A stretch of 64,000 nucleotides of DNA from Aldrovandia affinis. Lineage: Eukaryota; Chordata; Actinopteri; Notacanthiformes; Halosauridae. Both the position numbers and the translations under genes were made by a program. The stretch covers positions 1,831,715 to 1,895,714 of the forward strand of contig JAINUG010000015.1 of the NCBI GenBank assembly GCA_029706075.1. Reading direction: 5' to 3'. Positions 1 to 64,000 of the stretch are shown piece by piece (position 1 is the stretch's first letter; the number at the start of each line of letters is the position of its first letter). The notes under the pieces were generated by a model. It worked only from the letters and a program-made list of their open reading frames with translations, ran no database searches and was not told the origin of the DNA.

Positions 1-524
1 CACCCTCACGAGTCCGTCGCCCGTCCTCCGGGATCGAGACACACATTCCTGGTTGAGTGTTCCCGCCTCTTTCGAGACGGGAAATCTTCCACGGACTCCT
101 TAACCTTCTCCTCGACGAACTCGTGCCGCCTCTCCCTCCCCCCTTCCCTGGAGGCGGACAGCCAAATGCCGCCTCCGATCGGGCTGACGACCAGGGCCGG
201 TCTGGTAGAGATGCGGGTTTCGATCCGCGTCCCTGACGGGCTCTCTGCCTGTTTTTTTATGTTTATTCGCCCTCTCTGTGTCCAGGTTCACTCCTCGCCT
301 ACCCGCCTGCCTGCCTACCCACTTCCCTGCCTGCCTGCCTGCCCGCTTACCCGCCTGTCTGCCTGCCCGCTTCCCGCCTGCCTGCTTACCTGTCCTGCCT
401 GCCTCTCTTGTCTGCCCTCACCATCGCTTCCCTACCCCAGTCTTTGTTTACAAATAAATATTTTACTTTACCAATTTCTCAGTGTCTGTGTCTGCATTTG
501 GGTCCGTTCTGTGTCACCCTAACA
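1..524 (+). mobile_element. Probable edge of an LTR retrotransposon (Gypsy-like LTR end)
   Basis: The first ~520 bases are C/G-rich and unlike the AT-rich DNA that follows. A CCTG-rich stretch (about 300-410) is followed by a poly(A) signal AATAAA at 453-458 and then a tail containing 'GCATTTGGGTCCG', ending in ACA at 524. This order (signal, short tail with a GGGTCC motif, CA end) is the usual 3' end of fish Gypsy LTRs and resembles the LTR tail of the element at 53.7-57.7 kb. The left boundary lies outside the window, so neither LTR length nor state can be judged. An old, incomplete fossil is the best reading; another GC-rich repeat is possible. Confidence 0.35.
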
Positions 525-2900
525 CTTGTTGCAATTCTTTGATTCTCTTTACATTTCTAATGTGATTAGCTCCATAGTTCCCCATATTTGTATATTATCT
601 TGGCTTATGTTTTTCCAACCAATCTACACTTAACACCATTAAGTGTTGCTTATTAAATTTTTTCACTACTTCAGATAGCATCTAATTTCAAGAGCAGTAC
701 CACAGAAATTCTCGACAACAGTGCAGTAAAGCATATGACTTTCGAATTGTAATGTAATCATGTTGTAATCGCTTCACATCATTATCCTTTAATAAACAAT
801 AACCTGGAGTCATGGCTTAATAACCAGGGCTGGTAAACACAGTACATTTTTCTAAAGATAGAAGAAAGTAAACACTACAGCTTGGCAGATGTATTTTTTG
901 GTATTCAACTATAAGCAAGCTAAGCAAGCAGGATGAATCAACACATATTTACACTTGAGTGCTCACTGACAATCCACTGTACTAAAAATCCATTATACTA
1001 ATATACTCTCCTGAATTGTTAATACATAATTTTCACTGAGAGCAGCCACTATTCAGATCTACACAAGTCTGCACCAGATCGACGCTCATAACAAGGAGGG
1101 TAGACCGGAACAGTTCATATCTTCAGCGATAAACAAAATTCTCAGAAAGTAAGGTAACTGATGTAACCATTCATCAAGTTCTCAGAACCACAAATGGAGC
1201 AGCTTTAATCGAAAAGGAGCAGAGAACACTTCCTTTTCACAAAATAACCCATTACTTACTGAGCATTGAAAGGCATGTACAGAAAACAAAATTAAATTAA
1301 AGTAAAACAAAAATCTTTTTAAAATGTCAGCCTGGAATGATTAATGAAGTGTGGAGCTACATGGCTTGTCAGATCAACTAAAATAAAGCAAAAATATTTC
1401 CTATGAGTTTCTGGCACTCTCTGTGTATATTATAAACACTGCTGAATCTGTCCTCATTTCCCATTGTAGGGATTAAAAACTAATTGTTCAACTTGGCTAA
1501 GAGCCACTGTGCTTGTGCTTGTTTTGCTCTTAGGGAGTTGCATGGGCACTCAGGTTCACACACATAGGCACTTAAATTAACCTGAGTAAATATAGCATTA
1601 CTACATAAATGGCTTTTTGGATAGATGTACTTGCAAGCTAACTAATGGTATTTAAAAGATAACATGTATAAAGCTTGTGGAGAATTCCCTGTAAGACTAA
1701 TAAGACATGTAAAGAATCTTAACAGAATCACATGTACAAGTTATTCTAAAAATATATTTACTGGTAAATCCGCAAATACAACATGTGCCTGGATGAGTAT
1801 TTCCACATCTTGGTGACTTCCTTATGAAACTTCTGATATGACATAACTCCTCTAAATAAGGCCTAATCATGCAAAGTAACTATTTACAAAGAATGGCAGA
1901 TGATGCAGATCTTAAATGTAGTACAAAAAAAAGTAGTTCCACAGAAAAGGTTCTATTGGAGTCTGCTTGTGTGTGGTAAGCATGGTAATGAATACACATA
2001 CTGCATCATACTTACTGAACATTTTTTTTCTTTCTAATTCTTTCGACTCCCTACTTTGAATTAAGACCCACAGCATTCACAGCTGAGCACAGTCATGGGA
2101 TAGGGTGACTCCCTAGAGTCAAAGAAGTGTTTATGTTTTCCAGATAAAATCATGACAGAGACAGCTTAATCCAACAACGGAAATGTAAATTGCCCCCAGT
2201 TTGATATTAATCATTTTAAAGGGCAATTTGGAAGTGATTCTTTATTGATGTATAGAGCATATACAATATGCATTGTTCATGTGAATAACCTTGTTTTTGT
2301 GTATTGAGAACCGTTTTTTCTATAAAAAGTATGCCATTCTACCATATTTTTTGAAAATGTATACTACTTCATGCAAGTGCTTGTATGCCCCATTTCATAA
2401 AATATCTATTATATTATATAAATACAGTTTCCCATAATAACATATATGGGACTTCTGCATGGCTCGTTCTGCTAAAACACTAGGCTTCAATGTGTGATAT
2501 ACCCCACGGCCTGGGCATAATCACAAGCAAAATATATTAAACAAAATCCCATTGACTTTTATTGGTAGAACGTTCAGAACGTTCAGAATTTGTAAACAAT
2601 CTGCAGCTGGTGACGTTACAATCGGCTAGTATGATTTCAAACTGACAGCAATAACAAACTGGCATTATGCACAAGTGGAAATGTAAAACCCCTGAAAACA
2701 TCCGGTTTACTTCTGTAAACAGACAGCGTTAGCTAGCCTGTTAGCGAACTAGCAAAATGTCTAGTCAATATTTTTGTTGACTGCCAAATGAGGAGAAACA
2801 AAGGTCCTGACAGGCCTACCGTTTAACTCAGCTAACTTTACACATCTTTGAGTACAGTTTGGTTGAATACGAGTGTGTTTACACCAGAGAGGCATTCTGA
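525..2900. other. AT-rich non-coding stretch, no gene seen
   Basis: No supportable ORF, RNA gene or terminal-repeat structure was recognised. The right part (2,550-2,900) is already rich in short GCTAGC/TAGC motifs, which accompany the hAT-type sequences elsewhere in this window, so it may belong to the transposon remains around 2.9-3.6 kb. Confidence 0.4.
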
Positions 2901-3086
2901 ACCTATCGTCAGTTGGATGCCTACAATTACTTCCACTCTGGCAAATTCAAGAACATACATGATATATGTGTGGTGGGTGGTGAGGTCGGGGCCAGTCAGA
3001 TGCTCTCCAAGCAGTATTCTGTCTGGATTGTAGCAGCAAAAAATGGAGAGATCAAGAGCGGGCACTGCACTTGCATGGCAGGATAA
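2901..3086 (+). pseudogene. SWIM-type zinc-finger protein fragment (YqaJ/SWIM family, probably transposon-derived)
   Basis: Frame starting at 2,901 reads about 61 residues to a stop at 3,084-3,086. It contains 'DAYNYFHSGKF' near residue 6 and 'YSVWIVAAKNGEIKSGHC' followed by TCMAG at the end. The YNYFHSG motif, a tryptophan strand and a final CxCxAG are the pattern of SWIM zinc fingers in the large fish protein family that also carries a YqaJ-type nuclease domain. In intact members the CxCxAG is followed by a second zinc-binding pair (CxH), which is missing here because the frame stops. An in-frame stop also lies just upstream (2,898). It is therefore a broken piece. Flanking hAT-like sequence suggests a mobile element carried it, but that is inference. 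Confidence 0.5.
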
Positions 3087-3424
3087 TTAGCCAGCTAGCT
3101 TGCTAGATAAAACAAACCAACTGGCCAGCTAATGAAGAAGGAATAGTAACACCAAGCTTTAATTTGGTGAGTAGGTTGGAATACATAATGTAGCTAGCGC
3201 TCCCTGATAGAGAGCAAATATGGCTAATTTAACTCTACTCCATATTAACAGCTATGTGAAGGTGACTAAATGAATGGAGAGAAATGCACATCATAGTCAT
3301 GTTGACAAAGCAGAAATGGTGAGTCGAAGACCCATTGACAGTGATTATTAATAATTATGTTTGTATTTAAGAATTGACCATATAGGCAAGTGCTTGTGTT
3401 CCTGATTATGCTCTCAGCAGGCAT

Positions 3425-3589
3425 TATGGCCCATGATCCATACATTGTTATGTTTACATTTTACCAAATAAATTAAAATCAAATTTATATTTGGCATATT
3501 GTTCCTGCTGTACCAAAAATGTATCGAACTGTGACCCCAAAACCAAGCTACATACTGAACTGTGAGTTTTGTGTACCGTTACACCCCTA
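3425..3589. mobile_element. hAT transposon right terminus (same family as 27.8-31.06 kb element)
   Basis: The stretch ends in 'GTACCGTTACACCCCTA' (terminal TIR TAGGGGTGTAACGG read in reverse). It shares with the right end of the element finishing at 31,062 an AATAAA...AAATCAAA...TTATATTTG segment and a 'GTGAGTTTTGTG' block. The next 8 bases, CTAATTAG, would be the target duplication, but no matching left end was found upstream, so only the right ~165 bp is supported. Confidence 0.5.
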
Positions 3590-4000
3590 CTAATTAGCGA
3601 ATTGCCCACCCCTGCTAAATATGTATAAGCATTTATCTGACACAGAGAACATATAGACATGCCTTGTTTTCTGCTCTTTAGCCGTAGAAGGTTTTCCTTC
3701 ATTTCGGCATGAATATCTTCCTGGCACTTGTGCAATTTCAAGCGACCTACTGTAACTGGCTAGCAATACATTTAGTCTAGATAGATAGCGAGATGAACAA
3801 TTTGACACCTATATGAATATATTACAACTAACTTGAGATAATCGGTGGTAAGTAACACTGTGTTTGAGCTAAGAGATTAGCAATAGGTTTTAAGTTAGCT
3901 CATTAATGAACTAATGTTCCTCAAGGGATATAGAGTTAATTGCAGCTTGCTAACAAGTAATGTAAAAAAATTGGTTAATTAATGTTCGCTACTTAACTAG

Positions 4001-4060
4001 CAGTGATGGCCCGTCCATTGAGGCAAAGAGGCTTAGCTTCCCTAAAAAATGTAGGTATTT
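4001..4060. mobile_element. Possible hAT-type transposon end
   Basis: The sequence 'CAGTGATGGCCCGTCCATTG' followed by a CCTAAAAAAT block closely resembles the left terminus of the 41,146-42,404 element (CAGTGGTGGGCCGTC ... CCTAAAAAAT). No partner end or target duplication was found, so this is either one end of a decayed copy or a fragment. Confidence 0.35.
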
Positions 4061-6804
4061 TTCATTCTTATTGATTGCATAACAAGATTTTTGTTAGTTC
4101 GCTGAGTGACAGCACAGTATTTCAGTTTATATTCCACACCAGTTTCTCCTACACCGATCAGAAAGCTTGAACATGCCCTTCATACACAGCATCACAAGGA
4201 CTCAAAACGAATGAAGCAACATCACCGAGCAATAGCAATATATTAATTTTCAGAACCATAAATCTGCACCCATGCCAGTATGCCACCAAATTCAGACTGA
4301 ATTAAGATGTTACTCTGCACTTTACATACAGCAAAGCTTGGCAATTCACAAACAGATCACTAACCAAAACCTTTGAGCATAATAGGTGTTGGAGTATCCG
4401 AACATCAATATCAAGGTCATTTGTATATTATTTTGAATCATTTGGGACTCGCTGTCTTTGTAGTATTCATTTATGTAAAGTTCACTTGCTAAGCTAGTCA
4501 GCTAGCTACTTGTGGTTGTCTAATGTGATGGTATCTAGTTAGCTGGCAGGCTAACTAGCTAGTAGCTAGCTAAGCTAAGTAGTGTTATTCAGCTAGCCAT
4601 TTTGTATTTAATTTGGTTTGTTATAAAAATGGAGCAGGTTGTTAACTCAGCTCATGTTAGTTTACCACGTGTTACAGTGTCAGCGAACTAACTAGCAACA
4701 TTTTATTTAGTTGAGGAAAATATGTTTTTCTACACAGCTATACAAATTTGTAAAATTGCTTTAGTAACATGACTTAATTGTAGCTCTCATATATTGTATA
4801 TATTTCACTTTTATATTTCACTTTTCATATAAATGGATGAATCAGCATTGAACTGATTTGAACAGTTAGCTAATTGCCATTGTTTGGTTTGTTGAGAGAG
4901 GAAGGGTGTTGGTATTGCTATTGAGCTCGGTCTATTTTAAAACACCTGGGGATGCTTTAAAAGGGTGTAAAACCTGTCGACCCCTCTTTGGTTTACTGGA
5001 ATAACCAAAGCTGCAGTAGTGAACAAGGGCTTTGACTTGCAGCCCAGCTCGCACTGCTATCAGACTGATTCTCTCCAGCAGAAACATGTAGCTGTCATGT
5101 TCCAGCCATCAGCCCATCTCCACAGCCCGCCCATATGGGAGATGGTGCAAGATACTGGCCAATGTGCACTCATTTCCCAGCTGCTAGTAAGCATTGTACG
5201 CTGGGCTAACCACACTTCCAGCACAAACATAATCTGAATACAACGACTGAATGAGAGGCAAAGAATAATGTTTGATTCTGCTCATTATAATGTATAAGGG
5301 GAACTGCATAGTAGAAATGTGTCAATCGAATTAATGCAATGATTTCTAAAAACTAGACAAACACACCAGCAATTGCTTTTAGAAAGGTGCTTCTATGGTC
5401 TGTCTGTGAACTGAATTCCTGGAAAGGATATGAACAAACTTGCTGAATTTATTGGCAATGGGACATGGTGGAAAATTCAAGGCTTCAAGTGGATTTCTGT
5501 TGTGTCAACTGTTAAGTGAGGCATGCCATACTGTGTCTAACAGTGCACTCTAGTATTGGTTGATTTTCTTTTCAGTTATAAATGAATCAATGCAATATTT
5601 TTGTAAACTGCAATGTATCAATTGGTTGAAAATGGCCAATATCCAATGACAATTGCAAGAATCTTTCTCATAGCCACCTTGAGAGAAGCCACACAAAGTA
5701 TGATCAAGACAAGGCTTTCATGGGGAGGAGCCCATTATAGACACACTCCATGTAAGATACCAGTAACAACCAGTAGGTGAACTGTATAATAACATCATAC
5801 TTTGTTCTCACACTTTTGAAAACTCTCAGTATCATGCCATTGTTCTGCTAAAAAATAACCTTCCTGGAACAATCCTCCAAAAAATGAGAAGTGAATAAGT
5901 AATCAAATGAAGTTTATGCATGAAAAATGCCTTTCACATTGACCAATACCTCTTGTTTGTCTGCTAGTTCTCATAGTAAACTTCTGAAAAAGGGGACTTC
6001 TGTTCTGCAATGAAAACAGTGACAATATCAGTTTGAATTGACCTCTGAGATGCATCCCACAGTCCTCAACATTGAAATGGGATGCTATGCATCCTACATA
6101 AATTATAATTCATTCATGCTATTTTATTTTTTAATCATTTTTTTATTTATTTATTATTTTGTCTTTATGTTTTCTTCATTTGAGAGTCTGGTAAGTTAGA
6201 TTTCTTGGTTAACAATTCAGTGATTAAAAAAACCTTACACTGAAATACAAAACAAAGGACAAGACTGAAAAATGAATTTGCAACTAGGTGGTGGAACGAT
6301 GCCCTGGTCTGGATATGAAACCACTTGCTTGTAAAGAACTGGAACATCTGCAGGTCTTACAGGAAAAAGAAAGTAGGTTAGAGGAGTTACAAAATTTCAC
6401 ACAGGTATTTCACCACATCTGTACTCATCAGTAAGCAAACGGTGACCCTGCAACATGTCAGAAGGAAGTGGCAACCATACCTTAGCCTGAGAAAAATAAA
6501 CCACTGTGCTGAGCTAATAGCATGTAAAGAGCAATTAGCATGTAAACTATTTTACATTTGAATGCATGTCATACAATACCAATTACAATTAACATATGTC
6601 CCTGTGTCATTAGGTCCAAGGTCACCATGCTAACAGACTAATCTATAGCATAAGGCTGACCTATGGCAATTGTCCTTAAAATGTATAAGTCCCTTCATCA
6701 GCATTAGAAGAGTTCACTTTCAGGCAACAGTAGAGCTTTGCTGTTAAACCAATTAGGTTTACAGTCCAGATCTGAACTATATATAGGAAATACAAACCTA
6801 AAGT
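4061..6804. other. Non-coding stretch, no gene seen
   Basis: Mostly AT-rich DNA with many TAGCTAGC-type motifs near 4.5 kb. A slightly GC-richer patch at about 4,980-5,240 has an open frame on the plus strand but no recognisable protein motif and no splice-site support. Nothing else can be supported. Confidence 0.4.
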
Positions 6805-7075
6805 GTGTTAATAGGGCGTTGGGTTACCACGCACTGCCAGAAAAGCTTCAATGTGCTTTGACATAGATTCTACAAGTGTCTAAAACTCGATTGGAGAGAT
6901 GCAACATCTGAGATAGCCATAGCATATCGTTTACATAGTTTTCATCCTCATCAAACCATTTGATGGAGGAATTGTCATCCTGGGAGTGATCACTCAGAAT
7001 GGCTTTGTATTTATTAGTATTTACCTTGTCCACTAAGGGGTTGAGTGGACCTAAACCTTAATTTACTTTCCATAT
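6805..7075 (-). mobile_element. Tc1/mariner transposase C-terminal fragment
   Basis: On the minus strand the translation includes 'MDKVNTNKYKAILSDH', then 'SQDDNSSI', 'KWFDEDENYVNDMLW' and a degraded ending. These are the landmarks of one fish Tc1 family (QDDNAP catalytic region, WFDEHEN, MLWPSQSPDLNPIE). Internal pieces are missing, so the fragment is a deleted copy. Its 3' edge 'AATAGGGCGTTGGG' is the reverse of the transposase end (PTPY stop) seen again at 14.08 kb in the other orientation. Confidence 0.65.
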
Positions 7076-8800
7076 TTAGTTTCCTTTATTTTGGCACCTG
7101 TTTTGGTTACCTGTAGGTGGCAAATTCCAATTACATGCTAGTTGGCAAGGCAGAAACTAATTAATGTTAAGAGGTACAGAAGTACAAATATTTTGAAGAA
7201 AATAACAACTGACTACTGTATATCTGCAAACCTAAATGTAAACAATATTGAGTTGTGATAAAATAGACCGTGATGACTGTTTCTATTATAGAATAATTAC
7301 AAAGGTCTGCATCAAAAAACATGAGTGAAATGAACAGCCGAAGTGAAGCAGAAGTTGAATTAGACCACAAGTTGAAAAAGAGTGAAGAGAAAGGAAGAAC
7401 ATTTTATCAGAAACCAGGACCTGCAAAGATGTGCTCTGAGTATAAGACAGGAGGGGGGGCTACAGTTTCTCAGAAACGCTACATTGTGAGGACCTGTTTT
7501 AATGAACAAATCCAGTGGCAAACCTATTCTCTATTAACACAATGCTGTCTAAAAACAGGCTTCACAGGATTGGCAGGACCAATGCCTGGGAAACTTCTGA
7601 AATGTAGAGGGGGCGTGACTAACATTCTGGTATCAAGACCCGTTTATTTGTGAGGGGAGTCCTACAGCACTGAACAAAGAAACAGGCGGACTTCTTTACA
7701 CAAAGCAACATTCAGCACTAAAATCAAGTACATGACACAATTTGAAATGGTCCTACACTACATGGTAATGTACCATCTGAAGTATCAACAATTTGTATAA
7801 AAATGTTCTGCTATTGAGGAATACAAACCACATGGACTGATGTGCACCTCCAGTTCCAGGTAAATTAATTGTACAAATTCATCCTGCACTGGTCTGTTCA
7901 AGTGAAATAACCTTTCAACACCCATACCTCCTCCAAGCACATAATCTCATATCCCACAGAACACAAGCAGTCTGCTGAAGGGCTGCACCACAGGACTTTC
8001 ACAACCACCTACATACTGTACTGACAAACCTTTATGTCTGGTTTGAATGTCACTTCAAAGGAAAAGTAAACGCCACTGTCTCAGTGGAACTCTAGCTGCT
8101 CCCATTACCTCAAAAAGACTAAGATACAAATTTAATTATGCCAATAACAAGCAAACACAACATACACTTCACAAAATAACTCGATCCATGTAAATATTGC
8201 CTTTTCACTTATGATGAGATCAAACTATAAAACTATTAAAAAAACATTGTATTGTAGTTGCATGAGCATACGTTTGCTGGCTTGATCTGCAATGTAGTAC
8301 ATGTTGACAATGGATGGCCACATAATTCAGGTTTTTCAAAGCTTCCGGATTCTTGGATTCCAAAATAAGGCCTTACAGAAAAAGTACACCTTCAGTTCAC
8401 AGAATACGTAAACCATTACCATCTCATGGTAAAATGTGTTGCAGTTTTCTGTACTGTATATATGTTTTTAAGTAACTTACATATTCATTTTTGATTTGCT
8501 AAAGGAGCCATCGATCCCATACTACAATGGGGCAAAGTCTCTAAATATTATATTAACATGCTGTGTGTACTTTATTGAATAGATCAATTCAATAAAGATA
8601 AAAAGCATCAATTGACAAACGGATGATGGACACATTCATGGACAACTCACACACACCATGGTTCCTTGATAAAAAATTAACACATGCACATGATGAAGTG
8701 TAAAGAGCACACCAATGAGATGTAGGTGAGGTACGCTATTATGATATTATGTTAGACACTTGATGACATAAATATCCAACAAAAGCCAAGTGGAACTCAC
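7076..8800. other. Non-coding stretch within or beyond the clec16a relic
   Basis: No gene, RNA or bounded repeat is supported. If CLEC16A once continued on the minus strand its later exons should lie here or further left. Its most conserved later blocks (for example the region around PFLDMVYHALDSP) were looked for by eye and not found. Confidence 0.35.
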
Positions 8801-10822
8801 CTAGGTCTTCTGTGTTTTCTGCTGGCTGGACAGAGAACATGGGTGGGTCTTCGCTGAGAGTCTCATCAGCCATCAAATTCGCCAACATTCACTGCTGAGC
8901 TGTGAGAAACACAGAGTGTAAACAATGGAACACGTTTTGGGATATTAGACTGGTTTCAACAGGTTTAGGTTAGCAGGTCTTATATGTTGGGGATTACTCC
9001 TGTCTTATTGAACCACACCATACAGGTAATATGCGTTTTTAAATCTTATTTTTCAGAGAAAGAGAAACTGAGCATTGCTTGGTTCCTGAACCAGGAGATA
9101 TAGCCACACATGCAGGCTTATATTGTAACCCTGTTTGAAATGTTAAGAAACAAAGAAAGTTAATAAACTTTTCTATAACAGTCAACTTAATAAAGAATGA
9201 AAACACAGGAAACATAGTGGCAAATGTTACTTTATAAGCTTACCATAAACCAAATATCCTGTCAAAGGGTCCATTGAAACTCAAGGATATCTTGAATAAA
9301 CAATAAGGTAAATTGAAATTAAATATATTATGCTTAATTCAAGATTTAAAAAAATCCCAAGATAAAAAAACAGCTATGTGCTCACCACCAAATATGTAAA
9401 ACATGGACATTTAAAAGAACTGTGTCTATTTCACTGCTAGCTGGGGCCATAGCATAAAAAATACACATTTGGGGTCTGGATGACATGCTATAAGAAAATT
9501 TGCCAAATGGAAACTGGTTCAGTAAACCACACTGCTGCCCAATTGAAATAAAATTCAAATGGGACAAAATTCCCATACATACTACATAAATAGCTAAATA
9601 GTTCATTTTAGTCTACTTCACTATCATACCCTCCCTTTCACAAAAGTAAAGTAGCTAAAAAATGATGTTGATCTTGGTCCACTAGTTATCCCACACCAAT
9701 TTCAAATGAGTCAACAAGTAATGGGATGCTGGTTCATTCTATTACGACAATATTCCATTGTGTGCATGAGCCCCACGATCTGGTATAAAATCCAGACTGT
9801 GCCAGTGGTTCACCTAAATCATCACCAATGTGTAGCACCCACCTGGGTGATAGATGGCAGCCATTTTGCACCAAAATACTCACCACACATATGCTGAAGT
9901 GGGAAGAAAGGGGTTAATATATCTAGTTCCCTAGCAATACACTGCTGACCACAACCCTCCCTCCCTGGGCAGGCATATGGCCAAGTATGTATCACTCTGC
10001 AGACCTCCTAGCGACAGTGAGGATTTGATTGCGGACCACATGGCACATCAGTGCACTGAGAACTAACATTAAAAGTAGTAACCTAGTAAATATTAGATAG
10101 ATAACTATTATGAACTATATTATGTGTGTTTTGTTACTGGAAATGTTTCTGGTAGTATGGATCAAACATGGATCTTTCTTCCTGTTGCTTACATCGGAGC
10201 GTGGTAAAGGAGAAACGCGTGCAAAAAGACACAATACATAACTGACTTCCTGCTAAATGTAAATAAAAGTACCAATAGGTAAAATCTCAGCTGTATATCA
10301 AATCATTACCATTTATACCATTTTTAATATCAGTGCCATACAGTGACTCATAAAAAGATTCAGAATAACTATATGAAAATCAGTCTGAAATGAAAAGGGT
10401 ACAAAAAACACATCAACCTCAATTCAATGATCAGCAAACACAATGAAATGGACCAGTTCATCAGAGAAGGCTGATTTGTTGAGAGGTGGAGCAATAAAAG
10501 TTGATTCCATAATACTATACTTCCGTCTACCTCTAAAAGAGGAGACTGACAGATAAACAGTAAAGAGATGACTGGCTGTGTTTAGGACTCATGGGAGACC
10601 AGGGGCATGGCAGCAGCAACCCTCAGGAGCCACAGCACTGCTTGCCTGCTCCTGGCTGACCTAGCAGACACAGAGGGGCAGGGAGAGTCGGCTGAGGAGG
10701 TAGTCACTGAGAACGTCAATCAGGACCTTTTCAGTTAATCTTCAAGGTGCCGTTGGGGTACGTACTGAAGGTGGTCCAAGTGTTTGGTCACCAGGTCATC
10801 CAGCATCTCTTAGTTTTTGTGT
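8801..10822 (-). pseudogene. clec16a: CLEC16A relic (two recognisable exon remains)
   Basis: Two minus-strand blocks match vertebrate CLEC16A in order. Block 1 (10,822 down to about 10,612) follows a good acceptor (CTCCATCTGCAG). Across three frames it reads DDLVTKHLDHLQY, NGTLKIN and VLIDVLSDYLLSRLSLPL, against human SDLVAEHLDHLHY, NDILIIN and FLNDVLTDHLLNRLFLPL. It has at least two in-frame stops and two frame changes. Block 2 (8,899-8,801) has an intact acceptor and an intact donor (CTAG|GTGAGT). It reads LMADETLSEDPPMFSVQ then NTED, against human IMERSKLSELAASTSVQ, with the same spacing of M, LSE and SVQ; a TGA lies in frame just before. CLEC16A is an endosomal/mitophagy regulator, normally about 1,000 residues. 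No other exons are seen, so this copy cannot make the protein. Placement head-to-head with DEXI supports identity. Assignment of block 1 is strong; block 2 alone is weaker. Confidence 0.75.
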
Positions 10823-13570
10823 CTGCAGATGGAGAGAGTGAAAGACAGAAACAAAGACAGCTAGATAGTCTGTTACTTTAAGGGTGTCAACACCACCCAC
10901 ACAACCTGCAAGCTTTGCAACAGAGTGACAAACATATTTACAAATGTCAGGCAAGCTCAAAAGACAAAAAGCATAACATGCTGTTACATGCTGTGCATGA
11001 CTTGTTGACATAGCCTGCACTCGCTGTAGCAGAATAGCTTTGCAAATGAAACCTGGACAACTGTTTAACAGCACTCGTGCTTACACCCTTGGTTTACATG
11101 CTGCCCTTGTGCTAATAGTGACAGTACAGACTGCAATGACCCTTCAGGAACCCTGTGAAGGGACAAAGGTGCCCTGTCGATGACAAATTCAGTTTTACTA
11201 TTTCTTTGCAATTGCTTTTAGTCAGGGTAACTTACACTTAACATATAACCTGAATATAAAGCTGGATCATTCATGCATTAAGTACTACATCTCCAAAATA
11301 CAAGAGGATAAGTGGAATATGATCTAATCTGATATGAATCAGGGAACTGTGCTGCAGAGTGCAGAACTGTGCTGCAGGGTGACGTGAATGCTCAACTTTA
11401 TAGAACAGATCTGTGACAAACTGTAAATAACACCAAACATGGAGGTCTGAAACCTTAATTCCAGTGAAATTAGTAGCTATTGACCCATGTAATAATTTAG
11501 CTTCTGTTTAACTAAATGCCATTCCAGTCTATCTCCCTTTCCCTACAACTCAGGACAGAACAACCTTTTTCAGTTAATCTCCACTGTAAAGACTCTTGAC
11601 GCTCCATGTTCAGAGTGTTTCGCATCAACAAAAAGCAATTAACAGTAAGGGTTACCTTAGAAGAACAGCAATAAGCCTAAAGGTATATGCAGTTTAAACC
11701 ATAACTAACTACAAACAGGGCTTCAAAAGATTATTTTAAAATATGGTACTATTGTGAATTCTTGAAATTTAACTAAAGCATCTACTTCTTCCCAAACCCC
11801 AATGCTAAATAAGTCATCTTTCAAATATGTACTTTTGTCATCTTCTTTATGAACTGAATTCCATTTAAGATTACTCCAGTTGCTACGGAACTAAAGGTAA
11901 AGTCTTAGATTTCTACTGTGTGTAAAAATGCCAGAATCTTAAAAAACATAAATGACAGTGCGCTATAATGCAAGGATGGGCAAGGAGGGCCATATCGGTT
12001 TCTGGATTTCAAGCAAAATCTTGATGGTTTAATTAGACCAAGCAATTATCTGATCTCACATTTTAGCTAAATGTACTGACAAGCTTAAGAATGACTGCTG
12101 AAGACTGTTCTTGTGTCCATATATGAATGGTTTTACTATGGTCTTTTTAACATGGACCACCGTTGGTGCATACAGCCAATTGACCAGCGCATGGCTTGCA
12201 TACATACCAGCCCTCCAGGAATGGAGTTCCCCCCTGATATAAAGCATTTCCAACATTTCAATTGTCATAGATCCAAGAGTTCAAGACTGTAGCATGATCT
12301 TCACATTGTATTATGACACTGACATCTATTGGACATTAGTGGAACTGACACATACCTGCTCACAAGCAAACTTATTTTAGCCTACAACTGCTCCCACATG
12401 GGAGTGTGTTACACAGATGAACTTCCTTTATCTTTGAAAGATGAAAATTGGATATGGTGGTTTCTTACTATTGGTCTGTCTGCTAACACTTGTGCTTGAT
12501 AATGTGGTTCCAAATGAACCACACAAGATTTGAGAAGTAGGGTATGTCAGTTTTGTCTTGTATATTGTGGAGCAAGTACTAATTGTCTGCTGTGAGGGAG
12601 ACGGTTTGACCACAGTTTAGAGACAACTGTCTTCCAGGAAAGGACACACAGTGCTGAGAAACAGTACAATATAAAACAAAACCGCATTGTAATGTCTGCG
12701 CTAGCCACAAGCAAACCTCAGGAAGCAAAACCAGATTAAGCTCTGATTTAACAGTCATGATTAAACAAGAGTTTTGAATGCATGTTGACCATGCATGGAG
12801 GGAAAAAGGACCAATATGAGTACATGTGCAACACAGAAATCTAAAAATGAAACATGCAAGAATGATAGTAGTAGTTGAATCATATGCTGGCAGAAAATGC
12901 TCTAAGTTCTCATGCCACTGCACTACGATTAGACTTAGAATGTCTCCAGTAGCTGTACTGTATACAGACAGTGAATGCTTTCAGTCTTGAATCTCAGGGT
13001 ACCAGACTCGCCATGGAATGGCTTCTATGATGTGGGTCCTAGAGATGAAGCCCTTCGACTCCTATATGACTGTTACAGGGACAGGGGCAAACACAATATC
13101 CATGGTATATGTTGTCTAAATGTACTTAATATTAATTGTATTGTTTGTCCTGATCATCTTCCCCAAATCACTCCAGAGAAAAGCGGACGTTCAACGTAGT
13201 ACAATTTACCACATAATATGGAAGCGATAATTAATACAATCCATTTTAACTTACCAAAATGTTGCACGGCCTTATACATTTTCCCTACAATAGAAACAAA
13301 AAATGGCTGCACCCTTATACAGAATAAAATTAGCTTAGCATAGTTCTTTCAACAGGATTTGTCATAGATCCAGTGTGCCCATTACGGTGTATACAAGCAG
13401 TGGATTGCCAACAGTATTTAAAAACAAATGAGTTGTAAACCAGATAAAAAGTTAGCAGCTTACAAGCCAGTATGTTGAAAGCGATTTGTGTGCCTGTGAC
13501 ACAGATGGCGCAGATAATACCAGTAGTTAGCTGGTGAAATAGTGAAAATGAGGGATGACTATTACCAATT
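10823..13570. other. Non-coding stretch, no gene seen
   Basis: Expected location of the earlier CLEC16A exons on the minus strand if that gene once started near DEXI. Conserved N-terminal blocks (such as LDHLKYLYHVL or VCVQLLQTLN) were not found by eye. An open frame at 12.6-12.9 kb on the minus strand has no recognisable motif and low-complexity composition. No RNA gene or bounded repeat is supported. Confidence 0.35.
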
Positions 13571-13860
13571 CTCCATTTAAATTTTTTTTTTTTCCAGTTT
13601 TTCTCACAATTTAGTAGCCAATTACACCGTCTATTTATTTCGATTTACCCTCCTCACACGGGTCCACCGCTCGTCCCTATGAGGCAAGCTAATTCTCTGA
13701 GGGCAGCGAACTCTGCTTCCTTCGAGATGGAACTCGACCACCCACGTTCTGAAGACTCTTTACGTGCTTCACGGCGGACCCGAGCCAGCTCACCCATCCA
13801 ACCACAAAACAAGTGTATCGGTTGGTGTAGGTGGAAGTTGCCCGTGAGTGCTGGTCTGAA
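13571..13860. repeat. GC-richer block of unknown type, possibly a dispersed repeat
   Basis: A T-rich start (TTTTTTTTTTTTCC) leads to 'CACAATTTAGTAGCCAATTA' and a GC-rich body with CACACGGGTCCACC and CGGCGGACCCGAGCC. The two GGTCC/GGACC segments are partly complementary. Composition differs sharply from the AT-rich flanks, as for an inserted repeat, but no target duplication or terminal repeat was found. It is not coding in any frame that can be recognised. Confidence 0.25.
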
Positions 13861-14025
13861 ATCAGTTTTGCCGTTTTCTTCATCATTATTAAGGTTAGGA
13901 TTTGGGTAGAGATAGCTTGTTCTGTGTCACTGCTTAGGGGTAACTTCTCCCATGAGCCAATCTGTCAGCAGTATCAATACGGGACAATCAGATTGACTTT
14001 TTCTTTGACGTTGGCATCAATGATT

Positions 14026-14100
14026 GGTTTAGCTCATATCACAAGGCACATTGAAGCTGTTCTAGCAGCTTGTGTTTGCCCAACGCCCTATTAAGACACT
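14026..14100 (+). mobile_element. Tc1/mariner transposase terminal fragment
   Basis: The plus frame reads 'TRHIEAVLAACVCPTPY' then stop, the end of the same fish Tc1 family as the minus-strand piece at 6.8-7.07 kb (family ending RHIEAVLAARGGPTPY). Only the last ~25 codons remain; upstream sequence does not continue the transposase. A small isolated fragment. Confidence 0.55.
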
Positions 14101-14204
14101 TTATCTTAGCGTTGCCTTCATATCAAAGAAGGTTTAGGTGTAACTTTTACTTTCCAAATTATAAATGATCATTTTGTTTTGAGAAACAGATAGGATAAGG
14201 ATAC

Positions 14205-14419
14205 TGTTACTGTATAGCACAGGTGTCAAACTCATTCCATCGACGGCCAAGTGTATGCAGGTTTTTGTTGCAACCAATGCACTACTTCTTTAGCCCACTT
14301 CTTCAACCAAGGGAGGGACCTAATTGAAATCACCTGGAGTAGTGCATTGGTTGCAACAAAAACCTTCATACACTCGGCCCTCGATGGAATGAGTTTGACA
14401 CCCCTGCTATACAGTAACA
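14205..14419. repeat. Foldback MITE (hAT-type CAGGGGTGTCAAACTC family)
   Basis: Left arm 14,205-14,284 and right arm 14,340-14,419 are nearly perfect inverted copies of 80 bp around a ~55-bp spacer. The canonical element would start at CAGGTGTCAAACTCATTCC (14,220) and end at GGAATGAGTTTGACACCCCTG (14,406), which is the common fish hAT-derived MITE. The inverted match continues ~14 bp beyond those ends (TGTTACTGTATAGC / GCTATACAGTAACA), where a direct 8-bp target duplication would be expected instead. Confidence 0.7.
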
Positions 14420-15769
14420 TAGCAAGCTAGCTAGCATTAACCTACTTGTTCATGTTCCATCTCATAAAATCTGATCTGTGTACATACCAGCACGGCAGCA
14501 CCTGACCAAATTCCACCACTATATTTATTTTACTTAGAACGTGACTGACCTAATTACTTATCACGTGAAGTCCAGATTTCAAGAGATTTATCTTTACCCT
14601 GTCATTGGAGGTGTGGACATGCCGCGGATCTCGTACGCTATCTCCTAATGTTGCGTGAAAATCTATCTTCAAATGTGCATGCTTCTCTTTAGAATATTTT
14701 AAAAAAAATAGTCCACACCGGATTTTTTCGATAGTCTAAAGATGCTGTTTCTACCTTCCAATCGTTATTGAAACTCACCGGAATAATACACACCTGTAGC
14801 CATCTATCAAACACATTCTAACTTGTCCACTTGCACCAGTTATATCAGTATATCAAACCATGACCTCTAGGGTGTTCAATCTCTTCGCGTGCACGTGTAT
14901 TGTGTTTACCGCACTTCCCAGCTAACTTGGGAACTACAAATTGAATATCCGGGTTGATGACTAAGGAATTGTGGGACATGTCGTTTATTTTTATATTTGC
15001 TGAATGCATTTGAGTTCTTATTTAAGCATAGATGTTGAAAAATAGAAGGAATCTTTATTCATACAGTTGTACCTAGGCTATTAGGCTAGTGGTACACTAC
15101 ATCATATGAAGTTGCTATTTCTAGGGAGAGAATCTTGGCCATTTTCATTATATTCATCAAATGTGTCAGCATAGAGGCAATCAGGGGTGGCTGTGTGAAG
15201 AACTGAATCATAGTGTATCTTACATGTGTATTAGCCCTGGCGCTTGGGGACGCCATGCTCATGACCTAGTACGGAGGAGCAGTGACGCTTCTGTCTCGAC
15301 TGGAACAATAGCAAATTTGAGAGACACTGAGAATATGATGAGTGAAGGACTGGAAAATGGGAGAATGGAACAACATTTGGAATGCAGTCGTCAAACTTTC
15401 CTTCTGGTCGCAGAGGGACCCATTAAAAAATCAGATTGACGTAAGGGCCAATTAAATGCGAATAATTAGACGATTCTTCAGGAACTGTACTGTACTGTAC
15501 TTACGACCGGAATCTGATCGTAAGCGACATTTGACCCGCAAAGAGGCGGGATTTGTATGACTGGCGTCTCAACTGGCCAGTCATACCAGTATATACACAG
15601 TAGCTAGCGAATAAAGACGTTAAAACACGCCTACAGCATATGCAGCAGCGTTGCAACCATAACAGTAACATAAAGTAACCATTCGCAAATGCTACATTTA
15701 AACGAGACGGCTGTTTTTTTATCTGCATGTAAACAGATGGCGACAATCGAGGTATTGGCGTTTAGCTAA
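14420..15769. promoter_or_regulatory. Divergent interval upstream of DEXI, with candidate DEXI first exon end
   Basis: Lies between the minus-strand CLEC16A relic and DEXI; in human these two genes are head-to-head. No coding sequence is recognised. The part at 15,480-15,770 is relatively CpG-containing for this window. A good splice donor (TAA|GTAAGC) at 15,769/15,770 would pair with the acceptor at 15,945 to give a 5' UTR intron for DEXI. A 92-codon open frame at 15,161-15,439 has no recognisable motif and is not called. Promoter function is inferred from position only. Confidence 0.3.
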
Positions 15770-15945
15770 GTAAGCAAAGCTTAATTAAATGTAACGGTTA
15801 GCTAACTTGTTTGTATTGCAGCCCTACTGACGAGTGCCATGTCACAAATTCCGATGCAGTGCATTTTTCCTATCACTACAACAGAAATGTATTTTGATGC
15901 ATGTATCTGCATTTTGTAGAGTTACCCGGTTTATTTCCTTTTCAG

Positions 15946-16416
<471 letters not shown>

Positions 16417-18317
16417 GAAGCAATGAGGAGTAGATTGTTATTTCAAGTAATATCAGAAGAACAAACTTCTATTGGTCAATCGGAACGTTATGTCATGCAT
16501 CGATCAGTTATGAAGGGCAATAGGTTAACACGGACAGACTGGTGGAAATTTGAGATGCCTTCCAGGTACAGATGGTCGCGCATTAAAAAGTAAGTTACAC
16601 TCGATTGAGTCGCACTGCAGTTACACATGTCTTTGAGTAGGCCTGTGTTTAATTCCCGCAGCTATTAATGTGTTACAATGTTGTGTTGCATGCACTGAAT
16701 TGCTGTCACATTGGTTTGGATCAATGCTGAACATTTACTAATACTTCACAGCCTTTTGGATTAGAGCCTACACAGTACCATTTACAAGCCTTGGTCTATT
16801 TTTCATATTGAACTGAAGTGACTGACCGTTTGCAGTATGCCTGTGGACATAGGTTAAGGTGAAACGTAGTAATCTGAATACAAGCAGAAGTATGACAATC
16901 ACTCTTGTGCATGTTACATAAAAGCACTACTTGTCATCTTTGTTGTTTGACAAGTGAAAAATGGTAATAAACATATGACCATTTTATATGAAATGTTATA
17001 CAATAGGTGCTCCACTTTGTGAATAGCACTGCTTTTTCTTGACAGGTTGTCCAGGATCAAAATGGATGGATCAGGATGTCCAAAGAATGGCTGGACCTCC
17101 ATTGTATAAGCTTGCCTTGGAAACATGAACTGATGGCAAATTGTGGCAGATCAAAACCCTCAAGTCCTCTGTCACACATAAACAAATGAATTCAGCTACA
17201 ACTAGAATTTGTTTAAGTATTTGGACTAACCATATTGGACACTTACTGGAGGAGAGTAACATTATTTCACAGTATTTGAAACATTAGGTTTTAATTTGAG
17301 TGTGGAATATAATTAATTAAGTTAGGAGATTTCATGTAAAAAGAGTGCATTATTTTGGGGGTTCTGTTGGGTTAAATACTTTTTAGCAGGGAAATTGACA
17401 GTTTGACGAAAAGCTGCCTAGAGTCTAATTTACTGTATTGGTCATTCTAATGTTTAGCATTTGCACTGCAGCAATCCTGTCTTGACATGGTGTTTGCTTG
17501 CAAAGACAGCACCCACTTTAACTGTTTGTACAGATAATGTTTTCGGTGGTCTTCCTGCATTTTGAAAGATGTTTTAAAGTGATTTCACCAGCAAAAGTCC
17601 CTTCAAATCAGTAATTGATCAATTTAACAGTTAATTGGTTGTTCGTTTCAAATACTTGACATGAGGGATATATCATTTCAAGTGCAATGAAATGTCTCCT
17701 GACTCTATCTGTATTATTTGATGATGAAAATGTAGTTGTTTGCTTCTCTCTAGGAAATGGATAGAGAGAAGCATTTTCAGAGATGGACAGAGATGTATGA
17801 AGAACACACCCTAAAATCTCTTGCTATTCCCTGCTCACATCTCAAAGATATCAAGACATTGCATTCATAAGCTTTTAGTCCAAGCACAACCTTGAAAGGG
17901 ATTACTCCCACAGCTCATTTCATATTGTAATAAAGCTTGATATTTATGTTTGCATGCAGCTTTCTACTGTTACAAACATTGATGCCTTGAAATTGCTAAC
18001 ACTTGCAATGTACACAAACACAGGCATGCACACGCGCACACACACAAAGAAAGACATCTGTCTCTTGATGGAAATACACTAAAGTTTACAAACTGATTAT
18101 TGTTTTGGTTTCCATTGACAAACATGACAGGATGTAAGGATGCATCACAAACATCTCATGGCTATATCTATGTAGAGTAGCACACTTTAAATGGGACAGA
18201 ACATCTTGTGTTTTATATATTACTATTGAGAAAGTCTACTTGATATGGAATGAGGAATTAATGATTTATTTCAAAATCATCTTCAATTTGTTGCAGTAGG
18301 ATGAAGATGAGCTAGTG
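16417..18317 (+). other. DEXI 3' UTR and downstream intergenic DNA
   Basis: No further coding sequence. A donor-like AAAAA|GTAAGTT near 16,590 and an acceptor-like TTTTTCTTGACAG near 17,045 could define a 3' UTR intron. Poly(A) signals AATAAA occur at 16,966-16,971 and 17,929-17,934; either could end the transcript. Where the mRNA ends cannot be decided from sequence. Confidence 0.35.
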
Positions 18318-18505
18318 CAGTGGTTTCCAACCCTCTCCTCACAAACCCACAGCCGGTCCATGCATTTTTTGCATGCATCAGCACACCTGATTCAACTAAT
18401 TAGTGCTCATTAAGTAGTTAACTAGTTGAATCAGGTGTGCTGGTGGTGCAATTAAAAAAATACATGGACTGACTGGGGGTCCGAGGAGAGGTTTGGGAAC
18501 CTTTG
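18318..18505. repeat. MITE with inverted arms and 8-bp target duplication
   Basis: Starts with CAGTGGTTTCCAACCCTC and ends with GAGAGGTTTGGGAACCTTT. Inside, AGCACACCTGATTCAACTA is mirrored by TAGTTGAATCAGGTGTGCT. Flanks AGCTAGTG (18,310-18,317) and AGCTTGTG (18,506-18,513) differ at one base and are the expected 8-bp hAT target duplication. The last bases have decayed from the expected CCACTG. Non-coding. Confidence 0.75.
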
Positions 18506-18681
18506 AGCTTGTGGAATACGGCCAACACACTTGATGTAATTTTCAGTTAAATCCTTATTGGATAAACAAGCTTTGGGTTTTTAAGCTACATAACAGAAAG
18601 CATAATTTATGTATATGACCGACGGTGACTGATGAGCCACTGCAAGAATTTGTAGTTGTTGAACAGTACGTATGTATGTTT

Positions 18682-19791
18682 TGTCAGGTCCAGAATTATT
18701 GGCACACTTGATGAAAATGAGCAAAAAGGCTGTACAAAATAAACAACACAGGTAATGAGCTATATTTTATGCTCAAAAATATGGGGAAATTATATAGTTT
18801 TATTCTAATGCAATTCTAATTTTTATTTAATTTTTATTGAGTAATGATTTTTTTCTGAAAAATATAGGTGTCAAAATGATTGGCACCCCTAAAAAAGAAA
18901 AAAAGAAAAAAGAATTAATCTGCAATAAAATTCTACTTATTTAAGTTAATCTCAGTCTTAAGAAATTGTATTGTTGCCTTCCTTCACTTACTGTTTCACT
19001 AGGGTATAAAAATGAGGTGTCACACATGACATATACAAGCCAGGCAATGGAACATCTGGAACAGTTGCAAACTTGCCAGGAAGAGGACACAAGTGCATAT
19101 TGTCCCCACGTACAGTGATGAAGATGGTGAGTAGGCAAAGAAGAACTCAAGGGTCTCAAAGTCTCAAAATCAACCATAAGGTGCCACCTCCATACCAACA
19201 GGCTCTTTATAGCTACCAACAAATTGAAGCATCTGGAATTTGCCAAACATCATTGTAACTATGACTGGAATGCTATGAGACCAACTTTGAACTTTTTGGC
19301 CATGAAAACCTCAAGAGAGGAATGCATACAATTCAATGTTTTGCAATGCCCATCTCAGTCTCCGGACTTGCATCCTATTGAAAACATTTGGTCTGAATTG
19401 AAGAGAGAAGTCTATAAGCGCAAACCTAAGGATATCCAGGATCTTGAAAGGTTCTGCATGGAGGAATGGTCCAAGATCCCTCCAAATGTGTTCTCCAACA
19501 CTAATGTTCCAATAAACATTATATACATAGGCTCAGTGTCATTATGCTTCCCAGTGGAGGCTGCACCAAGTACTAAAAACAGGTGCTAATAACTGTGAAA
19601 CCTTTATTTTTAAAAATAAATGTATCATTTGAAAAATGTGTTATTTTGATTGATTCCATTGAATCATTAATAAAGTAAAATATTTTCCACATGTTGGAAA
19701 ATTACAATATATTAAAGTAATGATATTATTTGTTTTCTACATTATTGTTTGTTCATTTTCATCAAGAGTGTCATTCATTCTGGACCTGACA
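18682..19791 (+). mobile_element. Tc1-like transposon, internally deleted, between DEXI and TVP23A
   Basis: Terminal inverted repeats begin TGTCAGGTCCAGAAT at 18,682 and are mirrored by ATTCTGGACCTGACA at 19,791, each continuing into a 'CTTGATGAAAATGA' subterminal block. The plus strand carries transposase pieces. About 19,050-19,250 reads NLPGRGHKCILSPRTV (helix-turn-helix/linker region) and NYDWNAM. About 19,340-19,500 reads CPSQSPDLHPIENIWSELK, which holds the final catalytic E of the DDE triad. Sequence between the two parts, including the first catalytic D, is missing, so the copy is non-autonomous. Length 1.1 kb against about 1.6 kb for complete family members. Confidence 0.85.
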
Positions 19792-21416
19792 TTATATGCT
19801 GAAATGTTGGCTTGTTGGAAGTATTTTTTATACTTCAGCATTTTCATTTGAAGACCAAAAATGTTTGTTTCTATTCACAGAAATCACAATTTAGCAGAAA
19901 CATTTGAAATGTTAAAACCAAGACCAGATAGGCCTGTATTAAATCAGGTTTATAAACCTTCATTAAACAATATGATAGTCAAGGAAGACTTCATTAGTAT
20001 ATCCTTTTACTCTGTGTTACCAGTAGGTGCTGAGCTTTCAGGTGCATGTCAATTTGACTCCATTACTTCATTTTAGTTTATTTTGGAGAAACCTACTATA
20101 ACCCAGTACCTTAATAGTATAGCAACATAAAACATATTGAAATATTTTAGAAAGTCAAGCATGAAAACAGTGCACAAGAAAATATGTTCAGGAATTGAAC
20201 AGCTTTTCCACTCTTAACCATACTCTGGACAGAACCCTGCTAACTCATAAACTATAGGTTAGAGTAGCTAGTTCTTTTAACCCCTGAAATGGTTTGCATC
20301 CAGTTAGCTGACATTGTGTGATCTGATACATTGGCTGCATTCCAGCTCATTTGTGCATTTGTGAATGAGAGGCAAAAATGCTACAGCTGCCATTTTCCCC
20401 AATACTTAAAATGAAAACAGTATACAGTTACTTTTTAACCAAGTGTATAGAGCATGCACTATTATTGTGACCCTGAAGAATGATGCAGGAGTTAATTATT
20501 CTGTTTCCCCTCTCCACACATGCTCCCTGGCCACCCATTTGAGCTCAGTATCAGGATGGGTATTAAAAATGCATGCATATCCAAAAACTGAATTTCAGTA
20601 GCAGCTTTTTGATGTGATTTAAAATGTCAAAAGGAGTATGCCAATTAGTGTCTATGCCTCCATTAAAAAATACAACAAAGTCATTGATTATCCTTGAATA
20701 TAGCTGTTTATGAATAGTAAGATAAACACTCTGTTTCAACTAATTCAGAGTAACTTTTTGAATTGATTCAGAAACTAAAGCGTTCTGCATTTTAAGAAGG
20801 CATGCCTCTGACACCAAATCACTGCTCACACCCAGAAGAGATAATACTAAAGATTATTAGCCTAGTTATACATTAAAGCGAAGCTCACTGAAATGATCAT
20901 GAAAGCTTTCATCGACCACATGTTGTGGATATGTGACAAGTTTCATTAATTTTTATAAACATATTTGTGTTCATTTTTGTAAAGTTCATTTTATTTATAT
21001 ACTTTGACAGAAAACGAAAAATGCAGAAATATAATATCAGCAGTCTGACATCTGCATTACCGAAATAAAAGATGCAATGAAATAAGACGTTCGAAGAAAA
21101 TTAGTTTTTCTCCATATTTTCTCTCTTACCAATTATGTACATAGCTATGGCAAAAATATAATATGCATTTATATAAACGTAAGGTACAAACACTCCAAAT
21201 ACACACACCGCCTGCTACAATATTCAATTCGCTTGATGCTTTGTCACGTAGGCGTTTTCTTCCATATGGTGCAGTTTGGTTCTGACGAGTTGACACTCGG
21301 ACCCATTTTAGTGCAACACACATATTTTTATTATAGTAACCGTAATAGATGGGTAAAGCATTTAGGTAGAAGAAAACATTTAAAATACATCCCAAACGGT
21401 CCACTGCATTCTCAAA
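19792..21416. other. Upstream region of TVP23A, no gene seen
   Basis: Non-coding, AT-rich. An open frame at 19,861-20,076 has no recognisable motif. In mammals CIITA lies between DEXI and TVP23A; nothing resembling its GTP-binding or leucine-rich-repeat coding sequence was recognised here. The TVP23A promoter should lie near 21.1-21.4 kb but no core motif stands out. Confidence 0.35.
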
Positions 21417-25086
<3,670 letters not shown>

Positions 25087-25472
25087 AGGTAACAAGCTGG
25101 AGACTGCAGTGTGTAGGTGTGGGAAGTGTGTGATTTAAAATTGTTGCGATTAGCTGGAATATGTTGTGTGCTCTCTGTCAATGTATTTTTTGACCTGGAA
25201 TTACTCAATTCCTTTGGAAAGGTTTTCCAAATACATAGCCTCAAATCTTCAGTTAAAACAGGTAGTAAACAGTTGTTTACAATAGAAATCACAGTAAACT
25301 ACACACTTGAGTTGTAAACAGACCAATTGCTGGCATGATATATTGTGTGATTTCATTTGCCAGTCAAATCCAGAGATTGTTCCAAAAGCTAAAAGCAGAT
25401 AGAGGCAGAGGATTACATTTTGAAAAAGAACCGCCAACCTTTAAAATTATTGTCATATTTTATATTTTGCAG

Positions 25473-25720
25473 ATGGCTGGAGATTGACACAAAATCCATT
25501 TAACCAGACTGTACCTTTTCAATGTTCACAACTTGCTGTGGAAGATAATCCCAAGAAAACTAACCATTAGAGAGAAGAACTAAGAAATGACTTCAAAAGC
25601 AGTATACATTTATGATGTCAAGTTACTTTTGGACAATGTGTTATTATTTTAATGCTTGGAATGTCACTGTCAAATGTATCCAGTTTTATCTCTGGACAAT
25701 AAAGACATTTTTTCTTTGCG
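25473..25720 (+). other. tvp23a: TVP23A last exon: 3' UTR or alternative four-residue coding end
   Basis: A strong acceptor (TTTTATATTTTGCAG) ends at 25,472. Exon 7 has a donor (AAG|GTAACA) two bases after its stop, so in the main transcript this exon is 3' UTR. If exon 7 is skipped, exon 6 joins in phase 0 to ATG GCT GGA GAT TGA, giving a tail MAGD, which is reminiscent of the TVP23B ending. The poly(A) signal AATAAA at 25,698-25,703 ends the gene about 20 bases later. Confidence 0.55.
25698..25703 (+). terminator. Poly(A) signal of TVP23A
   Basis: A canonical AATAAA about 225 bp into the last exon, followed by a T/GT-rich stretch (TTTTTTCTTTGCGTTT). It is the first canonical hexamer after the stop codon in the predicted spliced transcript. 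Confidence 0.6.
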
Positions 25721-25969
25721 TTTATATTTTCATGGCATGCTTTGAGCACTCTTTCCATTGGTTTCATTCAGCTCCCTTCACTCACAAGTTGTTCAAATTA
25801 GAAAGGGTTCTAGTCAGTTCTTTCTTCTTTCTGTCAATGGGATGTAAGGGTAAAACTAATAGTAATAACAATAATAATTAATAATAATAATTCAAACTTT
25901 CACTTATTCACCTGAAGATGGTATAGATGTACAGTATAATAGTAAAACTAATTAAGGCCTTTACCAGTG

Positions 25970-26640
25970 AATAATATATATATATTACATTTTGGACAAA
26001 AACCTCTGCCAGAAAACTTGGCAGTAAATGGATCTTTCAGCAAGGCAATGTTCCAAAGCATTAAAATGATAAACATACACACTCCAAATAAGTCTTAGCA
26101 TGAGGTGCAGGATGACATGTTAGAATTTAAAGAATAAAACACTTTCCTACACTTCTCTTAATGTTAAGCATAATGGTTTTAAATAAAACCATGCAGATTA
26201 ACGTTTCGACCCTTGGGTCTTCATCAGAACCCAAACATTGAAATAATCCCCAAAATACCTAATAATCTACCAAGAAATTTAATAAATAAATTTGGCCACA
26301 AAATTACTGTTTTGCAGTAGCTATCTTAATCTCCAGACTCAAACCCGATCAGAAATTTGTGGTTTGAATTGAAGAGGGTAGTCCACAACAACAGACTGAA
26401 GGATCTGAAGGATATGAAAGGCTCTGTATGGAGGAATGGTCAAAGACCTACCCCCTCCAATATGTTCACTACTCTCAGGAAACGCTAAAGAAGATGACTC
26501 AGCAGACTTGGTAAGGGGAGGGTGCACAGTACTGAAGTACTGAAAATGGGTGTGAAAAATTGTGATTGTGATTATTTTGAGGGAAAAAAATATTACTTGT
26601 TAAACAAAATATTTTTCTTTTACACACCTTTAATGGAAGG
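25970..26640 (+). mobile_element. Tc1-like transposon C-terminal fragment
   Basis: Begins inside the transposase (NGSFSKAMFQ, corresponding to LQGDNDPKH of intact copies). It is interrupted at about 26,085-26,280 by ~190 bp of unrelated DNA containing TTTCGACCCTTGGGTCTTC. It resumes with PKLLFCSSYLNLQTQ-type sequence and the GLNWRG..HNNRLKDLKD tail, and ends in a region similar to the termini of the 40-41 kb element (AATTGTG...GGGAAAAA). Catalytic residues are largely lost. It lies 250 bp downstream of the TVP23A poly(A) site. Confidence 0.65.
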
Positions 26641-27479
26641 ACAGGGAACTTACATATGAAAGCTGGTCATGTTAACAGCTTTCACTTGAAGCAACATGGG
26701 AAGGGAGGAGTGAGAAATGCTGAGCAGAGCACGGGCGCTAGAGACTGAACATGTATGTTCAGCATGTGGAAGGGAAACTCTTGCCATTTACTTGCCACCT
26801 GTGTACTTGCAGAAATTGAGCATCATACCCAACCCAGGTTTCTTTTGACCTTGGCCTTACATGTTCATGTAATTAACAGCTAGTGGTCATTGAGACATTC
26901 TGACTCAATTACATGTTTATTTAACCTTCCAGACAAAGAGGTTTAAGAAGAACATGTTCCACAATAGGAAAACAAATGTCCCTGCACATTTTCTCTGCTA
27001 CCCCTGGCATGGGAGGATAACCTGTTCTCAGGGCCGGCTCTACACATTTTGGTGCCCTAGGCGAGATTGGCATTTGGGTGCCTCCCCCCACAACAAACAT
27101 CAATCAGACATCACCATGGAAGCTAGCCACATTATTATCACTGATATAATGTTGTAGCCTACTACTAATTTTGGTAGCCTATTAATAAAGCTTGAGACTC
27201 AAGATAAGCATGAGGGTTTTGCAACTCTGCAATTCAGGTGTAGTAGCCTAGTTTTGGGAATAACTACAGGTGGGTACTAATAAGCTTCAAGCCAAAACGT
27301 GAGGGTTGGGTAACTCAGCATCAGCATGCATTCATCCTTCAATCTGTATGAGTCTAGCAGTAGCTCTTAGCATCGCATTATCTAGCTGGCATTAGCTTGT
27401 TTATTACTTAGCTAGTTAGCTCCCTAGCCTCCTACAATAACACAGAAACACAACAAAATGGCGTTTTGATGACATAGCC

Positions 27480-27567
27480 TACCTCTTAATTGGGCTCTCT
27501 TTTCCTCCTCCTCCTTCCTCCGTTTTCTCCCCTGCGAACCTGAAGGCTTGTGCCTTTTCAAAGTCAT
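27480..27567 (-). pseudogene. Start of hAT transposase (zinc finger MYM-type-like) of hAT-A
   Basis: Minus-strand ATG at 27,567-27,565 opens MTLKRHKPSGSQGRKRRKE and further E/K residues to about EEKRAQLRG. Fish hAT proteins annotated as zinc finger MYM-type 1-like start with this KPSGaxxRKxRKEEEEKR basic/acidic motif. The frame then departs from the family, so only the first ~29 residues survive. It lies inside the left part of hAT-A, in agreement with that element's hAT-type ends. Confidence 0.55.
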
Positions 27568-27997
27568 TGTGCAAATATAAAATCTGTCATCGATCTGATA
27601 TTTATCTTGCGTCGCGCTGATGTTGGCTCTCTGCCTGACTGCATCAGTAGTGCATGCCTCTCTGACCCCGTCACCTGCGCTTGACCCGACAGGTGGCAGC
27701 ACGTCTCTTGGGTTGCTTGTGATGCGCGCACGTAACCCCCACTTTCAGCAAGCAGCCAGGCATCGTATCCCCCACCTCAGTAACAGCATCTCTGTCAAAG
27801 TTAGTGGCGTAACGGAACACAGTTGATCCGCGATCCGTACGGATCACCCCCCACGGTTCGGCACGCATATGAACCGTGGATTAATTGCTAAATTGAACCA
27901 TCATAGGAAAATACAGTTTTTCTGCTGCTGTTACGTTTTAAAGTAACAATTCCCTAAATCTCAATGCAGAGTTACAGTGAAGAGATAGACAAGACAG

Positions 27998-28243
27998 GTG
28001 CGTGCTGCGTTTTGCTCTGAAGCGCAACGATTGGTTAATTATGCACAAAAAAAGCCATTGTGTGTTTACGTCATGTTGAATCCCAACGAATCAATCAGAG
28101 ATTATCGCGTTGCAAAAAGCAGACAAGTCATAGCTAGCGGAGGAGTGGAGGAACTTGAAAAGCCTCCCGCATCATTTAAATCGCATGTATGGGAGCACTT
28201 TGGCTTCCCTGTAAATTATATTGGCTGGTTACCTGTAGCCTAA
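27998..28243 (+). pseudogene. hAT transposase BED zinc-finger exon remnant (hAT-B)
   Basis: A frame of 81 residues ends VEELEKPPASFKSHVWEHFG followed by FPVNY. The PPxSFKSxVWxxFGF motif is the opening of the BED zinc finger in ZBED1-like hAT transposases. The two cysteines and two histidines that should follow are absent because the frame ends at a stop in 28,241-28,243. Identification as transposase exon 1 is supported by its place 200 bp inside the left terminal repeat of hAT-B. Confidence 0.65.
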
Positions 28244-28993
28244 TCTATCCAACATTAGATACATTTAAAACACTCTAGACATTTGTAGTCAGCTGTTCAA
28301 AAAAGTAGTAACGTTAGGCATTTGCATGCAGTGACCCTAGCCAACTCTTAGGGGTGCAGTGAACTTGTTAGCTAATTTAGTTTAATAATCTCTTAGTATA
28401 CAGTATATGCACAATGTTAGTTAGCCAGCGATTTCTACTTTGGCTACCTCGCTACAAAACATTTAGCAGCCTTGCTTGCTGATTGTTGATTGTTGTTAAC
28501 CCTCTGAGGTCCGTGCTAAGCTTTTAGATGTTTTTTGATTTTGGCATGGTCTGATATTTATCTAAATTTCATCAATTTAACACACACTTACTCCAAAGTG
28601 TTTGATATTTTTATTTGAAGGACAATCACAGCTACATTTGTATGCCATCAATAGTTTGGTCAGTATCATATGCAGCTTGTAAATAGATCTACAAACACAC
28701 AAGTTAAAAATAGTAAATTTTTCTGCTGTCACAAAAGTTGTGAAAGCACACACTAAACTATAGTGACGAATTGTTTTGCCAATGTGCGTTTGTTCATCAA
28801 GGTCTTGGTTATGTAAGGGTGTGAAAACAGTTTAGCACATCTGAGATCTAAATAGCTAAAAACCAGTTTTTATCAGAACTGGTCACATTTATTTCAGGCT
28901 GTGGGAGGGCTAAATGCTAAATACCTGAATATTCATTATTCATTGTCCACACCTCTAAGATCTGTCAGATGGGCCATCTCACTGGGCCATCAG

Positions 28994-29325
28994 TGTTATA
29001 TTCTGAGTTCCTGTTCTGTTGTTTTTTGGTCTTTGTATATTTTTCATTCAGTCCTTATTCATTATTCTTTATCCAGTATTGCATTTTCCCTGTTCTGTCA
29101 CGTTCTGCTCCCTGTCTGTCCTTGTTCCGTTTATTTCGAGATCCACTCTTTGTCTTGTCATGCACTTCGGGAGTTTATACTTTTCGGTTTTTTTACGCCT
29201 TCGCTTATTATCTCGTTTTCTTCCTTCTTACTTTCTAGATTGCACTTTGTATATATTAGGTAGATGTGTATAGTACTAACCAACTAATCTACTAACGTTA
29301 GGGATTTAGATTAAGTTACTAACAC
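28994..29325 (+). mobile_element. Gypsy LTR fragment inside the piggyBac-like element
   Basis: From TGTTATATTCTGAG to TTACTAACAC this matches, in reverse orientation, the last ~335 bp of the LTRs of the element at 53.7-57.7 kb, over shared blocks such as TCTGTCACGTTCTGCTC, TTGTCTTGTCATGCACTTCG and CGTTAGGGATTTAGAT. Identity is clear but imperfect, so this copy is older than the full element. The other part of the LTR is absent and no target duplication was found. A fossil piece. Confidence 0.75.
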
Positions 29326-29535
29326 GCGGAATATGTTTGGCGTCACAAGACGCGGAATTCATATTTTCACGAGTATTTGAAAACAAGCGAAATAAATAAC
29401 ATTTTAGGCTGTTTGAAAAGTATTCTTCCATAGATCTTGTGTGCATATTGCAATTTGTTACGTTGCAACACGCGGAATATGTAGTCACAAGACGCGAATT
29501 CATATATTGAATATATATACGAGTATTTGATAACA
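29321..29535. repeat. Diverged direct repeat pair inside the piggyBac-like element
   Basis: Copy 1 (about 29,321-29,383) and copy 2 (about 29,466-29,535) share ACACGCGGAATATGT, GTCACAAGACGCG, AATTCATAT and CGAGTATTTGA in the same order, about 145 bp apart. Copy 2 has a short AT expansion. No coding. It may be a subterminal transposase-binding array or a local duplication. Confidence 0.55.
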
Positions 29536-30529
29536 TGGCAAATCAAATATAGTTACTTACTCTTCGTCAGTTATTGTCTTCGTCGCTTTTCATCAATACT
29601 CTCAAACACTGCAGCGCAGAAAATCTTTCCATCTTGAATAAAATTGTATGTCTGTATAAAATCTTGCTTCAAATTGTCGGGACAGTTTATGTGTTTACGC
29701 CGGCGTTTCACACATGGCCCCATGCCCCTCCCCACACACCTCCCCGAAACTCGCACCTAGTTACCATGTCAATAGAAGGGGGACGTTACTACCAGGTAAA
29801 AACGAGAGTAAAAGGCAAGGTTTACTTTTGGTCTAATTAACCTAATTTAAAAAATCCCATTTGATTTGCCAGTGCTCAAATCGGAAAGTCGCGATTCTAA
29901 GGTTTCTGCGAAGTTAGAAATAGTAATATACTTGTATTGCTGCTGGGAGCGGCGCCGCTCCCGTCGACCTCAGGGGGTTAAACGCCCGAGCAATTGAAGA
30001 ATGGTAACGTTAAGTTAGTTGTCACACAGATCAGTGACACTTGACAGTTGTTATTAACTAGCTCGCAATTGTTAGCTAGCTTAGGAAACCAAGATTGGAT
30101 GTCTACCCCTAACATTATTGTGTAAGCAGTGATAACAGGTTCTCGAGGTTAACTAGCTGGCTAAACATAGCTAGAAGAAAACATACTAGGTCAGAGTTAG
30201 CTATGCTGAACGATTAGCTAGATGGTTAACGTTAGTTAACCAGGCTCGCTAATGCATTTCCAAGCTGTTCGCAGAGGGAAGATAAGTGTAGTGTTTCAAA
30301 TGAGCTATCGAGCCAGCTCATGGTGTCAACCAACTAAACGTTTCTACAGTTTGTAGAACAGATTATGGCAGTTTTCAAGTTCAATAGCTATCTCAATTGA
30401 GCAATAGATAACATGAACGTTTTCTGAATTGGCTAGCTATACCAAAGCGGATACACGCTAGCTAGCCAAGACTAGGTCTATGCTACTGTTAGCTAACTCC
30501 GTATTAATTAGTTAGCTTTTACGGTTGTG

Positions 30530-30719
30530 TGACAGATGTACTTATGTCTTTTATGTTCTTTGTTTTGTTTTGGATGACTGCTTGTAAGTTGCATGTTCCT
30601 ATTGTTCTTATCTTTTGTTTTCCTCTTCCTCGGGCTGCGCCCCGGGCTGATGTAACTATTGGTTGGGGGGCGCAATATAAATAAATTAAATTAAATTAAA
30701 TTAAATTAAATTAAATTAA
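30530..30719 (+). repeat. Probable LINE 3' end with (TTAAA)n tail
   Basis: A T-rich segment leads to GGGGCGCAATATAAATAAA and then about seven units of TTAAA ending at 30,719. A GGGCGC-type end followed by ATAAA and a short tandem tail is usual for L2/CR1-type LINE 3' ends. There is no coding sequence, so this is a 5'-truncated copy; family not determined. Confidence 0.4.
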
Positions 30720-31282
30720 GAAATGTTAGCGATAGCTAGCGAGCTTACTAACCGCTAGCTTATTTACCCTACAACTCAGACTCTGGAAAATATCAGTTAG
30801 CCAACTAGCTAGTACTTGGCTACTTTGGGACTAAGATAACTCCATAGACGCTAGTTAGCTAATGGTAGCTTACTAACCTAACGTTTTAAAAAGCGGTAAA
30901 TGGGCAAAAATGTTCACTGCTTTAAGTGTTTTACAGAATAAATGGAAATCAAAGTTATATTTGTCTCCCTTTTTTTTTTCCTGATCGGAAAAATTATCCG
31001 ATCCGTGACTCAAAACCGTGATACGATCCGAACCGTGAGTTTTGTGATCCGTTGCACCCCTAGTCAAAGTGCAGGCCAGATGAAACATTGTGTGAGGAAC
31101 AGAACAGGGGTGAAAAGTGTATTTCTTTTTGTTTATTTGTTCATTGGGAGGAAAGGAGAGGGCACACACCAGCCACCAGCGAATTATTATATATATATTT
31201 TTTTGTGAGGGTGACCTGGCGCCCCTAGCCGACATGGCGCCCCAGGCAGCTGCCTGTATTGCCTGTGCCTTGAGCCTGTTCT

Positions 31283-34200
31283 ATCAGAAACTAGAGTGAG
31301 GACAGCCAACAGCATCACTATGATAATTCTCCTCCAACAATTCCAATCCCACAGGTGGATACTGCATGGTGGATAGTGTGCCGGGAAAGACTTGCTTCCA
31401 ATTATACTGATACAAGGAAAATAAAGACAGCGATTTTGCATGATTCCTTGATTTTGCTTGTACACTGTCACTTAATTCACCAATAAGCAGCAAGATTCCT
31501 TCTCACCAATGCCTACGTATTATAAATGAATAACTTCATGAACTTCAATGAACATCCAAAACTGAAAGATAGATGGCACAGAGGATGACTTTCTAAATGT
31601 CTACCACATATATTACGAGGAATCTTAGATTCACCCCACATAGAGTAGCCCAACTCAGATGACGGACAACAATATGTTTATTTAATCGTGTTCCAACCAA
31701 GTATGTAAAAGAAAAGTTTCCATCAGGTAAGTGTTTCAGAACTCAAGTAGCCAGTGAAACCATTTTTTAAAAGTATTTTTTCCCAAAATGCAATAATTCT
31801 GGTGAATTAATTTTCACATTTTATGTTATTACATATGCCACTGTATATTACTCTTGAATTCTGGTATATGGATTTTAGATATTTAGTCACTGTATTTTAC
31901 TTTGAAATGTGCCATAGGTACTGTACTGTCTGTGTGTGTACTGTATTTCTATAGTGATACCATGCTAAAAATCCACTTGTGTGGACAATAACACATTTTT
32001 TATCATGTGATATTCTACGTCCTCTTGTTCTGCAACAGCTCGGCCTAAAACTCATCAATGCAAGAATAAATAAATACCTAAATGTATCTATGCTTAACCT
32101 TCCACTAAAAGGCAGGGACCGTCTGAAATAATCCATATTGACAATTCATATTAAATTACATTTTTTAGAATTCATATTTAAACCTGACATCACAAATATA
32201 TATATATTGTTAACTTACTAAAATGACATGGAAAAAGAAAGAAAATATTATATTTTTATAAATATTTAAATATTTAAATCTTCGTAAAAAAGAGAAATAA
32301 AAATATATTTTAATAAAGTAAGTCATTGGTCAAAATTATTTTCAAATGTGATTTTTTTAGCACTAACCCCAGAACCCATTACAATTGAAAAATGTAAAAA
32401 AATATTGTTTTTAATATTTAATATTGGTTTTTTCTTTATTAGTATTGTTTTCTCATTCTAATTCTCTATTTATTCCTGTCAACATAAATCTAATGTTGTG
32501 TCATTCTATTACCCTTTCAATTGAATGCATTATTCTAAAATGAAAAGAAAGCCCATTAGGGATAACCTATCTTTTAAAAAATATTTTAGCCATCACACCC
32601 ACTGCACTCTACAAACTCTACTCTAAAGCTCCAATGCTGTGGCTTGTGAAGGACACTGTACTAAATCATTGAATTGATTGAATGTTAATGCATGCTCTGG
32701 ACATATTGTAAATACCAACAAAATCACAGAGTAATAAAAATGCATTTATGACACAAAGCCAGTACAGTAATAATGGGCAGCTCAACTCTGGGAGTAAGAG
32801 ATCTCTTTCCTGACCTCCTTCGTAAAATATTGTGTGTATAAACAAAATACTGCCGTTGCCAACGGTCAGTAGATTTTATGTTTTTGTGAATATCATAATT
32901 ACGAGGCATTTTTCGACCTTACAGCATTAATATGTTAAAAACGGTATAAGTCCAAATGCACATTAAATGCATGCATAATAAAAGAAGAAAAGTAGGCCTA
33001 AAATATAGCATGCCATTTTATAAAGGTAATCACAATCAATTTGACATTAACACCTGCTCAGTTGAGCAAGCAGGCATTGGTGAAAAAAAGGAGCGCTGGA
33101 CTTCTGTTGGTATGAGGTAGGTATATTATTCATCACTCTCTGTTTAATAAGCAACTAAAGGCTCCAGTGGCAATATGTCCGTGTGAGCTAAATGTAAACT
33201 GGATTATACATAGAATAATAGATCAACGTTACTATTGCCATATCAGCAAACCAGCCGCCCCTGTCAACACCAAAGTGACATGCATGAAAGAGCTCTCACA
33301 CCACTAGTCTCAGTGGCATGGGGGGGACTCAGTTGTAGCGTTAAAGACAGGTGCTCATCACATGTCCCCAAGAGTATGCCAAACAATCAGGTTATCCAGT
33401 TCTTCTCAATCCATAATCCAAGAGGACCTGTTTGATCATTGCTGCACAGGTCCACTCAATATGAATTACTTTTATACAAAGTATACTTTTATACACTAAC
33501 TGAAGTGTCTGTAAATGCAGTACTATTTTGATGTGTGATGATATATAAGTGTTTCCCAAAGTACTTCAAAGTGCTTCAAATCCCCAATTATGCCTGCATT
33601 TAAAAATCTAAATGCCAATAACTGTTGCATAGTTATAGTGGGAATTGATAATCCTACTATGTAATGTTTCTCAGAATGGATTGTATATTGAGTACATACT
33701 GTATATTGAACAAAAAACTGATTTCCCAAAACCTTGAAAGATGTTTATGGCTGTGCCTACTCGTACAGCTTGGATACTTGGAGTACTGTATGTGCTTGCT
33801 TTTCTAACTGGTCACATTCACCTTATTACACCTTTTCTCTTCTTGTGCAAAAATGGATATTACAGTATTACTTATGAACACCTCAGAAACATCCCATTCT
33901 GTAAACATGTGTATCAAGACAGTGGTGGTATGGTTAGTTCAACTGGTATCTGACCTGGGAGCTGTGTGCACAGGTATTTATAATTACGATTTGGGAAATT
34001 TAATCTTCTTAAGTCACCTGCAAAATCGAGCATCTTCCTGACAAAAGAGAAATATCACCTGCGTGAGCACAGCTGTGAGGGTGAGGTGACAGATGACAGC
34101 AGTGCAATAATAGCCTTCTGTGTGATGCTCCCACTGATTTGTAGAGCTCCAGAGAAACTGAAATCAGCTTATTTTGTTTGAGAAATATAGCCTCATCACC

Positions 34201-37200
34201 ATATGCTGGGATTTGTAAAACAACAAGGCCATAATGCTAGGCCCTTGTTACCCACATCCCCTCTGTTTCTCTGTATAAACCCCAATCACTTCAACGTGCG
34301 CACTCCAAGGAAATCAATCAAGCATCAAAACAAAATTAAGTTCCTCCCAGCTCACAGCATGGGGAAGGAAACTCAGGTCCAAAGTAACTATCTGTAACAA
34401 CATCCAAACCACCTGAACAGCTGCCACATTTCCTCAATTCACAATATCAGTATATATTTTTTAACACAGCATGCGCATACTATTTACCAGCCAGCTCTCT
34501 ACTCCAACTACTCAGGGACAAAAAACGAAGAAAAAACGCTCACAAAATGACCAGCTCCAGATAACAAGGGTCGTACAAGGGTCATATTGATACTGAACAA
34601 AATGTTCACATGACATATATTGTCCTCCATGGAAAGAAGCACAAATGCACATGACCCTATCACTGTTTTACAACAACAGCAGGTTTGAGTGATGTACGTA
34701 GCACACGTTTAGAATTAAATTTAGCATGTTACTAAGCGCCCTATTTGCAAATGGCAACAACAACTTTTACACTATTGCTCAAATCAGAATATCTAGGAGT
34801 GGAATAGTTCTGTGAATTAGAGCTGGTTGTTTTTATTACATGGTACACTTACATGTTACAAAAATGTACACAGACTACCTGCTAGTTAGACTTTATCACA
34901 CGATATTCCACCTATTCAAAGCTTAAATCGGTGCATTATTCAAAACAATAATTGTCTATAGAGGAACTCTCGTTGGAAATGAACTTGTGTGTGTGAGAGT
35001 CAACGGCTCTAATCAGCAATGAGAACTGACCTTAGTCATTGGGTAAAATCTTCTAGTAAATGTGGCTTGAGTGGCGATCATTTGAACCTTCTACAAAGAC
35101 ATGTCTCTATGTCACTATGGATGTGTCACTACCAAGCTAGAGCACTTGAGACACTCACAGGAAGTGGAGAAAATTAAAGGTTGGACATGATTGCTTTAGC
35201 AAGTCTTCACAGGCACAAATGATCCAAATTCGCAGCCAAGACTGATACAAACTTTTATCTTGCTTTTATCATTTTAGATATCACACCCACACTGTGCTCT
35301 AAAAACCAGAGGCAGGTTCGCTGGTGAACAAGCCTGTACCACTCCAATTTACTTGCAGGAGGAAAACATAAAGACACCAACCCATGAGGTTTTGGATCTT
35401 TAACCCACCATGAAAACAAAAGTAATGATAAACTCAACAACTACAACCTTGTTGTGAAAGTTATTGTGACCTTGTGAAAACTATCTGTATTATTTATACA
35501 TAACCGTGTATAATTTAAAGGGACATCAGTCTTACATTCAAATGGTTTTGCCATGTGCTGGTTCACTGTAGCTGTTCACATTCCAGCCCTATAATGTGAC
35601 CTATGATACAATGAGGACTTAAAAATAAAATTCCTCTATGTGAGAGCAGCAGTGTGCCAGAGGCCTGGGTGGGAGGAATCCACATACACTGGATCAATGC
35701 AGCAAACCGGGTTCTGACTCACACTTAATGAAAGAAAACCAATAGAAGTGGTACTCAAAAAAGCAAAACGAACAAACAAAAAACTGCAGGCAATGGTACT
35801 TTCCTATTAGTAATTTCTTACCTTAATGATTTAGATTACTTATGGCATCAACACAACATGCATTTATCTTGTTTATCACTTATATAGCCACGAGGCAAAA
35901 CTGAGCATGTCATACTAGCAGTAAAAAAATAAAAAGATTCACCACATACACAAATACAATCCTACACTGGGCACCGAGGATGTGGGAAGTTATCAGTTTG
36001 CCATCACAGTCATCTGATTCAAATCCCATTGAGAAACTAATTTGAAGCCAGATCACATGAACAGGACATTAAGAACCTGCTGGGAGCTTCGCACTGCTGA
36101 AAACACTGAATGAGACATACTACTGCAGAAATGCCTCCAGATCTCTTTCAACAGGGTGCCCAGGAGGTATGAAGCTGTCATTAAATCCACAGGGGACATA
36201 GGAGTGAGGTGCTGTAAATATAACATTTCTTCTTTTCTCTCAGGGTATAACTGTATATTTTTGGATGCTGTTGCTTGCCAGTCTCCCCAGCATCGTAAAT
36301 GATTTGATATGTGCTGCTATATCTTCATGGGACACCAGAGGACAGCATTTCCAAAGAAAACGTTTTGTCCAGTCACATCAAGGCTCACTCTTCAACAGGA
36401 ACTTGTAGGTGTGTCAAGCGCTCTTTGAGAAGGAGCCAAGCTGTATCTCTCTTGTCAACATGGCTGTGTGAAACAGACAGCTGCAGTGTATGTTAAGGCA
36501 TGCATTAATGAGCTGAAAACAGATTAGACGTACATTTTGCACGAAATGTTCTTAGGCCAGTGTAAGTCCACCAATCCGTTTCGAGAAATGGGAATCAACT
36601 GGGTAGTAAGTCTGACAGCTGTGCATGTTTGAAGCCTGGAATTTACTGTACACTGTAGGTTTATATTTGAGAGGGAATTCTCTCTAGCTCTGCTCTGGCA
36701 CTGAAATAGTATTGCCAGAGCCAGCCTGATTAAGTCTCCTAGCATTGTGGATAATAAGGCTTAACTCCTTAGCTCAACAGGAGAACCTGAGAGAAACTAA
36801 ATGGTGGAACAGCCATGACACATTAAAAAAAACAACTAAAAAAATACAGGCTAAAAACAGAGGGATCATTCACATGTCAGAACAGTGTAAGAATTCAGTC
36901 ATGGATCCCACCCAGGGAGTGGATTCTGTTAAGGGTCATTCACTCACTCATTCCTAATTCCATTTGTTCATTTTTGCCCAGGGCAGTGAATAAATAGGAT
37001 CAACAGGCAGGAATGACCAACCAACAGCCCAACCTCACATCTGTGAATGAATCACGAATCGACTTATGAACTTTGAATTGGGGAAATACATTTCAAGCAG
37101 TTTTAATGTGCTAAAAGATCAGGTTAAATGGGGGACTGCTGATAATGTCATTGGCTCTCTGGAAAGAGGGGGGAATTACATTGGTGAAAGTATCTATATT

Positions 37201-38230
37201 CATTCAATTCAAGGCAAAACTGAGATTAAAAAAAGGGGGAAAAAAACACATGAATCTTTTCCACAGGGCCATCTGAATGCATGTGCATGCCTTTGGGATG
37301 ACAGCACTTGCTCCTTGCAACCAGATGTTTAAGTGATCAGCCTAGAAGTGCACTGGTAGAAGGATTTCAAGGGGTGCAGTCACAGTGAAGCTGATGATAA
37401 CATTTTGAAAAATGCTTAAAAATGAGATGAGGTGAAAATTGTTCTGCTTATTTATTTTATAGGACATTAAATGGAGAGCACTGAAATACTATGCGAGAGG
37501 GTGCACACAAACACAAAATGTCATTCCCGATTGTTACAGCAACCTGCTACCGACCATGTATTCTCAGCATACTATGAATGTATGAATTGTCAACTAACCA
37601 GCTCAGATCCCTTTGTAAGGTAAACACATTTTGTTTATTTTGGCGACAAACATGTTTACATCTTTGTTCCCTTACTAAAGCCTACCAATGCTATCTGCTT
37701 CTTGCCATTTTTCTTTCGCAAGAAAACCAGATTTTTTGTTTGCATTTTCACAATGTCCAGCTTTGCACTCATAGGAATTATGACATATGAACCATGGGCT
37801 GACAGAGGGAAACCAAGGTCTTAAACTTTTAAAGGAATGTTAAAAATTCCAAGTCATTCCTAAGGGTGTTTTGAACAACCTAACAGAGGTTGACTGTTTG
37901 GTCAAATTTCAGCCCTCAGTCAGCTCTGCTCTGACCATTGCAACACAAATATTTTGGAGTTATGGGTTTAGATGAGCAAACTTTCTTGGATTTCATTTCA
38001 GCGAATACATTTTTTTTAGCTTTAATTTAGGAAATGCTTCACTAAACAGGCAAAAGTGCGACCAACTGTTCCATGTAGATTGTCAGATAGGTTGTTCTTA
38101 ATATCAAGAGCAACCCCCCCACAAGAGACAAAAACAAAAACATTTTCAATTCAATATCCAACAAATTTTTTAACATTTTAAACTGCTCTGAGGAATTATG
38201 TATAATGCTAAAAATAGAACCACTTACATA
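31283..38230. other. 7-kb non-coding stretch, no gene seen
   Basis: AT-rich DNA (very AT-rich at 32.1-32.6 kb) without recognisable exons, RNA genes or bounded elements. Open frames here are short and without motifs. It could be intergenic, or intron of a gene extending beyond the window. Confidence 0.4.
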
Positions 38231-38775
38231 CAGGGGGGGTTGACAAATTAATGGAAACACCAAATAATATATTAATATTTATTAACAAATAAGGAATTGG
38301 GCTACCCTTTGACTTGCAGCTTCAATCCTCCTTGGAATGCTGTCAAACAAAACTGGAGAGGCCATAGAAGGTGTTTGACTTCATCCTGGTGTTCATGAAA
38401 CCACTCTTGATAAATTAATTTATCAGGGTGTATAGGGTCATTATTATCTTGGAATATGGGAACATCTTGAGGAAGCCATGTTTGCACCATAAAGTGTATC
38501 TGGTCACCTAAAATGGCTTTGTATTCCGTGGCCATAGTTCTACCATGCATAATAATAATCAGACCCAATAACTCCCAAGATATGGCTGTTCATGCCATAA
38601 CAGATCCAGCATTATGTTTAACAGTTGGAAACAGGCAATGTTGGCTTCCTTTGGTTTTCTCCAAACATAAACTCATTCAGATGTAGGAAAAAGAGCAAAC
38701 AACGACTCATAATTATAACATATTTATAAGACATATTGGTAATTAGTATTGACATTAATATGACACATGTGTAGT
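38231..38775 (-). mobile_element. Tc1-like transposon, deleted copy (same family as TVP23A intron copy)
   Basis: The terminal repeat starts at 38,231 after TA with CAGGGGGGGTTGACAAATTA and continues ATGGAAACACC. On the minus strand the transposase C-terminal part reads HGRTMATEYKAILGDQ, WLPQDVPIFQDNN (second catalytic region) and KLIYQEWFHEHQDEVKH. The distal part (38,700-38,775) matches the 5' part of the 22.96-24.05 kb copy. Sequence between is deleted and no far terminal repeat is seen. Confidence 0.8.
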
Positions 38776-38789
38776 TACTTCAAAATATT

Positions 38790-39668
38790 CATCATTTAAA
38801 ATTTTGTCTACCCCTATATAGATAGAATTGACCCTTAAATAGATTTTTTTGCCATCAATGTACACACAATACCCCATAATGACAAAGTGAAAACACGTTT
38901 TTTGAAATTGTTCAAAAACTGTATTAAAAAAACTGTATAAAAAACTGAAATATGTAATTTACATAAGTATTCAGGCCCTTTGCTAAGACATTCCAAAGTG
39001 AGCTCTGTTCCCTTTGATCATCCTTGAGATGTGTCTAGAACTCAATTGCAGTCCACCTGTGGCAAATTCAATTGATTGGACATGATTTAAAAAGGCACAC
39101 ACCTGTCTATATAAGGTCTCACAGTTCACAGTGCATGTCAGAGCAAAAACCAAGCCTTGAAGTCCAAGGAACTCTCCATAGACCTCCAAGATATAATTGT
39201 GTCGAGGCATAGATCTGGGGAAGGGTATAAAAACATTGCTAAAGCATTGAAAGTTCCCAGGAGCATAGTGGGCTCCATCATTGTGAAATGGAAGAAGTTT
39301 GGGACCACCACAACTCTTCTTCGGGCTGGCTGTCTGGCCAAACTCAGTAACCGGGCAAGAAGGGCCTTGGTCAGAGAAGTGACCAAGAACCCAATAGCCA
39401 CTCTAACAGAGCTTCAGAATTCCTCTCCAGTGATGGGACAACCTGGCAGAAGGACAACCATCTCTGCAGCACGCCATCAATCAGGCCTTTATGGTAGCGC
39501 TTTGCTCATCAGACCAGATCATCTTTTTTCTCATGCTCTCAGAGTCCTTTAAGTGCAGTTTGGCAAACTCCAGGCAGGCTGTCATATGTATTTTACTCAG
39601 GAGTGGCTTCCATTTAACCACTAAGTGTGGAAAAAGTGAAGCGGCCTGAATACTTTCCGAAGCCACTG
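38790..39668 (+). mobile_element. Tc1-like transposon with internal micro-inversion and deletion
   Basis: The left part contains the family's subterminal ACACAATACCCCATAATGAC and TCTATATAAGGTCTCAC. An open transposase N-terminus begins at 39,157: KSKELSIDLQDIIVSRHRSG, KVPRSIVGSIIVKWKKFG (paired helix-turn-helix), then LSNRARRALVREVTKNP. After HQSGLYG (39,499) the next ~125 bp lie in reverse and encode on the minus strand the very next part of the protein (KWKPLLSKIHMTACLEFAK to MIWSDE). Then comes the right end CTGAATACTTTCCGAAGCCACTG at 39,668 followed by TA. The catalytic core beyond the first D is deleted. The left terminal repeat is eroded. Confidence 0.85.
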
Positions 39669-39949
39669 TATATATAGGGCGTAGACAAAATATATATGGT
39701 GTGAATAGGGTGTGAATGTTTTGGAGTAGATTTTTTACATATATACAGTATATCCATATTGTATACCAAAAAATGAGAACAATTATAATAAATGCCATTT
39801 AGCAAACACTTTTATCCAAAGCAACTTACAGTCAATGCAATATATTCCAGTAGGAGTTGAACCCACAACCTAAGCGGTGCCAATGCTATGCTCTACCTAC
39901 CTAGCCACACAGAACCACATTATTATTATATTATTATATTATATACAAA

Positions 39950-41060
39950 ATTGTATCTTTTATACTAATACAATTGTTCAGTGAAAAACATTTTGTTTAA
40001 CAAGTTATATTTCTTTCCCCCAAAAACATGTGACACAATTATTGACACCCCATTGCCAAATTGGAACTGGGTGTTATGATCAGAAAAAAGCTTTACCTTT
40101 ATGACCATGCACACAAACGGTGGGCTTTAGCATTGGAAGACGGACACTTCTGTTGAAAAGAACCTATGCCATCGGTGAATTATGATGGTAGATCTTTGAT
40201 GGTGTGATGTTGTTTTGCAACTACTGGTCCTAGGGCCCTTGTTAAGGTCAAGGGAACCATGAACTCCAGCAAGTACCAAGACCTTTTGGCCAAAAACCTG
40301 GTTCCATCTGCTAGGCAGCTGAAACTTTGTCACAAATGGATCTTTCAGCTAGGCAATGATCCCAAACATACCACAAAATCAACCAATAAATGGTTAACTG
40401 ACCACAAAATTACTATTTTGCAATGGCCATCTTAGTCTCCAGACTTGAAAATGTGTGGTTTGAATTGAAGAGGGACTGCCCCTTACGGCGGCACGGTGGT
40501 GCAGTGGATAGCGCTGTCGCCTCACAGCAAGATGGTCTCGGGTTCGAATCCAGGCCGGGGGCCTTTCTGTGCGGAGTTTGCATGTTCTCCCTGTGTCCGC
40601 GTGGGTTTCCTCCGGGTACTCCGGTTTCCTCCCACAGTCCAAAGACATGCACGTTAGGCTAATTGGAGAGTCTAAATTGCCCGTAGGTATGAGTGTGTGA
40701 GTGAATGGTGTGTGTGCCCTGCGATGGATTGGCGACCTGTCCAGGGTGTATTCCTGCCTCTCGCCTGGAACGCATGCTGGGATAGGCTCCAGCACCCCCC
40801 CGCGACCCTGACCAGGAATAAGCGGCTTAGATAATGGATGGATGGATGGATGGACTGCCCCTTACACGCAGACTGAAGGATCTTGAAAGATTCCTTTTGG
40901 AGGAATAATCAAAGATCCCCCCCAGTATATCTCATAAAACACTACAGATAACATGTTAATGCAGAATTATTTTTGTAGGACTTTATTTAAAATAATTAGG
41001 GGTGTGAATAATTGTGCCACATGTTTTTTGGGGGAAAAATGCTCAAATTAGTTTTTTGAC
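39950..41060 (+). mobile_element. Tc1-like transposon, N-terminally deleted, split by a SINE
   Basis: Inverted ends share CCCCCAAAAACATGTG..CACAATTATT (about 40,016-40,046) and its mirror near 41,005-41,035. The plus strand keeps the C-terminal half of the transposase: GTMNSSKYQDLLAKNL-like sequence about 40,255-40,300, a decayed LGNDPKHTTKS catalytic region about 40,350, and the RLKDLERF tail after the SINE. The N-terminal DNA-binding half is missing. A SINE interrupts it at 40,487-40,851; the two flanking halves rejoin cleanly across the target duplication. Confidence 0.75.
40487..40851 (+). mobile_element. tRNA-headed SINE with (GGAT)n tail
   Basis: Internal RNA polymerase III promoter: A box TGGTGCAGTGG at 40,497-40,507 (fits TRGYNNANNNG) and B box GGTTCGAATCC at 40,541-40,551 (perfect). 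The body includes TTTGCATGTTCTCCCTGTG, CCCACAGTCCAAAGACATGC and GGGATAGGCTCCAGC, a widespread fish SINE body, and ends in ATGGATGGATGG. Identical 14-bp direct repeats GGACTGCCCCTTAC flank it (40,473-40,486 and 40,852-40,865). Full-length and well preserved, hence younger than the Tc1 it split. Exact family name not assigned. Confidence 0.9.
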
Positions 41061-41198
41061 CATATAATATAGCTCATTATCAGTGTTGTTTATTTGTTTA
41101 CAATGGTGTAAATAAGTGAGTGAGACTGTATATATATATATATATCAGTGGTGGGCCGTCAGGGCCTGCAAGGCCTTCTCTGCTGGCCTAAAAAATAT

Positions 41199-41715
41199 CT
41201 GAATCACAGACTGATGTTAATTATATTTTGTCCATGAATACTTATTAAATAATTCCAAATGGTCTGTCCGCTTCCTTTCATAGCTTTTCCCCTGGTTGCG
41301 CTGCATCCAGACGTGTATTTTCATATTAAAGCATTTAACCAATCATATTTCAGCCATCATTTGTTGCCACGGTCAAAGAAATCTGCCTGGAGGCCTTCAC
41401 AATCAATTCTGAAGGCCCTGTAGCATAAAATAAGTGTTGATCAAACTGTTGCTTCAACCAATCAAATTTTGAGTTGGAGACACCAAGGCCTTCTAGAAGG
41501 CCTAGGTACGTCAGCGTATTCACACCCTTTGATTGGATAGTCAGAGAGTGTCTGACTATGATGTAATGTGATTGGTTAAATGCTTTAATATGAAAATACA
41601 CGTCTGGAAGGAGCGCAGCCAGGGGAAAAGCTATGAAAGGAAGCGAACAGACCATTTGGAATTATTTAATAAGTATTCATGGACAAAATATAATTAACAT
41701 CAGTCTGTGATTCAG
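41199..41715. repeat. 147-bp inverted repeat with 223-bp spacer
   Basis: Left arm 41,199-41,345 runs from CTGAATCACAGACTGATG to TTAACCAATCA; right arm 41,569-41,715 is its reverse complement with few differences (for example GTTGCGCTGCATCC against GGAAGGAGCGCAGCC). The spacer contains two further short inverted AGGCCTT motifs. Strand pairing of transcripts would give a ~147-bp double-stranded stem. Confidence 0.85.
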
Positions 41716-42190
41716 ACATTTGAGCGGACATTTTCAGCCTAAAGCGAATTAAAACTTATGCCAGAAATACGACATGGCAGGCTCGACTTTCAGCATTAGC
41801 TTCGATGGCGATAGAAAGAAAGGAGGATGGATTTTGTGTACAAATAATAAGGATTTTTGGTGAGTAAAATGTTGCTATTTTCCTAAATAATATTGCAATT
41901 TTATGAGGTTATTATTGATGTTTCATGTTACAATCTTGTTTAGCTAGCTATCTAACCAGCTAAGTTTATGTAATAAACATGAGCTGTGACTCGAATAAAA
42001 ATAGCGATCATAAAACAGGTCAGCTAGCGCTTTTTCTTATTATGATCAGTGTGTGTGTATAATTTAATGAAGTGGCTAACTTATTATAGCTAACCACCTT
42101 AGTCTTTAACATTAACATAGCATAATAAGAATAAGATGGTTTTTATAGCCATAAAATAGTTGTTGAGGGGTGGATCGATTCAGACGGAGC

Positions 42191-42355
42191 CATAGGCGTA
42201 GCGTGCGGGGTGCTACCACCCCCCCCCCGGTCCGCGAAATAAATAAACTGGTCTCAGCTTTTTCTCGCGTGTAACCCCCCCCCCCCGGTCTGGGAAAATG
42301 AAACCGGTGAACGGTGAAAGGTTGGGCAGCGTTACGTTACTGCGCTACGCCACTG
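42191..42355. mobile_element. Tiny terminal-repeat element nested in the hAT-like element
   Basis: Ends CATAGGCGTAGCG and CGCTACGCCACTG are inverted copies (11 of 13). The interior has two runs of nine or more C's, each followed by GGTC. The 8 bases on each side (GACGGAGC and GGCAGAGC) match at six positions, as for an old 8-bp target duplication. CAGTGGCGTAGC-type ends are common among fish hAT-derived MITEs. Confidence 0.5.
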
Positions 42356-42419
42356 GGCAGAGCACTACTGAAGGCCTAGGTGTGAAATGCACGGCCCGCC
42401 ACTGATATATATACATATA

Positions 42420-43747
42420 CAGTGCCGTGAAAAGGTATTTGCCCCCTTCCTGATTTCCTCTATTTTTGGATATTTGTCACACTGAATGGTTTCAGATCTT
42501 TATACAAAATGTAATATAAGACAAGGAGAACCCGAGTAAACACAACATACAGTTTTTAAATGATAATTTCATTTATTGAAGTAAAAACGTTATCCAACAC
42601 CCATGTGAAAAAGTTATTGCCCCCCTTAACTTAATAACTGGTTGCGTTGCCTTTAGCAGCAACAACTGCAACCAAACGCTTCCTATAATTGGATATCAGT
42701 CTTTTACATCGCTGTGGAGGAATTTGGGCTCACTCTTCTTTGCAGAATTGCTGTAATTCAGTGACATTGGTGGGGTTTCAAGCATGAACTGCTCGTTTAA
42801 GGTCCTGCCACAGCATCTCGATGGGGTTCAAGTCAGGACTTTGACTAGGCCACTCCAAAACCTTAATTTTGTTTCTTTTGAGCCATTCTGAGGTGGACTT
42901 GCTCTTGTGTTTTGGGTCATTATCCTGCTGCATAACCCAATTATGCTTCAGCTTCAGATCACGGACTGATGACCAGACATTCTCCTTCAGAATTTTCTGG
43001 TAGAAAGCAGAATTCATGGTTCCTTCAATGATGGCAAGTCTTCCAGGCTCTGAGGCAGCAAAGCATCCCCACACCATCACACTACCACCACAATGTTTGA
43101 CTGTTGGTATGATGTTCTTATTGTGAAATGCTGTGTTTGCTTTACACCAGACATAACGGGACCTGTGTCTTCCAAAAAGTTCCACTTTTGACTTGTCTGT
43201 CCACAGAACATTCTCCCAAAAGGCTTGGGGGTCATCAATGTGTTTTTAAGAAAAAATGTGAGACGAGCACTCATGTTTCTGTTGCTTAGCAGTGGTTTGC
43301 CCAGAGCCTTAGAAATGGCTTTGTAACCCTTTCCAGACTGATATATCTCATCTCTTCCAGAATTTCTTTTGATCGCGTCATAGTGTGCTACTTGTCGAGA
43401 CCTTGTAGCCTACTTCACATTGATGGTAAGGTTCTATATAAGTCATGTTTACATTCAACAGGGCTGACAGTAAAAGCCTGGGTGTGTCTGCTCTAATTGA
43501 ATCCAATGATCAATTACATTTGGTGAATTGGCTAATTGAGTAACTAAGGGGGCAATTACTTTTTCACACAGGGCCAGTTGGTGTTGGATAACTTTTTTCC
43601 TTCAATAAAGGAAATGATCATTTAAAAACTGCATTTTTCTCCTAGTCTTATATTACATTTTGTATGAAGATCCGAAACCATTCAGTGTGACAAATATGCA
43701 AAAATAGAGGAAATCTGGAATGGGGCAAATACTTTTTCATGGCACTG
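42420..43747 (-). mobile_element. Tc1-like transposon with ~210-bp terminal inverted repeats
   Basis: TA flanks both ends (42,418-42,419; 43,748-43,749). The end CAGTGCCGTGAAAAGGTATTT is mirrored by AAATACTTTTTCATGGCACTG, and similarity extends ~210 bp inward, including TGACACTGAATGGTTT-type and TGTTGGATAAC blocks. Such long repeats with internal binding sites are the IR/DR type. The minus strand carries the transposase C-terminal two-thirds. The DNA-binding N-terminus is largely deleted near 43.3-43.43 kb, so the copy depends on another source of transposase. Confidence 0.9.
42778..43274 (-). pseudogene. Tc1 transposase, catalytic part
   Basis: Minus-strand reading from about 43,274 gives SARLTFFLKN, then (in another frame) FCGQTSQKWN/WTDKSKVELFGRH around the first catalytic D. 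A clean 135-residue frame (43,185-42,778) follows with GGSVMVWGCFAASEPG, NWVMQQDNDPKHKSKST (second D) and WPSQSPDLNPIEMLW (E). So the DDE core is well preserved, but the N-terminal paired HTH region is missing and one frame change precedes the 135-residue part. Confidence 0.85.
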
Positions 43748-44299
43748 TATATATATATAAACTGTATATGTATATGTATATATATACACCAAGAAATATC
43801 ATCATATAATCAGAAATATCTGCTATTGTTCTGTCTGTTGACACATACATAACAATAGCCACTAATTCAGTTTCACAACTGCATTCATTTCTGAAATCAG
43901 TTGAGCAAAATCCATTTCATAAATCTTGGATCACAGAGAACATAATTCAAAAGGCTTAATTTCAGCATATTCCCCTTAGAAAAAGACATTTGTCTGCTGA
44001 GCAGTGTAAATGGAAGTGAGTTCATCCAAAGAAAACTGTATCGTTTGGATTTTTAAGTCCACAAGCTGCAGTTAGCAAAGCTTACCTCTTGTATGCATCT
44101 TGGCCATTTCAACTACACCTCTCCAAGGGTTTTGGCTACCTTGCAGGTCTGTTTAAAGGCCTTAGTTCCAGGTCACTTACAAGGTCAGCATCAGTTTGAC
44201 CTAACCCTACCACTGAAAAATATGAGTCATGCAAGCCATAATTTCTCATATTTGAATTTTAGCCTCATGACATGGATTCCCTGTGATGGATGATAAAGC

Positions 44300-44673
44300 A
44301 TGTCAATCTGTGCTATATTTAACCAGTGACATTTTTATTTTAATATTCTCATTCCCCTTTTACTCACAATCTGATATCAAACCCAGACCATGCCAGTGCC
44401 GACTGGCGTCACATACTTGGTGGTAGTGTCTCCCAGGGAGGAAGGGATTTAGTTGGCAGGGGTGACCGTGTTTCGTCGCACACCAGTGACCTGCTTTGGT
44501 CAATCAGGCACCCACAGTCTGCCTGTGCATGAGAGCCACTCTCCCAAATTGGAAGCAGGGGTTGCAGCAAGTGCGGCTTGAGAATACGATTGGGCATTCC
44601 AAATTGTGAGAAAAAGGGGAATAAGAATATTAAAATAAAAATGTCACTGGTTAAATATAGCACAGATTGACAT
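44300..44673. repeat. 71-bp inverted repeat around a GC-rich insert
   Basis: Left arm 44,300-44,370 (ATGTCAATCTGTGCTATATT to CTCACAAT) is mirrored by 44,603-44,673 with only two or three differences. The 232-bp spacer is GC-richer and includes CTCCCAGGGAGG and CTCCCAAATTGGAAGC. Shortly after the right arm, AACCAGTGACATTTTTA of the left arm recurs in direct orientation (about 44,708). It may be a foldback element or an insertion accompanied by inverted duplication of its flank. Non-coding. Confidence 0.65.
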
Positions 44674-44719
44674 CTGGGCCTCATGGATGGGCCTCCATCA
44701 GCCCCCAACCAGTGACATT

Positions 44720-47700
44720 TTTAATGGATTCAGTTGCTTCAGTAGCTCTGTGTATACAACAGTTGTCCAGCCGAAGCTCAAACTGTGTGTTTCAAGCCGG
44801 GTGGGATGCTGAAAGTACAGTTTGCTCCCAGTCTGAGGTGCTATTCCTCCCGTGAATAATCCCAAGACGATATCCCTGGATTCCTGACTTGCATTGGAGC
44901 AGCACCATTTCACACTTTTTCTTTCTCTTGGCATTGCTTTTTCAGCTGCCTGGAGTGAAAGATTCTAACACATGAGGTCACACTTCCCCAGAGAGAAGGT
45001 CTCTTGTGAAACTGGAGGCTATATTAGCACTACTTAGTAAAACAGCCTTTGGCCCTTCCATCCAGTCCCTTCTGTACACTTCTGTATTGTTAAACATACT
45101 CAATAGTAGCCTATGGACAAGATGGAGTCAATAGAAATGTTGTAAGCCATAGATACATAAATTCTCATGGCTTCAAATGATTACACTATCCATGCTTTCT
45201 GAAAACAGTGGAACCAGCACACTCATAAGATTAATAGTACAATTACAGATATATCTAAATAAAAATATTTCAAATGAAACATTTTCATCAGTAGCCCTGA
45301 GGAATTATAATTGAATTGAGGATTCAGTAGTTGACAGCATGCACACTCTAATTACATAACACACTGTGTTAACTAATGATCACAAGTACAGCTTGATATA
45401 ATTTCAGGCCTATTTCCTGTACAATTCAACTGTACCATTGATCTAGATATTTTAATTATTTGCAAAGCTATCTACAAGTTTATGGTATCTCCTTACATTG
45501 AAATATTGATGCTTTCCTTTTTACTATGTTTGAAAGTACATTGAATTTAATCTAAATGTCAATTTCAACTCCTCAACATTCTGACCAATAAATAGTTATA
45601 GCTGTATATATCAATTGCTTCACCCCTTTTCACAGCTGCTACGTGTTAACTGGGAACATAAAGATGATTCTTTCCAGTCAAAGGAGCGAAATACATTTTA
45701 TATAATGTACAAAAATAAATGGAGCCTTCAAAAGTCCAAACTGAAATAACAACGGGGGGAAAGTGGCATGCACCAAATTAAGCCCATGTTCTGAGACTGC
45801 AGCACGCACACGCGGTGTGGAATACGAAGGCCCGTCACCTCCACTTCCTTACTCATTTCCTGCCATAGAGCCCATGGGACATCCAACCTGTTGATGCGCA
45901 CCTCCGCTCTCTAGTTGACTATCAGGAGCACCTTCCCCGGGCTGCTTAACTGGCCTCAAGGCAATCCCTGATCACTGACAGATGCTGTAACCTCCTTTGA
46001 TGCCAGTTAGTCGCCCCTCGAGGGAGGGGTGTACAAGGAATTGCTATCGATCTTCTTTCAGACATGGGCGAGAGGAGGCAGGCAGTGAGTCAGCAGGAGA
46101 GCGGTGGTTGAGTTTGAAAACATTCTTGCAGGTTCGGTGCCTCACCAAAGCCATCCATTCGCCTCCCCATCCCTTGTGGGTTTTGGTGCTGCAATGAATG
46201 CGGGGCAAAGCGGGCGAGTCTTTGCGTGAGACCTCTGCTGCACTAGGTTGTACCTCAGGGAAAAACATCAGGTCACAGTAGCATGTTCATTTATGCCTCC
46301 AAACAGTGTGCAACTAAAATACCACTGCACACTGGATCTCTTGTGTGGGATAACTAGCATGAATGAGCCATGTGTATCTGACATTTTACAGCTGTTACTC
46401 TTTATATGGTTCTAGAGCCCCCACTCCTCTCTGCTGCTCTGACTGCAGAGGGTCAAATATTTGGGATATATTTTCACAGAAGGGTGGGCCGGATGTGAGG
46501 AAAGACAGGGTTTGGCTTTTCTGTGTAAGTCTTGGAGTGCTCAATCAGAGAATGCTGTACTCATTCAGGAACCTTTGGAGTCTAAAGGTTCTAAAGTTTA
46601 AAATCTAAAGTTTAGACATTTAGGGTGTGGGACTTCTGGTATAAAGCAATCACAGCGATGCTTTAAAATCATCAGTGATGCTTTAAAATCATCATCTTCA
46701 TAATTATTGCTTACATTAAACCACATTAGTCGCTTGTCTTTCATTTGAAGTTTCTTAACGTTGCAAAATGTCTCTAAGAAAATTCTTGTATATACAAATT
46801 TTAGATTCCCAGGAATGTGCTATGACTGCAGGCTTGACTATGTTTTGCAAATGTTCCTTCAAGTTATATTGATTAACTGGGCAGCTCTGCCTGCAGAACC
46901 AAAAATAATACAAAAATAGAGGGGGTGTGATGCAACCAAAACACCATCTTTTTGCACAGGCACAATACAACACAGCCGCTGTGATCACAAGGAGTTTGTG
47001 GAAATTAAAATCCAGTGCAAGTTTTGCATGGGACATACCTACATCCACACAAAATATTATCACACAACAACACCTAAGGCTTTGAGAGGGATGAGGAACA
47101 AGCAACGTTCCTTGTTGTTTATTCGTTTACTTCCTGAATGTATGAATAATATGCAAAATTTGTCATTAAAGCCTGTCTTTCTACAAAAAAAATGATTTGT
47201 GCAAATTCAACATCAAATGAGGAACCTTTTTCCAAGAATAGAACTGTGAATAGCATTTCAGTTTGATAAAAACTGCATAGCTGACAAACTGAAGAGATCT
47301 GAGGTGGCTTTTTAAAAAGCAAATACAATAACTTTTGTTACGCAGGCAACATTTGTTGTAGCTTTTACATTTTGCTTGTCATGTATCACCAGATGCTAAC
47401 TAAACTAACTAACTAACTAACTAAATGCTAACTAGGAGATTCTTGAATGAAAACTGCCTTACTGAATATCTTATACAGTAAAAGTAGAAGTCAATTGCCC
47501 AGATGCATGCTGCTCACAGTGCAGATTCGCTGCAAAGTGTGGTCACCTTTAGCAACAGGAAGCGGGATGCAAACACTCTCAACCAAACAAAGCTCTCACT
47601 TAGGCTCAATTTCACCTATCCAGAGCCCTTCTGTTATTACAGGAGATTAAGGACCATAAAATCTAACGACAGTCTGTATATGGAGCTTCTTAACCACAGC

Positions 47701-48085
47701 ATAATCAGAGGTTGCTTGGCAGGGGCATCAGCATGGGCCTATTAAATTGACTCATACTATAACAAAGTTTGTGAAAAATTGTCTGTGACATTCTGATGAC
47801 TCACATCCATGCTACAGTATATGTTAATGTGGCCAATTTTGTGATATGGAATCACTTGGAATTATTTGGAACGCAGTACAAGGTGGGCTAGGCCAAAATG
47901 AGAAACTGAAGTAGCGAGGAAATAAATCTACAGGAGATCAACATTTCCTGTAAATCTTAATAATATGAACAAAAATGTAATTTAGCCAAATATACCATTA
48001 GAATGACTACAGTATATATGATTAATTTTGCTGTGAGTATAAAACCAAAGAAAAGATAGAATCTCCCTCCTCAGTATGTCATCAA
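44720..48085. other. Non-coding stretch with one GC-richer patch
   Basis: No gene is recognised. The patch at about 45,780-46,270 is GC-richer, contains few repeats and has the look of a conserved non-coding element or an unrecognised exon, but no frame with a known motif and convincing splice sites was found. A small CTAA tandem lies at about 47,400-47,424. Confidence 0.35.
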
Positions 48086-48089
48086 GCAC

Positions 48090-49870
48090 CGTCAGCACCC
48101 ACCTTGCCTGTACATGGGATGTAATCGTTACTGTGAGGTTGTCCATGAACACATATTGCTGGCTGGTGAATGCCTGATTCTGGTTTCTTTTCTAGCAGCT
48201 GTTATGATGAGGTTCATTACCATGATGAAAAGGATTGGGGAGATGCATCCAGTTGCAATCCCTTTTTCCAAGTCTTGCCACATGTGTTGTGAAGTGGATG
48301 GTTTTGAATCGTAACTTGATTCCTCCTAAATAACTGGTGATCATTCCCTTGATGTGATGAGGGGGATGTGATTACATGGGGGACAGGCCCATATGCGTTG
48401 ATTAAGTCTAAGCAGACAACTGTCAGGTCGCCTATATTTGCCTCCTGGATCAACTTATTGAGGACTTTGGTCTGTTCTGGGCACCCCAAGAAGCCTGGGA
48501 GTCAACCTTTCTGGGCAGATGTGTCAATGTATCCGTTCTCAATCATACTGTATATGAGGTACTCCTTTTTGCCAGCTTTGAAAAGAAGCCCTCCTTGCCC
48601 TCCATGCTGAGGAGGGAGATTGTTCTGAATGGATTGATCACTGAGGAATTGAACTCCTGTCCAATTACAGACCAATCTCCAACCTCCCGTTCCTCGCCAA
48701 AGTTCTTGAGAAAGTCGTGGCCTCACAACTCCAGTCACATCTCTCAGACAATAATCTCTATGAAGTCCTCCAATCACCCGGTTTCGGCCCGCGATGACAC
48801 TGCAGTGACACAGCACGGAAACGGCCTTGATAAAGGTCGTCAACGACCTGTTGATGGCAGCCGACTCTCAACTCGCCAACGTCACCCAGTATCCTGGTCC
48901 TACTCAATCTGAGTGCTGCATTTGACACCGTGGACCACAACATCCTCCTCCACCGCATCGAGACCTACACCATGGTCACGGACACAGCCCTGAAGTGGTT
49001 CACCTCCTACCTCACCAACCGGAGTTATCACGTGTCACTGGGGGCTTAATCCCCTTTTTCTATTTCCAGGTCCCATGACACTGCAGTGACATGCGGTGTC
49101 CCACAGGGGTCAGTGCTGGGGCCCATTCTGTTTTTAATCTACTTACTCCCACTTGGACGTATCATCAGACTGCTTCCAAAGCCTTCAAACTATTATTTTT
49201 GTGTATGTTGTAGGGTATACTGCTGTGGCCTGGTACAGCTTCTGACTTTGCCTGGTGTTTCAGCCTTTGCTGGTGTTTCGGTCCTGCAGATCTTTGGGTT
49301 GGTGCCTAGGGCCTGACCCCTGGAGGTGTAACTGTGGGTCTCTCCGAGGAACTCCTCCACTTCCTCTTTTGGGCACATCAGTTTCACAGATTTTGTTTCA
49401 CCCAGTAGTGATTTGGTGAACCTGTATGGGTCTTATAGCTCTCTGTAGCTCTCTCTTCCTCAGTTTTGATGTGTCCTCTGCTCTTCTTACTCCGCTTAGG
49501 TATTCCCAGAGTCTGATAGTCATGTCCTTGATGCTTTCCCTTTTGTCAGCACTAACGTCAAGTCTTTCCCATTCCTTGAAGTAACTCGTCTTTGGCCATT
49601 TGATTCTTTCTCTTTGGATTTCCGGGGCGGCATCATTCTGGTTTCTCCTGTACATTTAGGCTGACCCTGACTGGAATTATCCTGCATCTCACCAGGTGCT
49701 AGAACTGCGCACTGCACCTGTGTCTCTCCTCTTCCACATTTGGTCCTGGCTTGGTGTATTTTTATCCCCTTTGTATTCTTGCAGACTTTTCCACAATGGC
49801 ACTTTACTTCTAATGCCTCCCCAGTTAAGGCTGTTTTTGTGAGACTTTCTGTGTCCATGTAGCTATCTTA
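48090..49870 (-). mobile_element. LINE with N-terminal zinc finger, decayed, split by another LINE
   Basis: Reading from the right on the minus strand, an N-terminus at 49,858 contains a finger CHCGKVC...KIHQARTKC. This is followed by ERIKWPKTSYFKEWERLD (about 49,605) and PKEEVEEFLGETHS (about 49,370). The reverse-transcriptase part resumes at 48,602: NGYIDTSAQKG, CPEQTKVLNKLIQEANIGDL, TVVCLDLINAYG (palm strand with catalytic D), then SYLGGIKLRF and DNLTVT (YMDDLT-like). These are landmarks of a fish LINE family with an N-terminal C2H2-type finger; clade not assigned. Several frames are needed and much of the middle is missing. The gap at 48,612-49,185 holds an opposite-strand LINE piece. Confidence 0.75.
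48612..49185 (+). mobile_element. L2/Rex1-type LINE reverse-transcriptase fragment, nested
   Basis: The plus-strand reading in several frames gives [47 protein letters not shown] (catalytic D), [16 protein letters not shown] and [20 protein letters not shown], which are consecutive motifs of L2-type reverse transcriptase. The YADD motif that should follow is lost. It is truncated at both sides and inserted in the minus-strand LINE. A related but distinct copy lies on the minus strand at 51.6-53.3 kb. Confidence 0.8.
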
Positions 49871-51581
49871 GCTGTAACAGTAATCGGTAAATCACACAAG
49901 TCAACAAAATCAGTGACAAGTGACAATTCAGTGCAAGACAAGACAAGACAAAACTTTCCCCCCTGAGCCACACCAGGACAACTTGAAGCAACTATCTGAA
50001 TCAAAGTACGTAAACAATAATTGCTCTTAAAAAAAGTAAGTGCAAAAGCAGAGAATGTCTCTGGCAAGCTGTATAACCTAACCTAGCCTCTCAATTCCTC
50101 CCATCACGAGATCCCACTCACACATTTCCCAGATAAACAAAACACATCACCTCATAATTAGGCTATATAACATATTGATGAGTAAACATGAATTGTATCA
50201 ACAGATTCATGTATATTACAAATGACTGAATGGTCATTTTTACAACCCCTTTGCGAAATGTTCTTTGGCACTGTGCCAATTGAATTCACTCCAAGATTGT
50301 ACTCAAACTGTTGAGAGCATCCCAAACACAATGATTTAAGGTCAGCCTGAATAATTTTTCATGTAAATGAGTATGTGCACCTATGATGAATCACAACAAA
50401 TGTTGAAGAAGTTCAATCAGAGGTTGTGTATGCTGCAACTGACTACAGTTTGAAATGTTTCACATGAAATAATCATGTGGCAGTAATGTGTAGCCCATAT
50501 CATCACAGAGACATTGAAATTAATGAAAAATATTTTGTAAGAAATATAAACTCTTTCTTTAACTGAACAGCCTGTCAGATAACAGCCTTTGTAATAATGT
50601 TCTGTTAAATTCTATATTTATTCTATGAATTCTATGCCATTAATGCAGGTTTAAAATATGAATCTATCAAACATGGATCACTACATATAATACATATAAC
50701 ACAAACTTATATTTGGAGCTAATGCAAACTGAAATATTGTGGTTCAGGTTCAGTTAATTTGACTGTTTCAAGCATGGGGTGCAATATCCCAGTCTAACAG
50801 CATTCAGGTTTAAATTCTTTGAGGGATTGAACATTATTGTGGCCTATGAGCTGCTCAGAGCTTTGCTGCCTGCTACCATCAAACTGATGGCACTATCAGA
50901 GCAGCGGCACGGCAACATGAAATCAATAAGCGCTCATCTTGGGAAGTCCAAATAGCAAAAGTGAACACTGCAAATTCCTGAGGCCACACAGCATGCGACC
51001 CAGTGTGGCATCTCAGATGAATCGGCTTTCAATTGTCATGAAATAATGGGACTTACTCTCAGCTATTTACCTGATGAAAACATAATTTAATTCCAGAGAG
51101 ACACATATAACACAGATATAGCTGCAATGTAGAAACACCTCATAATTGTATTTTATTTTAATAATCTATTTTATCTAGTAAGATAAGTCTATTAAGTTAA
51201 TTTCTCAAATAATTCCAATTTACTGATGATGATATGGAAGTGTATATGAAAAACTGAACTGGGGTTTGCTTGCAGTCTCTCTCAGCAATAGGCCGTGCCT
51301 CACAAACTGAGCTAATAGAAAATAGCTGGCAAATTGATCCACACTCTTTGTGTTGTATTTGTATAATGTTGTATCTGTATCATGTTAATTAAAATAAATA
51401 TGTCGTTTATAAGTGAACATTGTTCATTTTAGAACATTGTTCAGTGCACATAGCAACGCATACCACTAGCTATCTCCATTGTTGGAAAACAGCACGCAGT
51501 AAATAATGTTAGCTAACTATAGTTATGTCACTGGGAAGCTAGCTAGTGCACTGTTAATGAAATTAAACCTGGCAGCTAGGC
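49871..51581. other. Non-coding stretch, no gene seen
   Basis: AT-rich, with no recognisable exon, RNA gene or bounded repeat. Confidence 0.4.
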
Positions 51582-53260
51582 AATAATAATAATAAATAAT
51601 TAATTTTATTTATATAGCACACTTTAAAATACAGAGAAATCTCAAGATCTCAGATACCATTTAAAAACAACAAAAAGAGCAATACAAATACATATAATCG
51701 AATTGTCCTATACACATAATAAAATAAATGATACACATCATTTATTTTTCCTAAAAAGTGGGGCTGAAAAGCTGGTATGGGTGTTCATTGTGTGGTTTTG
51801 TGCATTTTAAAGTTTAGTGGTTTGGAAAAGCAGAGATGAAATGGTTAGTCTTTAATTGTGTCTTGAAAGTGGTGAGAGAGCTGGAAGTCCTGATGTGATA
51901 TGGGAGGTGATTCCAAAGGTGTGATGCCAGGGAGCCCGGTCCCCCATGGTGTGGAGGTGGGTTCTGGGGACAGTGAGGAGGGTGGAGGTGAAAGAGCTGG
52001 ATCTGAGGGTTCGGGTAGTTATCTGGTGAGTGAGAAGATTTTGAAGGTAGATGGGGCTGTTTCCAGTGATGGTTTTGAAGGTGTGGAGAAGAATTTTGAA
52101 ATTGATCCGAAATTCAGGTAGCCAGTGAAGAGCGGCCAGAATTGGGGTGTTGTGGTTTGATTTTATTGTCCTGGTGAGAATACGGGCGGCACTGTTTTGT
52201 ATGTACTGTAGGCGTTGAATGGTTTTGGAAGCTAAACTGTCAAACAGGGAGTTAAATTAATCAAGTCTAGATTAGATGAATGCGTGGACCAGTTTTTCTG
52301 CATCGGGTTTGCTAAGGGATGATCTAATCTCTCAATGTTTTTGAGATGAAAGAATTAGGTTTTGCAAAGGCTGTTGATGTGGGCTTCAAAGGAAAGTGCA
52401 GAATCAAACTTAACTCCAAGATTAGTGACTATGGCAGAGAGGGGAATGTAATGTCCGTTAACTGAGATAAGTAGGTTGCTAGCCTTTTTGGTTTGGTGTG
52501 GGGTGCCAATAAGAATGGCTTCAGATTTGCTGCCGTTGAATTGTAGGTAGTTATTGTGCATCCATGTCTGGACAGTGAGTTGTGAAATGGCCAGGTGGGG
52601 GTCAGAGGAGGTTTGTAGGTAGATTTGTGTGTCATCAGCGTAACAGTGAAAGGAGATGTTGTGGTGTCTAAGTATGGAACCAAGGGGAAGCATGTATATG
52701 AGGAAGAGGATGGGCCCCAGTACTGATCCCTGTGGGACCCCGGAGGAAACAGGGCAGGTGTTGGAAGAAAATGTTCCCAGGGAGACAAACTCTTTCCTGC
52801 CAGTGAGGTAGGAGGCAAGCAGTGCCAGTGATGTCTATGTCCTGGAGAGGCTGGAGCAAGATGGAATGGTCGACCGTATCAAAGGCTGCACTCAAGGAGT
52901 ATGAGTAGAGTGGGGGAGCCAGCATCTGCAGTCATCAGGAGGTCATTTACAACCTTCAGAAGGGCTGTTTCAGTGCTGTGTGATGGCCTGAAACCAGACT
53001 GGAAAACCTCATAAAGCTTGTTGGAATTTTCTAGCACTTTGGATAGAAAAGGTACGTTTGAGATTGGGTGGAAGTGTGTCAGTACCTCAGGGTCAAGGTT
53101 GTGCTTTTTAAGGAGAGGCTTAATGGCTGCTGTTTTGAGGGTTGTAGGGACTCCAGTAGTGAGGGATTTGTTGATAATGTTAACAGCAATAGCGGAGATG
53201 GCTGGAAAACATGACTTTAGTAAGGGTAAATGGTAAAAGGGTAAGTCCATGGTTTTATGG
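51582..53260 (-). mobile_element. L2-type LINE, 5'-truncated copy with preserved 3' end
   Basis: Reading right to left on the minus strand: [73 protein letters not shown] (catalytic D), [11 protein letters not shown] (decayed PQGSVLGP) and [12 protein letters not shown] (YADD). These are followed by the C-terminal domain (NSAARILTRTIKSNHNTPIL, LHWLPEFRINFKI, RAPWH). The 3' end TGCTATATAAATAAAATTAA plus an ATT-rich tail (plus strand 51,582-51,610) is the usual L2 end. Domain order is complete from the RT fingers onward, but several frames are needed. The endonuclease domain is absent. Confidence 0.88.
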
Positions 53261-53678
53261 CCTACCTTTTAGTCACAGTAACAGTGGTATTTCAGCAACA
53301 AAACAATATGATGCAGGGGTTATATATAACATAAGAAATGCATTATAGAATTTTATTTTTGTCAGCTGCATCTTTTGGATAGCAACAGAGCACCGAAAGG
53401 CAACATAGTATTTATGACATTTTTTAACATGTTCTATTAGCTTATAGAGTATCATACATGCACATTCTTATACATCTAAAATAATGATGTCCCCTGCTGT
53501 GTGACCTGCAATTTGCTACCATGAAGAGATGTTGTTATTGGTTTATATAGATCCCATATAAATACAGTATATAACCAAAAACAATGGGGGGCTTTATTGT
53601 GTGAGGTTTTATCTGAATTGTATCTGAATTCACATGAGGTCAGAAGGTACAGAAGTTACTGTTTGGACTGGGTCTGTG

Positions 53679-54626
53679 TGTGACGACCGCGGTAAGGACC
53701 CAGACGCAGATCAGGGATTAGGCAAAAGAGTTGTTTATTCACAGGCAGGGGTCAAAACCAAGAATCAGGGAATCAGAGGTACAAAATCGCGAGGCAGAGA
53801 GAAGTAGTAATAGGGCAGTCAAAAGGTCGATACTAAGGAATCAGAAGGGCAAAAGGACAAAATCGCTGGGCAGGCTCGGGGTCGTAATCAAAGGGTAGTC
53901 TCGGGAAATGCTAATAACTCTGGCTTCGGAAAGGTAGGCTCAGGGAAATAGAATCAACGTACTGACATGGAGAAATGAAAACACTGAACATTTATACAGG
54001 GAGACATAATAGAAATCAGGTGAGACAACGAGGAGAGAGAGGCTGGAACACAGGGAAGAGATAATTACATAACAAGAGGGAAACGTAAGACACGGACACT
54101 GAACCATACAAACATATAGACAATAAACGACCTGGGAGAACAGGCAGACACGTGCATAGTAAAAGGGGAGGTACGCAAGGAGAAACGTTGCGTGCGTATG
54201 AGGAGAGAACGGAAAACTAAGCAGGGATAGGATAATGAGAGAGAGAAATGCCGGTAGTAGGAAGCGTGAGATAATTAGTGATTAGTAGTGTTAGTAACTA
54301 AATCTAAATCCCTAACGTTAGTAGATTAGTTAGTTAGTACTGTACACATCTAACTAATATATACAAAGTGCGATCACGAAAGTAGGAAAGAAGAAAACGA
54401 GAGAATAAGCGAAGTCGGAGGAAACCCGTAAATTCTAAACACCCGAAGTGCATGACAAGACAAGGAGTGGATCTAGAAATAAACGGAACAGGAACGATAA
54501 CAGACGGGAGAGCAGAACGTGACAGAACAATGAGAAACGCAAAGCTGACAACAGAATGAAGAGACATGACAGATAATAAATACACGAAGTACAAAAATGA
54601 CAGAAACATAAACTCAGAATATAACA
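53679..54626 (-). repeat. LTR (3' LTR in the element's own orientation)
   Basis: 948 bp, TGTGACGACCGCGG ... AGAATATAACA on the plus strand. Read on the minus strand it begins TGTTATATTC and carries a poly(A) signal AATAAA near its end followed by CTGCGTCTGGGTCC, as in fish Gypsy LTRs. Open frames inside it are not genes. Confidence 0.9.
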
Positions 54627-54861
54627 GGACCCCCCCCCTAAGAAACGCCTCTTGGCGTTTAACAGGAGGAACAACAAAAACAGATAAACAAACAAGACGC
54701 AGGGAAAGCCAGGCAGAACGGGGGCAAAGCACGTGGCGGGATCTCAGAACAGGCAGGGTCAAAACACATGGCAGAATCTCAGACAGGCAGGGTAAAGGCA
54801 CGGGGCAGAATCTCAGAACAGGCAGGGTCAAAACACAAGGCAGAATCTTAGACAGCTCGGG

Positions 54862-56775
54862 AACAATCAAAGTCTCTGATAAGGGTTTTGTCCAATATGA
54901 ACCGGGATGGGACCCAGATACGTACCTTCAGGAGTCCTTGACCGCTGGCATCATTCGGCCATCCTCATCACCCGCTGGAGCGGGGTTCTTCTTCGTGGGG
55001 AAGAAGGACGGTTCTCTTCGTCCCTGCATTGACTACCGTTCGCTCAACGACATCACCATCAAGAATCGCTACCCTCTCCCCCTCATGACGTCCGCATTTG
55101 AACTACTTCATGGAGCCACCGTCTTCCGAGAAGTTGGACCTGCGCAACGCCTACCACCTGGTGCGCATTCGTGAGGGGGATGAGTGGAAGACGGCGTTCA
55201 ATACTCCGACAGGTCACTGGGAGTACCTGGTAATGCCTTTTGGGTTAACCAATGCCCCTGCCGTTTTCCAGGCATTGATCAACGATGTCCTCAGGGATTT
55301 CATTAATCAGTTTTGTTTTGTCTACCTGGACGATATCCTTATTTTTTCCAAGAGTATGGAGGAACATGTCACCCAGGTCCGCAGAGTTCTACAGCGTCTC
55401 CTTGAAAACAGGCTCTATGTGAAGCCAGAGAAATGTGACTTCCATTGTCACACCACCACCTTCCTGGGCTTCGTCATCTCGGCGGGGAGCATCCAAATGG
55501 ATCCTCGCAAGATCAAGGCTGTCTTGGACTGGCCCCAGCCAGAGTCCCGGAAGGAGTTACAGCGCTTTCTGGGATTTGCCAATTTCTACAGAAGGTTCAT
55601 CAGGAACTACAGTACCATTGCTGCTCCACTCACCGCCCTCACCTCCATCAAGATCCGGTTTCACTGGAATCCTCAAGCTGAACTAGCCTTCCGGTCACTT
55701 AAACAACGCTTCACTTCAGACCCCATTCTCATTCACCCTGATCCCACCGCCCAGTTTATCGTCGAGGTCGACGCTTCCAACATTGGGGCAGGTGCCATCC
55801 TTTCCCAACGCTCCGCCAAGGACAAGAAGGTTCATCCCTGCGCCTTCTATTCCCATCGCCTCAGCCCTACGGAGCAGAACTACGACATTGGCAACAGGGA
55901 ACTGCTCGCAGTCAAGCTCGCCTTGGAGGAGTGGAGGCACTGGCTGGAGGGCTGAAGTTCCTTTTCTGGTCTGGACTGACCACAAGAACCTGGAGTACCT
56001 GCAGACTGCCAAGAGACTCAATTCCCGCCAGGCTCGTTGGTCTCTCTTCTTTTCGAGATTCAATTTTGTTCTCTCCTATCGACCTGGATCCAAAAATACT
56101 AAACCTGATGCCCTTTCTCGCCGTTTCGAACCCATATCCAGGGTTTCCATTCCGGACACCATCCTGCCTCAATGCTCCATCAACAGCGTTCAACTTCGCA
56201 TTGAGGCAACAGTGCGCTCCGCCTTGGAGGGTGAGGCCGGCCCCAGTCGCTGTCCCTCGAACCGCCTCTTCGTGCCCAGTTCTGTCCGATCCCAGGTGCT
56301 TCAGTGGGGTCACTCCTCCCGCCTGTCATGTCACCCTGGCATAAACAGGACTATGTCTTTTATCCAGAGACGTTTTTGGTGGCCTGCCATGGTCCAGGAC
56401 GTTAGGAGTTTTATTTCTGCCTGCTCTGTCTGTGCCCAGAATAAGGTTTCCCATCAGCATCCCTCTGGTTTGTTACAGCCCCTACCCATCCCTCACCGCC
56501 CTTGGTCCCACATAGCTCTTGATTTTATTACGGGTTTACCCTCCTCCAACAGCAACACCACCATTATGACTGTTATTGATCGTTTTTCTAAGGCTGTTCA
56601 TTTTGTCCCCTTACCCAAGCTTCCCTCCGCCAAGGAGACTGCCACCCTCATTATCCAACACGTTTTTCGTTTACATGGCATCCCCAGTAACATTGTTTCC
56701 GACAGAGGTCCCCAGTTTATCGCCAGGTTTTGGAAGGCTTTTTGTTTACTCCTTGGTTCGTCGGTCAGTACGTCC
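54862..56775 (+). pseudogene. Gypsy pol block: RT, RNase H, partial integrase
   Basis: A fossil pol segment on the plus strand. In order: N-terminal RT motif ([18 protein letters not shown]), RT core with [10 protein letters not shown] (catalytic YxDD) and [14 protein letters not shown], RNase H with [12 protein letters not shown] and [10 protein letters not shown], the zinc-binding/H2C2-like start of integrase ([20 protein letters not shown]) and part of the integrase core ([27 protein letters not shown]). Protease and gag are not seen; the integrase is incomplete. The block is broken in places and runs against the LTR direction. Similarity is to teleost Ty3/Gypsy elements. Confidence 0.88.
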
Positions 56776-57723
56776 TGTGACGACCGCGGTAAGGACCCAG
56801 ACGCAGATCAGGGATTAGGCAAAAGAGTTGTTTATTCACAGGCAGGGGTCAAAACCAAGAATCAGGGAATCAGAGGTACAAAATCGCGAGGCAGAGAGAA
56901 GTAGTAATAGGGCAGTCAAAAGGTCGATACTAAGGAATCAGAAGGGCAAAAGGACAAAATCGCTGGGCAGGCTCGGGGTCGTAATCAAAGGGTAGTCTCG
57001 GGAAATGCTAATAACTCTGGCTTCGGAAAGGTAGGCTCAGGGAAATAGAATCAACGTACTGACATGGAGAAATGAAAACACTGAACATTTATACAGGGAG
57101 ACATAATAGAAATCAGGTGAGACAACGAGGAGAGAGAGGCTGGAACACAGGGAAGAGATAATTACATAACAAGAGGGAAACGTAAGACACGGACACTGAA
57201 CCATACAAACATATAGACAATAAACGACCTGGGAGAACAGGCAGACACGTGCATAGTAAAAGGGGAGGTACGCAAGGAGAAACGTTGCGTGCGTATGAGG
57301 AGAGAACGGAAAACTAAGCAGGGATAGGATAATGAGAGAGAGAAATGCCGGTAGTAGGAAGCGTGAGATAATTAGTGATTAGTAGTGTTAGTAACTAAAT
57401 CTAAATCCCTAACGTTAGTAGATTAGTTAGTTAGTACTGTACACATCTAACTAATATATACAAAGTGCGATCACGAAAGTAGGAAAGAAGAAAACGAGAG
57501 AATAAGCGAAGTCGGAGGAAACCCGTAAATTCTAAACACCCGAAGTGCATGACAAGACAAGGAGTGGATCTAGAAATAAACGGAACAGGAACGATAACAG
57601 ACGGGAGAGCAGAACGTGACAGAACAATGAGAAACGCAAAGCTGACAACAGAATGAAGAGACATGACAGATAATAAATACACGAAGTACAAAAATGACAG
57701 AAACATAAACTCAGAATATAACA
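56776..57723 (-). repeat. LTR (5' LTR in the element's own orientation)
   Basis: Same length (948 bp) and, by line-by-line reading, same sequence as the LTR at 53,679-54,626. On its left it directly abuts pol sequence without the expected primer-binding site, consistent with an internally rearranged element. Confidence 0.9.
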
Positions 57724-57728
57724 CTGTG

Positions 57729-59084
57729 GCCATTGTAGTTCTTTCTGTAGGAAAGCTTGCCTGCTACCTAGATAGCTATCTCGGTAAAACTGCAGTTTAT
57801 ATGACACTGGATTTTATGAATGTTTGTTTTCTTTTGAGAAGTCGTTTTCTTGTCATGCCAATGTAAAGCTGAATAGGTTCTTCCAGCTACTGAATGGATG
57901 CAGAATGAGCAAGGGGCTGAAACATAAACCATTACGTTAATACTCCAGCAGATGTTGCTTTAAATGCCAATACATGAATAACATTCCACTTTAGGATTAT
58001 TAGTGGCATGTTTTCCCAAATTCGCTAGCAATAAGTTAAGAACAATAGTTCACTTTAGAATAAGGAAAACAAGTTGTAATATTAATTTGTTTTGATATGA
58101 CTTGTTTTGCCTTTCTTGCCATGTTTTGAAGGAGCAACTGCCTTACTATTTAACAATGGCATTTCTTGAATGCTTAGTCATGAAAATCTTCATGAACTAC
58201 TCTTCAATTAGTCATAAACAGATAAAGTAAATTGGTAGTCAATAACTTGTTTAACGTGTTGCTAACAAACTGTTAAAAATGCTAAATCTTGACTAATATT
58301 GGTGTTATGACTGACAAGCTATTAACATATGACTAATAATGAATAAAATTATACCTGAATAAAGCCCTAATGAATGGTTAGAAACCTTTTGTTAGTGCCT
58401 AAATAAGTAGTTATGGATAAGGTATGGATAAAGTCATTAATAAGGTCTTAAATATCTCTTAATTTGTGAACCTTAAAATAAAGTTTTATCAAATTGTCTG
58501 TGCATCTTTGCATGTTATAGCATTGTGCATACTAATCAGGGCATAATACTAATAAACTATAAAAGGGCCTAAATGTGTTTCTCGTTATTCTGTATTGCAT
58601 TTTCCCTGTATTTTCATAACTGAAGGTAGCTGTAATTACATCTTTCCAAGGACAGTTTGAGGGAGTCAGGGATAAAGTATGAAAGTAACTCAAGTAAGTA
58701 ATCCAAGAGCCTGAGGCATTCATACAAAAGGTTGTGCATTTTTGTTATTGCTATTAGATGACTTTTTAAACATATTTCCCTGCTCATGCTGTTTAGGTTG
58801 AGCGACTTGAGGCCGTTCATAATAAACACTTATGTCCTGAAGCTATTCCTTAGGCTGCCATAGGAAATGAAAAAAAAAAAAATATATTTTAATTATATTA
58901 TTATATTATAATTGGATATAATAATGTAATATATAGACATATTGCAGACATACTCAATATCAATTCAATTATTCATGCACAATATGTCAAAATATTTATC
59001 TTCATAGAAATAAATATAAATTGACATAAATGAAAATGTAATTTGTTGATCAATTTAGTTTTGCATGCCAAACCAAAAGGTCTA
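57729..59084. other. Non-coding stretch with a possible dispersed repeat at 58.17-58.50 kb
   Basis: No gene. The segment at about 58,170-58,500 contains many TAAxxA units (GACTAATAATGAATAAA, CTGAATAAAGCCCTAATGAA) and ends ACCTTAAAATAAAGTTTTATC, an ending shared by a common fish interspersed repeat. An AT-rich run occupies 58,868-58,930. Confidence 0.35.
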
Positions 59085-59469
59085 GGGTGATATCAGCTAA
59101 ACTGGGCCATCAGGTAAAATGAGCCATTTAAGGTTTGAGCGTCTCAGCTCAAATTTTAACAGACAATGACTGCAAATGATATTAAACTGTTGCCACAACT
59201 GTACTTGACATGTAACAATTGACTTGATTGGTCTATGGTTGCTATGGTGGTCGGGGCAATGCCTCACATCGAGACTGCTGAGAGAACTTCAAGGTGAGTG
59301 GCCTGACATGAAAATTTACTTGTCAATAATAAGGTTGATAAATCAATAAAAAACAAATGCACATCTATAAATGATTATGTATACTACATGCTCTGATGGC
59401 CTCCATCAGATATAATGCTGATAGTTTGTTAATAAACTTATTTATTTATAAAAAAGCAGTTTTTGTTAG

Positions 59470-59509
59470 TGGCTCAATTTACCTTAATGTGTTAAGGTAA
59501 ATTGAGCCA
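59470..59509. repeat. Perfect hairpin of the subterminal repeat unit
   Basis: Arms TGGCTCAATTTACCTTAA (59,470-59,487) and its exact reverse complement (59,492-59,509), loop TGTG. The arm is the same unit as GGTAAAATGAGCCAT at about 59,112 and resembles the terminal TAAACTGGGCCAT, so it is two binding-site-like units head to head. Confidence 0.85.
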
Positions 59510-59718
59510 TGCATTTCAGCCAAAATGAGCCATCTTCTGAATTTAGTTTTAACGGATATTTTGATGGTTCCTCTTATTAAAAGTAGGCTATTAATAGATT
59601 ATTATATTATATTATTGTATATATTACATGCCTCTTTTCACATTTTCCCTTCTAATTATGTATGTGTGTGTTAGCTCTGGTCCAGGGCGCATCGTGAGCT
59701 AGCTCTCACTATCTAGTG

Positions 59719-59853
<135 letters not shown>

Positions 59854-60579
59854 TGATGAATGAGTGATTTACTGAAGCATCAGTCTAAAAGAGTAGCCTT
59901 GTCCCCTGTTTTAATATGACTTTCTTTACAGTTGTTCTGAGAGTATTTTTAATTCCAGATATGCATGTGTAAGCCTGCATAGTTAGGCACACACACACAC
60001 GCACACACACACAAACACACACATGCACAGACACATTCATGTTCCAAAATGAGTTCCTAAAGTAATTGGTACTTCATGAATTAATTTTAATGTTATTCTT
60101 TATGAATTCTTAATGCTTTAATGTTATTCTTCATGAGTTCATTTAATGTTATTTAAATGCAATGTTTTAGTGTGTTGAGATTAAAGATGATTCGATTATT
60201 TTATGAGAAATTACTCTGTTTCACTTTACAGTTTGAGTGGCTAATTTTAGCTGAATTTTACCTGAACACTGCTCATCTAAACAAATGTGACAGCTGATGT
60301 TTTCAAAAGCTGTAGGGCCTGAACAATTATATTTTATTACATCAATTCAACACAAAAATATTAAAAACAGTCCTTATTAACCATAAAAACACAATTCAAT
60401 GTCATACATTGCTATTTTCTTAGTTTCCCAAGCGATTAACCAAAAAGTGGCCCAATTTAGCTGATATCACCCTATATGTTTGAAAAGGCCATTGATAATA
60501 CTAAGCCTATCAACTTGACATGTGGGGCCCACAACATTTTACATATTAGATTCATGATATGGAAATTAATTTAGTCCAT

Positions 60580-60900
60580 GTAATATGGGTGGTGGAAGCG
60601 CGGGAGCTTGCAGTGGGAATGGAAATGCTAAACCCCTGGGAGCTATAGAGTCAGGAAATGGTTAATGTTCTGTTCCGTCTCTCCCCAGAGGAAACCTCAT
60701 TCAAGAGCAGGCGGCTTTAATTCTACACCCTCCCCAGGGCCCCCGTCACAGTGGAGGGTGGTGCATTGTTGCCGGATTTCCCCCTCTGTTCCGGATTTTT
60801 TTTTTGGTGCTTTTTTCAAATGTCGGAGATCAGCATGAAAGGCAATGTGATTGGTTGACTGCTGGGCATTTGTCATCCACGATTCTGACTTTGACTACGA
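60580..60900. other. GC-richer patch, possible conserved non-coding element
   Basis: Contains CCTCATTCAAGAGCAGGCGG, CCTCCCCAGGGCCCCCGTC and an AT-free neighbourhood unlike flanking DNA. A pyrimidine-rich TCTCCCCAG precedes the block, but no frame with a recognisable motif follows. Called only as compositionally distinct. Confidence 0.25.
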
Positions 60901-62760
60901 TATGTTTTTTTTGCTTTTGCACATGGAAGGAAAGGGAGATCTGATGGTTTGGTTCCAGCCTATTCGTACACGGTGAAATCCCAGCTCACAAAACCAGTTG
61001 GTTTATACAACAATCCTTGCTGAAGGTTTAGTGAGGTGGGATCTTTGAATAGTTGTTCTTCCTGTCCGTTGGTACAATGTGTTTCAATATTAAAACATCA
61101 TGGAGAGATTAGCTTGTTGTGTTTGGTTTGGGCACTTTCACATCCTTAAAGTTGTCCCTCACATCTAACGATCACCCTTACAGAGAGAGAAAATAACACA
61201 TCTCCTTAAAGAGAGGAAAGATACATCTTTAGGGTCTTGGGCATGAAGCAAGTGTTGTTCCGTATTGAAAATCAACCCTGTTTTAAAGCCGGGGCATTAT
61301 GCTTGTCCAGCAGGATTATGTCTAGAAAGAGTGCAGAAAGACTGAAATAGGTCCTTTGTGTCCTCCACACTATACAATCTCTCAGTTAAATTATGTGCAA
61401 GAAGCTGCTGAAGAGAAGGTTAGGATGAGAAGGCACCGCCTCAAAAAAACTCAAACAGATCAGAAAGGCAAACCTACTAATACTACCTGTTTGATTTCAT
61501 AATTCTGGTTTCAATATTTAATTTTAGAAGCTTGTATACTTGGACATACATTAGGACTAAATATTATATAATTTATATATATATATATATAATCTGAGCT
61601 TTGTTTGATTTAAACAACTGATAATCTGTACTATACTAGTTGAAAGTATGCCAGAGTATCTTGCTGTCTTGTCCAATGTCATTGTGAGCAGCAGTTTTTT
61701 TGGGGTGTGGGTATGTCTTGTATCTTGTTATGACTTGATTTCCCATTTGCTATAAAACTTGCTTCCAATTTGTATCTACAATGAAAGCATGCCATACGTT
61801 TCACCTCTTTGAGCGTATGATGCCTATAAAATGGAAAATAAGGCAACAGTTTAAGTCATTTTCATTGTAGTACATTGCATTTTTCTCCAATCTTGTTAAG
61901 TTTGCATATCCATAATAAAAAGATAAACGCACTCACCCCAAGACTCCTGCAGCCCCCAGAATGAGTCATTCAGATTTTTACCTCTTCCGAAAAGAGGTAT
62001 AAAATGTCTTTGTTAATTATAACTGTTAATTATAACTGCTATGAAAAGTAAAGAGTAATTTTAATATGTAAATCAGTGTTTGTCTGATGAAATGGTCAAA
62101 TTGTTGAGCTCTGTGGTTTATTTTGAGAAACATGCACTTGCAAACCATGTTTGGCATACTTATTTATTTGGTCTTAATCATACTGTACATACCTCCACTT
62201 AAATATGTGCCAGTGAAATGGTGAGATTTGTTTAATTTCCAGCACAGCAATAGATTCTTTTAATTGCGGAGATTGGCCTGTTTGAAATGGAAAGTGTTAA
62301 GAGTGAAAATACTTAATATTTAAGTCAATTTGTATTTCCCTGTAGTCTGTTTCATTCATTTTTAACACAGAAGAAACCAATGCCTTCTAGATTTATGTTC
62401 CTGATTTGTCCTGCTGAATCTTAGCAGCAAAGGGATAATTTAGAACCGTTATTTTATCTGTTACCTTATACAGTGAGTGTACACTGTCAAGCAATAAACT
62501 GAAAAATGAAGGTATACAGCAAAAAAAAAACTAAATACAAACATGCCTCTGTAACCTCAGATGGTATTTCACCAGTTTTAAGATAAATGTTGGATCATTG
62601 ACAAGCCAACAATTCCACGCCCTTGCCCTAAGACAGATCCTGTCACTGTTCTTCCACTCATGATCTTTTACCATAGTGTCTGGCATAAATATGGGAAAAT
62701 AAGGATATATGTATTTGTGTGTATGTGTGTTTGGGGGCCAGTGAGGGGGAGCATTTGTGG

Positions 62761-62761
<1 letters not shown>
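60901..62761. other. Non-coding stretch, no gene seen
   Basis: AT-rich without recognised exons, RNA genes or bounded elements; a TA dinucleotide run lies at about 61,575-61,592. Confidence 0.4.
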
Positions 62762-62810
<49 letters not shown>

Positions 62811-62818
62811 TGTGTGTG
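62762..62818. repeat. (TG)n microsatellite
   Basis: TG/GT tract with one GGT interruption near 62,803. Apparent ORFs through it on both strands are artefacts of the dinucleotide repeat. Confidence 0.95.
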
Positions 62819-63179
62819 CGTATGTGTATGATGTGTGTGTAGGAGTGAAAATAGCAGGAGTGCAAGGCCATGAGAATCTTGGCAGGTGTGTAAGACACCT
62901 GTTGTTATCTGGCAAGACACATTAACAGTTTGCATTTGAGGCACTGGCTATGGTAACCACACCCTTAATTACTGCAAGTGAATAGCTTTCCTTGGCAATG
63001 CAGAGTTAGAGTGCAGTCTTTGTGTGATCCTAACTTCATCTTCTCTGTTTCTGCAGTGTTTCAGTGCACTCATGGAAACTACAAAGAATCACTCACCTGG
63101 AACTCAACTCCAGAAATATGGTCCAGAAATATGATATTGCTAGTGAGAGTTTTTCAACTTAAACCTCCAACTTAGAAAC

Positions 63180-63712
63180 TTGCTGAAAACAAAGATCAAT
63201 TTATTAAATAACAGTCTTCAACCACCACGACTGATAGAACAACTCAGGCCCATTGCCAAATAACAAAAAAAAACCTTCTCCAAATTATATAAACTACTGC
63301 AAAAATCAGATACCACTTTCTCCCTACCAACTTCAGAATGGGAAAAAGACATAAATATCACTGCTGATATCAATTTTTAGAAAACAATATGTAGTAATAT
63401 CTTCACTATGAGTATCAACCCTTAAACACAACTCATCCAATACAAGATTATCCACCGAGTACATATCATCCAACACAAAATGTACAGAACTGGATTTATT
63501 GACGCAGACACTTGTTCGCACTGGTACCACCACCTGGTTCTGCCCACCAATCCAACTATTCTGGAAAAGGTATCACACACAAACTGTGTATACTTCTGGG
63601 TCACAGCATTTCACTCTCCCCATCCCTATGCCTTCTTGGAGACCTCTCATCATTTGAATCACCACCTAAGCATCAACAACTGATTTTGATTTTGATTGCC
63701 TTTGATTGAGAT
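63180..63712 (+). mobile_element. L1-like LINE ORF2 C-terminal remnant
   Basis: Across three plus frames, consecutive motifs of fish L1/Tx1-like ORF2 C-termini appear: INLLNNSLQPPRLIEQLR-like sequence, TRLSTEYISSNTK/IIHRVHIIQHKMYRTGF, IDADTCSHW (decayed CSHC), LFWKR, and FHSPHPYAFLE/SLSPSLCLLGDLSSFESPP, then HQQLILIAFD. Frame changes are needed every ~100 bp, so it is old. There is no reverse-transcriptase core in the window and no clear 3' tail. Confidence 0.7.
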
Positions 63713-64000
63713 TTCTGCTTTTCTCAAATTTCTGGATATTTCAGTTAATACATGAATCCATGCTCTAATAATATGAAGAAAGAAATGCATTTGGTAAAAG
63801 CATTATTTACCAGAGCTGTAGTCGAGATTGCCTAAGCAAGTCCAATTCAAGACTGAGACCGGTGCCATTGGAGTCTGATTCAAGACAGTGACCAGAATAA
63901 TCCAAGTGTAATTTGAGACTGAGGGCCAGATTTACAAAAATAGTCACAGCACAAAGACGGTGGCTATTTTGTTGCGGCAATTTGTGGTCTCAAATAGTGA

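Follow-up and report, generated by a model that had tools for sequence, protein, structure and literature searches.

The stretch of DNA analysed here (the window, 64,000 nucleotides long) corresponds to C557:1831715-1895714 of the Aldrovandia affinis assembly, which comprises 1.22 Gb in 2576 contigs. CLEC16A, DEXI and their usual neighbours were sought in the window, and the whole assembly was covered by profile searches, which score the best candidates only; the absences reported below are valid for the readable part of the assembly, and stretches reading N (part of C1302, the second contig of interest, among them) lie outside their coverage. The window holds an intact DEXI gene, with a CpG-rich stretch at its start that is presumably its promoter, matches to TVP23A and, on the opposite strand, two broken exons of CLEC16A and a probable remnant of NUBP1 (Table 1). 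A SOCS1 gene is found further left on the same contig, and a second one lies on C1302, together with a largely readable CLEC16A.

Table 1. Features of the locus and the SOCS1 pair (window positions, unless a contig is named)
Feature	Position	Strand	Evidence or remark
SOCS1	C557:1778925-1779404	+	E = 9.2e-68, no internal stops
SOCS1	C1302:588936-589418	-	E = 6.1e-103, no internal stops
Second CLEC16A block proposed earlier	8801-8900	-	unsupported as CLEC16A
CLEC16A exon 7 relic	10646-10822	-	tblastn with own-genome exon, E = 1.9e-5; blastn to C1302, E = 1.1e-13
CLEC16A exon 6 relic	12469-12589	-	tblastn with own-genome exon, E = 2.9e-14; blastn to C1302, E = 2.6e-15
Presumed DEXI promoter, CpG-rich	15251-16250		CpG observed/expected 0.75-1.07 per 500 bases; role inferred
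DEXI, intact, 89 aa when counted from the first ATG in its open frame	16147-16416	+	PF15198, E = 2.9e-50
TVP23A (TVP23 family) matches	21913-24714	+	tblastn, four pieces; PF05832
Probable NUBP1 exon relic	26936-27019	-	46% identity, E = 0.015

Relic CLEC16A exons beside an intact DEXI

An earlier note on this DNA had read two minus-strand blocks, at 10.6-10.8 kb and at 8.8-8.9 kb, as remains of a decaying CLEC16A next to an intact DEXI. The first of these is indeed broken CLEC16A: it matches exon 7 (human residues about 244-300) in two frames, with in-frame stops and frame-breaking indels in the alignment. The further colinear relic exons that were predicted are represented by exon 6 (human residues about 200-242), which had been overlooked and is an addition to the earlier reading; it has the expected order and strand and is a stronger match than exon 7, with two in-frame stops and one 3-base deletion. 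Both exons were recovered in several ways. A human CLEC16A bait, used in tblastn against the window, matched at 12,471-12,632 minus (E = 8.5e-10) and, in two frames, at 10,667-10,821 minus (both pieces taken together, E = 8.5e-4); with the CLEC16A exons of the fish's own genome as 22 queries, the next best match after exons 6 and 7, among the matches listed, reached 0.021; and the two exons were found again when 200 kb of C1302 and 84 kb of C557 were compared as DNA. The boundaries in Table 1 are taken from the splice positions. Exon 6 has kept both its AG acceptor and its GT donor, and exon 7 has kept its AG acceptor; of the four splice-site dinucleotides, the one that has changed is the donor of exon 7, which reads GC. 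The two relics, with their splice sites, are 1646 bases apart, the intron position between them being kept. Judged by its homology, its disabling changes and this kept intron position, the relic has the features of an unprocessed pseudogene, a decayed ohnolog of CLEC16A, and it would be expected to yield no useful transcript.

The 8.8-8.9 kb block fared differently. It gave no tblastn match at E<10 with the human CLEC16A bait, no match to the expected CLEC16A exon in the own-genome exon search (two other own-genome exons overlap it at chance level only, E = 14 and 25) and no DNA-DNA match in the comparison of C1302 with C557. Its score as a CLEC16A exon was assessed with the human CLEC16A stretch, the corresponding exon of C1302 being unreadable, and the best score, 22, is reached by 352 of the 2556 100-base stretches from both strands of the window (those over the block itself counted too). 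The block is therefore rejected as a CLEC16A exon, and the earlier reading is right in substance without it.

Decay of the CLEC16A copy in the window

The relic exons retain a trace of coding constraint. With the indel zone and the end of exon 7 excluded from all counts, third codon positions differ at 32 of 80 sites, compared with 34 of 159 for first plus second positions (p = 0.002 by permutation), an excess which indicates that this copy was under coding constraint after the duplication and then decayed. The timing of the loss relative to the duplication, estimated as 2*K12/K4, comes to 0.57 (bootstrap median), with a 95% interval (0.26-1.12) that is too wide for a date.

Exons 2-5 were not found in the 3.5 kb where they are expected (12.6-16.1 kb), exon 1 being too short to judge, and no later exon turned up in the window to the left of exon 7 (10.6 kb) or in 20 kb beyond the window edge; this is as far as the leftward coverage goes, and relic exons closer to SOCS1 are possible. 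Since 762 of 800 simulated exon copies mutated to the divergence of the relic were still detected (16 exons with 50 copies each, substitutions only and no indels, run on all but the five shortest among the 21 exons located), the exons missing from the examined stretch look deleted, rather than just decayed.

The readable CLEC16A copy and the single DEXI

All 12 genome-wide matches of the CLEC16A C-terminal profile fall at C1302:539-579 kb, and all three of the N-terminal FPL profile at C1302:531-535 kb. The human bait places 21 exon-size CLEC16A pieces across C1302:528391-579080, most of them unbroken in the matched part and several with visible splice sites. The complete CLEC16A that the earlier note expected elsewhere is thus present as a largely readable gene, which presumably works, though its completeness stops short in two places: one exon is unreadable, and exon 10 (549982-550097) is spread over two frames with stops between them, through an assembly indel, an unrecognised small intron or a real change. 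The Pfam searches list no CLEC16A on C557 and are insensitive in this respect, since they also missed the known relic exons. At C1302:560477-561752, several further copies of the start of exon 17 and its CT-rich acceptor directly precede the true exon and resemble a minisatellite that arose from the edge of an exon.

DEXI, claimed from the start to be intact in the window, is confirmed as such by its profile (Table 1), and this is its single match in the genome. A second intact CLEC16A-DEXI pair, which had been anticipated elsewhere, was accordingly not found in the readable assembly, because the loss has been reciprocal: C1302 has no recognisable DEXI relic either, the best tblastn match (E = 2.0) falling outside the interval between the CIITA-like gene and CLEC16A.

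Neighbouring genes and gene order

The remaining members of the neighbourhood are distributed in the same alternating fashion. The TVP23 profile (PF05832) has two matches genome-wide, both on C557 and none on C1302; one of the four tblastn pieces of TVP23A in the window runs beyond its exon, through stops. ParA-family matches, 11 in number, are found on C1302 (two, at 473 and 481 kb), C2356 (four) and C313 (five), with zero on C557; the two on C1302 sit where NUBP1 belongs, and a bait search identified the one at 481 kb as NUBP1. The window match to a NUBP1 exon is weak; its score was reached by none of 300 shuffles on the minus strand and by one of 300 on either strand, and its place beyond TVP23A and its expected strand make it credible as a probable relic. 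In the place expected for CIITA, at 515 kb of C1302, there is a NACHT-domain reading frame (E = 1.2e-11), which we call CIITA-like from its position and sequence. This gene (C1302:515301-517060) has several frame changes without obvious introns, and may be decaying or may contain assembly indels in G+C-rich sequence. Between DEXI and TVP23A in the window, nothing convincing was found as a CIITA relic, the best of 304 short frames searched singly giving E = 0.007.

SOCS1 ties the two contigs together: its two copies (Table 1) stand out from the other 12 of the 14 matches listed, which are at 8.7e-13 or weaker. The order on C557 is SOCS1(+), relic CLEC16A(-), DEXI(+), TVP23A(+) and the probable NUBP1 remnant, and that on C1302 is NUBP1(+), the CIITA-like gene(+), CLEC16A(+) and SOCS1(-). 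Read in opposite directions, both match, in orientation too, the human 16p13 order NUBP1, TVP23A, CIITA, DEXI, CLEC16A, SOCS1. As would be expected of the colinear halves of a paralogon, the two contigs have a retained pair in common, SOCS1, which agrees both in place and in orientation. DEXI and TVP23 are matched on C557 only and readable CLEC16A and NUBP1 on C1302 only, within the readable assembly, which is complementary loss. Taken together, C557 and C1302 represent reciprocal gene loss within a duplicated block; a duplicated block with CLEC16A lost and DEXI kept had been proposed from the relic and its intact neighbours, and the reciprocal nature of the loss is a correction to that proposal. 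SOCS1 is colinear on both contigs, CLEC16A is on C1302 and DEXI is single. A GRIN2-type gene (at 2.11 Mb of C557, with none on C1302) and SNN (two matches, on C1480 and C580) were tried as further pair markers and rejected, neither being on both contigs, which leaves SOCS1 as the sole retained pair that ties C557 to C1302.

CpG-rich starts and non-coding sequence

Immediately before DEXI, at 15,251-16,000, CpG observed/expected reaches 1.06-1.07, the window mean being 0.39; this stretch would be the DEXI half of an ancestral intergenic region. Exon 1 of CLEC16A on C1302 shows 0.98-1.05, against 0.66 for the surrounding 200 kb, although this peak is less distinct, since comparable values recur roughly 1 kb beyond it. 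These CpG-rich starts fit an ancestral bidirectional start region of which one half is used in each block, and it is plausible that CLEC16A and DEXI once shared a single promoter.

The blastn comparison of the 200 kb of C1302 (partly N) with the 84 kb of C557 gave 371 matches at E<=1e-3, from which 346 multi-copy ones were dropped. Among the 25 low-copy matches, only exons 6 and 7 are colinear, so that no colinear conserved non-coding sequence was identified between these stretches; the remaining low-copy matches look like repeats. One of these, an 87-base match of 77% identity between C1302:513278-513364 and window positions 13851-13935, has the wrong orientation, is low in copy number in the compared stretches and is probably a repeat as well. 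The G+C content of the two blocks is 0.48 on C1302 and 0.39 on C557, a strongly different composition for sister blocks.

Origin of the two blocks and alternative explanations

The reading that we consider very probable is that of a duplicated block, most likely produced by the teleost whole-genome duplication, with reciprocal losses that split CLEC16A from DEXI. According to this reading, the block NUBP1 - TVP23A - CIITA - DEXI - CLEC16A - SOCS1 would have been duplicated, most likely in that event, after which SOCS1 would have been retained on both copies. Each of the other genes would have survived on one copy or the other in alternation, C557 retaining TVP23A and DEXI, and C1302 retaining CLEC16A, NUBP1 and the CIITA-like gene. 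On C557, CLEC16A would at first have remained under coding constraint and then have acquired stops and indels, until exons 6 and 7 were left as recognisable junk and deletion had removed most other exons from the examined stretch. This would have split the head-to-head pair of CLEC16A and DEXI, each gene keeping a CpG-rich start.

The age of the duplication is the point at which this reading can be set against a small, later segmental duplication that took in SOCS1, CLEC16A and DEXI, with identical reciprocal losses afterwards. The latter, which we regard as improbable, draws on the fact that SOCS1 is the only retained pair joining C557 and C1302, with the GRIN2-type gene present on the first and not on the second and both SNN matches on other contigs, and on the four-fold divergence of CLEC16A (18/38), which is less than that of SOCS1 (34/47). 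That gap, however, may reflect a difference in third-position G+C (GC3), which is 0.92 for the SOCS1 copy of C1302 and 0.54 for that of C557. The SOCS1 copies, identical at 103 of 159 amino acids, appear near saturation at these four-fold sites, that is, the pair seems to be old, which speaks against a late event. Hox9 has seven matches, each on a contig of its own, in agreement with a teleost that underwent no recent extra doubling; an unduplicated vertebrate has four Hox9 genes, and seven seems too few for a recent further doubling. Teleost SOCS1a and SOCS1b, moreover, are a published pair of paralogues, assigned to the third-round duplication in PMC6368001, which again disfavours a segmental origin; the zebrafish account in PMC3296744 differs from this in counting a single socs1. 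On balance, the duplication that gave rise to the C557 and C1302 blocks was most likely that of the whole teleost genome.

Two other explanations concern the relic itself. Exons 6 and 7 might be a CLEC16A fragment copied near DEXI by chance, C1302 being the ancestral locus from which DEXI moved; just two exons were found in the window and the fuller gene set is on C1302, as this would predict, but the relic sits in the ancestral place and orientation with respect to DEXI, TVP23A and the second SOCS1, which is unexpected from a chance insertion, and we give this explanation very little credence indeed. Somewhat less improbable than either of these, and still unlikely, is that exons 6-7 were kept for a new role, for instance as part of a non-coding transcript, a proposal which is compatible with the main reading. 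Two neighbouring exons have survived where similarly conserved ones are gone from the examined stretch, and three of their four splice dinucleotides are intact, the fourth being GC. Nevertheless, changes at first and second codon positions amount to about 0.25 per site, a rate at which, by our own estimate, the loss of one of eight splice bases is unsurprising, and both relic exons lie on the strand opposite to DEXI.

Comparison with known loci and significance

Duplication followed by reciprocal loss is a known kind of event, of which this is a clean example. It resembles the reciprocal (divergent) loss that followed the teleost whole-genome duplication in having two blocks in which different members are kept, one pair (SOCS1) that is kept twice and a pseudogene remnant that marks one of the losses; it differs from the usual case in that the split runs inside a head-to-head pair and that the exons of the lost partner are recognisable on site. 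For genome evolution, this is a common process and an ordinary event with an unusually clear record, in which a doubled chromosome stretch with disease-linked neighbour genes was trimmed differently in each copy. No published report of the CLEC16A/DEXI split was found in a search of the open-access literature.

In zebrafish, the conserved neighbours of socs1 include NUBP1, CIITA, DEXI and CLEC16A (PMC3296744), the same genes as in the neighbourhood of the Aldrovandia affinis blocks. According to this account, DEXI and CLEC16A lie together beside socs1 in zebrafish, whereas in Aldrovandia affinis DEXI is on the other block, which suggests that each lineage resolved its duplicates in its own way; both DEXI copies would then need to have survived until these lineages parted.

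In human cells, the introns of CLEC16A are reported to contact the DEXI promoter, and for this reason the causal gene of the autoimmune association at 16p13 is disputed between CLEC16A and DEXI (PMC11818924). The human locus described there (CLEC16A-DEXI-CIITA-SOCS1) contains the same genes as the fish blocks. The reciprocal loss separates DEXI from CLEC16A in cis and, in contrast to the human arrangement, the fish DEXI has, as far as the sequence was read, no CLEC16A body in cis beyond the relics; the examined sequence around DEXI showed no non-repeat element in common with the body of CLEC16A. DEXI and CLEC16A, now on different contigs and presumably on different chromosomes, may have been apart during a large part of the period following the teleost duplication. 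If DEXI expression is normal, the contacts with CLEC16A introns that have been proposed to control DEXI in human autoimmunity would not be an ancestral requirement, a proposal that we put forward only tentatively and that may well turn out otherwise. If it were true, zebrafish (in which the pair is reported to be together) and this fish would constitute a natural cis-separation experiment; the split locus lets the regulation of DEXI be compared with and without CLEC16A in cis.

Other features of the window

The right-hand part of the window contains long reading frames amid many transposon remnants (52355-56904), which look like reverse transcriptase and a Ty3-type polyprotein, and a perfect CA repeat of 65.5 copies at 59721-59851.
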